DNA of 64,000 nucleotides from Sulfurimonas sp. C5 (lineage in GTDB: Bacteria > Campylobacterota > Campylobacteria > Campylobacterales > Sulfurimonadaceae), in contig NZ_JARXNQ010000003.1 of NCBI RefSeq assembly GCF_029872055.1, positions 1 to 64,000 on the forward strand. Direction: 5' to 3'. A program made the translations under genes and the position numbers. The notes under the pieces are model-generated. The model saw only the letters and a program-made list of their open reading frames with translations, was not told the origin of the DNA and did no database searches. Within the stretch, counting starts at the first letter, position 1. Each line of letters starts with the position of its first letter. Positions 1 to 64,000 of this stretch are shown here, in pieces.

Positions 1-112
1 CACTCCATACAGCTGGTTTAGATTTTCTGAAATCCTCAGCTCTTACGCTTGCAGGTACAACAGCTAAAGCTAATGCACCTAAAGTCATACTTAAAAATTG
101 TCTTCTTTCCAT
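1..112 (-). CDS. soxY: SoxY-like Tat-exported protein, N-terminal fragment
   Basis: Only the first 37 codons lie in the window; the gene runs off the left edge. They encode a twin-arginine signal (ERRQFL, then a hydrophobic stretch ending PASVRA), followed by DFRKSKPAVW. This start resembles SoxY, the periplasmic protein that carries sulfur intermediates during thiosulfate oxidation and is a Tat substrate. The ATG at 112 is preceded by an AAAGGA ribosome site. A c-type cytochrome gene lies 51 bases upstream on the same strand, which suits a sox operon. The SoxY name is inferred from the N-terminus alone; another Tat-exported protein cannot be excluded. Confidence 0.5.
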   Translation of the reverse strand, partial: MERRQFLSMTLGALALAVVPASVRAEDFRKSKPAVWS

Positions 113-163
113 AATCTTTTCCTTTGAATTTAGATTGCGTATTTAATTGTATATTATTTTAGC

Positions 164-460
164 TTATTTTAAACCCTCTATATATTTTGCAAGTGCTTTC
201 ATGTCAGCTTCACTTAATTTGTTTACCTGACCTTTCATTACACCTTTCATTGCACCGCCGTATGTACCTTCTTTATATCCTTTAAGAGCAGCAAGAGTTT
301 TTTCTGCTTTCCAACCTTTAATTACTTGTGATTTCCCTAAAGCATGTTTCTCACCATTTGCACCGTGACATGCTGTACATTTTGCAAAGTTAGCATCCGC
401 ATTTAAAGCTACCGCACCTAAGATTCCTAAACCGATGATTGTTTTTAATAAAGTTTTCAT
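164..460 (-). CDS. Small class I c-type cytochrome (possible SoxX)
   Basis: This 98-residue protein has a signal peptide (about residues 1-23) and one heme motif, CTACH, at residues 28-32. Several methionines in the glycine-rich GGAMKGVMKG segment could supply the distal ligand. It is a periplasmic one-electron carrier of the cytochrome c553 kind. A strong AAAGGAG ribosome site precedes the ATG at 460. Because it lies just upstream of a soxY-like gene it may be SoxX or serve the Sox system, but the protein is short for a SoxX, so the role is inference. Its promoter region carries a tandem repeat, and the two-component genes are immediately upstream. Confidence 0.85.
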   Translation of the reverse strand: MKTLLKTIIGLGILGAVALNADANFAKCTACHGANGEKHALGKSQVIKGWKAEKTLAALKGYKEGTYGGAMKGVMKGQVNKLSEADMKALAKYIEGLK

Positions 461-488
461 TTAAAACTCCTTTGTTTTATTTAGAAGT

Positions 489-523
489 AGTATAGAAAAT
501 AATTGTGAAGTGATTGTGAAGTG
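489..523 (-). promoter_or_regulatory. Promoter with tandem 11-bp repeat before the cytochrome/sox genes
   Basis: On the minus strand the sequence CACTTCACAAT occurs twice without a gap (plus-strand 513-523 and 502-512). Seven bases further on is a -10-like TATACT (489-494). The repeats therefore cover the -35 region. Head-to-tail half-sites with about 11-bp periodicity are how OmpR/PhoB-family regulators bind, and such a regulator is encoded just upstream (1680-2345). That this protein binds here is inference. Confidence 0.55.
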
Positions 524-532
524 TACTAAGAA

Positions 533-1720
533 TTAAAACCTAATAATAAAAGCAGTATATTCATCTTTAACAGAATCGACATTTATACTAAAGCCGTACT
601 CATCTAAAATAGATTTAACAATATGAAGTCCTATCCCAAATCCACCAGTTGTATTTGTAAATCTAGCATACCTTGTAAACAAGTTCTCCAAGTTCTCTTT
701 AGCTATCCCTATGCCACTATCTTTTATAATTAAACTCTTTTTCTTTAGCGTGATATCTATTGTCCCATTAATAGTATTGTATTTAATAGCATTTGAAAGA
801 AGATTGTCAATCACTTTTGTTATTTTTTTCCTATCGATATTAAGGTAAAACTCCTCTTGATAGTTTTTATTGATTTCAATATTTTTCATATTTGCTTGTA
901 CTTTAAAATACTCCACCCTTTCATCTAAGAGTTCATTCAATAGAAGTTTTTCATCTTGAGAGATAAGTTTATGTTTGAGTATTAAAAAAGTAAGATCATC
1001 GTAAATATTGGAAAGTGTTTTTGCCCCTATCTCAATTCTGCTTATCACTTTTTGAGAGAATTTATTTTGCTCTTGTGTTTGAAGAAGTTCAACATTTGTC
1101 AATATAGTACTCACCGGTGTGTTTAACTCATGTGTCGTATCTTTAATGAACCTATCAAGTAAAAATAGTGTATCTTTCATGGGTTTTAGTAAAAGGGTAA
1201 GTAAAAAGTATCCTACTGTAAGCATAAATATTAAAAATATAGTTCCAAATAAAACGATTGTACGAATTAAAGTTATCTCGAAACTTTTATCCTCTGCTAT
1301 TTCAACTATAATATACTGAGCTCCCAAATAGTATTCATCACTGTTTTTCAAATAGCGTGCTATCATATTTTGTGTCATCTGCAGTTGACTGAGATCAAGG
1401 GTAGGATTATCTTTTGTTGAATACAAAAGTTTATAATCTTTATCGTAAAGAGTTGTTTTAAACTTTTTATCCCAAGGGTAAACGAGTTGATTTGTAGTGT
1501 CTTTTTGAAGCTCTTTTAGTTTTGATGTTAATTCATTCGCATAATCATTTAAAGCAACCAACTGTTCCTGATTATATATCTCTTTTTGTGAACTATAGTA
1601 AAGATAAACTCCTAAACCAGTAATAATAATCGTTAAAAAACTATAAAGTAGTAAAAAGTTTTGTAAAGTTTTTTTGGCACTAGAAGATAAATTTATATCC
1701 AGATTTTTTAATACTGACAA
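533..1720 (-). CDS. Sensor histidine kinase
   Basis: This 395-residue membrane kinase has transmembrane helices at about 22-43 and 152-178 around a periplasmic sensor region of roughly 110 residues. The cytoplasmic part has an H-box (HELNTP, His197), an N-box (DNLLSNAIKYN), a DSGIGI G1 box and a GFGIGL box, so all catalytic parts are present. The start is a TTG at 1720 with AAAGGA five bases upstream, inside the end of the regulator gene (41-base overlap), which implies translational coupling. I see no recognisable ligand motif in the sensor region. Its position upstream of a cytochrome and a soxY-like gene suggests a role in respiratory or sulfur-oxidation control; this is inference. Confidence 0.93.
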   Translation of the reverse strand: MSVLKNLDINLSSSAKKTLQNFLLLYSFLTIIITGLGVYLYYSSQKEIYNQEQLVALNDYANELTSKLKELQKDTTNQLVYPWDKKFKTTLYDKDYKLLYSTKDNPTLDLSQLQMTQNMIARYLKNSDEYYLGAQYIIVEIAEDKSFEITLIRTIVLFGTIFLIFMLTVGYFLLTLLLKPMKDTLFLLDRFIKDTTHELNTPVSTILTNVELLQTQEQNKFSQKVISRIEIGAKTLSNIYDDLTFLILKHKLISQDEKLLLNELLDERVEYFKVQANMKNIEINKNYQEEFYLNIDRKKITKVIDNLLSNAIKYNTINGTIDITLKKKSLIIKDSGIGIAKENLENLFTRYARFTNTTGGFGIGLHIVKSILDEYGFSINVDSVKDEYTAFIIRF

Positions 1721-2345
1721 TCGTATCCTTTCCTAAAATTTGACGCAGATGTTTTATGTAAGTCCGAACAGCACTTTCGCTGCTTTCTTCATCATATTCC
1801 CAAAGTCTGCTTTCAATTACTTCGTGACTCACTAACTCATTTTTATGTTGTAAAAAAAGTTTTAAAAGTTCCAACTCTTTATTGGCCAATGACATGATTG
1901 TACCGTTTTGTTTTAAAGTGTCATTGTTTGTATCAAAACTGCATCCGTTAGGTAGCACTAACTCATCACTTTTTTTATGGTAAAACTCCCTTTTTAAAAG
2001 TGTTTCAACTCTCAGTTGTAACTCTTTGAGTGCAAACGGTTTTTTTATATAATCATCGCATCCACTGTCATACCCGCTTTCGATATCTGCTATACCGTTA
2101 AGGGATGTAATAAAGATTGCGGGTGTTTGGTTCTCTCTGTCTCTTATCTCATGTAAAAGTTCAAAACCGTTTAGTTTAGGTACATTAACATCAAGTAGCA
2201 GTAGATCGAAATTATTTTCATATGCTTTTTCGCTGGCATCCAAGCCGTCATAACTGCTTATCACTTCATACTCTAGTGATTCTAAAAAATCTTTAACAGT
2301 TTCATGTAATGCCATATCATCTTCGAGGAGTAATATTTTTTTCAT
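1680..2345 (-). CDS. OmpR/PhoB-family response regulator
   Basis: This 221-residue protein has a receiver domain (acidic pair ED at residues 8-9, phospho-acceptor Asp52 in LLLLDVNVP, KP near 102-103) and a C-terminal winged-helix DNA-binding domain ending SIKKSGYKFIF. It is the partner of the overlapping histidine kinase gene. The ATG at 2345 has no Shine-Dalgarno. A TATAAT box ends only six bases before it, so the transcript may be leaderless. A tandem 11-bp repeat in front of the downstream cytochrome gene is a natural candidate target. Confidence 0.95.
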   Translation of the reverse strand: MKKILLLEDDMALHETVKDFLESLEYEVISSYDGLDASEKAYENNFDLLLLDVNVPKLNGFELLHEIRDRENQTPAIFITSLNGIADIESGYDSGCDDYIKKPFALKELQLRVETLLKREFYHKKSDELVLPNGCSFDTNNDTLKQNGTIMSLANKELELLKLFLQHKNELVSHEVIESRLWEYDEESSESAVRTYIKHLRQILGKDTIVSIKKSGYKFIF

Positions 2346-2351
2346 AGCTAC

Positions 2352-2357
2352 ATTATA
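2352..2357 (-). promoter_or_regulatory. -10 box of the response-regulator gene, leaderless geometry
   Basis: TATAAT on the minus strand ends six bases before the ATG at 2345. With the usual 6-8 base discriminator, transcription would begin at or within a base or two of the start codon. No -35 consensus is evident. Confidence 0.5.
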
Positions 2358-2414
2358 TCAAGCTATGGGTAGAAAAATAGCTTATATTTTTTAAGTAAGG
2401 GGATTACGAGGGGC

Positions 2415-2435
2415 AAGATACCAAAAAAGTATCTT
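2415..2435 (-). terminator. Hairpin at the end of the pentaheme cytochrome gene
   Basis: AAGATAC and GTATCTT form a 7-bp stem around a 7-base A-rich loop and overlap the stop codon of the cytochrome gene. The downstream strand has no run of U, so it may be a weak terminator or an mRNA 3'-end stabiliser. Confidence 0.35.
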
Positions 2436-3621
2436 ATAGTACTTTAATAGTAGTTTGCGTAATTGGGAATTTTTTACTCCAGATTGGGTCTTCTAAGTCA
2501 AGAAGTCCTTTTACTTCATCATTCACCAATTTATAACTAAGTTTTACATCTACGCTTTTTGTCCCTTTTATCTTCTCTATTCTAAGAGTTTTAGAACCCT
2601 TAGCAGGAATGCTCATATCTTTTGATTGAGCTTTTGCCATATGAGGTGTACTAGGTTTTTCTCTTTTTCTTGTATATTTTGTTGTTAAAGAGATTGTTTT
2701 CGTATCAATAACCTCACCTTTGTTATCTTTATACGTTATATCTAAAATCAATTCTCGTCCGCCAAAACCGCTTGGGATATTATGAGGTTGAGGATTTGCA
2801 ATAGTTACAAGAATATCTCTATTTTTATTTTCAATTGATAGTGATAAAGCACCTTCCCACATAGATTCAAAATGAGCACCCATAAAACCATGGTTTCTTA
2901 CTGTTCTTATCTTTTTCTCACCATTAAAACTAAACGTTGCAGCAACATCTTGTTTTCTAGGACCCATATGGCATTCTACACATGCTTGTTCGCCTTTGTA
3001 TTCTTTTTCCATATTTGTAAATACTAAGCCTCTTGTGCTTCTGTCATTAGCATGACAGACAAAACAGAGTCTGTTTGGTGTTTTATCCATAAAATCGTGG
3101 TGTATAGTTTTATGGTATGGTGATTTAGCATCACTGTAAGGTCCTGTCATTGTTCCAGACGGTGTCCATTCAACTCTATCCATACCTCTTTTTTTCTCAT
3201 CATATTCATCATGGATTTTATCCACGTTGTGACAAACAACACAGTTAATCCCTTCATCAATAGAATCATCATTGACTGCTTTATCTACTTTACTTCCTTT
3301 GCTAAGGCCCATAACAGCAGCTATTTCATAGTCTTGCGTCGTTTTTGTAACTGTGATTCTAGGATTGTGACAAGTTGCACATTCAATTTTAACACTGTTT
3401 AAACTTTTTCTTGTTTTTCTACTAACATACTCCATACTTTTTCTAAAGTACTCATCATTTTGGAAATGACTTTTTGCATGCCACGAGTTTTTCCACTCGT
3501 TTACGATTCTTTTATGACACGTTTGACATTTTGTAGAATCTTGATATCTCTCATCTACTTTAACAACTGTAGCACCAAAACTATAAGTAACCGTTAGTAA
3601 AAAAATTAGAAAAAATCTCAT
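2434..3621 (-). CDS. Pentaheme c-type cytochrome
   Basis: This 395-residue periplasmic protein has a signal peptide (about residues 1-16, MRFFLIFLLTVTYSFG) and five CxxCH motifs: CQTCH, CATCH, CVVCH, CFVCH and CVECH. The heme-rich half resembles the cytochrome c554 group of multiheme proteins. The C-terminal half (after about residue 240) has no heme motif and looks beta-rich (PQPHNIPSGFGGRELIL). It probably moves electrons between periplasmic partners; the substrate is unknown. It starts three bases after argF, with an AGAGGA ribosome site inside argF, so it is co-transcribed with biosynthetic genes rather than with an obvious reductase. Confidence 0.88.
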   Translation of the reverse strand: MRFFLIFLLTVTYSFGATVVKVDERYQDSTKCQTCHKRIVNEWKNSWHAKSHFQNDEYFRKSMEYVSRKTRKSLNSVKIECATCHNPRITVTKTTQDYEIAAVMGLSKGSKVDKAVNDDSIDEGINCVVCHNVDKIHDEYDEKKRGMDRVEWTPSGTMTGPYSDAKSPYHKTIHHDFMDKTPNRLCFVCHANDRSTRGLVFTNMEKEYKGEQACVECHMGPRKQDVAATFSFNGEKKIRTVRNHGFMGAHFESMWEGALSLSIENKNRDILVTIANPQPHNIPSGFGGRELILDITYKDNKGEVIDTKTISLTTKYTRKREKPSTPHMAKAQSKDMSIPAKGSKTLRIEKIKGTKSVDVKLSYKLVNDEVKGLLDLEDPIWSKKFPITQTTIKVL

Positions 3622-3624
3622 ACA

Positions 3625-4548
3625 TTATCCTCTGTGTTTATCTAGCCAGACCATAAGTCCTTTTTGAGCATGCAATCTATTCTCAGCTTCGCTGAAAACA
3701 ATATCACTGTGCTCTTCTAATACCTCTTCACTCACTTCTTGCCCGCGATACGCAGGTAAACAATGTAAAAATTTTGCACCTTTTTGAGCTAAGCACATCA
3801 TTAAACCGTCTACAATATAACCTTGAAAAGCTTTAATACGCTCCTCTTTTTCATCTTCTTGTCCCATTGAAGCCCAAGTGTCAGTTGTCACTACTGTTGC
3901 ACCTGTAATAGCTTCTTTTGGATCATTACTTACTTTAATAACTGCACCGCTCTCTTTAGCAAGTTCATATGCGTCTTTTAGTACATCACTATCTACTTCA
4001 TACCCTTTTGGCGTTGCAATACGAAGCTCAAATCCAAGCTTTGCTGCAAGCATTAACCATGAATGAGTCATGTTGTTTCCATCACCTACATACGCAACTA
4101 CCAAATCTTTTTCCATACCGTATTCGATAATAGTCATATAATCCGCTAATAATTGTACAGGGTGATACGAGTCAGTCAATCCGTTAATTACCGGAACCTG
4201 TGAACATTTTGCAAACTCTTCGATCATCGAGTGCTCAAATGTTCTAATCATTACCATATCACACATTCTACTGATAACACGAGCCGTATCTTTTACAGGC
4301 TCACCACGTCCTAAATGGATATCACGATTTGATAAGAAGAGTGCATGTCCGCCGAGTTGAAACATTCCAGTTTCAAAACTAACTCTTGTTCTTGTCGAAC
4401 TTTTTTCAAAGATCATTGCTAAGGTTTTATGCTCTAATTCTTTATTGTAAATACCATTTTTCAGATTTTTTTTAATACTAAGACCTAGATCAATAATCTC
4501 TAATATTTCTTCTTTACTAAAGTCTTTTAGTGTTAAAAAATGTCTCAT
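3625..4548 (-). CDS. argF: Ornithine carbamoyltransferase
   Basis: This enzyme joins carbamoyl phosphate and ornithine to make citrulline in arginine synthesis. The 307-residue length is normal. The carbamoyl-phosphate loop STRTR is at residues 51-55 and the catalytic HCLPAYRG is near the C-terminus, both intact; HPVQLLAD is also present. The ATG at 4548 follows an AGGACAG ribosome site. hemB lies 36 bases upstream on the same strand and the pentaheme cytochrome follows after three bases. Confidence 0.96.
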
Positions 4549-4584
4549 TTTCTGTCCTAAATTTTTAAATAAGCGTCAATTATA

Positions 4585-5556
4585 CTATTTTTTTAAAAGT
4601 TTTGCTACTTCTTTTGCATGATATGAAATAATAATATCAGCACCTGCGCGTTTAAACGCAATCATCGTCTCCATCACTACACGATCGTAGTCAATCAGCC
4701 CAGCATTTCCTGCATGTTTTAACATTGCATACTCACCGCTTACATTATATACTGCCATCGGTTTTGTCGTATTGTCTTTAATCTCTCTGATAATATCAAG
4801 ATAAGCTAGTGCCGGTTTTACCATTAGAATATCTGCACCTTGCGCCTCATCTTCGATCGATTCTGCAATAGCTTCACGACGGTTTGCAGGGTCCATTTGA
4901 TATGAGCTTCTGTCACCAAAACTTGGTGTCGATTCTGCTACGTCACGGAATGGTCCGTAGTATCCCGAAGCAAATTTTGTCGAATAACTCATAATTGGAA
5001 GATCATTATATCCCGCTGCATCAAGCGACGTTCTTAATGTTTCGATAATTCCATCCATCATACCTGAAGGTGCAATCATGTCAGCACCCGCTTTCGCATG
5101 TACGATCGCCTGCTTCCCAGAGAGTTCTAAAGTTGCATCGTTGACAACTGTTTCTTTTTCTTCATCGATAATTCCACAATGTCCGTGATCAGTATATTCA
5201 CAAAAACAAAGATCTGTTACGACAAACATATCAGGATGTGCTTTTTTCACTGCCTTTACTGCACTTGCAATAATTCCATGCTCACATAAAGCATCGCTTC
5301 CTACTGAATCTTTCGTATCGGGAATACCAAATAAAATAATTGAATATATACCTAATTCTTTTAACTCCGCGCACTCTTTGACTGCAACGTCAATACTCAT
5401 CTGATATACACCAGGCATAGATGCCACTTCAGTTTTTATACCCTCTCCGCTTCTTACAAATAATGGATAAATAAAATCATCAACACTTACATGTGTCTCA
5501 CGTACTAAAGCACGTAAATGTTGGTTTAAACGTGTTCTACGGAATCTTTGAAACAT
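4585..5556 (-). CDS. hemB: Delta-aminolevulinic acid dehydratase (porphobilinogen synthase)
   Basis: HemB condenses two aminolevulinate molecules to porphobilinogen in tetrapyrrole synthesis. The protein has 323 residues. The zinc-site cysteines Cys117, Cys119 and Cys127 are in [12 protein letters not shown], and the two active-site lysines appear as Lys194 ([12 protein letters not shown]) and Lys247 (MVKPA), so this is the zinc-dependent type. An AAAAAGG ribosome site precedes the ATG at 5556. It is transcribed divergently from ribA. Heme supply fits the two downstream cytochromes. Confidence 0.97.
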
Positions 5557-5575
5557 ACTTTTTAACCTTTTTCGC

Positions 5576-5602
5576 TATAATTGCGATTATTTTACCATTA
5601 TA
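5576..5602. promoter_or_regulatory. Divergent hemB/ribA promoter region
   Basis: The 57-base gap has TATAAT on the plus strand (5576-5581, facing ribA) and TATAAT on the minus strand (5602-5597, facing hemB). The 15 bases 5576-5590 (TATAATTGCGATTAT) recur as the reverse complement in the panC/prfB gap. Confidence 0.5.
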
Positions 5603-5613
5603 AAGATTAATTT

Positions 5614-6177
5614 ATGAATATAGAGATTTCGGAAATAGCAAACTTACCTTCACGTTTTGGTGATTTCAAAGTCAAAGCATTTAAAGAGGGACATAAAGAA
5701 CATTTAGTGATTTACGCGAACAATTTAGACGAAGTTCCTATAGTAAGAGTTCATTCAGAGTGTTTAACTGGTGACGCTATAGGAAGCTTAAAATGTGATT
5801 GTCGCGATCAGCTTGAGTACGCTCTAAAAATGGTAAACGAAACAGGGGGAATGGTAATATATCTGCGCCAAGAAGGTAGAAATATCGGTCTCTTAAACAA
5901 GATTAATGCGTATGCCCTTCAAGACAAAGGCTATAACACTATAGAAGCCAATCATCAACTTGGATTTTCTGCCGATGAAAGAAGTTATGAGATAGTTACA
6001 TTTGTACTCAATCACTTTAACATCGATAAAATTAAACTTCTTACAAACAACCCTGATAAAATCAATTCTATCAGCGGGGTTGAAATTGTAGAAAGAATCC
6101 CTATTATCATGGAATCAAACAAACATAACGAAGGTTACCTAACAACTAAACGTGATGAAATGGGCCATTTAATTTAA
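5614..6177 (+). CDS. ribA: GTP cyclohydrolase II
   Basis: RibA opens the imidazole ring of GTP in the first step of riboflavin synthesis. The protein has 187 residues and is the stand-alone form, not fused to RibB. Zinc ligands Cys50, Cys61 and Cys63 lie in HSECLTGD and LKCDCRDQ, and the catalytic RQEGRNIGL is intact. I see no clear ribosome site before the ATG; a TATAAA box at 5599-5604 would give only a very short leader. The stop codon overlaps the next ATG by one base (TAATG), so the PAS-GGDEF-EAL gene is probably translationally coupled. Confidence 0.96.
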   Translation: MNIEISEIANLPSRFGDFKVKAFKEGHKEHLVIYANNLDEVPIVRVHSECLTGDAIGSLKCDCRDQLEYALKMVNETGGMVIYLRQEGRNIGLLNKINAYALQDKGYNTIEANHQLGFSADERSYEIVTFVLNHFNIDKIKLLTNNPDKINSISGVEIVERIPIIMESNKHNEGYLTTKRDEMGHLI

Positions 6178-8642
6178 TGGCGATAAACATAGCACAAGAC
6201 GATCTAAATACCGCAATATGTAAACTCAAAGCTAGAGAAGACATATTAAGAGAGTTTAGTACTCTTTCAGGACTTGGAAACTGGGAGTTAGACTTTAATA
6301 CAAACACGACGACGTGGTCTGACAGCCTCTACAACCTTTATCAGATTCCAAAAGAAACAGAACTAAATTTTGACACTTTTTTAAATTTAATCCTCCCAGA
6401 GTATGTTGAAAAAGCAAAAAGGCTTGTTCGGTTCTCAACTAAATCAAAAGAGATGTTCTCATTTCAAGCCAAAGCAAAACGCGGTGACGGACAAATAATC
6501 GATATACTCATTAACGGGAAAACTCTATTCAGTGATAATGGGGCACCTCTTAAACTTGTCGGTTCAACTCAAGATATTACTGATATTCTGGCTGTTAAAC
6601 AAGAAGCAAAAGAGTTATCTAGCCTGGTAGAACAATCCTCTAATGAAATTTATATAGTTGATTTTGAAACATTAGACTATTTGTATGTCAACAAAGGAGC
6701 TACAGAGGCTTTACAATATTCAAAAGAGGCTCTGTTGTCGATGAATGTTAGGGATATTAATCCTTACCTAAAAGAAAAAGAGATAAACAGACTCAAACAA
6801 CTTCTTGAAAATGATGAGAATGTTTTAAATAAAACAATTCACAAAAGAAGAGATCATACTTTATATTATGCACAGTCATATCTTCATCTTATCGAATACA
6901 GGAACAAAAAAGCTTATGTTATTTTTGATACAGATATCTCTCAGATAGTTGAACTTGAGTCTAAGTATAAAAAACAGGCAAAAATTCTCGAAAATATCCA
7001 TGATTCTGTAATCAGTACGGATAATTATGGAAATATTACAACTTGGAACAAAGGTAGTTATAAACTTTTCGGCTATGAACCTTTTGAGGTGATTGGAAAA
7101 AATATCAAACTAATATATAGCAAAAAGAATGAAATTACTTTATCACAGTGTTTTGACAATATCATTCATGGAATCAATCTTAATTCTGAATTTCACTTAC
7201 GTACAAAAGATGCAAAAGAGATTATTTGTGATGTTTCTTTAAGTGCTTCTACGGATGATATAGGTAGGATAACAGGTTATATAGGCTATATTCAAGATAT
7301 TACTCAACAAAAAGAGACTCAAAAGATGCTCGAGATTCAAACAGAAAAACTGAGACATCAAGCACACCATGATATGCTTACAAATTTGCCTAATAGAGTT
7401 TTATTCAGAGACAGACTCGATCAAAATATTGCAACATCAAAAAGAAATAACAATAAATTTGCACTTCTGTTTATCGATCTTGATCAGTTTAAGAACATCA
7501 ACGACTCTTTAGGTCACCACATAGGTGATGAAGTACTGATTGAAGCATCAAAACGTTTAAATTCTGTGATTCGTTCCGAAGATACGCTTGCGCGTCTTGG
7601 GGGCGATGAATTTACAATTATTCTAAAAAATATTAAAAACTCTTCAGGTGCAACAACTGTAGCTCAAAAAATTATCGATGTTTTAAAAGAACCTATTATT
7701 ATTAAAGATCTTGAACTATACGTCTCTTCAAGTATTGGTATTGCAATTTATCCTAACGACACAAATGAGGGAGACAACCTTATTAAATACGCTGATGCTG
7801 CTATGTATAAAGCAAAAGATGAAGGACGCAATAATTACCAGTTTTATTCATCAGAAATGACAGAATCTGCTTTTGAACGTGTTATTATGGAGCAAAATTT
7901 ACGTATTGCGATCAAAGAAGAAAACTTTTCTGTACACTACCAACCTCAAATTGATTCTAATACAAATAGTTTAGTAGGAATGGAAGCACTTGTAAGATGG
8001 GAACATAACGAAGTAGGAATGATTGCTCCTGAAAAATTCATCCCTTTAGCTGAAGAGACAGGTATGATAATTCAAATAGACTTGATAGTTTTACGCAATG
8101 CAATGACTCAAGTGAAAAAATGGTATGAACAAGGGTTAAATCCTGGAAAGCTTTCACTTAATCTCTCAGCAAAACAGATAGAAAATAAAAATTTTATAGA
8201 GATACTTTCTCAAACAATGCAAGTGTTAGATTTTGATCCTGCGTGGTTGACATTAGAGATTACAGAGAGCCAAATTATGAAAAATCCTGAAGACTCGATT
8301 AGAAAATTAAAAGAGATTAGTGCTTTAGGGATTGAGATAGCGATTGATGACTTTGGAACAGGTTATTCTTCACTTGCATATTTAAAACGTCTTCCTGTAA
8401 ACAAATTAAAAATTGACAAAGCTTTTGTTGATGGTTTACCGCATGATGAAGAGGATATTGCTATTTCAAAAGCGATTATAGCCCTGGCAAAAACATTGAA
8501 TTTAAAACTTGTAGCCGAAGGTGTAGAAACTAAGGAACAGCAAGAATTTATGCTGGCAAACGGTTGTGATGTAATTCAGGGATATTACTATTCAAAACCG
8601 ATTGACTCAAATAATATGCAAGAGTATTTAACTGCTATTTAA
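6177..8642 (+). CDS. PAS-GGDEF-EAL cyclic-di-GMP signalling protein
   Basis: This 821-residue protein has three PAS-like sensor segments (about 20-140, 145-255 and 262-380), then a GGDEF domain (LGGDEF near residue 475, with an RSED inhibitory site nine residues before it) and an EAL domain (GMEALVRW near 601, DDFGTGYSSL near 725). Both catalytic signatures look intact, so it may make or degrade c-di-GMP. I see no transmembrane segment, which suggests a cytoplasmic sensor. It is translationally coupled to ribA, a flavin-synthesis gene; flavin binding by a PAS domain is possible but not shown. It meets the CZB gene tail to tail with an 8-base overlap. Confidence 0.94.
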   Translation: MAINIAQDDLNTAICKLKAREDILREFSTLSGLGNWELDFNTNTTTWSDSLYNLYQIPKETELNFDTFLNLILPEYVEKAKRLVRFSTKSKEMFSFQAKAKRGDGQIIDILINGKTLFSDNGAPLKLVGSTQDITDILAVKQEAKELSSLVEQSSNEIYIVDFETLDYLYVNKGATEALQYSKEALLSMNVRDINPYLKEKEINRLKQLLENDENVLNKTIHKRRDHTLYYAQSYLHLIEYRNKKAYVIFDTDISQIVELESKYKKQAKILENIHDSVISTDNYGNITTWNKGSYKLFGYEPFEVIGKNIKLIYSKKNEITLSQCFDNIIHGINLNSEFHLRTKDAKEIICDVSLSASTDDIGRITGYIGYIQDITQQKETQKMLEIQTEKLRHQAHHDMLTNLPNRVLFRDRLDQNIATSKRNNNKFALLFIDLDQFKNINDSLGHHIGDEVLIEASKRLNSVIRSEDTLARLGGDEFTIILKNIKNSSGATTVAQKIIDVLKEPIIIKDLELYVSSSIGIAIYPNDTNEGDNLIKYADAAMYKAKDEGRNNYQFYSSEMTESAFERVIMEQNLRIAIKEENFSVHYQPQIDSNTNSLVGMEALVRWEHNEVGMIAPEKFIPLAEETGMIIQIDLIVLRNAMTQVKKWYEQGLNPGKLSLNLSAKQIENKNFIEILSQTMQVLDFDPAWLTLEITESQIMKNPEDSIRKLKEISALGIEIAIDDFGTGYSSLAYLKRLPVNKLKIDKAFVDGLPHDEEDIAISKAIIALAKTLNLKLVAEGVETKEQQEFMLANGCDVIQGYYYSKPIDSNNMQEYLTAI

Positions 8643-9081
8643 ATTTACTATCCGGCAATGCCGCTACTCTACGCAGCGCTGTATCTGCTTCACGAAACAT
8701 ATCATCTGTAATTTGTGAGAGCTCTTTATAATATAGTTTTAATTTATCAGCATCTAAACTGCTTATACTTCCATTAAAAACTTTAGATAATAAACTTGTC
8801 TTTTTTTTCTGCAGCTTCTGATGGATCTGATAAACTCTAGCATAATCTTTATGCCATTGCTCATGGATTTTGTCTAAACGTTCAAAAAGTTGATGGCCCA
8901 GAATTTGTGTCATTGTATCTTTATTTGAGTAAAACCATTGTCCACACTCACACTCCATTTTCCCAAGTGCTGTCGGTTCTTCAACATCTTTACCTTTGAT
9001 AATCTGTTTAATCTTATCCATCTGTCTTTGATGAGTTTCTTTTGCAAGTGCAATTGCTTCTAACATCTCATTTTTTTTCAT
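8635..9081 (-). CDS. Stand-alone CZB (chemoreceptor zinc-binding) domain protein
   Basis: This 148-residue protein matches the CZB pattern: an N-terminal His (KETHQRQM, His17), a Cys-containing CECGQW segment near residue 50, then an HxxxH motif (HEQWH). CZB domains bind zinc and regulate chemoreceptors or diguanylate cyclases such as E. coli DgcZ. Here nothing else is attached, so it would have to act by binding a partner. It overlaps the end of a GGDEF-EAL gene by eight bases and faces away from a CetB-like PAS gene. The extra Cys (C-E-C) could make it redox sensitive. The family call is by motif; function is inference. Confidence 0.7.
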   Translation of the reverse strand: MKKNEMLEAIALAKETHQRQMDKIKQIIKGKDVEEPTALGKMECECGQWFYSNKDTMTQILGHQLFERLDKIHEQWHKDYARVYQIHQKLQKKKTSLLSKVFNGSISSLDADKLKLYYKELSQITDDMFREADTALRRVAALPDSKFK

Positions 9082-9185
9082 TTTTCTACTCTTCTTGGCA
9101 AAAATTGCCTAAATTATACAAAAATTAAAAAAAATTAACAAATAAAACTATATAATGAATTTAATTTTTCTAAAAGGATTAGAAT

Positions 9186-9749
9186 ATGGCACGTCCAACT
9201 CCTATCGATAAAGAGAAAATATTAGACCCTAAAAAATATATTGTTTCCAAAACAGATGCCAAAGGGATCATAGAATATGGAAATGATTATTTTGTAGAAA
9301 TTTCAGGCTATTCAGAATCGGAACTAATAGGTAAACCTCATAACATTATCCGTCATCCAGATATGCCAAAAGTGGTATTTAAGATGATGTGGGATCGCAT
9401 TAACCGTGCACAAAACATTATGGCAGTCGTAAAAAACATGGCAAAAGACGGCAGTTATTATTGGGTTGTCACCGAATTTGAACCTAAGGTAGACCCTATT
9501 ACAAACGAGATTATCTCGCACACCGCCTTTAGAAAAGCTGCTCCTAAAAAAGCTGTAGAAGTGATGGAGCCGATCTATCAAAAACTGATTGAAATTGAAA
9601 AAGAAGGGGGTATGGAAGCAAGTGAAAAATATCTTCGCGGCTTCTTAGAAGAGAAGAATCTAACCTATGATCAATTCATTGATAATCTTGTTGGAAACAA
9701 AGGTCTTTTCAAAATCTTTTTCTCTGCTATGAAAAAACTATTTTCATAA
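9186..9749 (+). CDS. Aer/CetB-type PAS domain protein
   Basis: This 187-residue soluble protein has an N-terminal Aer-like PAS domain (KTDAKGIIEYGNDYFVEISG, then HNIIRHPDMP and a DGSYYWV strand) and a helical C-terminus of about 70 residues. It has no methyl-accepting domain. The closest architecture I know is Campylobacter CetB, the FAD-binding PAS half of the split energy-taxis receptor CetA/CetB. No CetA-like transducer is in the window. The ATG has an AAAAGGA ribosome site. The next gene, rsmG, starts 43 bases downstream across a strong palindrome. Confidence 0.8.
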   Translation: MARPTPIDKEKILDPKKYIVSKTDAKGIIEYGNDYFVEISGYSESELIGKPHNIIRHPDMPKVVFKMMWDRINRAQNIMAVVKNMAKDGSYYWVVTEFEPKVDPITNEIISHTAFRKAAPKKAVEVMEPIYQKLIEIEKEGGMEASEKYLRGFLEEKNLTYDQFIDNLVGNKGLFKIFFSAMKKLFS

Positions 9750-9766
9750 ACAAGCCTTTTTTAGAT

Positions 9767-9794
9767 AAAATATCCTTTTTGAAAAGGATATTTT
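9767..9794 (+). repeat. Perfect 13-bp inverted repeat over the rsmG start
   Basis: AAAATATCCTTTT and AAAAGGATATTTT flank a two-base centre. The right arm contains the AAAAGGA ribosome site of rsmG and ends inside its TTG start codon, so a hairpin here would hide translation initiation. It also lies 17 bases after the PAS gene stop and could act as a terminator or 3' stem. No U tract follows. Confidence 0.6.
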
Positions 9795-10380
9795 GTTGAA
9801 TCTACAAGAGCAACTTCACGAACTACATTTACCAGATAATTTTTTTACCAATGTTGCAAAATATAAAGAACATCTTTTAAAATGGAATAAAATCCATAAT
9901 CTAACAGGTGCAAAAGATGAAAACACTTTAGATGAATTTATTTTCGATGCAGTCTATCCTGTCAGTTTTTTACCTAAAATCAACTCTTTAATGGATATAG
10001 GAACAGGTGCGGGTTTCCCAGGTATGATCTTAGCTATGGCATTACCTGACACACAAGTAACTTTAGTGGAACCCCTTGCAAAACGTGCAAGTTTTTTACA
10101 ATTTATCAAAGCCGATCTGGGACTTGAAAATGTTACAGTTGTAAAAAAAAGAGTCGAAGAGATGGAAAGTACAATCTTTGATCTTATCACTTCAAGAGCG
10201 GTTACAGATACTAAAATGTTGCTCAAACTCAGTGAAAACCATAGAGACTCCCATACAAAACTCTTTTTTTATAAAGGTGAAAAAGTTTTTGACGAGATGG
10301 AAGATCTAGCTCAAAATATGCAATATAAAGTTATAGAGATGCAAAATAGACATTACCTACTATTAGGAGAAACATTATGA
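9793..10380 (+). CDS. rsmG: 16S rRNA (guanine-527-N7) methyltransferase RsmG
   Basis: RsmG (GidB) methylates G527 of 16S rRNA using S-adenosylmethionine. The 195-residue protein has the SAM-binding [10 protein letters not shown] loop and an acidic strand end (TLVEP). The start must be a TTG: either 9793 or 9796; the second gives better spacing (7 bases) from AAAAGGA. The ribosome site is buried in a perfect inverted repeat. The stop overlaps the next gene by four bases (ATGA). It heads a cluster of four genes joined by overlaps. Confidence 0.92.
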
Positions 10381-10595
10381 TATTAAAAATTTTACTTGTT
10401 ATCGGAGTTATTGCCGTTGTATATTTTATGTTTATCAAAAAAAAGCCGATATCATCTAAGAACAACGACACTAAACTTCAAGCAAACGATATGATAGAGT
10501 GTGCTCAATGCGGTGTGTACGTAGAAGTTGGTGAAGCTATCTTAAGCAACGGTAAGTATTACTGTTCTCAAGAGTGTTTAAATAAGGACAAATGA
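10377..10595 (+). CDS. Small membrane-anchored zinc-ribbon protein (PP0621-like)
   Basis: These 72 residues form one N-terminal transmembrane helix (about 2-19), a lysine-rich stop-transfer and a short metal-binding module with CAQC and YCSQEC, giving four cysteines. This resembles the PP0621 family of unknown function. It overlaps rsmG upstream by four bases and the next gene by four bases (ATGATG), so it is part of a tightly coupled unit. Its biological role is unknown. Confidence 0.75.
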
Positions 10596-10984
10596 TGCTG
10601 CTTTTTGGTCATCGATTTATTGAAAGTATAAAGTTTTACCATATCTTTGACATCGAAGATATAAAAAACACTCCCTCTTCTTCTACTCTTTATTTAGAGT
10701 ATAGTGAGGAGAATTTAGACATTATAAAGCATCTTCAGAAAAATACTGTCCCTTTCGTATTAAGCATTAAGAATATTACGGAACTTGTATATGCATCGGC
10801 TTTAGGTGCCAGCTACATAGCAGTAAGTAAAAAACTTGCAAAAACAGCACAAAATATCGCTGAAAACTATCTATTTGATGCTAAAGTACTCACACATATA
10901 GAAGAGGAAGACGAAATTGAAGAGTTGGCATTACTTGGTGTTGACGGTGTTATTTTTGCCCAAGCGATTGTAAAGATAAGCTGA
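10592..10984 (+). CDS. Conserved-looking hypothetical protein
   Basis: This 130-residue soluble protein matches no family I recognise. The pattern of short strands and helices (STLYLEYSEENLDIIKHL, PFVLSIKNITELVYASALGASYIAVS, ELALLGVDGVIFAQ) resembles part of a (beta/alpha) barrel or a Rossmann-like fold. It has no signal peptide. It overlaps its neighbours on both sides (four bases upstream, one base downstream), so it is translated together with the zinc-ribbon protein and the NlpC/P60 lipoprotein. Confidence 0.7.
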   Translation: MMLLFGHRFIESIKFYHIFDIEDIKNTPSSSTLYLEYSEENLDIIKHLQKNTVPFVLSIKNITELVYASALGASYIAVSKKLAKTAQNIAENYLFDAKVLTHIEEEDEIEELALLGVDGVIFAQAIVKIS

Positions 10985-11499
10985 TGAAAGCACTAGTTCT
11001 TGCTATAGTAGCTTTAACCTTTTTAGGATGCTCTACCAAGAACCCTTCTGCTGCAAACTATATAAATTTAACACCATACACTACTCAAACTGCTCAGGAA
11101 GTTCCATATAAACTTAAAAATGAGAACCCTGTTACATTAACAATTTATGAACAGTATAAAAAATGGTACTCTACACCTTATCTCTATGGCGGTGACAGTT
11201 GTGAAGGAATTGATTGTTCAGCACTTGTACAAACTGTCTACCAAGATGGTTTCGGTCTTCATATACCAAGAGATACAAAACACCAAGCCCAAACAGGTTA
11301 TTTTGTAAACAAGTCTTCTATTCAAGAGGGTGATCTCCTGCTCTTTAAAACTGGATATAACTCAAGACACTCCGGAATCTACATAGAACGCGGAAACTTT
11401 TTACATACCTCAACAAAACACGGGGTTATGATCTCAAATATCAATAACCCTTACTGGAAAGAAAAGTATTGGCAGGCAAGAAGAGTACTCAGTTATTAG
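10984..11499 (+). CDS. NlpC/P60-family lipoprotein peptidase
   Basis: This 171-residue lipoprotein has a lipobox (TFLGC, Cys16), a linker and an NlpC/P60 cysteine peptidase domain. The catalytic Cys lies in GIDCSALVQ, the His in SRHSGIYI, and a second polar residue in LHTS. Family members such as E. coli Spr cleave peptide cross-links in murein, so it is likely a membrane-anchored cell-wall hydrolase. The ATG overlaps the previous stop. It ends tail to tail with alr (four-base overlap), another cell-wall gene. Confidence 0.9.
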   Translation: MKALVLAIVALTFLGCSTKNPSAANYINLTPYTTQTAQEVPYKLKNENPVTLTIYEQYKKWYSTPYLYGGDSCEGIDCSALVQTVYQDGFGLHIPRDTKHQAQTGYFVNKSSIQEGDLLLFKTGYNSRHSGIYIERGNFLHTSTKHGVMISNINNPYWKEKYWQARRVLSY

Positions 11500-12509
11500 A
11501 CGATCTTTCTTTCAATCTCAGGTTTTAAAGCCGTTAAACATTCATAAGAGATTGTCCCTGCAAATTTTGCCGCATCCCTTGCATCACTAAAAATCAACAA
11601 CTCCTTATCTTCCGATAAAAAGGAACTGTTATCCATAGAAATTCTTCCCGCTATAGATACATTCTCCGGTGTTTTATAGATGTTTGAACAGCTTCTTAAA
11701 AAACCATCCCCGTAACCAAAATCGTAATTTGATACAACTTGTTCTCTTACACTTTTAAAACTTGCACCGTAACCGACACAATTACCCTCTTGCAAAGTTC
11801 TTGTAGAGTTCTTTTGTGCATATACACTTAGAACAGGTTTGAGCGTTACTATAGGAAGACTTGGAGGCATTTCCAAACAGCCGTAAACTGCTATTCCTAC
11901 TCTTGTCATATCTTCATCGAAATTTTTTGTGCGAAAGAGTGCTGCCGAATTAGCACTGTGAAATTTAATTTCATAACCGTATTGCTTAGCCAAAACTCTT
12001 GCTTCTTGTTTTATTTCTTCAAAGTTCTTTTGCTGAAATTCAAAATAATCACCCTCTTCATCTGCACAGGCATGGTGAGTTAATACACCTTTAAGCTCGA
12101 GTCCCTGTTCTTTGATCAGAGCAAAAGCTTCTGCGAGTTCATTTGCTTCAATACCATTTCTATTCATCCCGGAATTTACTTTCAATTCCACTTTTGTATC
12201 TCTGGGAAACTCTTTAATTGCACCTAATTCATTGATCGTATAATGTACTTTTTCATCTGCTTTTTTCGGTTTTTCTGCTAACACTAAAATGTATTCAAAA
12301 TATTTGTAAATTTGTTCTGCATCATTTTGCGATCTGACAACTGCTTTTGTAATCCCGTACTCTTTTGCCAGTCCTGCCATTTCACACAATCCGTGACCGT
12401 ATGCATTATCTTTCAAAACTACTGCAATTTTATCTATACTTTTAGTTTTATCTGCGATAATGTCAAGATTATAAAAAAAGTTCTTTTTATTTAACGTTAT
12501 ATAAGCCAT
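11496..12509 (-). CDS. alr: Alanine racemase
   Basis: Alr converts L- to D-alanine for peptidoglycan. The 337-residue protein carries the pyridoxal-phosphate lysine (VVLKDNAYGHG, Lys33), the RVGIAVYG strand and the VGYGASF segment bearing the second catalytic base. It is at the short end for the family. The ATG at 12509 has no Shine-Dalgarno and a TATAAT ends six bases before it. Only 14 bases separate it from the divergent agmatine deiminase gene. Confidence 0.95.
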   Translation of the reverse strand: MAYITLNKKNFFYNLDIIADKTKSIDKIAVVLKDNAYGHGLCEMAGLAKEYGITKAVVRSQNDAEQIYKYFEYILVLAEKPKKADEKVHYTINELGAIKEFPRDTKVELKVNSGMNRNGIEANELAEAFALIKEQGLELKGVLTHHACADEEGDYFEFQQKNFEEIKQEARVLAKQYGYEIKFHSANSAALFRTKNFDEDMTRVGIAVYGCLEMPPSLPIVTLKPVLSVYAQKNSTRTLQEGNCVGYGASFKSVREQVVSNYDFGYGDGFLRSCSNIYKTPENVSIAGRISMDNSSFLSEDKELLIFSDARDAAKFAGTISYECLTALKPEIERKIV

Positions 12510-12515
12510 GGAGAA

Positions 12516-12521
12516 ATTATA
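12516..12521 (-). promoter_or_regulatory. -10 box of alr, leaderless geometry
   Basis: TATAAT on the minus strand ends six bases (TTCTCC) before the alr ATG. No ribosome site fits between them, so the mRNA is a candidate leaderless transcript. Confidence 0.5.
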
Positions 12522-12523
12522 CT

Positions 12524-13513
12524 ATGTTAATTCCTGAATTTGAGAAACAAAGCTTTACTCAAGTCGTTTTTCCGCATGAAAATACAGATTGGTCTGAATA
12601 TTTGGAAGATGCCAGAAAAAATTTTGTAGATATTATCAATGCAATCAGAAGATTTCAGCCCTGTTTAGTAGTGTGCTACAACATTACAGAGGTGCAAAGT
12701 TATTTTGAAGATTATACAAATATCAAATTTGTCGAATACACTGCAAACGATACGTGGGCACGTGACAGCTCTGCACTAACAGTTGAAGAAAACGGTGAAA
12801 TTAAACTGCTTAATTTTACATTTAATGCATGGGGTGGTAAGTTTGATGCCAAACTTGACGATAAAATGTCTCATGCCATTTCATCTGTTTATTCAGCACC
12901 TTTAGTCGATTGTGATTTTATTTTAGAGGGTGGCGGTGTTGAGAGTAATGGAGCTGGGCTTATTCTAACAACTTCAGAGTGTATGCTCAACCCAAACAGA
13001 AATAAAGATTTTACAAAAGAAGAAGTGACACAAAAACTAAAAGAGTATTTTGGAGCTAAAGAGATTCTTTATCTAAATCATGGTTATCTAGCAGGTGATG
13101 ATACAGATTCACACATAGATACATTGGCACGTTTTATCTCAAAAGACACTATTATGTATGTGGCTTGTGACAATGAGAGAGATGAACACTACGAAGCATT
13201 AAAGAAGATGGAAGATGAGCTTAAAGAATTTGTGATTGAACATAAATTGAAGCTTATAAAACTTCCAATGAGTTCAGCAGTATATTATGATGACGAGCGT
13301 TTACCTGCTACATATGCAAACTTTTTATTTGTAAACGACGGTGTGCTTGTACCGACATATAATGTCAAAGAGGATGCCGAAGCATTAGAGATTTTCAAAT
13401 GGGTTTTTCCAAACAGAAAGGTTGTCGGAATCGATTGTTCAACACTAATCCGACAACACGGTTCACTTCACTGCGTCACTATGAACTTTGCTAGTGGTGT
13501 TACTCTCAACTGA
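12524..13513 (+). CDS. aguA: Agmatine deiminase family protein
   Basis: This 329-residue enzyme belongs to the guanidine-modifying superfamily (agmatine/peptidyl-arginine deiminase). Motifs are WARDSSALT, GGGVESNG, TSECMLNPNRN, DDTDSHIDTLARF and the catalytic cysteine in QHGSLHCVTMN (Cys317). Family members turn agmatine into N-carbamoylputrescine in polyamine synthesis. GGAG lies ten bases before the ATG, a long but workable spacing. Its 3' end overlaps a possible 51-codon antisense reading frame. Confidence 0.9.
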   Translation: MLIPEFEKQSFTQVVFPHENTDWSEYLEDARKNFVDIINAIRRFQPCLVVCYNITEVQSYFEDYTNIKFVEYTANDTWARDSSALTVEENGEIKLLNFTFNAWGGKFDAKLDDKMSHAISSVYSAPLVDCDFILEGGGVESNGAGLILTTSECMLNPNRNKDFTKEEVTQKLKEYFGAKEILYLNHGYLAGDDTDSHIDTLARFISKDTIMYVACDNERDEHYEALKKMEDELKEFVIEHKLKLIKLPMSSAVYYDDERLPATYANFLFVNDGVLVPTYNVKEDAEALEIFKWVFPNRKVVGIDCSTLIRQHGSLHCVTMNFASGVTLN

Positions 13514-13618
13514 TTTTTCTTGATCTAATATTGCCATGCCACTCATAATTAAATAAGTGGACAAGGCAAAACCTAAAGCTATTATTACTGTTCGTTTCAA
13601 TTTTTCCATTTTTGTCAT
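13463..13618 (-). CDS. Possible 51-residue single-helix membrane protein
   Basis: An ATG at 13618 opens 51 codons ending at TGA (13463-13465). The product is MTKMEKLKR, a hydrophobic helix of about 20 residues starting at residue 11, and a polar tail. Positive residues before the helix fit an inner-membrane anchor. Its last 17 codons are antisense to the agmatine deiminase gene. There is no good Shine-Dalgarno at either candidate ATG (codon 1 or 4). This is a candidate only. Confidence 0.35.
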   Translation of the reverse strand: MTKMEKLKRTVIIALGFALSTYLIMSGMAILDQEKSVESNTTSKVHSDAVK

Positions 13619-13709
13619 GATAGAATTGTAGCAGATCCTCTCTTAACACTTTTGTAACAATCTTTTTAATAGAATGGGAAACTTTTTATATTTTTAAGGG
13701 GAATTGTAT

Positions 13710-15728
13710 ATGAAAAAAATCATACCATTATCGTTACTAGCTGTTTCATATCTTGCAGCTAATGATCTGCAAATAGACACAATCAATGTAGAGTCAACTG
13801 TAATCTCTGAAGTTGCTCAAAATGCTCAAACATCTGCTGATGTAGCAAAAGCACTCAGCGACAGAGTTCCAAGTATTGATATGAACAGAAGAAGTGGCAT
13901 TGCCAACGATATTTATATCCGTGGACAAAAAAGAGACAACATCGTTGTTGAAGTTGACGGTACAAAAGTTTACGGTGCTTGTCCAAACAGAATGGATCCT
14001 CCTGCGTCACACATTGTTGCTAATCAAATCGATACAATCCAAGTTATCGAAGGTCCTTACGATATTGAAACTTTCGGTGCATTAAGCGGTGAAGTAAAAA
14101 TTACAACAAGAAAACCATCTGAAGATTTTCAAGGTTCAATTAACTTAGGTTTTGGTGCATGGAACTACAAAAAATTCGGTGCTACTATGAGCGGTGGTAA
14201 TGACCTTATTAGAATGATTGCGACTGTTTCTAGTGAATCAAGCGATCAATATGAAGATGGTAACGGTGATACATTGGCAACACAGTTAGACAAGTATGCA
14301 GCCCTGAACCCAGCAGATATGACTCTGCAAAAGAAAATATACAAACCTTCATATCATGATATGCCTGCATATGAGAAAAAAAGTGCCATGGCAAAAGCAT
14401 TTATCTCAACTGCTGAAAATCAGGAATTACGCTTAAGTGTAACTGCAAATAGAAGTGATAATGTCCTTTATCCAAACTCTGGTATGGATGCAATTTATGA
14501 TGATTCAAATATCTACAGCGTTGAGTACAATATAGACTCAATCAATAATGAATATAAAAATCTAAATCTGCAATACTACCACTCAGATGTTGATCACCCT
14601 ATGGGGACTGACTATAGAGTAGCTTCAACTATGCCGGCAATGCTTATGACAAACTGGTTAAAAACATCAATGAACGGCGTTAAACTCAAAAATACTTTCG
14701 ATCTTTTAGGGCACAAACTTGTTATCGGTTTAGATGGAAGTACGAGAAAATGGAGTGGTCATTATGATGTAGCACATGTTGAAAAAGCAAAAAGTATTGA
14801 TGATACAAAAACACAAAATACTGCTATTTTTGCCAAACTGGAAAAATCTTACGGCAATTTAGACTTTGTACTTGGTGCAAGATATGATAGTACAAAAATC
14901 AAAAATAATAGTTACAACTCTAGAAAATTTTCTTATACTAGTGCAAATCTTATGACTACGTACAACTTTAATAAAGAGAATAAAATCTTCTTGGGTATTG
15001 GTCAAGCTTCTCGTGTACCGGATGCCAGAGAACTTTACTTTAACTCATATAATATGATGATGAACACTACAAAACAAGTGGGAACAGACACATTAAAAGA
15101 AACAACAAACAGAGAAGTTGATTTAGGATACGAAACAAATAATCAGTATTTCAAATTAAAAGCAAAAGTGTTTTATTCTATGCTCAACGACTATATTTAT
15201 TACCAACAGCAAGCAAACGGTGTTGCACTAACTACAAACAACTTTAAAAATATTGATGCGACAGTTTATGGTGCTGAACTAAGTGCATCAGTATATGCGA
15301 CAGATGATATTTCTATAGATATGGGAGCTTCATACAAAGTAGGTAGAAAAGATACAGCACTAATAGGACAAACAGATAAAGATCTGGCAGATATTGCTCC
15401 TCTTCGTGCGAATATCGGTGTAAATTATGAGTATATGAACAATTCAATGGCTACTCTTGAAATGCAAGCAAGTGACAGATGGGATACCTTCGATGCTGAC
15501 AACGGTGAGCAAGAGATTGCCGGATGGGCCGTTGTGAATGCAAAAGTTAAACATGCTGTAAACAAAAAATTTGACCTTACACTCGGAATCAACAATATAT
15601 TTGATGTAACATATGCCATAAATAACACATATACTGATCTTACACTTGTTAGTACCGGTACTACTGATGTAATGCTTCTAAACGAGCCTGGACGTTACTT
15701 CTACACTAACTTAGATTTTAAATTCTAA
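13710..15728 (+). CDS. TonB-dependent outer-membrane receptor, OprC/NosA-like (copper)
   Basis: This 672-residue outer-membrane protein has a signal peptide (about 1-17), a plug domain with IYIRGQKRDNIVVEVDG and IEGPYDIETFGALSGEVKI, and a beta-barrel ending FYTNLDFKF with a terminal Phe. Its plug carries VYGACPNRMDPPASH; Cys91 and Met95 form the CxxxM pair known as the copper site of Pseudomonas OprC and shared with NosA. It is therefore probably a copper receptor. The ATG at 13710 follows AAGGGG with eight-base spacing; an in-frame TTG six bases earlier is less likely. It stands alone, with a hairpin after the stop. Confidence 0.85.
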   Translation: MKKIIPLSLLAVSYLAANDLQIDTINVESTVISEVAQNAQTSADVAKALSDRVPSIDMNRRSGIANDIYIRGQKRDNIVVEVDGTKVYGACPNRMDPPASHIVANQIDTIQVIEGPYDIETFGALSGEVKITTRKPSEDFQGSINLGFGAWNYKKFGATMSGGNDLIRMIATVSSESSDQYEDGNGDTLATQLDKYAALNPADMTLQKKIYKPSYHDMPAYEKKSAMAKAFISTAENQELRLSVTANRSDNVLYPNSGMDAIYDDSNIYSVEYNIDSINNEYKNLNLQYYHSDVDHPMGTDYRVASTMPAMLMTNWLKTSMNGVKLKNTFDLLGHKLVIGLDGSTRKWSGHYDVAHVEKAKSIDDTKTQNTAIFAKLEKSYGNLDFVLGARYDSTKIKNNSYNSRKFSYTSANLMTTYNFNKENKIFLGIGQASRVPDARELYFNSYNMMMNTTKQVGTDTLKETTNREVDLGYETNNQYFKLKAKVFYSMLNDYIYYQQQANGVALTTNNFKNIDATVYGAELSASVYATDDISIDMGASYKVGRKDTALIGQTDKDLADIAPLRANIGVNYEYMNNSMATLEMQASDRWDTFDADNGEQEIAGWAVVNAKVKHAVNKKFDLTLGINNIFDVTYAINNTYTDLTLVSTGTTDVMLLNEPGRYFYTNLDFKF

Positions 15729-15734
15729 TTCCTC

Positions 15735-15761
15735 TTTTAGCCCATAGTATATGGGCTAAAA
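15735..15761 (+). terminator. 12-bp hairpin after the TonB receptor gene
   Basis: TTTTAGCCCATA and TATGGGCTAAAA form a perfect 12-bp stem with a 3-base loop, seven bases after the stop. The T-run is on the 5' side and the 3' side is followed by A, so it lacks a U-tail. It is probably a 3' stabilising or termination structure. Confidence 0.5.
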
Positions 15762-15803
15762 ATATGACTCAAAAAATTAACCCCATTTTTATATCAAACT
15801 AGT

Positions 15804-15809
15804 TAAAAT
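15804..15809 (+). promoter_or_regulatory. -10 box of ispG, leaderless geometry
   Basis: TAAAAT ends seven bases (CTCTTCT) before the ispG ATG, with no purine-rich ribosome site between. Transcription from this box would start at the ATG. Confidence 0.4.
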
Positions 15810-15816
15810 CTCTTCT

Positions 15817-16875
15817 ATGATTCAAAGATATCCAACAAAGAAAATATATGTCGGTGATGTTGCTGTAGGTGGGGATGCACCTATTTCCGTGCAGTCAATG
15901 ACATACTCAGATACACATAATGTTGCTGCAACTGTTGAGCAAATCAATCGTCTCCATTTTGCAGGATGTGATATTGTCCGTGTTGCAGTACCGGATATGG
16001 AAGATGCACTCGCACTTAAAAGTATTAAAGAGCAGATCTCTCTTCCGCTTGTTGCAGATATTCACTTCAACCATAAACTAGCCCTCATTGCGGCCGAATC
16101 AGTTGACTGCATACGTATTAATCCTGGAAATATCGGCTCTAAAGAAAAAGTTGCCGAAGTTGTAAAGGCATGTCAGGAACGTAATCTTCCAATTAGAATT
16201 GGTGTCAATGCAGGAAGTTTGGAAAAAGAGTTTGATAACAAATACGGTCAAACTGCCGAGGCTATGGTGGCAAGTGCAGAATACAACATCAAATACCTCG
16301 AAGATCTCGGTTTTACAGATATTAAAGTCTCGCTCAAAGCAAGTGATGTACAAAGAACTGTAGAGGCATACAGAATGCTTCGCCCTAAAAATAATTATCC
16401 ATTCCATTTAGGAGTGACAGAAGCGGGTACTCTCTTTCATGCGACTGTAAAAAGCTCGATTGGACTTGGTGCACTCATTTTAGACGGTATCGGTGATACT
16501 CTAAGAGTCTCTATTACTGGTGAGCTTGAAGAAGAGATCAATGTAGGGCGTGCGATCTTAAAAGACAGCGGTGCTATGCCAGACGGGCTCAATATCATCT
16601 CATGTCCAACTTGTGGACGCATCGAAGCAGATTTGGTCAGTGCGGTGAGCGAAATCGAAAAAAGAACGGCTCACATTAAAACACCGCTCAATGTAAGTGT
16701 AATGGGCTGTGTCGTAAATGCCATCGGTGAAGCAGCACATGCAGATGTTGCAATTGCATACGGTAAAGGGAAAGGTCTTGTAATGGTAAAAGGTGAAGTT
16801 GTAGCTAACCTTGATGAAAAAGAGCTTGTTGACAAGTTTGTAGATGAAGTTGAAAAAATGGCAGGTGATAAATAA
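15817..16875 (+). CDS. ispG: 4-hydroxy-3-methylbut-2-en-1-yl diphosphate synthase
   Basis: IspG (GcpE) reduces MEcPP to HMBPP in the non-mevalonate isoprenoid pathway and carries a [4Fe-4S] cluster. The 352-residue protein starts with the typical [20 protein letters not shown] and has the cluster cysteines in SCPTCGR and [11 protein letters not shown]. It has the short two-domain bacterial form. No ribosome site precedes the ATG. The stop overlaps the dnaB start (TAATG). Confidence 0.97.
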
Positions 16876-18329
16876 TGCAAGACAATCTCTATAATCTCGC
16901 TTTTGAGAGAAGTATTTTAAGTTCAATTATTTTTGAACCTTCACAGTTTGACGATTTAAGTGTTATGTTAAAAGTAGATGATTTCTATCTGCCTGCGCAT
17001 CAAGACATCTTTAAAGCGATTGTGACACTTTTTCAAAACGATCTTCCAATCGATGAAGAGTTCATAAAAAAAGAACTCAATAAAATGAAAAAATTTGATG
17101 AGCAGGTACTTTTAGAAATTCTTGCCGCAAATCCGATCTCAAATACAAAAGCTTATGTTGACGAAGTAAAAGACAAATCTCTCAAACGCCACCTTTTAAC
17201 TCTAACTACAGAGATTAAACGTGTAACAGTTGAAGAGGAACTGCCTTCTGCAGATGTAGTTGACATCGTAGAGAAAAAACTTTACGAGATCACGCAAGAC
17301 AATCAAACAAGTGACTTCCTTGATTCTCCTACAATGACATTCCAAACAATGGAATACATCAAAGAGATGAAAGCACGCGGGAACTCTGTACTTGTAGGTG
17401 TGGACACTGGTTTTAAAGACCTTAACAAAATGACGACAGGTTTTGGTAAAGGGGATCTTGTTATTGTTGCCGCTCGTCCGGCGATGGGGAAAACATCATT
17501 TATTTTAAATACGGTTCACAATCTTATCATGCAGGATAAGGGTGTAGCATTTTTCTCATTAGAGATGCCGGCTGAACAGTTAATGCTTAGAATGCTTTCT
17601 ATTCAAACTTCGATTCCACTGCAAAAACTGCGTGTCGGTGATATGAGTGATGAGCAATGGAGTCAATTAAACGGGGCGATTGATCAAATGAACAATGCGA
17701 AGCTTTTTGTAGATGATACCGGTAGTGTAAACATTAATCAACTTCGTTCCAAACTAAGAAAATTAAAAGCACAACATCCAGAAATCGAAATGGCAGTTAT
17801 CGATTACCTCCAAATTATGCAAGGGATCGGAAATCAAGATCGTCACCTACAGGTTTCGGATATCTCTCGTGGACTAAAAATGCTTGCTCGTGAACTCGGT
17901 ATTCCTATCGTAGCTCTTTCACAGCTAAACCGTGGACTAGAATCTCGTAACGATAAACGCCCTATGCTGAGCGATATTCGTGAATCTGGTTCAATCGAAC
18001 AGGATGCCGATATTATCCTCTTTGTCTACCGTGATGATGTTTATCTCTACAAAGAGGAAAAAGAGCGTGAGAAAGCTGCTAAAGCTGATGGAAAAGAGTT
18101 TGTTTCTACTTATGTCGAAAAAGAGGAAGAGGAAGCTGAAATTATTATCGGAAAACAAAGAAATGGTCCAACAGGACATGTAAAACTAGTTTTTCAGAAA
18201 AAGCTTACCCGCTTTATCGATCAACCGAGTTTTGCTCAAGCTACAGAATTTGTCTATGAAAATGTCGATACAAAATCGGCAAAAATGGATATCGGTGCAC
18301 CCGATACCATAGAGATGCCGACACTCTAA
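16875..18329 (+). CDS. dnaB: Replicative DNA helicase
   Basis: DnaB unwinds DNA at the replication fork. The 484-residue protein has the helical N-terminal domain (about 1-110), a linker, and a RecA-like motor with Walker A AARPAMGKTS (about 198-207), Walker B VIDYLQIM and LSDIRESGSIEQDAD. No intein interrupts it. A highly charged insert (KEEKEREKAAKADGKE and following Glu-rich residues) occupies about 392-420 of the motor domain. An AGGTGA lies just before the start within ispG. Confidence 0.97.
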   Translation: MQDNLYNLAFERSILSSIIFEPSQFDDLSVMLKVDDFYLPAHQDIFKAIVTLFQNDLPIDEEFIKKELNKMKKFDEQVLLEILAANPISNTKAYVDEVKDKSLKRHLLTLTTEIKRVTVEEELPSADVVDIVEKKLYEITQDNQTSDFLDSPTMTFQTMEYIKEMKARGNSVLVGVDTGFKDLNKMTTGFGKGDLVIVAARPAMGKTSFILNTVHNLIMQDKGVAFFSLEMPAEQLMLRMLSIQTSIPLQKLRVGDMSDEQWSQLNGAIDQMNNAKLFVDDTGSVNINQLRSKLRKLKAQHPEIEMAVIDYLQIMQGIGNQDRHLQVSDISRGLKMLARELGIPIVALSQLNRGLESRNDKRPMLSDIRESGSIEQDADIILFVYRDDVYLYKEEKEREKAAKADGKEFVSTYVEKEEEEAEIIIGKQRNGPTGHVKLVFQKKLTRFIDQPSFAQATEFVYENVDTKSAKMDIGAPDTIEMPTL

Positions 18330-18332
18330 ATT

Positions 18333-19610
18333 ATGATTGAGAGAGTAGAACTTTTTCAAACGAAAAAAGATCTATTCTTACTCTTTACCCTTTTTCTAAC
18401 ACTCCTTAGTTTCTCCCTTTCTTATGAATATTACAAATATTATCAATTAACTAAATTTGACTCTGCTTTAATCAAGGCAAAAGTTCAAAAACAATACCTT
18501 AAAACAAAAATTACTAAAACAGGAAAAGAAAAAACCTATCAACTCCTCCAATTAAAATCCTTTGACGGTTTTACATTTTACACAACTGCTAAAAAAAATT
18601 TTCAAGATGTAAAAGGAGAAGAATTAGAACTTGAAATCTTTATTGATAATCTTAGCTTTTATCAATACATGAAAAGTTTCTTCGCTTTTAGTAGAATTCT
18701 GCAAGTCACTACAACAAACAGTAATAAAGAAGACTTAAAATCTTTGATTGCAATACAGCATCAAAATAAGATATATTCTGAGATCTATGAAGCTTTGTAT
18801 CTAGCAACACCTCTTCCAAAAGAGTTACAAACAACTTTTTCAAATTTAGGCTTAAGCCATTTAATTGCTATTAGCGGATTTCATTTGGGTATTATCTCTG
18901 CTTTACTCTTTTTCTTACTCAAATACCCTTACAAATTTTTTCAAAACAACTATTTTCCTTATAGAAACCATACACGGGACATCTTCATAATAATTTCATT
19001 TGTATTACTTTTCTATACCCTCTTCTTGGATACACCACCATCATTGCTTCGTGCTTATGTCATGCTTGTTATCGGCTTTTTGTTATATGATCGGGGAATT
19101 AAAATAATATCTATGCAAACACTATTTCTGACTGTTTTACTAATAATAGCTGTTTTTCCAAGATTATTCTTTAGTATAGGATTTTGGCTTAGTGTAGCAG
19201 GCGTAGGATATATTTTTCTTTTTCTTATCTATTTTCAAGAGTATAAAAAGCTTTGGCAATTTCTTTTATTACCTCTATTTGTATATTTAATGATGCTTCC
19301 TTACTCTTTAACAATTTTTGGAAATTTTTCTTTTCTCCATCCACTTTCAATAATCTATACGATGCTTTTTACAGTTTTTTATCCACTGACATTGCTATTA
19401 CATGTATTTGGATTTGGAGGGGTATTTGATCCACTTTTAGAAGCTCTTATGGCAACGGGTAGTGAAGGTGTCAAGATTTTACTTGATATAAAAATATTAG
19501 AAGTGTTTATTATTATTTCATTGGGAAGTATTTTGAATAGATATCTATTCTTTACTCTCAATCTCTTCGCTTTTTTTATTTTTATATATGCCATCAATAA
19601 TGTGACATAG
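18333..19610 (+). CDS. comEC: ComEC/Rec2-family DNA-uptake channel, short form
   Basis: This 425-residue polytopic protein has the competence signature GLSHLIAISGFHLGI and about seven to nine hydrophobic helices. It resembles ComEC, the inner-membrane channel that carries DNA into the cytoplasm. It lacks the C-terminal metallo-beta-lactamase domain found in long ComEC proteins, a short form I believe is common in Campylobacterota. It starts three bases after dnaB without a clear ribosome site. Its last 66 bases overlap the convergent YihY-family gene. Confidence 0.85.
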   Translation: MIERVELFQTKKDLFLLFTLFLTLLSFSLSYEYYKYYQLTKFDSALIKAKVQKQYLKTKITKTGKEKTYQLLQLKSFDGFTFYTTAKKNFQDVKGEELELEIFIDNLSFYQYMKSFFAFSRILQVTTTNSNKEDLKSLIAIQHQNKIYSEIYEALYLATPLPKELQTTFSNLGLSHLIAISGFHLGIISALLFFLLKYPYKFFQNNYFPYRNHTRDIFIIISFVLLFYTLFLDTPPSLLRAYVMLVIGFLLYDRGIKIISMQTLFLTVLLIIAVFPRLFFSIGFWLSVAGVGYIFLFLIYFQEYKKLWQFLLLPLFVYLMMLPYSLTIFGNFSFLHPLSIIYTMLFTVFYPLTLLLHVFGFGGVFDPLLEALMATGSEGVKILLDIKILEVFIIISLGSILNRYLFFTLNLFAFFIFIYAINNVT

Positions 19611-20381
19611 TTTTAAACCGTATAAGAAGATGATCCAAGAGACATATATCCATAAAAACAAAAACATTACAATTGCAAATGAGCCGTACATTGTCGTGTA
19701 TGATTTATTTAAAAAGACATAATAGATAAAGCCGTTTTTACTGAAACTAAAAATAATGGAGACAATGAAAGAACTAATTGCCGAAGCTTTTGGATCAACT
19801 TTCGCATTTGGTCCGATTTGGAAAATTAAAAAGAAGAGTCCCCAGATAATGATGTACGGTATAAGCGGTAAAATATTCAACCCTGATGTTAGTGTATTTT
19901 CTGCCATCAATGTAGCAATCTTACCCGTTATATAAAACGATATACCAAGACCTATCGGAGTAAGTGTCATCATTGTCCAATAGGTTGTAATTGACTCCCA
20001 AAGTCCTCTTGCCTGTGCATGAAAGATTCTGTTTGCAATATACTCGAAATTTTTAAAAAATAAAAGTGATGCTACAAGTACTGCAGCTAAACTCATAATT
20101 CCCATTTTTGCAGAATTTGCTAAAAAACCATCTATCTTTTCGATAATAATTTCAGATTGTACAGGTACAAGATTGGAAAATATAAACCCTTTAATGCTTT
20201 CATAATGCTCTTGAAAGCTAGGCAATGATGTCAGTAATGACATCATGATAATTAGTAGTGGAATAATTGTAAAAATCGTATAAAAGCTCAGTGACGCAGC
20301 AAAAAGTGTTAGCTCTTTATCTACAAACGATAAAACAAAAAGTCTCACTTGTTTGTAAAGTTCAAGAGCATTTAACTTCAT
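19545..20381 (-). CDS. YihY/BrkB-family inner-membrane protein
   Basis: This 278-residue protein has about six transmembrane helices. Family features are ELTLFAASLSFYTIFTIIPLL near the N-terminus and TTMYGSFAIVMFLFLWIYVSWIIFLYG near residue 240. The family (often mislabelled ribonuclease BN) has no settled function. The gene begins two bases after the glcD-like stop, so it is co-transcribed with it. Its 3' 66 bases overlap comEC. Confidence 0.87.
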   Translation of the reverse strand: MKLNALELYKQVRLFVLSFVDKELTLFAASLSFYTIFTIIPLLIIMMSLLTSLPSFQEHYESIKGFIFSNLVPVQSEIIIEKIDGFLANSAKMGIMSLAAVLVASLLFFKNFEYIANRIFHAQARGLWESITTYWTMMTLTPIGLGISFYITGKIATLMAENTLTSGLNILPLIPYIIIWGLFFLIFQIGPNAKVDPKASAISSFIVSIIFSFSKNGFIYYVFLNKSYTTMYGSFAIVMFLFLWIYVSWIIFLYGLKLCHIIDGIYKNKKSEEIESKE

Positions 20382-20383
20382 GA

Positions 20384-21769
20384 CTAATTCAGCCCCATTT
20401 TTGCAGGATTTAAGATGTTGTTTGGATCAAATGCCTGTTTAATTGATTTAAACAGTGCCATCTCTTCAGGAGTAAATGCCATTGACATATATGGTGCTTT
20501 TGCAAGACCTATACCATGTTCACCCGAAAGAGTTCCACCAAGATCAACAGTTGCCTGGAAAACCTCTTCGATCGCCTGATACGCAATTTTCACCTGCTCA
20601 GGATCACTGCCGTCAACCATAACGTTTGTATGTACATTACCGTCTCCTGTGTGACCGAAACACGGAATATTTACATTGTATTTATCGGCAATCGCATAGA
20701 ATTTTTCTAAAAGCTCTGGCAATACTGCACGAGGTACAGTTACATCTTCGTTTAATTTTTTACTTCCATAAACACTCAGTGCAGGAGAAGCATTACGACG
20801 AGCGAACCATAAATCAGCTGCTTCTTTTGCATCTTTTGCAATCTTAAATTCACTACAACCGTTTTCTTTAAAAACTTTTTCAATCTGCCCTAGTTGAAAA
20901 TTAAGGTCATCTTCCAAATTCCCGTCAACGTCAGTTACTAAAAGTGCTCCGGCATCAATAGGAAGCCCTTTGTTAAATGTTTGCTCAACTGCACGAATTG
21001 TCAAGTTATCTAAAAACTCCATTGCTACTGGTGTTACACCGCTAGCCATTGTCTTATATACTGCATTCATAGCTTCCGTTACACTTGGAAATATACCCAT
21101 TGCAGTTTTTGTCATTTTCGGTTTTGGAATCAGCTTTAACGTAATCTCTGTAAGAACTGCCAAAGTACCCTCACTTGCGATCAAAATTCCACTTATGTTG
21201 TAGCCTGCTACATCCTTAATCGTTCTTTTTCCCGCTTTAATAATATCACCGTTAGGAAGTACGGCACGAGTAGCCATTACGTAATCTTTTGTGATCCCGT
21301 ATTTTGCAGCACGCATACCGCCTGCATTTTCACTTACATTTCCACCGATTGTAGAATAGTCCTGACTTGCAGGATCCGGTGGATAAAATAAACCAACCTC
21401 TTCTACGGCACGTTGTAAGTCCATATTTACAACACCCGGTTGAACAACTGCGACCATGTTTTTCATATCGATCTCCAGGATCTTGTTCATATGTTTTTCC
21501 ATGGCAAGAACGATCCCGCCGTTACTTGGGAGTGCACCGCCAGTAAAACCGCTTCCGGCTCCGCGAGGTACAATGATAATTTTATGTTCGTTACAATATT
21601 TCAAAATATCACTAACATCTTGTTCGTTACGTGGGAAGATAACCGCATCCGGTTCAAAGTGTTCACGTGTAGCATCATAAGAATATGCAATTAAATGTGC
21701 TTTATCGCTATATACATTGTCGTCACCAACAAGTTTTGCAAAATGTTGTATATGTGTTTTATCTAACAT
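20384..21769 (-). CDS. glcD: FAD-linked oxidase, GlcD/D-lactate dehydrogenase type
   Basis: This 461-residue flavoprotein has the vanillyl-alcohol-oxidase FAD fold (PRGAGSGFTGGALPSNGG, then DPASQDYSTIGGNVSENAGG) and the C-terminal catalytic region (FGHTGDGNVHTN and SGEHGIGLAKAPYM). Enzymes of this group oxidise glycolate, D-lactate or related 2-hydroxy acids and feed electrons to quinone. The substrate cannot be read from sequence. No GlcE or GlcF partner is adjacent. It follows the PgbA-domain gene directly. Confidence 0.9.
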   Translation of the reverse strand: MLDKTHIQHFAKLVGDDNVYSDKAHLIAYSYDATREHFEPDAVIFPRNEQDVSDILKYCNEHKIIIVPRGAGSGFTGGALPSNGGIVLAMEKHMNKILEIDMKNMVAVVQPGVVNMDLQRAVEEVGLFYPPDPASQDYSTIGGNVSENAGGMRAAKYGITKDYVMATRAVLPNGDIIKAGKRTIKDVAGYNISGILIASEGTLAVLTEITLKLIPKPKMTKTAMGIFPSVTEAMNAVYKTMASGVTPVAMEFLDNLTIRAVEQTFNKGLPIDAGALLVTDVDGNLEDDLNFQLGQIEKVFKENGCSEFKIAKDAKEAADLWFARRNASPALSVYGSKKLNEDVTVPRAVLPELLEKFYAIADKYNVNIPCFGHTGDGNVHTNVMVDGSDPEQVKIAYQAIEEVFQATVDLGGTLSGEHGIGLAKAPYMSMAFTPEEMALFKSIKQAFDPNNILNPAKMGLN

Positions 21770-22570
21770 TTACTCTCCAATTTCAAATTGATCTACTAAA
21801 GAGCTAACCTCTTCATTTTTACTGTTTTTTACTATATTGTATAAAACTTTATTGTGTTTGTTATTTTCAACCAATAACTCGTAATAGTGAGGTTCATAAC
21901 TTTCCATTTCACTACTTCCTTCTCCAAACCAAGACGCATCAATTTTTTCCATTCTTGAATAAAAAGGAAGCTTTACACTATCTTGTATTAAAGGAGTGTC
22001 ACTTATAGCTAAAATTTTAAAGCTTTTCATATCTACAGTATACAGTTTTTTTTCTAAGTAAATAAATACGAGTCCTGTGGCTGTAGAACTAGAAAATGCT
22101 CCAAAATCTTCTTTTAAAGGCGTCGGATGTCCGTTAATAGAGAGTAAAGTAGCAAAAATATCTGGATGTATCCATTGAGTCTCAACTGATTTTGATACTT
22201 GATAATATACCTCTTCATTAGGCGCTATTAAAAGTGAACGTGAGTAGCTTGTTGCAAGTTCTACACTATCACCCACAGTAACTTTCCATTTTCCGCTCGG
22301 TAGTGCATTATTTTGTAAGAGTTCAAACTCTTTCATTTTAATCATAGCAGTGTGAGTGTTTACATCAAAACTTTCTACAACACAGCTTTTTAAAATACTA
22401 CTGTGTTCAGGGCTTATATGATGTACTACATAACCACTCATGCCCACATCAATTTTGTCTATATTAATTTTTGCTGTTTCATTTTCAGTATCAAGTTCTA
22501 TAATCTTTGAACTTACCGGACTTGCAAATAAACTTAATTGTGCTAAAAATAATAAAAATATATATCTCAT
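21770..22570 (-). CDS. PgbA-domain (plasminogen-binding protein-like) periplasmic protein
   Basis: This 266-residue protein has a signal peptide (about 1-16) and an all-beta body starting VSSKIIELDTENETAKI and GMSGYVVHH. This resembles the N-terminal domain of Helicobacter PgbA/PgbB. The lysine-rich C-terminal tail that binds plasminogen in Helicobacter is not evident, so that activity is unlikely here and the ancestral role is probably envelope related. The start has a GAGAAG ribosome site. It is divergent from the csd3-like gene. Confidence 0.75.
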   Translation of the reverse strand: MRYIFLLFLAQLSLFASPVSSKIIELDTENETAKINIDKIDVGMSGYVVHHISPEHSSILKSCVVESFDVNTHTAMIKMKEFELLQNNALPSGKWKVTVGDSVELATSYSRSLLIAPNEEVYYQVSKSVETQWIHPDIFATLLSINGHPTPLKEDFGAFSSSTATGLVFIYLEKKLYTVDMKSFKILAISDTPLIQDSVKLPFYSRMEKIDASWFGEGSSEMESYEPHYYELLVENNKHNKVLYNIVKNSKNEEVSSLVDQFEIGE

Positions 22571-22588
22571 TTATCTTCTCGTATTTAA

Positions 22589-22604
22589 TATAATTGAGAT
22601 TATA
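22589..22604. promoter_or_regulatory. Symmetric divergent promoter core, pgb-like/csd3-like
   Basis: TATAAT-TGAG-ATTATA gives a -10 box on each strand facing outward to the two divergent genes. The same arrangement occurs at 31436-31451 between panC and prfB. Confidence 0.5.
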
Positions 22605-22672
22605 TCAAATAAAACTCATACTAAGCCAAAATTTGATAATCTCTCACAATTATTTATTATAGGTTTAGCTTT

Positions 22673-23881
22673 ATGATACGATTTTTCATATTTTTTTTAT
22701 TGATACTCTTTATACCAAATACTCTATCAGCTTCTCATGTAGAGCGTTACAGATGGCTTAACGGTGAGACATATTTAGTCTTTTTAGAAAAACACAACCT
22801 CCCTGTTAGAGAACTTTACTACAACTTAGACAAGGATGATCAACGTCTCACTGAAGAGATGAGAACAGGTGTTCATTACCAAATTTTACGTAATAACAAC
22901 AATGAAATTCTGCAAATACTTTTACCCCTTAATGACGAGCTTCAAATCCACCTTTATAAAACTGCCAAGGGATATGAATTTGAAGCAATTCCAATTATTA
23001 GCACAACAAAGAAAGAGGTTTTGTATACACAAATTGAATCTTCACCGAATTATGCAATACTCAAAAAAACCGGCAGCAGAAAAGTAGCTGGTGTATTTGT
23101 TGCAGCATTCAAGCATTCACTAAACTTTAAAAATGATATTCGAAAAGGGGATGAACTGGTTATGCTTTATTCTCAAAAGTATAGACTCGGTCAACCTTTT
23201 TCAATGCCGACTTTAGAAGCTGCGATGATTGAAATGGGCTCAAAAAAGCACTATATTTATCTCAACAGTGATGATAGATATTATGATGAAAATGCTCATG
23301 AAGTTGAAGGTTTTTTACTTGCACGCCCCGTAAGAGGTGCAAGAGTATCATCTTACTTTACAAAAAGAAGATTTCACCCTGTTTTGCATAAATGGAAAGC
23401 CCACTTAGGAATTGACTATGCTGCCCGCAGGGGTACTCCTGTAGTAGCAGCAGGAAGCGGTATGATTATCTATGCTGCAAGGTTAGGAACCTATGGAAAC
23501 CTTGTCAAAATTCGACATAATGACGGCTATGAAACAAGATATGCCCATCTTAAATCATTCCGCCGCGGCATCTACAGAGGAAAATATGTTAAAAAAGGTC
23601 AAACTATAGGTTATGTAGGAACAACAGGACGTTCAACTGGTCCTCACCTTCATTTTGAACTACGTAAACGTGGTGTAGCGATCAACCCTTTAAGAGTCGT
23701 TCAAGTTACAACTAAAAAACTCCAAGGGAAAGAAAAAACAGCATTTTTACAACTTAAAAAGAACTATAATCAAAGCATAGATTTACATCTGAAAAACAAA
23801 ACACAGTATGTTAAAGCACCTCGCTTTGAAGATATGTCTTATATCTATATGATGGATGACGATTATGGGCAAAATAACTAA
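22673..23881 (+). CDS. csd3: M23 peptidoglycan metallopeptidase, Csd3/HdpA-like
   Basis: This 402-residue periplasmic enzyme has a signal peptide (about 1-20), an N-terminal regulatory region and a C-terminal LytM domain. Zinc-site motifs are HLGIDYA (about 243-249) and GPHLHFE (about 323-329), with YAHL between them. Helicobacter Csd3 (HdpA) trims and uncrosslinks murein and helps set helical shape. The neighbourhood with PgbA- and GlcD-like genes supports the assignment. The Nudix gene starts inside its last codons. Confidence 0.87.
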   Translation: MIRFFIFFLLILFIPNTLSASHVERYRWLNGETYLVFLEKHNLPVRELYYNLDKDDQRLTEEMRTGVHYQILRNNNNEILQILLPLNDELQIHLYKTAKGYEFEAIPIISTTKKEVLYTQIESSPNYAILKKTGSRKVAGVFVAAFKHSLNFKNDIRKGDELVMLYSQKYRLGQPFSMPTLEAAMIEMGSKKHYIYLNSDDRYYDENAHEVEGFLLARPVRGARVSSYFTKRRFHPVLHKWKAHLGIDYAARRGTPVVAAGSGMIIYAARLGTYGNLVKIRHNDGYETRYAHLKSFRRGIYRGKYVKKGQTIGYVGTTGRSTGPHLHFELRKRGVAINPLRVVQVTTKKLQGKEKTAFLQLKKNYNQSIDLHLKNKTQYVKAPRFEDMSYIYMMDDDYGQNN

Positions 23882-24431
23882 AATTTCTCCACTTAAAGAT
23901 CCAAAGTTTATTAAACCTATCGAGATCCAATACACTCAGAGTAATCAAGCTAAAAAATGGGAAGCGATTATTTCACATAATTCTGTTTCTATCCTTTTAT
24001 GGCATAAAGATGAAGATGCTTTTGTTATTGTAAAACAACTACGTCCTCCTGTTTTAAATGTTAATGAAGATGGATATATGCATGAGCTCTGCGCCGGGAT
24101 AGTAGATAAAAATACTTCACTTGTTCAGATCGCAAAAGAGGAAGTCTTAGAGGAATGTGGTTATAACATACCGACTCAAAATTTACAATATATTACAAGT
24201 TTTTTTACATCAGTCGGTATCTCAGGAGCGAAGCAAACTCTCTATTACGGTGAGATAGATGAAACTATGAAAGAGCATGATGGTGGTGGTATTCACGATG
24301 AAGAGATCGAAGTTATTTTTCTAAAGATATCTCAAGCAAAAGAGTTTATGTTTAATGAAAAATTTCAGAAAACTCCCGGAATGATGATGGCATTTTATTG
24401 GTTTTTCGAAAATATCAAGAAAAATCAATAG
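23856..24431 (+). CDS. Nudix hydrolase
   Basis: This 191-residue protein has a Nudix box at about 80-102: AGIVDKN, then KEEVLEECG. The usual first Glu is replaced by Thr and the RE by KE, but the EExxEExG core is kept. It resembles ADP-ribose or UDP-sugar pyrophosphatases. Possible starts are ATG 23856 or ATG 23865 (codon 4); both overlap the csd3-like gene (26 or 17 bases). It overlaps priA tail to tail by 17 bases. Confidence 0.85.
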   Translation: MTIMGKITKISPLKDPKFIKPIEIQYTQSNQAKKWEAIISHNSVSILLWHKDEDAFVIVKQLRPPVLNVNEDGYMHELCAGIVDKNTSLVQIAKEEVLEECGYNIPTQNLQYITSFFTSVGISGAKQTLYYGEIDETMKEHDGGGIHDEEIEVIFLKISQAKEFMFNEKFQKTPGMMMAFYWFFENIKKNQ

Positions 24432-26256
24432 GGTCCATATCGACCTCGGCCAATGAGTTTTTACAAGACTTAACAGCTTTAATCAAATCAACTGCTTTAT
24501 CTGCCCTGAGTAAAATCTCAAATCTGTATTTATTTGCTACTTTTTCAATAGCACATTTTTTTGCACCTACTATCTCAATAGTGTCAAATTTTTTGAGACA
24601 CTCTTCCATCTCTCTCATTTTTTCTTGAGCTTTTAAACCGTTTTTGTCTGCAAATAACACACGACAAAGTTTCTTATATGGAGGGTATAGTCCTTCTCGA
24701 AATATCTTTTCGAACTCTAAAAATTCTTCATAGTTTTCTATATAGGCTTTAAAAAACTCTTCATTGTATGTCTGAATCAACACTTTTGCATCACTCGCTC
24801 TACCGCTTCTTCCTGCAACTTGAATAAGTGAAGAAAGAGCTTTTTCACGTGCACGATAATCTGCCATATTGAGCATATTATCCATCCCTAAAACAACTGC
24901 CAGCTCTACATCATGATAATCATGTCCTTTGCTTAGCATCTGCGTGCCCACCAAGATATCAATCTCTTTATCATTAAATCTTTTCAATGCTTGTTTTAAC
25001 TTGTTCGCAGTAGTGATTGTGTCTCTGTCAAACTGTTCTACTTTTACATCTTGGATCTCTTCTGTGATCTCTTTTACAGCCTCTGCTGTACCTATGCGTG
25101 AACTTGACAAATGATCGCTTCCACACTCAGGACATATCTTTGGTATAGGCTGCATATAGTTACAGTAGTGGCATTTTATAGCATTTGATTTTTGATGGAT
25201 ACTCATCCCTACGCTACAATATGGACATTTGTATGTAGCACCGCAATCTTTACAAACTAGATATTTAAAGTTTGCCCTTGTAGGTAAAAAAACTATTGAC
25301 TGTTTTTTCTGTCCTAGTGTATTTTTTAAATGATGAAATACTAGAGGTGTTAAGCTTTCCTCTTTAGCTTCATAAATAAACTCTTTACTTGTTTGGTAAT
25401 GCCCGCCTTTAAGTCTATAATGCGGAAATTTTGCATAAGAAGTCAGTGACGGTGTTGCACTTCCTAGTACAACAGGAATCTCGTAAAGTTTTCCCATATA
25501 AATTGCAAGATCACGTGCATTATACCGAGGACGTGCAGAGGATTTATAACTCTCGTCATGCTCTTCATCTACTACAATCAAACCTAAATTCTCTATCGGC
25601 AAAAACAAAGATGATCTAGCCCCTGCAATAATATTTGCAGTTCCGTCATGTAGTTTTTCCAAAGCTTCTTTCTTTTGCTTAGGAGTTAGTTTTGAATGCC
25701 ACATAATAAAATGCTCACCAAAATGCTCCTCTAAACGTTTCCCCATTTGAGGAGTTAGTGAGATCTCAGGCATAAGAAAAACAGCACGTTTATTTTGAGC
25801 TAGTATTTCCTCAAAATACTTCATATATATTTCTGTTTTGCCGCTTCCTGTATCACCGAATAATAAAGACACTTTATTATTTTGTAAAAATTCTAATGCC
25901 TTCATTTGCTTTTGTGAAAGTGTTATTTTCGAAGAATATTCTAAATCGCTATTGACAATTTTTTGTGTTTCTTTAAAAGAGAGCATAAGTGCAAAAGCTT
26001 CACCTAAAGAACAGATATAGTATCCCGCTATGAAATTAGCCAGTTCATACTGTTTTTGAGAATAATATTCATCTGTAGTTTCATTGATTTCAAGTGTTTT
26101 GAATTCTGGTTTTTCTACCTCTTCAACAATAACACCATATTTGTCTTTATTGTTTAAAGTGACTAAAACTTTTTTGTATAGAGAGATATTTTCTTGTGAG
26201 TGATATGTAAGAGGCTCTAAAACAGAGCCTATTATGGAGATTTTATAATATTTCAA
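24415..26256 (-). CDS. priA: Primosomal replication-restart helicase PriA
   Basis: PriA recognises stalled forks and reloads DnaB. The 613-residue protein is shorter than E. coli PriA (about 730), mainly in the N-terminal DNA-binding part. It has Walker A GDTGSGKTEIY, Walker B VVDEEHDESYKSS, a zinc module with paired cysteines (CKDCGATYKCPYC, CHYC, CPECGSD) and the helicase motif VAGRSGRA. The gene begins seven bases after the upstream pseudopilin gene, so they are probably co-transcribed. Confidence 0.96.
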   Translation of the reverse strand: MKYYKISIIGSVLEPLTYHSQENISLYKKVLVTLNNKDKYGVIVEEVEKPEFKTLEINETTDEYYSQKQYELANFIAGYYICSLGEAFALMLSFKETQKIVNSDLEYSSKITLSQKQMKALEFLQNNKVSLLFGDTGSGKTEIYMKYFEEILAQNKRAVFLMPEISLTPQMGKRLEEHFGEHFIMWHSKLTPKQKKEALEKLHDGTANIIAGARSSLFLPIENLGLIVVDEEHDESYKSSARPRYNARDLAIYMGKLYEIPVVLGSATPSLTSYAKFPHYRLKGGHYQTSKEFIYEAKEESLTPLVFHHLKNTLGQKKQSIVFLPTRANFKYLVCKDCGATYKCPYCSVGMSIHQKSNAIKCHYCNYMQPIPKICPECGSDHLSSSRIGTAEAVKEITEEIQDVKVEQFDRDTITTANKLKQALKRFNDKEIDILVGTQMLSKGHDYHDVELAVVLGMDNMLNMADYRAREKALSSLIQVAGRSGRASDAKVLIQTYNEEFFKAYIENYEEFLEFEKIFREGLYPPYKKLCRVLFADKNGLKAQEKMREMEECLKKFDTIEIVGAKKCAIEKVANKYRFEILLRADKAVDLIKAVKSCKNSLAEVDMDPIDFS

Positions 26257-26263
26257 TTGCTAA

Positions 26264-26740
26264 TTAGTAGATCATTCGTGCACAATATTTTTCTGCTTGT
26301 GTAGCTTCAGTCCCAGGATTACATGTAAAAGTTCCTGCTTTATATAGTGTAGCACCTACAGTTGTATCCACTTGATAATAGTTAAATACTACATTCACAT
26401 TATCGATATTATAATTATACGTAGATGTTGTTGCAGTTGTTGCTACTAAATGCCATTTTCCAGGTGCTGTAGAATCTTGTTTTGAATAAGTCAATACTCC
26501 ACCAAAGACTCCAGTTCCAGCATTTAAATTTGCAGGAGTTATATACGTACTATCCCCTTTAATAATTCTTTTTTGTCTTTCAGCTAAAATAGCTGAACGG
26601 ACAGCTGAGACATCTGCTTTCCCACTAGCAACCATTGCTTGTACAGCTGTTTGACCAAATTTTGGTAAGGCTACACCTGCTAAAATACCTAAAACAACAA
26701 TAACAAATATTAATTCTATAATTGTAAATCCATTTCTCAT
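26264..26740 (-). CDS. Type IV pilin-like/pseudopilin protein
   Basis: This 158-residue protein begins MRNGFTIIELIFVIVVLGILAG: a prepilin peptidase site after Gly4, the Glu at mature position 5 (FTIIE) and a long hydrophobic helix. The C-terminal part has two cysteines near the end (CNPG, YCAR) that could form the pilin disulfide. It could be a minor pilin or type II secretion pseudopilin. It lies just before priA and 149 bases after a second pilin-like gene. Confidence 0.88.
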   Translation of the reverse strand: MRNGFTIIELIFVIVVLGILAGVALPKFGQTAVQAMVASGKADVSAVRSAILAERQKRIIKGDSTYITPANLNAGTGVFGGVLTYSKQDSTAPGKWHLVATTATTSTYNYNIDNVNVVFNYYQVDTTVGATLYKAGTFTCNPGTEATQAEKYCARMIY

Positions 26741-26845
26741 AATTTTTTCCTTACATTATTTAACGATGGAAGAATCTCTAATTAGTTGATTAGTAATAAA
26801 AGTTTTTTATTGATTCTAAAAAGGGAAGCTTGGTTTTCAGTGTGT

Positions 26846-26878
26846 ATTATTCCTAAGCCATAGGTGCTTAGGAATAAT
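26846..26878 (-). terminator. Perfect 13-bp hairpin between two pilin-like genes
   Basis: ATTATTCCTAAGC and GCTTAGGAATAAT pair perfectly around a 7-base loop, 11 bases after the stop of the upstream pilin gene. No U-run follows on the minus strand. It may stabilise or end the upstream pilin mRNA and set different levels for the two genes. Confidence 0.55.
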
Positions 26879-26889
26879 TCTGTATTTTG

Positions 26890-27387
26890 TTATTTAACAA
26901 TTACCGTATTGGCTGCATCTGTTAAAACAAAATGAGGTGCAGCAGTCATAGAACCGTCCATACAACGGATAGTATATACAACACCACCTACAGTTGCTGT
27001 ACCAGCTGCAGCCCATGCAAGAAGCTCTGCATCTGTATAATCATTAGCTGCAGGTAAAGCAAAAGCTGTACAAGCAAGAGGTAAACCAGCAGTTAAACCT
27101 GTAGCTAAGTTTGTAGCAGCTGTGTCACCAACTTCCGGTGTAGCGATTTGACTTTGTAACTCTGCATATGTTAAACCGTTAATAGCACCATTATTACCAT
27201 CAGACACAGCTCCTGACCATAATGCAGGTGCAACTGTACGATTTAGCGTTCCTACATAAGATTTTAACTTACCTAAGTTAGCTTGTTCTGCAACACCTAA
27301 GAATTTCGGTAATGCAACCGCTGAAAGAATACCTAAAATAACGATAACGAAGATCAATTCGATCATTGTAAAACCAGCTCTTTTCAT
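26890..27387 (-). CDS. Type IV pilin-like/pseudopilin protein
   Basis: This 165-residue protein begins MKRAGFTMIELIFVIVILGILSA: a prepilin peptidase site after Gly5, Glu5 of the mature protein and a hydrophobic helix. The ATG at 27387 has AAAGGAG upstream, and I chose it over a longer in-frame extension to 27465. Two cysteines (LACTAF, IRCMDG) could pair. It is paralogous in layout to the next gene downstream and may be the major subunit, judging by its better ribosome site. Confidence 0.88.
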   Translation of the reverse strand: MKRAGFTMIELIFVIVILGILSAVALPKFLGVAEQANLGKLKSYVGTLNRTVAPALWSGAVSDGNNGAINGLTYAELQSQIATPEVGDTAATNLATGLTAGLPLACTAFALPAANDYTDAELLAWAAAGTATVGGVVYTIRCMDGSMTAAPHFVLTDAANTVIVK

Positions 27388-27532
27388 AAAGAACTCCTTT
27401 AAATTAAAAATTGGGATTACTCTTGTAACCTTAGAACTAATTATGAGCCCATAGAACTTAAACATTGCTTAATATCTGTTTTTTCAATAAAATCCTATTA
27501 CTATTTAATGACTTTTATCACATTTGCAAATA

Positions 27533-27550
27533 TTGGAATAAAAAATGCTT
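27533..27550 (+). promoter_or_regulatory. Sigma-54 promoter of flgB-flgC-fliE
   Basis: TTGGAATAAAAAATGCTT has GG and GC dinucleotides exactly ten bases apart (27535-27536 and 27547-27548), the spacing required by RpoN. The TTGGAA form matches Helicobacter/Campylobacter class 2 flagellar promoters. Transcription would start near 27560, 20 bases before flgB. Confidence 0.8.
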
Positions 27551-27579
27551 GTAATAAGAAAATTATTAAGAGGTTTATT

Positions 27580-28011
27580 ATGAGTATAGAGATATCAAAA
27601 ACGAATGTACTGATAAAAAAAGCACTTGATTATCGTGCTGCACGTCAAGATATGATTGCTTCAAACATAGCAAATGCTGATACTCCTTATTATAAACCTC
27701 GTGATATCAGTTTTGAAGATGCACTCAAAGCTAAAAAAGCTGAACTTTATCAACAAGATCAAAATCAACTGCAAATGGCAACTACAGATACAAAACATAT
27801 GAAACCGGCACAAGAACACAGTTCATTAAAACCGACACTTTTTTATAGAGACGGTCATATGGCAAGAAATGACGGTAACAGTGTAGATATTGATGTAGAA
27901 ACAACAGAGATGAGTAAAAACTCTATTATGTTTAATGCTTTAATTCAGGCAGACAAAAAAGATGGTGCAATATTCAAGTCTGTAATTGATGCATCTCAGA
28001 AACTATCATAA
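27580..28011 (+). CDS. flgB: Flagellar basal-body rod protein FlgB
   Basis: FlgB is a proximal rod subunit of the flagellum. The 143-residue protein carries the rod signature DMIASNIANADTPYYKPRDI and a C-terminal NSIMFNALIQ helix. The ATG at 27580 has AAGAGG upstream; an in-frame extension to 27508 would run through the sigma-54 promoter and is rejected. flgC follows after 11 bases. Confidence 0.95.
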   Translation: MSIEISKTNVLIKKALDYRAARQDMIASNIANADTPYYKPRDISFEDALKAKKAELYQQDQNQLQMATTDTKHMKPAQEHSSLKPTLFYRDGHMARNDGNSVDIDVETTEMSKNSIMFNALIQADKKDGAIFKSVIDASQKLS

Positions 28012-28022
28012 AGGTTTAAATA

Positions 28023-28517
28023 ATGAGTAATTTTTTAAATAGCTTTGACATCAGCGGATACGGTTTATCTGCGCAACGTGTACGTGTGAATACAATTTCT
28101 TCAAATATTGCCAATGCGCAAACAACACGTACAGATGAGGGTGGTCCTTACCGTCGTAAAGAGGTTGTATTTAAAGCTATCAACTTTAATGATTACTATA
28201 ACAAAGCTTTAGGTGAACAGACACAAAGTGCATCATACGAAGATCCTCTTAATGAAGGTCAATTTGGAAAAAAGGTAAATCCTGCTATAATGAGTGTTAT
28301 AGTTGATAAGATTGCAAGGGATGATTCAAAACCTCAGCTAAAATATGAGCCGAATCATCCGGATGCTGATGCAAATGGATATGTTGCATATCCAAATATT
28401 AATCCCGTTGTAGAAATGGCCGATTTAGTTGAAGCAACACGTTCTTATCAGGCAAATGTGGCTGCATTTGAAAGTGCAAAAGAGATGGCAAACAGTGCAA
28501 TATCACTGTTACAATAA
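28023..28517 (+). CDS. flgC: Flagellar basal-body rod protein FlgC
   Basis: FlgC is a proximal rod subunit exported by the flagellar type III apparatus. The 164-residue protein has the N-terminal GLSAQRVRVNTISSNIANAQT signature and the C-terminal VVEMADLVEATRSYQANVAA signature. An AAAGG ribosome site precedes the ATG. It is the second gene of the flgB-flgC-fliE operon. Confidence 0.96.
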   Translation: MSNFLNSFDISGYGLSAQRVRVNTISSNIANAQTTRTDEGGPYRRKEVVFKAINFNDYYNKALGEQTQSASYEDPLNEGQFGKKVNPAIMSVIVDKIARDDSKPQLKYEPNHPDADANGYVAYPNINPVVEMADLVEATRSYQANVAAFESAKEMANSAISLLQ

Positions 28518-28532
28518 AGGAAGTGGTAAAAA

Positions 28533-28841
28533 ATGGCTAACAATTTAAACGGTATTTCAAATATTTCCACTGCTGATCTATTAGGTCAAAATGCAAAAGC
28601 AACTTCTAGTAATGCACAAACAAACGAGTTTGCAAAACATTTAAAAGATGCTCTGAACGAAGCAAATGAGATACAACAAGACAAAGAAGAAGCTATTGCA
28701 GATCTTGCTACAGGGCAAGTAAAAGATCTTCATCAAGCAGCCATGGCTATCGGCAAAGCAGAAACAAGTATGAAATTAATGTTAGAGATCAGAAATAAAG
28801 CACTAAGTGCATATAAAGAGATCAGCAGAACACAACTCTAG
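28533..28841 (+). CDS. fliE: Flagellar hook-basal body protein FliE
   Basis: FliE links the MS ring to the rod. This 102-residue helical protein has the conserved C-terminal half (DLHQAAMAIGKAETSMKLML, then VRNK-like IRNKALSAYKEI). An AAAGGAAG ribosome site precedes the ATG. A penicillin-binding protein gene follows after 18 bases, an order I recall from Helicobacter. Confidence 0.95.
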   Translation: MANNLNGISNISTADLLGQNAKATSSNAQTNEFAKHLKDALNEANEIQQDKEEAIADLATGQVKDLHQAAMAIGKAETSMKLMLEIRNKALSAYKEISRTQL

Positions 28842-28859
28842 TAGTAGCTTCAGTTTTCA

Positions 28860-30620
28860 ATGGTCAGCAGAAACAAAAGCAAAAAAATACTCCTCTTATA
28901 TGGAATTATTTTTATCGGTTTTTTAGTATTTTTAGCCGTAATGCTGTTTACTGTCCTTGATCCTCGACACCTTCCCTCAAAATTCACTGTTGATAGTTCT
29001 AAGGCTTCTAGAGGAAATATCATAAGTGCTGATGGTTTCCATATTGCATCTACGAAAAAACTTTTTAAAGCTGTAGTCAATACCCGTTATATAGATCCGC
29101 AGAAAAAAGATCTCTTTGTACAACTTTTTTCAATCTATTCTGGAATGGATAAAAAAGAGATCTTATCTAAAATCAATTCCAATAAAGGGGTTGTTGTTTT
29201 AAGTTACAACATCCCTCAGATTCAGGCACATTACTTAAAAAAACTGGCAAGTGAACTAAGACGTTTTAAAGTTTTCATGTCTCTTAAAAACCCTAGAACA
29301 GGTTTGCTCTCAGTACATGGCCTTAATGTCATAGAAAGTGGTGAAAGTAGAGAATACAACTATGGAAAGCTTCTTACTCCTATTATTGGTTATCCCCATA
29401 AACTTGAAGATGACGGATATACTTTCGTAAAAGGTGTCAAAGGTTTAGAAAAACGTTTTGATGATGAACTCTCTGCAAGACAGGACAGTTTTTCAAGAGG
29501 CAAACGTGATGTAAATAGTTATATCATTTTAAATAAACAAAGTTTTACTAAACCCAAAATTAATGGTCTGGACATCAAGATCACAATTCCAGTAGCACTA
29601 CAGATAAGATTTGAAAGAATGTTGGACAAAATGAAAGAGCAGCTTGAAGCAAAACAGATCATGTTAGCTCTTATGGATTCTACAGACGGTGATGTGTTAG
29701 CAATGGCAAGTTCAAACCGATATCTCCCTAAGGAGATCAAAAAAAGCGACTACCCTTCACTTAACAGCGGTATGATAGAGTACAGCTTCGAACCTGGAAG
29801 TGTTCTAAAGCCTGTTACCTTCTCATTACTCTTAGAAAAAAAACTAGTAAACCCTTATGACCTTGTAAATGGTCACAATGGACGCTTTAAAATGGGTAGA
29901 AAAGTAATTACCGACGAACATAAATTTGACTGGTTAAGTGCCGAAAATGTAATTGTTCACTCTTCTAATATCGGTATTGCCCAACTGGCACAGAAGCTCT
30001 CCGGTTTTGAATTTAATGACGGTTTAAAAAGATTTGGTTTTTCCAAACGCTCTACACCAGATATGATATATGAGAAAACAGGTTCAATTCCAAGTGCAAA
30101 ACGTTTGGAAAATCAGATCTATAAAGCAACCTGTTCTTACGGTTACGGTATTCGTGCAAATCTTATGCAGCTCCTTCGTGCGTATTCAGCATTTAACAAC
30201 AACGGGAAAATGGTCTACCCTAAATTAGTACACTCTTTTATCAATGAATACAATCAAGAAAACGTAGTACCCTATGAAAATGGTGTAGAAGCTATTACAA
30301 GTACAACTGCACAAAGAATGAAAGATATTTTAATTAAAACTGTAGAGCATGGAACAGGACAAAAAACAATTACAGAAGGTTTAATAATCGGTGGGAAAAC
30401 AGGGACTGCCCATATTGTTGAAGACGGCAAGTATGTAAATAAATACAACACATCATTTATAGGTTTGGTCAATGATCAAAAGCATAAATATACTATGGGT
30501 GTAGTTGTAATACAGCCAAAAAGAAGTCAGTTTGCTTCACAAACTGCCGTCCCTGTATTTAAAGCAGCAGTAGATATTATGGTTGAAGAAGGGTATCTAC
30601 AACCAAATATTATCCAATAA
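28860..30620 (+). CDS. ftsI: Class B penicillin-binding protein (FtsI/PBP2-like transpeptidase)
   Basis: This 586-residue enzyme has one N-terminal transmembrane helix (about 9-32), a dimerisation domain and a transpeptidase domain. The active-site SxxK lies in EPGSVLKP (Ser314, Lys317), SxN in HSSNIGIA and KTG in GKTGTAH. It cross-links peptidoglycan during division or elongation; FtsI is the more likely role, but PBP2 cannot be excluded. It follows fliE without a strong ribosome site. Its last 24 bases overlap panC tail to tail. Confidence 0.9.
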
Positions 30621-31418
30621 CCTTGTAGTTCCCGCTACTGCTTCAACTAAAATAATTGTATTACCGACTTCTACGTCATTTATAGGTTTAAATTCACGAT
30701 TTACTATCTCTACATAGCCTATTTCAAGCGGTTCTAAAATTTTGAGCATCTCTTCTTTAATAGTTTGAACATCAAACTCTTTTTTTGAGATCATTTTTGA
30801 AGCTGCATAGAGTGATGCAGATATTTTCAATGCTTCTTTTCTTTGCTCAGATGTTAAATAGATATTACGACTGCTTCTTGCAAGACCATCAGCTTCTCTT
30901 ACAGTGTTTATAGGAACTATCTCTACATCCATATAATAATGTCTCACCATCAATTGGATAAGATTGAGCTGTTGGGCATCTTTTTTTCCAAAATACGCAC
31001 GCGTGGGATTGACAATATTTAAAAGCTTCATCACTATGCGAAGAACTCCCGAAAAATGTCCGGGGCGAGTAGCACCTTCTAAAACGTAACCTCTTACTTC
31101 GGGAGCTTCTATTTTCACTTCATCTTCAAAGTAGATATTCTCTTTGGTCGGGAAAAAAATCACATCTACCCCGGCAAGTTCACAAATTTTCTTATCTGCT
31201 TCATCACGGCGAGGATACTTGTCTAGGTCTTCCCCTTTTAAAAACTGTGTAGGATTTACAAAGATAGAAACGACAACTAGTTCATTCTCTTTTCTTGCAT
31301 TTTTTATAAGCTCGATATGCCCTTCATGAAGTGCTCCCATAGTAGGTACATATCCAATTGTTTTATTCTGCTCTTTGAGATAAGCTTTTAACTCTTGCGG
31401 CTCAGAAATAATCTTCAT
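30597..31418 (-). CDS. panC: Pantothenate synthetase
   Basis: PanC joins pantoate and beta-alanine using ATP. The 273-residue protein has the nucleotidyl-transferase motif [10 protein letters not shown], the [10 protein letters not shown] segment and the RSSRNIYL loop. I use the ATG at 31418, which follows GGGA with six-base spacing; an in-frame TTG at 31430 is less likely. It is divergent from prfB. Confidence 0.95.
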
Positions 31419-31435
31419 TTTAAGTCCCAATATAA

Positions 31436-31451
31436 TATAATCGCAATTATA
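31436..31451. promoter_or_regulatory. Symmetric divergent promoter core, panC/prfB
   Basis: TATAAT-CGCA-ATTATA is a perfect pair of outward-facing -10 boxes. It contains ATAATCGCAATTATA, identical (as reverse complement) to bases 5576-5590 between hemB and ribA. Confidence 0.5.
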
Positions 31452-31486
31452 TACTAATTTGCATCATATATAGAAATGGAATAATC

Positions 31487-32587
31487 ATGGATAATTACGA
31501 ATACACTGAACTTCTAAAAAATATTAAAATAAAAATGGAAAATATTACAGGTGTTGTTGAACCCGATAAAATAGAAGCACGATTAAATGAGATCGAAGAA
31601 TTAGAAAACAATCCTGATTTCTGGAACGATGCTGCTAATGCTGCAAAAATTCAAAAAGAAAAAACACAGCTACAAAGAAAATTAGATAAGTATGAAATCG
31701 CGCACTCTGCTGTTGAGGATGCGGCTGAACTTTATGAGATGGCAAAAGAGGAAAACGATGAAGATTCAATTGAAGCTCTCTTTGAAGATGCACCAAGCTT
31801 AGAAGAGCAAATCCGTTCAATGGAGATCGAAGTATTACTCAGCGGAGAAAGTGATGCTTCAAATGCAATTCTTTCTATTCATCCAGGTGCCGGTGGGACT
31901 GAGTCTCAAGATTGGGCAAGTATTCTGCTTCGTATGTATAAACGTTGGGCTGAAAGACACGACTTTAAAGTTGAAGTGTTAGATTATCAAGCGGGTGAGG
32001 AAGCGGGAATTAAAGATGTCTCTATCCTCATCAAAGGGGAAAATGCTTACGGCTATCTCAAAGTGGAAAACGGTATCCACAGACTTGTACGTATCTCGCC
32101 GTTTGATTCTAATGCCAAAAGACACACCTCTTTTAGTTCCGTTATGGTCTCTCCTGAGATTGATGACGATATCGATATCGTGATTGAAGATAAAGATATT
32201 AGAATCGATACGTATCGTGCAAGTGGAGCAGGTGGACAACACGTTAATAAAACGGAATCTGCTATCCGTATCACACATATCGCGACTGGTGTTGTTGTAC
32301 AATGTCAAAATGACAGATCGCAGCATAAAAACAAAGCTACAGCTATGAAAATGTTAAAGTCTAGGCTTTATGAACTGGAACTTGAAGAGCAAAAAGCAAA
32401 AGAAGCAGGAATAGAAAAAAGTGAAATTGGATGGGGACATCAAATTCGCTCTTACGTTATGCAGCCATACCAACAAGTAAAAGATACAAGAAGTAATGAA
32501 GCATATACTAATGTTCCTGCTATTCTAGACGGTGATATCGATAAGATGATTGAAGGGGTATTGATTGCCATGAATAAAGAGAAGTAA
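31487..32587 (+). CDS. prfB: Peptide chain release factor 2
   Basis: RF2 ends translation at UGA and UAA. The 366-residue protein has the stop-codon-reading SPF tripeptide (204-206) and the catalytic GGQ (249-251, SGAGGQH). The reading frame is continuous from the ATG at 31487, so the autoregulatory programmed +1 frameshift at an early UGA codon, known in E. coli and many bacteria, is absent. Confidence 0.97.
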
Positions 32588-32588
32588 T

Positions 32589-32927
32589 TTATTCCTCCTC
32601 TTTATCACCTTTCTTTAAAAAGCTATATCCTAAAAATCCTGCACCGAACACCATCACCATAATCATTAACATTCTTATCTGTTTTTTCTGTGTTTCTATC
32701 ATTGCTTCAGATATCTGCGAATGATTAGCAGATTGTTTTGAAGATGATGCTGATGAACTAGTACCGCTTACTGCAGCTTCCATACGTGCCAAATTCGCTG
32801 CAGCTCTTTCATTTTCAGTCATAGCTTTTTGCGGTGCCGCCCAGAAAAAAAGAGCTAAACCTAATACAAGTAAAAAGGCACCTAAGCTTCTAAAAATAAC
32901 TGTTTGATGTTTTAAAAAAAATTCCAT
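32589..32927 (-). CDS. Hypothetical two-helix membrane protein
   Basis: This 112-residue protein has transmembrane helices at about 10-30 and 84-104, joined by a hydrophilic loop rich in Ala, Ser and Glu (AVSGTSSSASSSKQSANHSQ). The tail is charged (KKGDKEEE). I recognise no family. An AAAGGTT lies near the ATG. It ends one base after prfB on the opposite strand and is divergent from bpt. Confidence 0.7.
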   Translation of the reverse strand: MEFFLKHQTVIFRSLGAFLLVLGLALFFWAAPQKAMTENERAAANLARMEAAVSGTSSSASSSKQSANHSQISEAMIETQKKQIRMLMIMVMVFGAGFLGYSFLKKGDKEEE

Positions 32928-32975
32928 TCACAACCTTTTGTTTTGAATAAAGCAAAATTATGTCAAAATTCACTT

Positions 32976-33689
32976 ATGAACTTACTTAAAGAATTTTTAC
33001 TAGAAGATAAATGCTCTTATTTAGATAACAAAGAACAAACAACTCACTATAAAGTAATAGACAAATGTTCTGCTAATGCTTGTCAAGAACTTATAGAACG
33101 CGGTTATAGACGCTTTGGAAAAATGTATTTTAGACCTATATGTGCCGAGTGTCATGAGTGTCAAAGTATAAAAATAGACGTAGATAATTTTATGTTCTCG
33201 AAATCTGCTCGTAGAGTACTGAAAAAATCCAAAGATATCTCTATCGTACTCCAACACCCTACAATGACAAAAACACACTTAGAGCTTTTTGACAAATATC
33301 ATAAATATATGAATGAAAAAAAAGGATGGGAATATCACGCAACATCTCCAGATCATTATTTTAACTCCTTTGTTAGCGGCTATGAAGATTTTGGTTATGA
33401 AGTTCTTTATTTTTTTCAAGACAAGTTAATTGGAGTAGATCTTATAGATATTTTGGCTGACGGCATCTCTTCAATCTATTTTTATTACGATCCAGATTTT
33501 GCATCATACTCATTGGGAAGACTCTCTTTATATAAACAAATAGAGTTTGCAAAGCGTTATAAGAAAAAATGGATATATTTGGGTTATTATGTAGAAGGAT
33601 GTCCCTCTTTAAACTACAAGGCTGAATATACGCCTTATCTTACATTAAATGGAAGACCGAGTGAATATGAGGATTTTGACTGGTTCTAA
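32976..33689 (+). CDS. bpt: Aspartate/glutamate leucyltransferase (Bpt/ATE family)
   Basis: This 237-residue aminoacyl-tRNA-protein transferase adds an N-terminal amino acid to proteins, marking them for ClpAP/ClpS degradation (N-degron pathway). Motifs are CSYLDNKEQTTHYKVID, GYRRFGKMYFRPICAECHECQSIKIDV and the C-terminal YWLGYYVEGCPSLNYKAEYTP-like segment. I use the ATG at 32976; an in-frame TTG at 32943 would add 11 residues. No clear ribosome site is visible. Confidence 0.9.
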   Translation: MNLLKEFLLEDKCSYLDNKEQTTHYKVIDKCSANACQELIERGYRRFGKMYFRPICAECHECQSIKIDVDNFMFSKSARRVLKKSKDISIVLQHPTMTKTHLELFDKYHKYMNEKKGWEYHATSPDHYFNSFVSGYEDFGYEVLYFFQDKLIGVDLIDILADGISSIYFYYDPDFASYSLGRLSLYKQIEFAKRYKKKWIYLGYYVEGCPSLNYKAEYTPYLTLNGRPSEYEDFDWF

Positions 33690-33692
33690 AAA

Positions 33693-34364
33693 CTATCTAG
33701 TTTTTAAAAGCTCCTCTTTTTGCTCTTGACGCAACTGTTTTTTCTTATCCTCAAGTTCTTTTTGCAGTTTTTGTTCTAATGCTTCTTGTTCTCTTTTATC
33801 TTTTTCTCTAATTCTTTTAATCTTTTCTAACTCGCGTTCTTGTTTAGATTTAGTTTTTCTAAGTTCAGCCTCTTTTCTTACTTTTAAAGCTGCATCTTCT
33901 TCTAAAATATTTTCTATTACACCTGATGCGTTAATATCTTCTTGATGTATAAAATAATAATCGATAATCTCTTGTTTATTCTCTTCAACATCTATTAAAC
34001 CGCTATTAATAAGTTGTGAAAACAGTTTTGAATTCTCATTTTTTAAAGAACCTTCATACATTCTTTTTGATTCTCTTAAAAAAAAGTCATTTTCTTTCGA
34101 TAGTGCTCTTAATGTAGTTAAGTACTCTTTTTTATCGATGCTCTTATCGCCCTGCTCTATTTTAAAACCTTCTTTTTTTGCGTTATTAACTTTTTGAACA
34201 TACTGATTGATTTTGTCATCATAAATATTAAACTCATCAATCTCATGTAATTTTTCAATCTTATCTGCATTATTATAGATAACATCTCCCAAAGCAGCAT
34301 ATACGATTGGATTTTTCGCAAATATTATAGTAGTAAATAAATAAAGTAAAATTAGTTTCTGCAT
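33693..34364 (-). CDS. Periplasmic coiled-coil protein of unknown function
   Basis: This 223-residue protein has a signal peptide (about 1-16, MQKLILLYLFTTIIFA) followed by VYAALGDVIYNNADKI. The last 75 residues are a highly charged Lys/Glu/Arg coiled coil (RKTKSKQERELEKIKRIREK and onward). I recognise no family. It ends three bases from bpt, tail to tail, and has its own upstream region near 34365-34436. The coiled coil suggests a structural or scaffold role; this is inference. Confidence 0.7.
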   Translation of the reverse strand: MQKLILLYLFTTIIFAKNPIVYAALGDVIYNNADKIEKLHEIDEFNIYDDKINQYVQKVNNAKKEGFKIEQGDKSIDKKEYLTTLRALSKENDFFLRESKRMYEGSLKNENSKLFSQLINSGLIDVEENKQEIIDYYFIHQEDINASGVIENILEEDAALKVRKEAELRKTKSKQERELEKIKRIREKDKREQEALEQKLQKELEDKKKQLRQEQKEELLKTR

Positions 34365-34436
34365 AGAATCACCTATTGATTTTTTACACTATTATAGCAG
34401 ATTTTCGATTTATAAAAAGGGGAAAAAGGAATGGAG

Positions 34437-34459
34437 TAAACCTCCAAAGAGGAGGTTTA
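34437..34459 (-). terminator. Terminator of the str operon (after fusA)
   Basis: TAAACCTCC and GGAGGTTTA form a perfect 9-bp stem with a 5-base loop, 12 bases after the fusA stop. On the minus strand it is followed by T-rich sequence (TTCCTTTTTCCCC, then TTTTT). It closes the long minus-strand locus. Confidence 0.75.
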
Positions 34460-34471
34460 ATGGATAATAGA

Positions 34472-36562
34472 TTATCCGTTACGTTTTTTGATGATCTCTT
34501 CAGATACGTTTCTTGGAACTTCTTCGTAATGATCAAATTCCATAGCGTATGTAGCACGCCCTTGAGTATTTGAACGAAGGTCAGTAGAATATCCGAACAT
34601 CTCAGAAAGTGGAACGAATGCATCAACGATTTTGTTACCGCTTCTGTCACCCATGTTGTTAACTTGACCACGACGACGGTTAAGGTCACCGATAACGTCA
34701 CCCATATAGTCTTCTGGTACTTCAACTTCAACTTTCATAATTGGTTCAAGGATTGCAGCGTCTGCTTCACGAGCAGCTTCTTTGAATCCCATTGAAGCAG
34801 CGATTTTGAATGACATCTCATTCGAGTCAACTTCGTGGTAAGAACCATCGTATAATGTAACTTCTGCATCTTCAATTGGGAAACCAGCAAGTACACCATT
34901 TTTCATAGACTCTTCCATACCTTTTTCAATAGCAGGAACGTACTCTTTAGGGATAACACCACCTTTAATTTCGTTGTTAAATACAAGACCTGTACCAGCT
35001 TCACCTGGTTTAAGTTTGAATACAACGTGACCATATTGTCCACGACCACCAGATTGTTTAGCGTATTTATAGTTTTTGTCAACTTCTTTTCTGATAGCTT
35101 CACGGTAAGATACTTGTGGAGCACCAACTTCAGCTTCAACTTTAAACTCACGCTTCATACGGTCAACAATAATTTCAAGGTGTAACTCACCCATACCAGA
35201 AATAATAGTTTGACCAGTTTCTTCATCAGTGTTAACACGGAAAGATGGATCTTCTGCAGCTAGTTTACCTAGAGCAATACCCATTTTTTCTTGGTCAGCT
35301 TTTGTTTTTGGCTCAACAGCAACAGAGATAACCGGCTCTGGGAAGTCCATTCTCTCTAATACAACTTTATCTTTTTCAGAACAAAGAGTATCACCAGTTG
35401 TTGTATATTTAAGACCAACAACCGCACCGATTTCACCAGCGTAAATTTCTTTAACTTCTTCACGTTTGATAGCATGCATTTTCATGATACGACCAATACG
35501 CTCTTTTTTATCTTTTGTAGAGTTGTGAACATAAGAACCAGCTTCTAATGAACCACGGTATACACGGATAAATGTTAACTGTCCAACGAATGGGTCAGTC
35601 ATAATTTTGAATGCTAATGAAGCGAATTCACCATCATCAGTTGATGGAACAGTAACTTCTTGAGTTTCATCATCCATCATTGTACCTTTAATAGCTGGTA
35701 CTTCAGTTGGAGCTGGAAGGTAATCTACAACAGCGTCAAGTAAAGTTTGAACACCTTTGTTTTTAAATGCAGTACCAACAGTCATTGGAACAATATGCAT
35801 AGCGATTGTAGCACGCTTGATAGCAGCTTTAATCTCATCTTCAGAGATCTCTTCACCCTCTAAGAATTTTTCCATTAACTCTTCATTACCGTCAACAGCA
35901 GAGATCTCTTCGATCATTTTTTCACGGTATTCTTCAGCTTTGTCTTGGTAATCAGCACGGATATCTTGAGTATGGTAAGCAGAACCCATAGCAGCGTCTT
36001 CATCCCATACAATCTCTTTCATTTTTACAAGATCGATAACACCTTCGAATTTATCTTCAGCACCGATTGGTAATTGAATAGGAACCGGGTTACCTTTAAG
36101 ACGATCACGAATTTGACGCTCAACTTCATAGAAATCTGCACCAGTTCTGTCATATTTGTTTACGAAAACGATTGAAGGTACACCATAACGGTTTCTTTGT
36201 CTCCAAACAGTTTCAGATTGTGGTTGAACTCCACCAACAGCACAGAATACAGATACAGCACCATCAAGTACACGCATAGAACGCTCAACTTCAATAGTGA
36301 AGTCAACGTGTCCCGGAGTATCGATAATGTTGATTTGTTTTCCAGCCCATTCACAAGTTGTTGCAGCTGAAGTAATTGTAATACCACGCTCTTGTTCTTG
36401 CTCCATCCAGTCCATTGTTGCAGCACCATCGTGAACTTCACCGATTTTATGCTCAACACCTGTATAGAAAAGGATACGCTCAGTTGTTGTTGTTTTACCA
36501 GCATCAATGTGAGCAGCAATACCAATGTTTCTTACATCGCTTAATTTATGAGATCTTGCCAT
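34472..36562 (-). CDS. fusA: Elongation factor G
   Basis: EF-G drives ribosomal translocation by GTP hydrolysis. The 696-residue protein has G1 AHIDAGKT (17-24), [13 protein letters not shown] and NKYDRTGAD, and the five-domain length is normal. It is the third gene of the rpsL-rpsG-fusA (str) operon, 19 bases after rpsG. Confidence 0.98.
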
Positions 36563-36581
36563 TTTTAAATTACCTTATATA

Positions 36582-37049
<468 letters not shown>

Positions 37050-37137
37050 TTATTTTTCCTTGTCTTCAATTTTTTTCAAAAAATTTACTCAAAACACTTT
37101 AAACAGTGCCCTGCAGCTATCTTTGAACTATTTTAAA

Positions 37138-37512
37138 TTATTTTTTTGGTTTTTTAGCACCGTATTTAGAACGAGCAACTAAACGGTTAGCAACACCAGC
37201 AGTATCTAATGCACCACGAACAATGTGATACTTAACACCCGGTAAATCTTTTACCCTACCACCACGTACTAGTACGATAGAGTGTTCTTGAAGGTTGTGA
37301 CCCTCACCACCAATGTATGAGATTACCTCAATACCTGTAGTTAATCTAACTTTCGCAACTTTTCTTAAAGCCGAGTTAGGTTTTTTAGGTGTAGTTGTGT
37401 AAACACGAGTACAAACACCACGACGCTGTGGACAAGCTTTTAAAGCAGCAGATTTTGATTTCTTAACTACTTTTTTACGCTCTTTACGAATCAATTGATT
37501 GATTGTAGGCAT
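37138..37512 (-). CDS. rpsL: 30S ribosomal protein S12
   Basis: S12 sits at the decoding centre and affects accuracy. The 124-residue protein has [29 protein letters not shown] and [13 protein letters not shown]. The lysines at which streptomycin-resistance mutations occur are both wild type (KKPNS and GRVKDLPG). It is the first gene of the str operon, 177 bases after rpoC, across a hairpin. Confidence 0.98.
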
Positions 37513-37671
37513 ATATTTCCTTTATCTTAATTTTTCCAGTAGAATGTAACTCACTAAATTTTAGAGAGTTATAGACACGAAATAATACAGAAATAGTAAT
37601 TAAAGTTTGCTTATTTTAAGTAGATTTTAATATATTTAAAAAAATGTGTAGATTTTTGAGGAGGAAGCCTA

Positions 37672-46351
<8,680 letters not shown>

Positions 46352-46475
46352 CTACCTCGATAAGTTATTAATGAATGATTTTTTACAAATCAACTATCAA
46401 ATTCTAGGCGTCCCTAGACTTGAAATTTACTCTTTTTCAAAAGAGATTTTTTTACAGTGCTTATAAACGACATAA

Positions 46476-46519
46476 GGGCACTTTAATAAGAGGAGAATTC
46501 TTCTCTTACTAAAGCGCCC
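46476..46519 (-). promoter_or_regulatory. Long hairpin between rplL and rpoB (attenuator or RNase III site)
   Basis: On the minus strand GGGCGCTTTAGTAAGAG pairs with CTCTTATTAAAGTGCCC, 17 consecutive pairs including two G-U, with a 10-base loop. No U-run follows. In E. coli the same gene junction holds a partial terminator and an RNase III cleavage stem that lower rpoBC relative to ribosomal protein genes. The equivalent role here is inference. Confidence 0.65.
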
Positions 46520-46526
46520 AAAAGTT

Positions 46527-46545
46527 GGAGGGATCTAAGCCCTCC
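46527..46545 (-). terminator. Hairpin after rplL
   Basis: GGAGGG and CCCTCC form a 6-bp GC-rich stem with a 7-base loop, 18 bases after the rplL stop. A T-run precedes it and no T-run follows, so it is likely a 3'-end stabiliser or partial terminator acting with the long hairpin downstream. Confidence 0.45.
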
Positions 46546-46563
46546 ATAAAAAAGTGAGTTAAA

Positions 46564-46938
46564 TTATTTAACTTCTACTACTGCACCAGCTTCTTCTAAT
46601 TTAGCTTTAGCTTCTTCAGCAGTTTCTTTATCTACACCTTCTTTGATTGTAGATGGTAAGTTTTCACAAGCGTCTTTAGCTTCTTTTAAACCAAGACCAG
46701 TAAGCTCACGAACTACTTTAATTACACCGATTTTTTTAGCACCAGCGTCAGTAATTACTACGTTGAACTCAGTTTGCTCAGCACCACCAGCAGCACCAGC
46801 ATCACCAGCTACACCAGCAACTGCTACAGGTTGAGCAGATACACCAAATTTTTCTTCGAACTCTTTTACAAGCTCAGATAATTCTAATACAGATAATCCA
46901 GAGATGAATTCTAATACATCTTCTTTAGTTACAGCCAT
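46564..46938 (-). CDS. rplL: 50S ribosomal protein L7/L12
   Basis: This forms the ribosomal stalk that recruits translation factors. The 124-residue protein has the N-terminal dimer helix, an Ala/Gly-rich hinge ([16 protein letters not shown]) and the C-terminal [21 protein letters not shown]. An AGGAG ribosome site precedes the ATG. Confidence 0.98.
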
Positions 46939-46973
46939 AATTTTCTCCTATGGTATTTTTATTTTAAATTTTT

Positions 46974-46998
46974 TTACTAGTTTTATCTAGACTAGTAA
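46974..46998 (-). repeat. 8-bp inverted repeat between rplJ and rplL
   Basis: TTACTAGT and ACTAGTAA pair around a 9-base centre that itself contains CTAG. It lies between the rplJ stop and the rplL ribosome site and may be a processing or expression-balancing hairpin. Confidence 0.35.
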
Positions 46999-47015
46999 CT
47001 AGATATTAAAAACGA

Positions 47016-47498
47016 TTACGCTTCAGCTTCGTTTTTTTGTCTTAGCGCATCAAGACCATATACAAAGTTTGTAAGTGGTGCCATCCAAGTCGCAGCAAGC
47101 ATACCAAGAAGTTCTTCACGTCCTGGAAGTTTAGCGTATGCATCAATTTGTGCTGCATTAGCTGCTTCTTTATCTAGGTAACCAGCTTTAACAACTAATT
47201 TCTCATTGTTTTTAGCGAAATCAGCAGCAACTTTTGGAGCATTAATAACTTCGTTTGACCAGATAAAGATATTTGTATCTTTTAGTTCAACACCTGTCAT
47301 ACCTGCTTTTTCTAAAGCGATAGCTGCTAAAGTGTTTTTAACAACCTGAACACTTGCGTCTTTAGCACGAGCAGCTTTTCTTAACTCTTCTAATTCAGAA
47401 ACTGTTAAACCTTTGTAGTCACAAATAACTACAGCAGTAGTCTCAGCGAAAGAGTTAGAAAGTTGCTCAATAACTTCAGCTTTTTTAGACTTAAGCAT
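47016..47498 (-). CDS. rplJ: 50S ribosomal protein L10
   Basis: L10 anchors L7/L12 on the ribosome and, in other bacteria, represses its own mRNA. The 160-residue protein has EVIEQLSNSFAETTAVVICDYKGL and VVKNTLAAIAL. The ATG at 47498 follows AAGGAG; I reject an in-frame extension to 47555, which would run into the structured leader. The upstream gap is 205 bases. Confidence 0.97.
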   Translation of the reverse strand: MLKSKKAEVIEQLSNSFAETTAVVICDYKGLTVSELEELRKAARAKDASVQVVKNTLAAIALEKAGMTGVELKDTNIFIWSNEVINAPKVAADFAKNNEKLVVKAGYLDKEAANAAQIDAYAKLPGREELLGMLAATWMAPLTNFVYGLDALRQKNEAEA

Positions 47499-47540
47499 AA
47501 ATTTCTCCTTTCCCAGACATAACTTCAAGCGGGGTAGAAA

Positions 47541-47592
47541 GGACTTTTTAAGCAAACCTATCGGTTTTATTGCCCCCTACTGTCTTTAGTCC
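47541..47592 (-). ncRNA. Candidate L10 (rplJ) mRNA leader
   Basis: The minus-strand leader folds into an outer GGACT/AGTCC stem enclosing AAAGACAGTAGGGGGC and an inner AAACC-GATA-GGTTT hairpin, followed by a C-rich segment and the rplJ ribosome site. Position and the AAAGACAGUAGG-like segment fit the bacterial L10 leader, to which L10(L12)4 binds for feedback control. The match is by eye. Confidence 0.45.
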
Positions 47593-47671
47593 AAGTAATT
47601 CAGATTCCCATCCAAAAAATGAAAATCTTTACTTTAAGATAGAAAATCTCAAAATAAAAACTTTCAAAATC

Positions 47672-47690
47672 TCCGAGAAAAACTCTCGGA
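47672..47690 (-). terminator. Hairpin between rplA and rplJ
   Basis: TCCGAGA and TCTCGGA form a 7-bp stem with a 5-base loop, 13 bases after the rplA stop, followed on the minus strand by GATTTTG. It is a plausible attenuator or 3' end of the rplK-rplA message. Confidence 0.5.
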
Positions 47691-47703
47691 AACTTAGATT
47701 ATA

Positions 47704-48396
47704 CTATTTTGTATCTAAAAGTTCAGCTACATCAAGTTTAAGAGCTGGAGACATAGTTAAACTAAGTGCAGCATTTTTGATGTAACGACCTTTTGAAGAA
47801 GCTGGTTTTTGTTTATTAATAGCTTTTACAAAAGTAGAAAGGTTTTCAGCAATTTTGTCAGCATCGAAACTTACTTTACCAATACCAGCGTGAATATTAC
47901 CTTTTTTATCAACTCTGAAGTTTACTTGACCACCTTTAACATTGTTAACAGCAGTAGCAACATCTGGAGTTACAGTACCAGTTTTAGGGTTAGGCATTAA
48001 ACCTTTTGGTCCAAGAATACGACCTACTTGACCAACAAGACCCATACAATCTGGAGCAGCAACAACGATATCGAAATCGATATTACCTTCTTTAATTTGT
48101 GCAACTAGCTCATCAGTACCAACGATGTCAGCACCAGCAGCTTTAGCTTCGTCAGCTTTTGCACCTTTAGCAAATACTGCAACACGTACAGTTTTACCAG
48201 TACCATGTGGAAGAACGATCGCACCACGTACCATTTGGTCAGCGTGACGTGGATCAACATTTAAATTCATTGCAATTTCAACAGTTTCGTCGAATTTTGC
48301 ACTTTTTAGCTCTTTTACAGTTGAAGAAGCTTCACTAATTGTGTAAGCTTTAGAGCTATCAACTTTTTCTAATAATTGCTTATATCTTTTGCTCAT
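47704..48396 (-). CDS. rplA: 50S ribosomal protein L1
   Basis: L1 forms the mobile stalk near the ribosomal E site. The 230-residue protein has the conserved [18 protein letters not shown] segment and [18 protein letters not shown]. The ATG at 48396 has GGAG upstream, so an in-frame extension to 48432 is not needed. Confidence 0.97.
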
Positions 48397-48475
48397 AACA
48401 AATTTCTCCGCATTTAAAATTCTGCCACACAATTTTAAATCATTGTGGTCGATGATTATTTAGTTTTATTTGTGA

Positions 48476-48901
48476 TTACTCAGTAATCTCGATACCCATT
48501 GAACGAGCTTGACCAGCAATAGTGTTTGCTGCCATTTCTCTATCGTCAGTATTAAGATCTTCGATTTTTTGATCAACGATCTCCATAAGTTTTTCACGAG
48601 TGATTTTTGCCACTTTGTTTTTAAGTGGATTGTCACTACCTTTTTTAAGACCAGCAGCTTTCATTAATAATGCAGATGCAGGTGGTTGTTTAGTAATGAA
48701 TGAAAAACTTCTGTCATTGTAAACAGTAATGATAGTTGGAACTTTGAATCCCATCTTATCTTTAGTTTTTTCGTTGAAAGCTTTACAGAATTCCATGATG
48801 TTAACACCACGTTGTCCTAAAGCAGGTCCTACCGGTGGAGCCGGGTTAGCTGCACCAGCTTGAATTTGAAGCTTGATATAGCCTGAAACTTTCTTTGCCA
48901 T
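48476..48901 (-). CDS. rplK: 50S ribosomal protein L11
   Basis: L11 is part of the GTPase-associated centre. The 141-residue protein has [20 protein letters not shown] near the N-terminus and the rRNA-binding C-terminal domain ending [13 protein letters not shown]. It follows nusG after 20 bases with an AAGGAAGA ribosome site. Confidence 0.98.
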
Positions 48902-48921
48902 GTTTCTTCCTTTTTATGAAT

Positions 48922-49449
48922 TTAAATTATTTTTTCAACTTGAGTATAAGAGATATCTACAGGAGTAGCTCTACCAAAAATTGAAACGTTAAGTTTTAGA
49001 GTCCCATGCTCTAAGTCGTATTCATCCACAGTACCTGTGAAGTTCGCAAACGGTCCGTCAATAATACGTACAGTTTCACCATTATCGAAGAATACTTTCG
49101 GTTTCGGTGCCTGACGATTATTTACACGATCTAAGATAACTTGAATATCATGCTCGCTTAGAGGTGTCGGACGGTTTCCTTCTCCAATAAACCCTGATAC
49201 TTTAGGGATAGATTGAATCATATGTTGAATCTCTGTGTTTAGATCAATTTTAGCAAATACATATCCGCTATAAAGAGATCTCTCAGAAACTTTTTTCTTT
49301 CCATCTTTTACTTCAATAACATCTTCAGTTGGAACAATTACGTCTGTAATGTGTTCTTGGAGTCCATACTCTTCAATCATATTGAAGATAGCATCTCTAA
49401 CTGCTCTATCACTTCCATAAGTTTGGATCGAGTACCATTGATGTGCCAT
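48922..49449 (-). CDS. nusG: Transcription termination/antitermination factor NusG
   Basis: NusG binds RNA polymerase and couples it to Rho or the ribosome. The 175-residue protein has the NGN domain (MAHQWYSIQTYGSDRAVRDA) and a C-terminal KOW domain (GETVRIIDGPFANFTGTVDE). It follows secE after 10 bases. Confidence 0.98.
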   Translation of the reverse strand: MAHQWYSIQTYGSDRAVRDAIFNMIEEYGLQEHITDVIVPTEDVIEVKDGKKKVSERSLYSGYVFAKIDLNTEIQHMIQSIPKVSGFIGEGNRPTPLSEHDIQVILDRVNNRQAPKPKVFFDNGETVRIIDGPFANFTGTVDEYDLEHGTLKLNVSIFGRATPVDISYTQVEKII

Positions 49450-49459
49450 AACTTACTCC

Positions 49460-49639
49460 TTAACCTAAGATTGCTGAAACTACAGATGACATAAGTAGGT
49501 CAACTAAAGCCAAAAATGCAGCTACTGCAGAAACAACAACAATAACAGCGATATAAGCTTGTTTTACCTGTCCTTTTGTAGGAAAGATAACTTTACTTAA
49601 TTCTAATTTTGCATTTTGGATATGTTTACCTAACTTCAT
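49460..49639 (-). CDS. secE: Preprotein translocase subunit SecE
   Basis: SecE is the small essential subunit of SecYEG. This 59-residue form has the conserved amphipathic segment (LSKVIFPTKGQVKQAYIAV) and a single transmembrane helix (about 29-50), as in other bacteria with a one-helix SecE. The position before nusG is the universal one. It lies 76 bases after tRNA-Trp. Confidence 0.95.
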   Translation of the reverse strand: MKLGKHIQNAKLELSKVIFPTKGQVKQAYIAVIVVVSAVAAFLALVDLLMSSVVSAILG

Positions 49640-49715
49640 ATGCTCTTTCCATCATCTTAAAATATCATTTATTACAAATTTTGCCCGAAAGCAAAACTAA
49701 TAATAAATTTACAAG

Positions 49716-49791
49716 TGGCAGGCGTGGAGGGACTCGAACCCCCAACACCCGGATTTGGAATCCGGTGCTCTACCATTGGAGCTACACGCCT
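49716..49791 (-). tRNA. tRNA-Trp (CCA anticodon)
   Basis: A 76-base cloverleaf on the minus strand begins AGGCGTG and ends CACGCCTG with an encoded CCA. The anticodon stem-loop GGATT-CCA-AATCC gives CCA. The GGTTCGAGTCC T-arm is intact. It sits between rpmG and secE, the usual place. Confidence 0.97.
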
Positions 49792-49813
49792 ATAAATAAA
49801 GAGAGAAAACTGA

Positions 49814-49966
49814 TTACAGTTTCATCTCTTTGTGAACTGTATGCTCTTTACAGAATTTACAGTATTTTCTTACTGAAAATTTTTCAGTATGAGTTTTTTT
49901 ATTTTTAGTTGTGTGATAGTTACGTCTAGTACATTTCTCACAACCTAAGTGAATTGCTTCTCTCAT
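49814..49966 (-). CDS. rpmG: 50S ribosomal protein L33
   Basis: This 50-residue protein (MREAIHLGCEKCTRRNYHTT) has two CxxC pairs (CEKC and CKFC), so it is the zinc-binding C+ form. The ATG at 49966 is preceded by an AAGGTTTAAAAC region. It lies between tuf and tRNA-Trp, as in many bacteria. Confidence 0.95.
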   Translation of the reverse strand: MREAIHLGCEKCTRRNYHTTKNKKTHTEKFSVRKYCKFCKEHTVHKEMKL

Positions 49967-49992
49967 GTTTTAAACCTTTAAATTGGTTCAAG

Positions 49993-50014
49993 GTAATTCG
50001 CAAAAGCGAATTAC
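49993..50014 (-). terminator. Hairpin spanning the tuf stop codon
   Basis: GTAATTCGC and GCGAATTAC form a perfect 9-bp stem with a 4-base loop. The tuf stop codon is inside the stem. There is no U-run after it, so it probably marks processing or partial termination between tuf and rpmG. Confidence 0.45.
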
Positions 50015-51210
50015 GCAAGAATCTCAGCTACAACACCAGCACCAACTGTTCTACCACCTTCACGGATAGCGAACTTAGTACCTTTTTCCATCGCGATTGG
50101 ATAGATTAGTTCTGCAGTGATAGTTACGTTATCACCTGGCATAACCATTTCAGTACCTTCTGGTAAAGTGATAGCACCAGTTACGTCTGTTGTACGTACG
50201 TAGAATTGTGGACGGTAACCATTGAAGAATGGAGTATGACGACCACCTTCGTCTTTACTTAATACGTAGATTTCAGCTGTAAATTTAGTATGTGGAGTGA
50301 TTGAACCTGGCTTACAAAGAACTTGACCACGCTCAACATCGTCTTTACCAATACCACGGATAAGGATACCACAGTTATCACCAGCTTCACCTTGCTCCAT
50401 TTCTTTACGGAACATTTCAACACCTGTTACAGTTGTTGTTTGAGTGTCACGGATACCAACGATTTCAACAGTATCACCAACTTTAACAATACCACGTTCA
50501 ATACGACCAGTAACAACCGTACCACGTCCAGAGATTGAGAACACGTCTTCAACTGGCATTAAGAAATCTTTATCTGTTTCACGAGCTGGTTCTGGAATGT
50601 AAGCATCTACTTCAGCCATAAGCTTAAGGATTTTTTCTGACCACTCACCAAGAGTACCAGTTTTTGCTTCTTCAAGAGCTTTAAGAGCTGAACCAGCAAC
50701 GATTGGAGTATCATCACCTGGGAAGTCATAAGTATCTAATAACTCACGGATTTCCATTTCAACTAATTCTAATAACTCTTCATCATCAACCATATCTTCT
50801 TTGTTCATGAAAACAACGATGTATGGTACACCTACTTGTTTTGAAAGAAGGATGTGCTCACGAGTTTGTGGCATCGGGCCGTCCGCAGCAGAAACAACAA
50901 GAATAGCACCGTCCATTTGAGCAGCACCTGTAATCATGTTTTTAACGTAGTCCGCGTGACCTGGACAGTCAACGTGTGCATAGTGACGAGTTTCAGTTTC
51001 GTACTCAACGTGTGAAGTAGCGATAGTGATACCACGCTCTCTTTCTTCTGGTGCATTATCGATTTGATCATAATCCATCATTTTTGCACCGTTTGTAACA
51101 GCTAATACTGCAGTGATTGCAGCTGTTAGTGTAGTTTTACCATGGTCAACGTGACCAATTGTACCAATGTTAACGTGGGGTTTATTACGTTCAAACTTTT
51201 CTTTTGCCAT
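50011..51210 (-). CDS. tuf: Elongation factor Tu
   Basis: EF-Tu delivers aminoacyl-tRNA to the ribosome. The 399-residue protein has [17 protein letters not shown] and NKEDMVDD, all intact. The ATG at 51210 has GGAGGACACT upstream, a strong ribosome site; an in-frame extension to 51264 is rejected. It lies between tRNA-Thr(GGT) and rpmG. Confidence 0.98.
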
Positions 51211-51299
51211 AGTGTCCTCCGACCTTAATTTGTGAATTGAAATGGAATTATATCCAAAAATCATTCAATTATTTCTTAAACTAATGAAAACAACTTTGC

Positions 51300-51374
<75 letters not shown>

Positions 51375-51541
51375 AAAATTGCATCAGTTTTTAAGAAATC
51401 ATTGCATAATTCTTAAGCTATAAAAAACGGAATATTAGTTTTAATGATAGAAAAGCTATATAGATATCTATTTTTATCGGATAAATATTATATATGAAGT
51501 TAATTGAAATTATACTTCAGCTTCCAGAATCTGTTCTCTAG

Positions 51542-51617
<76 letters not shown>

Positions 51618-51629
51618 ATATTGAACAAG

Positions 51630-51714
51630 TGGTGGTGAGAAGAGGAGTCGAACCTCTGAACCCGTAGGGAGCGGATTTACAGTCCGCCGTCGTTGGCCAC
51701 TTGACTATCTCACC
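51630..51714 (-). tRNA. tRNA-Tyr (GTA anticodon)
   Basis: An 85-base class II tRNA with a long variable arm, beginning GGTGAGA and ending TCTCACCA with an encoded CCA. The anticodon stem-loop GCGGA-CTGTAAA-TCCGC gives GTA. Confidence 0.97.
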
Positions 51715-51757
51715 ATTTTAATCTGGTCTAACACTGTTTCTAATATTCAAAATTCAA

Positions 51758-51834
51758 TGGTGCCGACACGAGGATTTGAACCCCGGGCCTGCTGATTACA
51801 AATCAGCTGCTCTAGCCAACTGAGCTATGTCGGC
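51758..51834 (-). tRNA. tRNA-Thr (TGT anticodon)
   Basis: A 77-base cloverleaf begins GCCGACA and ends TGTCGGCA with an encoded CCA. The anticodon stem-loop GCTGA-TTTGTAA-TCAGC gives TGT. It is the first gene after the consensus promoter at 51852-51880. Confidence 0.97.
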
Positions 51835-51851
51835 ATCGAATTTGAGCCAGA

Positions 51852-51880
51852 ATTATAGTGCAAAATATTTTTAATGTCAA
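51852..51880 (-). promoter_or_regulatory. Consensus sigma-70 promoter of the tRNA-tuf locus
   Basis: On the minus strand TTGACA (51880-51875) and TATAAT (51857-51852) are separated by exactly 17 bases, a full match to the consensus. The start point would be near 51845, about ten bases before tRNA-Thr(TGT). It likely drives the tRNA genes and perhaps tuf and beyond. Confidence 0.85.
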
Positions 51881-51890
51881 GAGTTTTGAA

Positions 51891-53810
51891 TCAAAATTGT
51901 AAAATTTCCCCATCTTTTACTAAAATAGGTTCATAATCACCCTCATATTCCTCTATTTCTTGTGCTATTTCTAAAATAAAACTTGGTTTTATATGGTTAA
52001 TATAAAGTTGAAAATCTTTTCTTTTTACCGTTTTTAATTGCTCAAATAACATTTTCGGAGTTAAATGCTTACTATTTTTCGCCAACTCTTCTAAATGGTT
52101 TGGAAATGAACACTCTATTACTACCGACTTAATAGTAGTGTCCTTTTCAATTTCTAAGATCGCATTATCTATATTACAAGTATCCGCAGTAATCAAAATA
52201 GCCCCGTCGCCTCTTTTATAAATATAACCGCAGCTTGAATCCGTATGATCTGTTTTAAATGCTTTAATAGATTCATTTTGAGATATCTGATACTCTTTAT
52301 CTAGTTCTATCTCAGTATATTTAACTACCATCTCATTATTCGGTAATTGTATTTTTGAAAAATCAGGCCATACCTCATCATTTAAAAAATGTTTTTTAAT
52401 AGCATCTATCGTCCCTTTTGTTCCCAGTATATTAATAGTATCTTTTCTAATGCCGAAGTAGTTATCTATAATATATGCGATATCCACTATATGATCAAGA
52501 TGCTGATGTGTAAGCCATATATTTTTTACATGGATCGATTCTTCACCTAATGATTCAAGCAGATTACCTGCATCAATCACATCTGTCTTGTTTAATGAAA
52601 ACGAAGTAGTACCGAATCCTTTTGCTTTGGTTCCGTAAGCACCAAGTACTTTTATATTTCTTGTTTGAAGGATCTTCTCCTCTTCATATTTATATTCATC
52701 TTTAAAAGTTTCACGAATTGCATAAAACTCTTCGAGATTTTCAAAAAATATATCTACCAGCTTAGGATCGAAATGCTCCCCTCTCTCCTCTTTAAACAGA
52801 TCAAGTATCCTTTGATCATCCCATGCTTTTTTATAAACTCTATCGCTTCCTAGTGCATCAAACACATCTGCTAAAGCAGTAATACGCCCATATATATGAA
52901 TGCCCTCACCCTTTATAGCTCTCGGATACCCTGTACCGTTATATTTTTCATGATGCTCATACGCAACAATTGCTGCTGCTTTTAAAAGTGTTCGCTCAGA
53001 GTTTTTCAAGATATCGTACCCAAGTTTTGCATGGGTATCCATTATTTTTCTTTCTTCTTCGTTAAAGCGTCCGTTTTTATTGAGAATATGATCAGGAATT
53101 GCCACTTTTCCTATATCGTGCATAGGGCTTGCTTGCTTTAGGAGTTCTGCTTCTGCTTCTTCAAGTCCATATTTTAATGCTAAAAGTTTTGAATACTCCG
53201 CAACGCGTTTTACGTGATTGCCTGTCTCTTTAGAACGACTCTCTCCAACGGCACCCATTGTAAATACAACTTCTCTTTGAGTATCTTCAATCTCGGCTGT
53301 CAATTTTGCAGATACGATTGTCTCTGCTGCATAAGTGGTTGCAAGCGTTAACCTTTCCATATCTCTTTGATCAAAAACACCGCCATTACCTTGACGGTTG
53401 ATCACTTGAAAAGCACCGATAACATTTTCGTTTCGGTCATACATCGGTATAACCATCATTGATGTTGTTTTATAGCCGGTTTGTTGATCTATATATCTGT
53501 TAAAACGTTTATCTTGATATACATCATCAATTATGTAACGTGTACCGTTTACAATTGACTCACCTATAATTCCTGAGTTGATAGGTATCTCAATAGGTTC
53601 TATCCCTTGTGCTACTTTTGTATGGATCGTTTTTTTATTATCACTAACTATCCAGACACTACATCGATCAGCACCGCTCAATGCTTTTCCCATGCCTGCA
53701 AGCAGTTCTATCACCTCATCATATTCTCTTCTCGATGAGACTTCTGCTAAATAAACAAAAATAATTTCCAATAGCTCAGTAGCACCTAATGAGCCTATTT
53801 CACTCTTCAT
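51891..53810 (-). CDS. GAF-HD-GYP protein fused to a class II cyclic-nucleotide phosphodiesterase-like domain
   Basis: This 639-residue protein has a GAF sensor domain (about 20-170), a c-di-GMP phosphodiesterase HD-GYP domain (HDIGK His231-Asp232, HHEKYNGTGYP 286-296) and a metallo-beta-lactamase-fold domain (about 385-639). In the last, THQHLDH (His435, His437, Asp439, His440), His522, Asp543 and His606 supply all expected metal ligands; with ADTCN and IECSFPN it resembles class II cAMP phosphodiesterases, though an RNase Z-like enzyme is possible. No transmembrane helix is seen. The gene follows the CHASE2 cyclase gene after 31 bases and has GGAG before its ATG. The fusion could link c-di-GMP and cAMP breakdown; this is inference. 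Confidence 0.85.
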   Translation of the reverse strand: MKSEIGSLGATELLEIIFVYLAEVSSRREYDEVIELLAGMGKALSGADRCSVWIVSDNKKTIHTKVAQGIEPIEIPINSGIIGESIVNGTRYIIDDVYQDKRFNRYIDQQTGYKTTSMMVIPMYDRNENVIGAFQVINRQGNGGVFDQRDMERLTLATTYAAETIVSAKLTAEIEDTQREVVFTMGAVGESRSKETGNHVKRVAEYSKLLALKYGLEEAEAELLKQASPMHDIGKVAIPDHILNKNGRFNEEERKIMDTHAKLGYDILKNSERTLLKAAAIVAYEHHEKYNGTGYPRAIKGEGIHIYGRITALADVFDALGSDRVYKKAWDDQRILDLFKEERGEHFDPKLVDIFFENLEEFYAIRETFKDEYKYEEEKILQTRNIKVLGAYGTKAKGFGTTSFSLNKTDVIDAGNLLESLGEESIHVKNIWLTHQHLDHIVDIAYIIDNYFGIRKDTINILGTKGTIDAIKKHFLNDEVWPDFSKIQLPNNEMVVKYTEIELDKEYQISQNESIKAFKTDHTDSSCGYIYKRGDGAILITADTCNIDNAILEIEKDTTIKSVVIECSFPNHLEELAKNSKHLTPKMLFEQLKTVKRKDFQLYINHIKPSFILEIAQEIEEYEGDYEPILVKDGEILQF

Positions 53811-53831
53811 TTTAACTCCATTATGGCAATT

Positions 53832-53837
53832 ATTATA
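53832..53837 (-). promoter_or_regulatory. -10 box before the GAF-HD-GYP gene
   Basis: TATAAT on the minus strand lies 21 bases before the ATG at 53810, in the short gap after the cyclase gene. It allows expression separate from the cyclase. Confidence 0.4.
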
Positions 53838-53841
53838 GCAT

Positions 53842-55716
53842 TTATTTATGAGATATTAGTTGATAAACCCTTACCTCTTCTTTTTTCCCTTTTATGGGTG
53901 TAAAACCTAAGTCTTTACACTCAAAATCCTCTTTTACAAGTTCGTAGGTATAGCTTGAGATAATGATCTCCACTCCAAACTCTTTTGTTTTAGATTCCAG
54001 TCTTGATGCAAGGTTTACGCTATCACCTATAATAGTATAGTTAAACCTTTTTATTGCCCCCATATTTCCGACAACCACTTCACCTGTATTGATTCCTATA
54101 CCTATATGTATCGGCGCTATCCCCTCTTTTTCAAATTCTTGATTTAAAATATTGAGCTTATTTATCATCTCTAGTGCACAAGTACAAGCAGCTTTTGCAT
54201 GCTCTTCTACATCTATCGGTGCATTGAAAAATGCCATAACGGCATCACCGATATATTTATCAAGCATCCCTTTATTATCCATAACCGCCTCAGTCATTGG
54301 CGTAAAATATCTGTTTAAGAGTTTAATGAGTTGCTGCGGATCGTCCATCTCTTCTGAGAGAGTAGTAAAATTACGAATATCGCTAAACAAAATACTCAGC
54401 TCTTTTTTCTCTCCGCCGAGTTCCAACCCTTTTTTACTATGTACCAGTTTCTCCAATAACTCTTTTGAAAGATAACTAGAGAAAGCTTTTTTAATAAAGC
54501 GTGTATCTTTTTCTTGAATATAAAAGATATTAAACTCTATCAAGGCGACATTCAAACCTAATGCAATAAGAGGGTAAAACATATCTATATATAAAGAATT
54601 ATAAGAAAATAGCGTTTTTGCAACTGCGAAAAGAAACAGGTAAACACCTATATAGGTAAATATTCTTACATAGAGTTTCTTGATAAAAACACTCACTAGA
54701 AAAACACTCAATACTGTCAAGATAGTCATTAGATAGTTAAGCAGAGGAAACTCTTTTATCAGTTCATCGTTTAAAAAGTTTGAAAGAAATGTAGCGTGCA
54801 AATACACTCCATACATATTTCCCATTGGAGTTGCAACGACATCTCCTATCCCCATCTCTGTGACACCAAAAAGTACTATTTTCTTTTGAAGATAGGAACT
54901 TTTTATCTTCCCTTTATAAAGGTCTACGAATGAAATCGTTTTATATGCCTGCTTGTCATAAAAGTTAAGTCGTACAAAACCCAAATCATTCACAGAAATT
55001 TTTTGCTTACCAAGTGTCAGTGTATTTGCCGCTTTGCGATCAAGATCGCTATTAAACTTCAGACGTAAACTCTGCAGAGCTAAAGAGGGATACAGAGAAT
55101 TCTGCAGATAAAATGCCGTGGGATACCATCTATAGAGTTGATCACTTGCCGTTACGGTTGTAAATGCACCTTGCATCGTACATGAGTCTAGAATCGGTTC
55201 TACATTTAATTCGGCAAATTTCGCATTTAGAAAATGTTCATCTTTTTGTAGTTTTGACTGCAGAAGGTCAAGACTTGAATTTTGCAATGTATCAAGTTCT
55301 TGGGGAGTTAGATGCTGTGTAGCTTTCTCTCTTAAAAAAAATCCACATACACTATTGTTTAAAGTTTCTATTGCCGTCGCTAATTTCTGATCTGCATCGC
55401 TGGATTCCGAAAACACCATATCCAGTGCGACTACATCGGCACTTTGCAGTTTTTCTAATCCTTGTGCCAAAATATCTCTATCCCACGGCCAACGACCGAA
55501 ATAGTTGATACTTTTTTCATCCACTGCCACTATGACGACATCAGGATTGATTGTTTTTGTTTGAAAAGCGAAATTGGTATCATTAAACTTTTCGGCAAAA
55601 GAGTCTAAAAATTCAAATTTTTCATACTCTAATAGTAAAATCAACAGCAGTGAGAAAACTGCTAATATACTAGTTCTTATCAAATAACTTTTCAAAATAT
55701 TTAAACTCGTCTGCAT
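53842..55716 (-). CDS. CHASE2-domain class III adenylate cyclase
   Basis: This 624-residue membrane enzyme has an N-terminal helix (about 12-29), a periplasmic CHASE2 sensor domain (about 35-320), three transmembrane helices (about 325-400) and a class III cyclase domain (about 435-600). Metal-binding Asp446 (FSDIRNF) and Asp491 (YIGDAV) are present. Base-selecting Lys487 and Thr561 (NYTIIGDSVN) indicate ATP, and Asn568/Arg572 are the transition-state residues, so it should make cAMP. The ATG at 55716 overlaps the FecR-like gene by 47 bases and lacks a ribosome site, implying coupled translation. It probably senses a periplasmic signal, perhaps through the FecR-domain protein. Confidence 0.9.
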   Translation of the reverse strand: MQTSLNILKSYLIRTSILAVFSLLLILLLEYEKFEFLDSFAEKFNDTNFAFQTKTINPDVVIVAVDEKSINYFGRWPWDRDILAQGLEKLQSADVVALDMVFSESSDADQKLATAIETLNNSVCGFFLREKATQHLTPQELDTLQNSSLDLLQSKLQKDEHFLNAKFAELNVEPILDSCTMQGAFTTVTASDQLYRWYPTAFYLQNSLYPSLALQSLRLKFNSDLDRKAANTLTLGKQKISVNDLGFVRLNFYDKQAYKTISFVDLYKGKIKSSYLQKKIVLFGVTEMGIGDVVATPMGNMYGVYLHATFLSNFLNDELIKEFPLLNYLMTILTVLSVFLVSVFIKKLYVRIFTYIGVYLFLFAVAKTLFSYNSLYIDMFYPLIALGLNVALIEFNIFYIQEKDTRFIKKAFSSYLSKELLEKLVHSKKGLELGGEKKELSILFSDIRNFTTLSEEMDDPQQLIKLLNRYFTPMTEAVMDNKGMLDKYIGDAVMAFFNAPIDVEEHAKAACTCALEMINKLNILNQEFEKEGIAPIHIGIGINTGEVVVGNMGAIKRFNYTIIGDSVNLASRLESKTKEFGVEIIISSYTYELVKEDFECKDLGFTPIKGKKEEVRVYQLISHK

Positions 55717-56362
55717 CGTTTTGATCGAAACTGTCTTCTTTAACTATATTATCCTCAAAACTTACTTTGTTTTGCTGCTGCAGGTCAAAAGCTTGAGTTT
55801 TTACCGCTTTTTCATATTTTTCGAATGCTGCTTTATACTCATCAAAGCCCTGCTGTTGTTTTGCTTTAAAATCTTCAAATTCTGCATTTATTTTTTTTCT
55901 ATAAAGTTCAAACTCCTCTTTAATACTATTAATTCCGACTACACCCTCTTGTAATAAAAGCTCTTTTTGTTCATCTGCTTTTACAATAAAGGTTGTCCCT
56001 TTAATTCCGATGATCGCAAAATTTGTCTCTACTTTTAAAGCATCTTTCGTTTTTTTAGAAGTTATTTTGTAATACACTTTTCCGTTTTCTTGCTTGAGAT
56101 CTACTCCGCTGATAAAACGTACCATCGAATCAGTATCGACAATCAATGTCGAATTATCCTCTAACTTGATTTTTGCACAACCATCTTCGTAAGTGCTTAA
56201 GATATCCCCCTCTTGAATCTGATATCCGGCAAGCACTTTTATCTTTTTAATACTGTTTTGCGGTTTTACTTTTACATTTCCTTGAAGTTCCTCAACAGTT
56301 CCAATCACACTAGCGTAAATATATGTACAACTCGCTATAATAAGCATTAAAAACAGTTTCAC
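55670..56362 (-). CDS. Periplasmic FecR-domain protein
   Basis: This 230-residue protein has a signal peptide (about 1-17), a FecR domain (about 20-130: GTVEELQGNVKVK, QIQEGDILSTYEDGCAKIKL, FAIIGIKGTTFIVKA) and a C-terminal charged coiled coil (about 140-215). FecR domains sense and relay envelope signals. There is no sigma factor gene here and no anti-sigma segment; the partner is the CHASE2 cyclase gene it overlaps. The start is a GTG at 56362 with AAAGG upstream. FecR beside a CHASE2 cyclase is an arrangement I recall in other proteobacteria. Confidence 0.85.
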   Translation of the reverse strand: MKLFLMLIIASCTYIYASVIGTVEELQGNVKVKPQNSIKKIKVLAGYQIQEGDILSTYEDGCAKIKLEDNSTLIVDTDSMVRFISGVDLKQENGKVYYKITSKKTKDALKVETNFAIIGIKGTTFIVKADEQKELLLQEGVVGINSIKEEFELYRKKINAEFEDFKAKQQQGFDEYKAAFEKYEKAVKTQAFDLQQQNKVSFEDNIVKEDSFDQNDADEFKYFEKLFDKN

Positions 56363-56389
56363 GTAAGACCTTTAAAAAGATTTTATTTG

Positions 56390-56395
56390 ATTATA
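56390..56395 (-). promoter_or_regulatory. -10 box of the FecR-cyclase operon
   Basis: TATAAT on the minus strand lies 27 bases before the GTG of the FecR-domain gene, giving a leader of about 20 bases with an AAAGG ribosome site. The divergent gene is yaaA. Confidence 0.5.
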
Positions 56396-56417
56396 TCATG
56401 TTATTAAAAAAAGGGAG

Positions 56418-57149
56418 ATGATGTTAAAAATACTTTTTTCACCTTCTGAAGGGAAAAACAGTGGAGGAGAGCATACTAGCCAAGAGCTCTTCGGTGCAAC
56501 TGATGCTCGGGATGAGATATTAAACAAATATAACGAAATCGTAAACAGCGGTGACGAAGAAAAGATTAAAGCTCTGTTTGGAATCAAAAAATTTGATGAT
56601 TGCAAACCTTATATTGAGGATATATTTCAAGCACCCCTGATGAGTGCCATTGAAAGATACGACGGGGTAGCCTATGACTATCTTGAGTACACATCTTTAG
56701 ATCAAGATGCACAAAACTACCTCAAAGAAAATACTATTATCTTCTCAAATCTTTACGGACCGCTTCGAGGTGGAGACAAGATTGCAAACTATAAAGTGAA
56801 GCAGGGAAATTCTATCGGAGAGATTGAACCGGATAAATTTTACAAAGATCGTTTTTCTTACCAGTTGGATCTTTATCTTGGCAGCAGTGATATTTTAGAT
56901 CTGCGTGCGGGGTATTATGACAAATTTTACAAAACAAACCAGCCCTATACAACACTTAAGTTTTTAAAAGATGGGAAAACAGTTTCACACTGGGCAAAAG
57001 CATACCGCGGGATAGTGTTACGTGAAGTGGCACGTGCAGGAATTAGCTCTTTAGAAGAGTTCAACAAACTGGAGATCGAAAACCTCAAGGTTAAAGAGAT
57101 CAAAAAAACAAAAAACAAAACAGAAATAGTATATGAGATCGTAGAATGA
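56418..57149 (+). CDS. yaaA: YaaA-family peroxide-stress protein
   Basis: This 243-residue protein has the family motifs LFSPSEGKNSGG and NLYGPLRGGDKIANYKVKQG. In E. coli YaaA lowers free iron and protects DNA during peroxide stress. Tandem ATGs occur at 56418 and 56421; AAGGGAG directly before them fits the second slightly better. The stop overlaps the next ATG by four bases. Confidence 0.92.
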   Translation: MMLKILFSPSEGKNSGGEHTSQELFGATDARDEILNKYNEIVNSGDEEKIKALFGIKKFDDCKPYIEDIFQAPLMSAIERYDGVAYDYLEYTSLDQDAQNYLKENTIIFSNLYGPLRGGDKIANYKVKQGNSIGEIEPDKFYKDRFSYQLDLYLGSSDILDLRAGYYDKFYKTNQPYTTLKFLKDGKTVSHWAKAYRGIVLREVARAGISSLEEFNKLEIENLKVKEIKKTKNKTEIVYEIVE

Positions 57150-57901
57150 ACCAAGATTCACAAGAGTATAAAAATAAAAAAGCATTTTTTGACAAACTGA
57201 TTACGCTTTACGGGCGCAATGTCGTTGTAGAAGTTTTACAAGATGATTCTATTGAAGTACACAAACTTCATTTAGCAAAATCAAATAAGCCTGACGGTGC
57301 AATTAATAAAATTATGCAATTGGCAAAAAAACGAAATATAGAAATTACTTACCATGAAAAAAATGCCCTCAGCCGCATCAGTAAAAATGCAAAACAGGAC
57401 CAGGGTGTTGCAATCGATATCTTTTCAAAAACATATCAAAGTGCAGAAGCGATTAAAGATTTGCAATCGTACAAATTAATTGCACTTGACGGTGTACAGA
57501 ATCCTCAAAATCTAGGAATGATTATCCGCAGTTGTGCAGCGGGAAATGTTGACGGAATAATTTTGCCGAAGAAAAACTCTGCCAAAATCTCCCCTCTTGT
57601 TATAAAAGCGAGTGCCGGAACACTGTTTAAAATTCCGATCTACTTTTGTAATACATTAGAGGATGTTTTACCACAGCTAAATGAAGCAAAAATATATGCA
57701 CTCTCACTTGAGGCTAAAAACTCTATTTACGATCTAACTCTAGAGAAAAAATCTGTTTTTATTCTTGGAAATGAGAGTGAAGGGGTAAGTAAAGAGGTGA
57801 TTAGCCTGTGTAACGACTCTTTAATCATCCCTATGAATCGAGGCGTTGAATCGCTCAACGTTGCAGTAACTGCTTCTTTGATCGCCTTTATGAGATCATA
57901 A
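57146..57901 (+). CDS. SpoU-family RNA 2'-O-methyltransferase
   Basis: This 251-residue protein has an N-terminal substrate-binding domain and a SPOUT knot domain with LDGVQNPQNLGMIIRSCAA, FILGNESEGVS and IPMNRGVESLNVAVTASL. It methylates ribose in rRNA or tRNA; RlmB (23S Gm2251) or a TrmH-type tRNA enzyme are both possible. It is translationally coupled to yaaA and overlaps the thioredoxin-like gene by 14 bases tail to tail. Confidence 0.92.
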   Translation: MNQDSQEYKNKKAFFDKLITLYGRNVVVEVLQDDSIEVHKLHLAKSNKPDGAINKIMQLAKKRNIEITYHEKNALSRISKNAKQDQGVAIDIFSKTYQSAEAIKDLQSYKLIALDGVQNPQNLGMIIRSCAAGNVDGIILPKKNSAKISPLVIKASAGTLFKIPIYFCNTLEDVLPQLNEAKIYALSLEAKNSIYDLTLEKKSVFILGNESEGVSKEVISLCNDSLIIPMNRGVESLNVAVTASLIAFMRS

Positions 57902-58208
57902 TCTCATAAGGACGTTTAATCTCACGGATTACCTCATCAACAGACATGTGACGAGACTTTCTCAAAAACTCTCTGCCGTCTAAAAACACAAGTACCGTAG
58001 GAATGGCGAATACACTAAAGTGTGCAGCTACTTCTTGAGCTTCTGAGACATCAACACTCACAACTTCAAACTCTTTAAAATTTGCATCTATCGCTTCAAG
58101 TAGTTTTGGTTTGAGTGCATGACACACATTACATGTCGGTGCGGAAAAATACACCATCACCGCTAAATTTTCTTTTATTGTTTGTTCTATCTCTTCTATT
58201 GTTTGCAT
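57888..58208 (-). CDS. Thioredoxin-like protein with CNVC active site
   Basis: This 106-residue thioredoxin fold has YFSAPTCNVCHALKPKL (Cys26-Cys29) and the cis-Pro AIPT. The CxxC is CNVC instead of CGPC and the preceding Trp is Thr, so redox potential and partner will differ from classical thioredoxin. It has no signal peptide. The ATG at 58208 has no ribosome site; a TAAAAT box ends six bases before it. Confidence 0.9.
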   Translation of the reverse strand: MQTIEEIEQTIKENLAVMVYFSAPTCNVCHALKPKLLEAIDANFKEFEVVSVDVSEAQEVAAHFSVFAIPTVLVFLDGREFLRKSRHMSVDEVIREIKRPYEIMIS

Positions 58209-58214
58209 AGTAGA

Positions 58215-58227
58215 ATTTTACTATAAT
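58215..58227. promoter_or_regulatory. Overlapping divergent promoters, thioredoxin-like/AEC transporter
   Basis: The 26-base gap holds TAAAAT on the minus strand (58220-58215), six bases before the thioredoxin-like ATG, and TATAAT on the plus strand (58222-58227), seven bases before the transporter ATG. Both geometries predict leaderless mRNAs, and no ribosome site is visible on either side. Confidence 0.5.
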
Positions 58228-58234
58228 TTGAGTT

Positions 58235-59143
58235 ATGAGTTCAATTATTTTAAGTATTTTAAGTATCTATGTTTTTATAGTGATGGGTTATCTTGCAAAA
58301 CGGGTTTTCAAAGAGCAGATTGACGATAAAACGATCACACTGCTAAATGTCTATTTTTTACAAGTGTTTTTAACATTTTGGGGTCTTTTGATCCATCCTG
58401 TAGATATCACCCTACTCTATGCACCAAGTATCTATTTGGTTATTGTCATTATTGCACTGATCGTATCAGCCTTATTTGCACGTTATCTCTTTACTCAGAA
58501 AAAAGAGTACTCCATTGCGATGGTCGCAGCACTCATAGGTAATACCGGAAACTTAGGAATCCCGCTAAACATCGCCATATTCGGTGAAGCTTCCATTCCG
58601 TATACGACGGTTGTAAATCTTATGAATGTTTTCGTAGTGTATACGATCGGGGTATACTACTACTCCCGCGGAAGCTTTGATGTTAAAACATCCCTCATGA
58701 ATATTGTGAAACTTCCAATACTTTGGGCTGCAATCATAGCGATCATACTCAGCGTAGCAAACTATAAACCCTCTGAAACTATTATGAATATGCTAATGAT
58801 GGGAGCTTATGCTTCTATGACTATGCAGCTGTTTTTATTCGGTATCTATCTCTACGGTACAAAAATAAACGAGATCAATAAAACACTCATCAGCTGGATT
58901 CTTAGTTTTAAATTTTTACTGCTTCCTATTTTAGCTATTGGAGTACTCTCTTTTATAGAACTCGATCCGATGATCAAAGGAATTATTTTCATAGAACTGC
59001 TTATGCCTCTTGCCGTAGCCAACGTTAATCTTGCTTCACTCTATGATTGTGAACCGAAAGTTGTCACTGCGTTAGTCCTTATCTCTTCGGTTTTATTTTT
59101 AGGAATTATCTTTTTAGGTGTAAAAATTTTATCCTATCTATAA
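58235..59143 (+). CDS. AEC-family (auxin efflux carrier) transporter
   Basis: This 302-residue inner-membrane protein has about ten hydrophobic helices and the family features GNTGNLGIPLNIAIFG in the first half and LLMPLAVANVNLAS in the second. Bacterial AEC members export or import organic acids such as malate; the substrate here is unknown. The ATG has no ribosome site. Confidence 0.9.
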   Translation: MSSIILSILSIYVFIVMGYLAKRVFKEQIDDKTITLLNVYFLQVFLTFWGLLIHPVDITLLYAPSIYLVIVIIALIVSALFARYLFTQKKEYSIAMVAALIGNTGNLGIPLNIAIFGEASIPYTTVVNLMNVFVVYTIGVYYYSRGSFDVKTSLMNIVKLPILWAAIIAIILSVANYKPSETIMNMLMMGAYASMTMQLFLFGIYLYGTKINEINKTLISWILSFKFLLLPILAIGVLSFIELDPMIKGIIFIELLMPLAVANVNLASLYDCEPKVVTALVLISSVLFLGIIFLGVKILSYL

Positions 59144-59217
59144 AATTGAAACTTATCTTAGACTTGATTGAAATATTATATTAGGTTATAATCTAAAAAA
59201 TTCTCTTAGGTATTGTA

Positions 59218-61659
59218 GTGAAATTCAAAAAAACAGCTCAGATAATTGACCTTTTGATACACAATAAAGAAAAGATAATTGATGCTTGGTTAAACTCTAA
59301 AGATACCAGCATTATTTTAAATGCTTACGGCATTGAAATTGATGAGTTTAGAAGTCTTTTTGCGACCCTATTATTTGATTGTTATCTCGATCAAATATTA
59401 GAAAAAACCGATCTTGAAAATTGTACTATTATCCCTGCTTACATAAAATTGATGCTAAAGCATCACGCTACACCTGATAAAATTTTTTTACTGCCTCTTG
59501 AACTTGAAAACTCTATACTCAAATCTTTTTTTGCAAACAATGTTTCAGACTATGAAATTTATATAGAGATAAACCAGCTTACAAAATATACTCTTAAAGC
59601 AACTCTTACAGAATTTCAAAAGATTTTTAATGAACAAGAACAAGAAAATATTTATCACAATGCCATCCTTGAAACAACAAATGACGGTTATTGGATGGCA
59701 GATACAGAGGGGAACTTTTTAGAAGTCAACGCCTCTTACAGTAAAATGTCAGGGTACTCTATAGACGAATTGTTATCTATGCATATACAAGCTGTTGAAG
59801 CTATAGAGTCTGAAGAAGAAACCAAGAAACATATTGAACATATCATTAAATATGGCAATGAAACATTTGAGACGACACATATTAAAAAAAATGGGGAGAG
59901 ATACCCCGTAGAAGTATCGGTTAGTTTTACAGAAATAGACGGGGGACGTTTTTTTGTTTTGTTACGTGACATAAGTGAACGCAAACAAGCTGAAAACGAA
60001 CTGCTTCTCTCTTCCAAAGTGTTTTCAAATATGACTGACGGTGTACTTATTACAGATTCAAAGCAACATATCTTAAAATTCAATGACAGTTTTTCTAAAA
60101 TCACCGGTTATACAGAGAAGGAACTTCTTGGAAAAACACCGAATCTTTTAAGTTCCGGTTGGCACGATAAAGAGTTTTACAAACGGATGTGGGCAGACAT
60201 AAACACTTACGGAAGTTGGCAAGGTGAGATTGTTGATCGTAAAAAAAACGGGGAAACATATATATCAGAGAGCTCTATAATTGCTGTAAAACAAAATGAT
60301 GAGATCATGAACTACATTGCCATATCCAGTGATGTTACACATAGAAAAGAGCAAGAGAAAATAATTAACAATTTGGCCTATTATGATGCATTAACAAAAC
60401 TGCCAAATAAAACATTGTTTCAAGAAAGGCTTGAACACTATATCAGTATTGCAAAAAGACATCATACACAGATCGCACTCTTTTTTATCGATCTGGATAA
60501 TTTCAAAAACATTAACGACACCTTAGGTCACTTAATGGGTGATCAATTCTTAAAAGATGCTGCTTTAAGAATAAAAAGTATCCTTAGAGAGGAAGATACA
60601 CTGGGAAGGTTTGGCGGTGATGAGTTTGCCATTATAATTCAAGACTGGCACTCAGTAAGTAGTTTGGGAGTCTTGGCACAAAAAATTGTAGATATATTTA
60701 AACAGCCATTTTTACTAAATAATACAGAGTTTTTTTCCGGTGTAAGTATAGGGATTAGCATATATCCCGATGATGCAAAAACTTATGATGAGATGATACG
60801 TTTAGCCGATACAGCTATGTATCACGTTAAACGTCACGGGAAAAACGGTTATGAGTTTTTTTCTGCATCTATGAATAAATCTATTGCCGAAAAAATGAAA
60901 ATAGAGAATGCCTTGCACACTGCATTGGAAAACAATGAGTTTCATCTTACGTATCAGCCTAAAGTCAATATAGAAACAAATACTGTTTACGGGATGGAAG
61001 CACTCATAAGATGGATTCATCCGGAACTTGGCTTTATCGGACCGGAGCTGTTTATACCTAAGGCTGAAGATAACGGTCAAATCTACAACATAGGACTATG
61101 GGTTATTAGACAAGCTCTTGAAGATACAAAAAAATTACATGACTCAGGTTATGATGATCTTGAAGTATCTATTAACATCTCCAGTAGACAATTAGAACAA
61201 AGTTATTTTTTAAAAGACTTGATATCGATAGTTAATGATATTGGACTAGCAAAAGAGTTTATAGACTTAGAAATAACAGAGACACAAGTTATGAACAATA
61301 TTGACTCTTCCCTAGAGATGCTGCGTAAAATCAGTGCCCTGGGTATTAAACTTTCTATTGATGATTTTGGAACAGGGTATTCATCATTGAGTTACCTAAA
61401 ACAACTTCCTGCAAATACGATTAAAATCGATAAAAGTTTCGTTCTTGATATAGATAAAGATGAAGATGACAAAGCTATTGTAGCATCAATCATTGCGTTA
61501 TCTAAATCTCTAAACAGAAAAGTGGTTGCCGAAGGCTCAGAAACAAAAGAGCATATTGAAATACTTAGAGAACTTGGCGTTAGTCAAGTACAAGGTTATT
61601 ATTATTCAAAACCAATTAAACTGGATGAGTTTGAACAATTTTTAAAAGAGTTCCATTAA
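59218..61659 (+). CDS. PAS-PAS-GGDEF-EAL cyclic-di-GMP signalling protein with helical N-terminal sensor
   Basis: This 813-residue protein has an all-helical N-terminal region (about 1-140, KIIDAWLNSK resembling RsbR-type N-domains), two PAS domains (about 142-255 and 262-378), GGDEF (FGGDEF near 463, with an REED inhibitory site before it) and EAL (GMEALIRW near 593, DDFGTGYSSL). Both catalytic motifs look intact. No transmembrane helix is seen. The start is a GTG at 59218 with a weak TTAGG upstream. It shares its GGDEF-EAL half with the protein at 6177-8642 but has a different sensor. Confidence 0.93.
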   Translation: MKFKKTAQIIDLLIHNKEKIIDAWLNSKDTSIILNAYGIEIDEFRSLFATLLFDCYLDQILEKTDLENCTIIPAYIKLMLKHHATPDKIFLLPLELENSILKSFFANNVSDYEIYIEINQLTKYTLKATLTEFQKIFNEQEQENIYHNAILETTNDGYWMADTEGNFLEVNASYSKMSGYSIDELLSMHIQAVEAIESEEETKKHIEHIIKYGNETFETTHIKKNGERYPVEVSVSFTEIDGGRFFVLLRDISERKQAENELLLSSKVFSNMTDGVLITDSKQHILKFNDSFSKITGYTEKELLGKTPNLLSSGWHDKEFYKRMWADINTYGSWQGEIVDRKKNGETYISESSIIAVKQNDEIMNYIAISSDVTHRKEQEKIINNLAYYDALTKLPNKTLFQERLEHYISIAKRHHTQIALFFIDLDNFKNINDTLGHLMGDQFLKDAALRIKSILREEDTLGRFGGDEFAIIIQDWHSVSSLGVLAQKIVDIFKQPFLLNNTEFFSGVSIGISIYPDDAKTYDEMIRLADTAMYHVKRHGKNGYEFFSASMNKSIAEKMKIENALHTALENNEFHLTYQPKVNIETNTVYGMEALIRWIHPELGFIGPELFIPKAEDNGQIYNIGLWVIRQALEDTKKLHDSGYDDLEVSINISSRQLEQSYFLKDLISIVNDIGLAKEFIDLEITETQVMNNIDSSLEMLRKISALGIKLSIDDFGTGYSSLSYLKQLPANTIKIDKSFVLDIDKDEDDKAIVASIIALSKSLNRKVVAEGSETKEHIEILRELGVSQVQGYYYSKPIKLDEFEQFLKEFH

Positions 61660-61761
61660 GAAGAACCTTTTTATGATGAACATGAAAGTTTTAAATTTTT
61701 GTGTTGTTACTTTTAATTCTGAAAATTTTAAAAAGTTGAAATATAAAAGAGGAAAAGAATC

Positions 61762-61779
61762 AACTCCCAAAAGGGAGTT
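61762..61779 (-). terminator. Terminator between the GGDEF-EAL gene and tkt
   Basis: AACTCCC and GGGAGTT form a 7-bp stem with a 4-base loop, nine bases after the tkt stop. On the minus strand it is followed by GATTCTTTTCCTCTTTTAT. It most likely ends tkt transcription and may also block the convergent transcript. Confidence 0.65.
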
Positions 61780-61788
61780 AAAGAGAAA

Positions 61789-63711
61789 TTATTTGATTTT
61801 TGCGATTACTGCATCAACTGAGAAACCAAATTTCTCAAATAATTGTTCTGCAGGAGCTGAAGCACCGAAACTGTCCATTCCGATAACTTCATCAGCTAAA
61901 CGGTACCACTCTAATCCGCGGGCAGCTTCAATTGCAACTTTTTTCGTATTTGGAGCGATGATCTCATCAATATAAGATTTATCTTGTTCAATGAAAAGAT
62001 CGTAACAAGGTACAGAAACAACGTTTACTTTCTCACCTTGCTCGTTTAGTTTTGCTTTTACATCAAGTGCTAACTGTACTTCACTACCAGATGCCATTAA
62101 GGTGATTGTAGCATCTGCATCACTTGCAAGTAAGTAACCACCTTTTGAAGCTTCCCCTTTTACCGCAACTGGTAAAATTGAAAGGTTCTGACGTGAACAT
62201 ACAAATGCCGAAGGAGATTTTGTCATCTCTAGAGCTTTTTTCCAAGCTTCAACATTTTCTGCACCGTCTGCAGGACGCCATACATAAAAGTTCGGTAATG
62301 AACGGAATTGTGATAGGTGTTCGATCGGCTGGTGAGTCGGGCCGTCTTCACCAACACCGATACTATCGTGTGTCCAGATAAAGAACTGTTGAATTCCACT
62401 AAGTGCTGCAATACGTGCAGCTGGTTTTAGGTAATCTGAAAATACAAAGAATGTAGCACTAAACGGCATTAAAGGACCATATAATGCAATAGCATTTGTA
62501 ATTGAAGCCATTGCATGTTCACGGATACCGAAATAGATGTTTCTTCCTTTTGGAAATACTCCCATATCTTTTAGGTCTGTTTTGTTTGACGGGCTTAAGT
62601 CTGCACTACCGCCTAAGAAACTTGGAATTGCTTTAGCAATTGCATTCATAATTTTACCGTTTGTACTTCTTGTAGCATCAGCTTTATCAAAAGTCGGATA
62701 GTCAATACGAGAAAGATCAGGATTCTCTAAAGAAGCTAAAACTTCATTTTGCTCTAAAAGTGGCATAGTTTTTTGACGGTGAATCCATTCACGCTCAGCT
62801 AAGTCACCTTTTTCGATTGCACATCTGAATCTTGCCATAACATCTTCTGAAACAAAGAATTTTTTCTCAGGATCAAAACCTGCTGCTTTTTTTGCTTCAG
62901 CAATAATTTCATCACCTAACGGTGCACCATGTGAATGGTGACTTCCCTCTAACTCACCTGCACCTTTTGCGATAGTTGTATGTGCAATGATAATAGCTGG
63001 TTTAGGAGATGCTTTTGCAGCAGTAAGAGCGATATCGATGGCATCGTAGTTATGACCGTCACACTCTAAAACTTCCCAACCTTGAGATTCAAATCTTCCA
63101 CGGATATTTTCAGAAATACTCAGGTCTGTACATCCTTCGATCGTAATACAGTTAGAATCGTAAATAACAATCAGATTATCTAACTTATTGTGTCCTGCGA
63201 TTGAACACGCTTCGTAAGAGATACCTTCTTCTAAATCTCCATCTCCACATAAACAATATACATTATGGTCAATTAAATCTGCAGTATCGCTGTTTACTTG
63301 AGCAGCCATAAATTTACTCGCCATAGAGAAACCTACTGCATTTGCAACACCTTGACCAAGAGGACCAGTTGTAATCTCAACACCTTTTGTATGTCCATAC
63401 TCCGGATGGCCAGGTGTTTTTGAATCTAATTGACGGAAGTTTTTTAGATCTTCTATCTCTAAACCATATCCCCATAGGTAATAAAGTGAATAGATAAGCC
63501 CTGTAGCATGCCCACCTGAGAATACTAATCTGTCACGGTTTAACCATGAAGGGTTTTTAGGATTATGGTTTAAGTGTTCACTTAAAACTACAGCAATATC
63601 TGCAAGTCCCATAGGTGCACCTGGGTGACCTGAATTTGCAGCTTGAACCATATCTGCTGCTAAAAATCTAATAGAGTCCGCCATCTTTTTGCGCATAATA
63701 TTATCGCTCAT
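61789..63711 (-). CDS. tkt: Transketolase
   Basis: Transketolase moves two-carbon units between sugar phosphates using thiamine diphosphate, in the pentose-phosphate pathway. The 640-residue protein has the cofactor motif CLCGDGDLEEGISYEA and further on YDSN, plus the N-terminal AANSGHPGAPMG and GGHATGLIYSL, and FGIREHAMASI in the second domain. An AAGGAC lies before the ATG, inside the upstream gene, whose stop overlaps by one base (TAATG). Confidence 0.97.
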   Translation of the reverse strand: MSDNIMRKKMADSIRFLAADMVQAANSGHPGAPMGLADIAVVLSEHLNHNPKNPSWLNRDRLVFSGGHATGLIYSLYYLWGYGLEIEDLKNFRQLDSKTPGHPEYGHTKGVEITTGPLGQGVANAVGFSMASKFMAAQVNSDTADLIDHNVYCLCGDGDLEEGISYEACSIAGHNKLDNLIVIYDSNCITIEGCTDLSISENIRGRFESQGWEVLECDGHNYDAIDIALTAAKASPKPAIIIAHTTIAKGAGELEGSHHSHGAPLGDEIIAEAKKAAGFDPEKKFFVSEDVMARFRCAIEKGDLAEREWIHRQKTMPLLEQNEVLASLENPDLSRIDYPTFDKADATRSTNGKIMNAIAKAIPSFLGGSADLSPSNKTDLKDMGVFPKGRNIYFGIREHAMASITNAIALYGPLMPFSATFFVFSDYLKPAARIAALSGIQQFFIWTHDSIGVGEDGPTHQPIEHLSQFRSLPNFYVWRPADGAENVEAWKKALEMTKSPSAFVCSRQNLSILPVAVKGEASKGGYLLASDADATITLMASGSEVQLALDVKAKLNEQGEKVNVVSVPCYDLFIEQDKSYIDEIIAPNTKKVAIEAARGLEWYRLADEVIGMDSFGASAPAEQLFEKFGFSVDAVIAKIK

Positions 63712-64000
63712 TATTTGTCCTTGTGTCTGTTTATGTATTTTGTAAGTATTGGTGACAATTCACTACGTAAACTCTCATCAAAACTTTCTATCTCTTCTAA
63801 TAATTCATCAGCTAAAATATTAGCTTCTTTCATTGTCTCATCTAAACCTAAAATAGTTACAAAACTATTTTTATCCTCATCGTTGTTCGTTAATTTTCCA
63901 GCCTCTTCACTACTTTGAGTTACATCTAAAATATCGTCTTGGATCTGAAATAAAATACCAAGTTTTATACCAAATTCGTAAAGTGTATCAGCTAATTCTT
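63711..64000 (-). CDS. ispA: Polyprenyl (farnesyl/geranyl) diphosphate synthase, C-terminal part
   Basis: The last 95 codons of a gene that enters from the right edge. LGILFQIQDDILDVTQ holds the second Asp-rich motif (DDILD) of trans-prenyl diphosphate synthases, which elongate isoprenoid chains; an ispA-like enzyme is most likely. The stop overlaps the tkt ATG by one base. Chain-length specificity cannot be judged because the first Asp-rich motif is outside the window. Confidence 0.85.
   Translation of the reverse strand, partial: ELADTLYEFGIKLGILFQIQDDILDVTQSSEEAGKLTNNDEDKNSFVTILGLDETMKEANILADELLEEIESFDESLRSELSPILTKYINRHKDK

Follow-up and report, generated by a model that had tools for sequence, protein, structure and literature searches.

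A FecR, CHASE2 adenylate cyclase and GAF-HD-GYP-phosphodiesterase locus of Sulfurimonas sp. C5: a candidate module for cAMP and c-di-GMP turnover

The adenylate cyclases of Campylobacterota were reported to carry CHASE2 domains and to be encoded mostly in clusters that also encode FecR-domain and TPR proteins along with a cAMP phosphodiesterase (PMC9239204; mBio 2022;13:e00764-22). The original prediction that no such pathway had been described in Campylobacterota did not stand, as this 2022 paper reports the cluster. Similar to that cluster, the locus of Sulfurimonas sp. C5 in this study combines a CHASE2 cyclase, a predicted cAMP phosphodiesterase and FecR in the same phylum. Different from it, the locus is without a TPR gene, and its phosphodiesterase domain is fused to GAF-HD-GYP, a fusion that the paper's main text does not mention. 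As far as our literature search shows, cAMP signalling of free-living Campylobacterota is known from bioinformatic surveys only.

NsrA of S. meliloti, as described in PMC13001267, was the only experimental precedent found in the literature in which CHASE2 cyclases are driven by a protein of the envelope. NsrA is an outer-membrane beta-barrel protein that feeds the CHASE2 cyclases CyaD1, CyaD2 and CyaK, and the receptor in this NsrA-CyaD1/CyaD2/CyaK-Clr pathway is a CRP-type regulator (PMC13001267). Activation of a CHASE2 cyclase via another envelope protein would be shared with the locus of Sulfurimonas sp. C5. Different from the S. meliloti pathway, however, this locus has FecR and a dedicated fused phosphodiesterase, and a CRP-type pocket was not found in its genome.

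The window, which is the whole stretch of 64,000 nucleotides analysed here, contains at 51891-56362 on the minus strand three open reading frames in series, encoding a FecR-domain protein (55670..56362, 230 aa, GTG start), a CHASE2 class III adenylate cyclase (53842..55716, 624 aa, with ATG 55716 taken as its start) and a GAF-HD-GYP-metallo-beta-lactamase (MBL) fusion protein (51891..53810, 639 aa). The three neighbouring minus-strand genes and their domains agreed with the original prediction in their coordinates, and all domains scored above the curated Pfam cut-offs. The predicted gap of 31 bases between the cyclase and fusion genes was also correct, and a Shine-Dalgarno-like GGAG lies immediately 5' of the ATG of the fusion gene. 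The overlap of 47 bases proposed for the FecR and cyclase genes holds only if the cyclase starts at ATG 55716. A start at TTG 55695, which would shorten the overlap to 26 bases, is at least as likely, because the aligned relatives begin about 7 residues later. A candidate extended -10 promoter element, TGATATAAT (56390..56398, minus strand), was read straight from the sequence 28 bases upstream of the FecR start, inside the 55-base divergent gap to yaaA; the consensus promoter scan did not include it in its site list. In addition, a perfect sigma-70 promoter match (TTGACA-17-TATAAT, 51852-51880, minus strand) stands right behind the end of the fusion gene and ahead of tRNA genes and tuf.

The locus is best read as a self-contained cAMP signalling module that includes an off-switch of its own and an arm for c-di-GMP, a reading to which we give a probability of roughly two in three. 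FecR would be exported and would interact with, or signal to, the CHASE2 domain that the membrane cyclase has in the periplasm, and the ATP-type catalytic domain of this cyclase with the Lys/Thr pair would make cAMP. The soluble fusion protein would use its class II phosphodiesterase domain to remove cAMP and its HD-GYP domain to remove c-di-GMP, and the GAF domain would control these activities. Sequence and comparative genomics showed the identities of the domains, the intact catalytic residues and a linkage of the cyclase with class II phosphodiesterase and GAF-HD-GYP that is conserved; the FecR-to-CHASE2 signalling, the substrates and the direction of control are what we infer.

The cyclase contained a CHASE2 domain (aa 24-338, 54703-55647, minus strand; PF05226, 157 bits, 7.5e-46), membrane segments at about aa 325-400 and a class III adenylate cyclase domain (aa 437-620, 53857-54408, minus strand; PF00211, 111 bits, 8e-32). 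Metal-binding Asp446 and Asp490 were present, as were the transition-state residues Asn568 and Arg572 of NLASR (568-572). Lys487 and Thr561 had been correctly named as ATP-type residues, and this Lys/Thr purine pair was kept in 31 of 31 aligned homologues. Among class III cyclases, a Lys/Thr pair is the mark of the ATP-using enzymes of the IIIb kind. The residues present support a predicted ATP-type CHASE2 class III adenylate cyclase of class IIIb type, which is also the sole PF00211 protein of the genome. Full-length relatives carry a conserved C-terminal tail of about 60 residues with WGVxKMTTK at its end, which this cyclase lacks (gene end at 53842); frames of comparably short length were also found in genomes G320 and G308. 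Some PF00211 proteins of the phylum, such as the one of 483 aa in G009, matched the query in its cyclase part alone. Moreover, two CHASE2-cyclase paralogues (L094:6248-8404 and L095:5753-7927) lacked the transition-state Arg and are probably inactive; the FecR genes next to them encode 139-152 aa and stop where the FecR domain does.

The MBL domain of the fusion protein (aa 385-639, 51894..52658, minus strand) matched PF02112 (PDEase_II) with 51.5 bits and an E-value of 1.1e-13 against a gathering cut-off of 23.7, and the MBLs of relatives scored 30-52 bits. Its motifs were HQHLDH at 435, of the HXHLDH type defined for class II phosphodiesterases (PMC9293780), DHTDSSCG at 521, ADT at 542, SKHLTP at 580 and NHIKP at 605, and its metal ligands were invariant in 28 homologues. 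When a profile of these 28 homologues was compared with solved structures, yeast Pde1 (4ojv) ranked top with an E-value of 6.4e-14, followed by RNase Z with 5.7e-9; the domain and Pde1 shared the stretch GL..TI..L.KH.FND.IWPD. The predicted structure of the domain (pLDDT 95.8) was closest to Pde1 in VIA-align (Z 27.2, rmsd 2.2 over 249 residues). Because the Z scores of RNase Z ZipD (26.2), YhfI (25.9) and Apyc1 (24.6) were all near that of Pde1 and Foldseek ranked YhfI first, the fold by itself does not decide the identity of the domain. The sequence speaks in favour of a class II cAMP phosphodiesterase, the resemblance originally predicted, with the PF02112 cut-off passed and Pde1 as the best sequence relative.

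Similarity of fold would also suit an RNase Z or another RNA-processing enzyme, and the MBL domain was the best RNase Z match of the genome, in which a whole-genome profile search (G000) found nothing that scored above the curated threshold for RNase Z. This match was weak, however: its NCBIfam score of 39.6 bits was far under the cut-off of 292.95, while the cut-off for class II phosphodiesterases was passed. In addition, the distribution of the MBL was patchy, as many other members of the genus lack it, and the MBL is fused to or adjoins messenger enzymes. RNase Z was rejected on these scores, and an RNA-processing role is highly improbable.

Genomes had been proposed to be searched for co-occurrence of the genes. 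In 249 Campylobacterota genomes, in which a cyclase was counted when its PF00211 match was strong, 33 had such a cyclase and 39 an MBL of the fusion type. Both were found in 32 genomes, the cyclase only in 1, the MBL only in 7 and neither in 209, so that 32 of 33 clear-cyclase genomes possess the MBL (Fisher p 2e-32, uncorrected for phylogeny). The two genes were no more than 8 kb apart in 21 of the 32 genomes having both. Similarly, 60 of 64 cyclase-bearing genomes among 151 Sulfurimonadaceae had the MBL (p 2e-8, with no correction for shared ancestry). Linked cyclase/MBL loci across the phylum and outside it showed that the module is conserved well beyond the strain.

The MBL was also found in genomes without a PF00211 cyclase over the cut-off, namely 7 of 39 MBL-bearing genomes of the phylum and 46 of 106 of the Sulfurimonadaceae. 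Several Sulfurimonas (L102-L105) kept the MBL alone at the site between yaaA and tuf that the locus of the window also occupies, where FecR, the cyclase and GAF-HD-GYP are gone. A class IV (CYTH) cyclase was rejected as the explanation, since none was found in ten tested genomes that have the MBL without a class III cyclase. In such genomes, either cAMP may come from elsewhere or the MBL may have a second substrate. These counts, together with the missing CYTH cyclases, would fit a broad phosphodiesterase of cyclic nucleotides or other substrates (2',3'-cNMP, cCMP/cUMP, cGMP), for which the cAMP of its neighbour is not the main job and to which the cyclase is merely joined. The fold near Apyc1 and the hydrolysis of several cyclic nucleotides by Rv1339, a related atypical class II phosphodiesterase (PMC9293780), point in the same direction. 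However, the MBL is near-obligate in cyclase-bearing genomes and often directly adjacent to the cyclase, also in other phyla, and by sequence it is closest to Pde1, an enzyme of cAMP and cGMP, rather than to RNase Z or PhnP. Furthermore, the solitary MBLs of Sulfurimonas branch within the fused ones in the tree, so that they have the appearance of remnants of a module whose other parts were lost. Such a broad role is hence unlikely, and a dedicated cAMP off-switch is the preferred reading.

The HD-GYP domain (aa 191-351, 52758..53240, minus strand) matched PF13487 (HD_5) with 111 bits and 8.6e-32. Its motifs were intact and conserved (HDIGK at 231 and HHE...GTGYP at 286), and the set of metal ligands was full, comprising HDIGK, HHEK, GTGYP and the downstream D of ALADVFDAL. 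A predicted HD-GYP c-di-GMP phosphodiesterase in the fusion protein is thereby supported. A further c-di-GMP enzyme, a PAS-PAS-GGDEF-EAL protein (59218-61659, plus strand), is encoded in the window at a distance of about 3 kb to the FecR gene.

The arrangement of these domains varied among the loci. The layout of the window, FecR/CHASE2-cyclase/GAF-HD-GYP-MBL, was found alongside three others: FecR/CHASE2-cyclase/GAF-HD-GYP with the MBL as a separate last gene; FecR/CHASE2-cyclase/MBL in which HD-GYP was absent; and FecR/TPR protein/CHASE2-cyclase/MBL-GAF-HD-GYP with the domain order reversed. In most loci FecR was beside or near the CHASE2-cyclase. The HD-GYP domain of the reversed proteins usually carried an insertion of about 75 residues or more, and in the trees locus L077 combines a second-kind MBL with a GAF-HD-GYP of the first kind. 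The MBL also adjoined GAF-HD-GYP as a separate gene, in several phyla and not in Campylobacterota alone. Outside the phylum, Thiomicrospira sp. WB1 (L128) has the full set FecR/TPR/CHASE2-cyclase/MBL-GAF-HD-GYP, and in many betaproteobacterial loci the CHASE2-cyclase is followed directly by the MBL. In Chitinimonas viridis (L170:2549-13775), genes for a CHASE2 protein kinase, PP2C, FHA and CHASE2-cyclase are followed by those for the MBL, a GAF-type II/IV secretion ATPase and GAF-HD-GYP.

Fusions of the MBL with GAF-HD-GYP thus exist in either domain order and involve two HD-GYP lineages, and fusion probably arose more than once, which speaks for a joint function of the partners. GAF-HD-GYP proteins are very common in these genomes, where similar ones are unlinked, and some loci, such as L071, have the MBL with the CHASE2-cyclase only, as might be expected if GAF and HD-GYP were passengers fused by chance and cAMP and c-di-GMP were functionally unlinked. 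The occurrence of both domain orders, the two fused HD-GYP lineages and the adjacency of separate genes in several phyla make such a chance association doubtful. The recurrent clustering of cyclase, class II phosphodiesterase and GAF-HD-GYP, in varied orders and several phyla, suggests that the turnover of cAMP and that of c-di-GMP are physically coupled.

The original prediction had also proposed that a CRP-like cAMP receptor be looked for elsewhere in the genome. None of its five CNB proteins fits, as all were without the Gly-Glu...Arg-Ser/Ala phosphate-binding cassette of the CRP-type cAMP pocket, and a CRP-type receptor in this genome was rejected; a protein with the cassette was present in one relative (G116, L208). 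The locus is a concrete candidate for the use of cAMP by these bacteria without an evident CRP. The GAF domain of the fusion protein (aa 42-163, 53322..53687, minus strand; PF01590, 46 bits) is of the PDE/CyaB2/PmGH type, and the nearest solved GAF domains were those of PmGH (4mcw, 1.8e-31) and CyaB2 (1ykd, 2.3e-21) as well as PDE5, PDE2 and PDE10. In the alignment, N, F and D of its NKFDE motif (NKXnFX3DE) were kept, while R stands in the place of K and M in that of E. The CyaB2 pocket residues R291/T293/I308/D356/N359 (PMC4411481) read R/S/V/D/T when the alignment was inspected by eye. The motif does not discriminate a cAMP receptor, since control GAF-HD-GYP proteins unlinked to any MBL carry the same one. 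For the c-di-GMP enzymes Bd1971 and Lcd1, an action of cAMP has been reported (PMC6717892). We propose only tentatively, as a rather unlikely extension of the module, that the GAF domain might be a cAMP receptor gating HD-GYP, by which an envelope signal would be relayed from cAMP to c-di-GMP in one cAMP-erasing protein. If true, this relay would be a direct link of two second messengers without a CRP-type regulator.

The FecR protein, the sole PF04773 match of the genome, possesses a hydrophobic, signal-like N-terminal segment at aa 3-21, a FecR domain at aa 55-142 (55937-56200; 43.4 bits, 4.9e-11, cut-off 24) and a charged, probably helical C-terminal tail, and it aligned with other short FecR homologues. 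Because of its single N-terminal signal-like segment and the absence of an anti-sigma part, it was rejected as a classical FecR anti-sigma regulator, and no ECF sigma gene was found among the neighbours of this or the related loci. At related loci L083, L072, L077, L114 and L128, some FecR proteins had a C-terminal match to the TbpB_B_D barrel, and the adjoining TPR proteins matched the Slam family (PF04575 or PF24575), which suggests a surface-exposed FecR sensor assembled or exported by a Slam-like translocator. The TPR proteins were TPR/SlipAM-like in L083 and L077. No TPR protein or TbpB-like or Slam-like part is present at the locus or in the lineage of Sulfurimonas sp. C5. A loss in this lineage is likely, since L114, whose locus has the same position on the yaaA side, still possesses a TPR gene as well as a FecR that weakly matches the TbpB type. 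Similar to these loci, an operon of Burkholderia pairs a LysM-FecR protein with a CHASE2 receptor; different from them, its output is a histidine kinase and not a cyclase (PMC5192318).

In the literature searched, no paper was found on a fusion of HD-GYP with an MBL or cAMP phosphodiesterase, and the joining of the enzymes of both messengers in one protein appears to be little described. Nor did we find descriptions of the varied architectures of the GAF-HD-GYP fusion, of a Slam/TbpB-like input or of the occurrence in other phyla. Among known proteins, yeast Pde1 (class II, PF02112) shares with the MBL domain the HXHLDH metal motif and the similarity in the WPD region, and was its best match in both profile and VIA-align comparisons. 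Different from Pde1, the MBL domain is shorter, about 23% identical over the structural alignment and fused to GAF-HD-GYP. Similar to the fusion protein, PmGH (PDB 4mcw) has a GAF-HD-GYP architecture and the closest solved GAF domain, but it is without an MBL, and we know of no link of PmGH to a cyclase. The atypical class II phosphodiesterases Rv1339 and YhfI have the same MBL fold and hydrolyse cyclic nucleotides in bacteria (PMC9293780), an activity that is predicted for the MBL domain; Rv1339 and YhfI are assigned to PF12706, whereas the MBL domain passes PF02112 as well, and its structural Z score to YhfI was about 1.3 below that to Pde1. Finally, cAMP and c-di-GMP also meet in one protein in the cAMP-sensing EAL protein Bd1971 and the GAF-GGDEF protein Lcd1 (PMC6717892). 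However, Bd1971 and Lcd1 sense cAMP without destroying it, whereas the fusion protein of Sulfurimonas sp. C5 holds a predicted cAMP phosphodiesterase in the same chain, with cAMP sensing as a putative further function.
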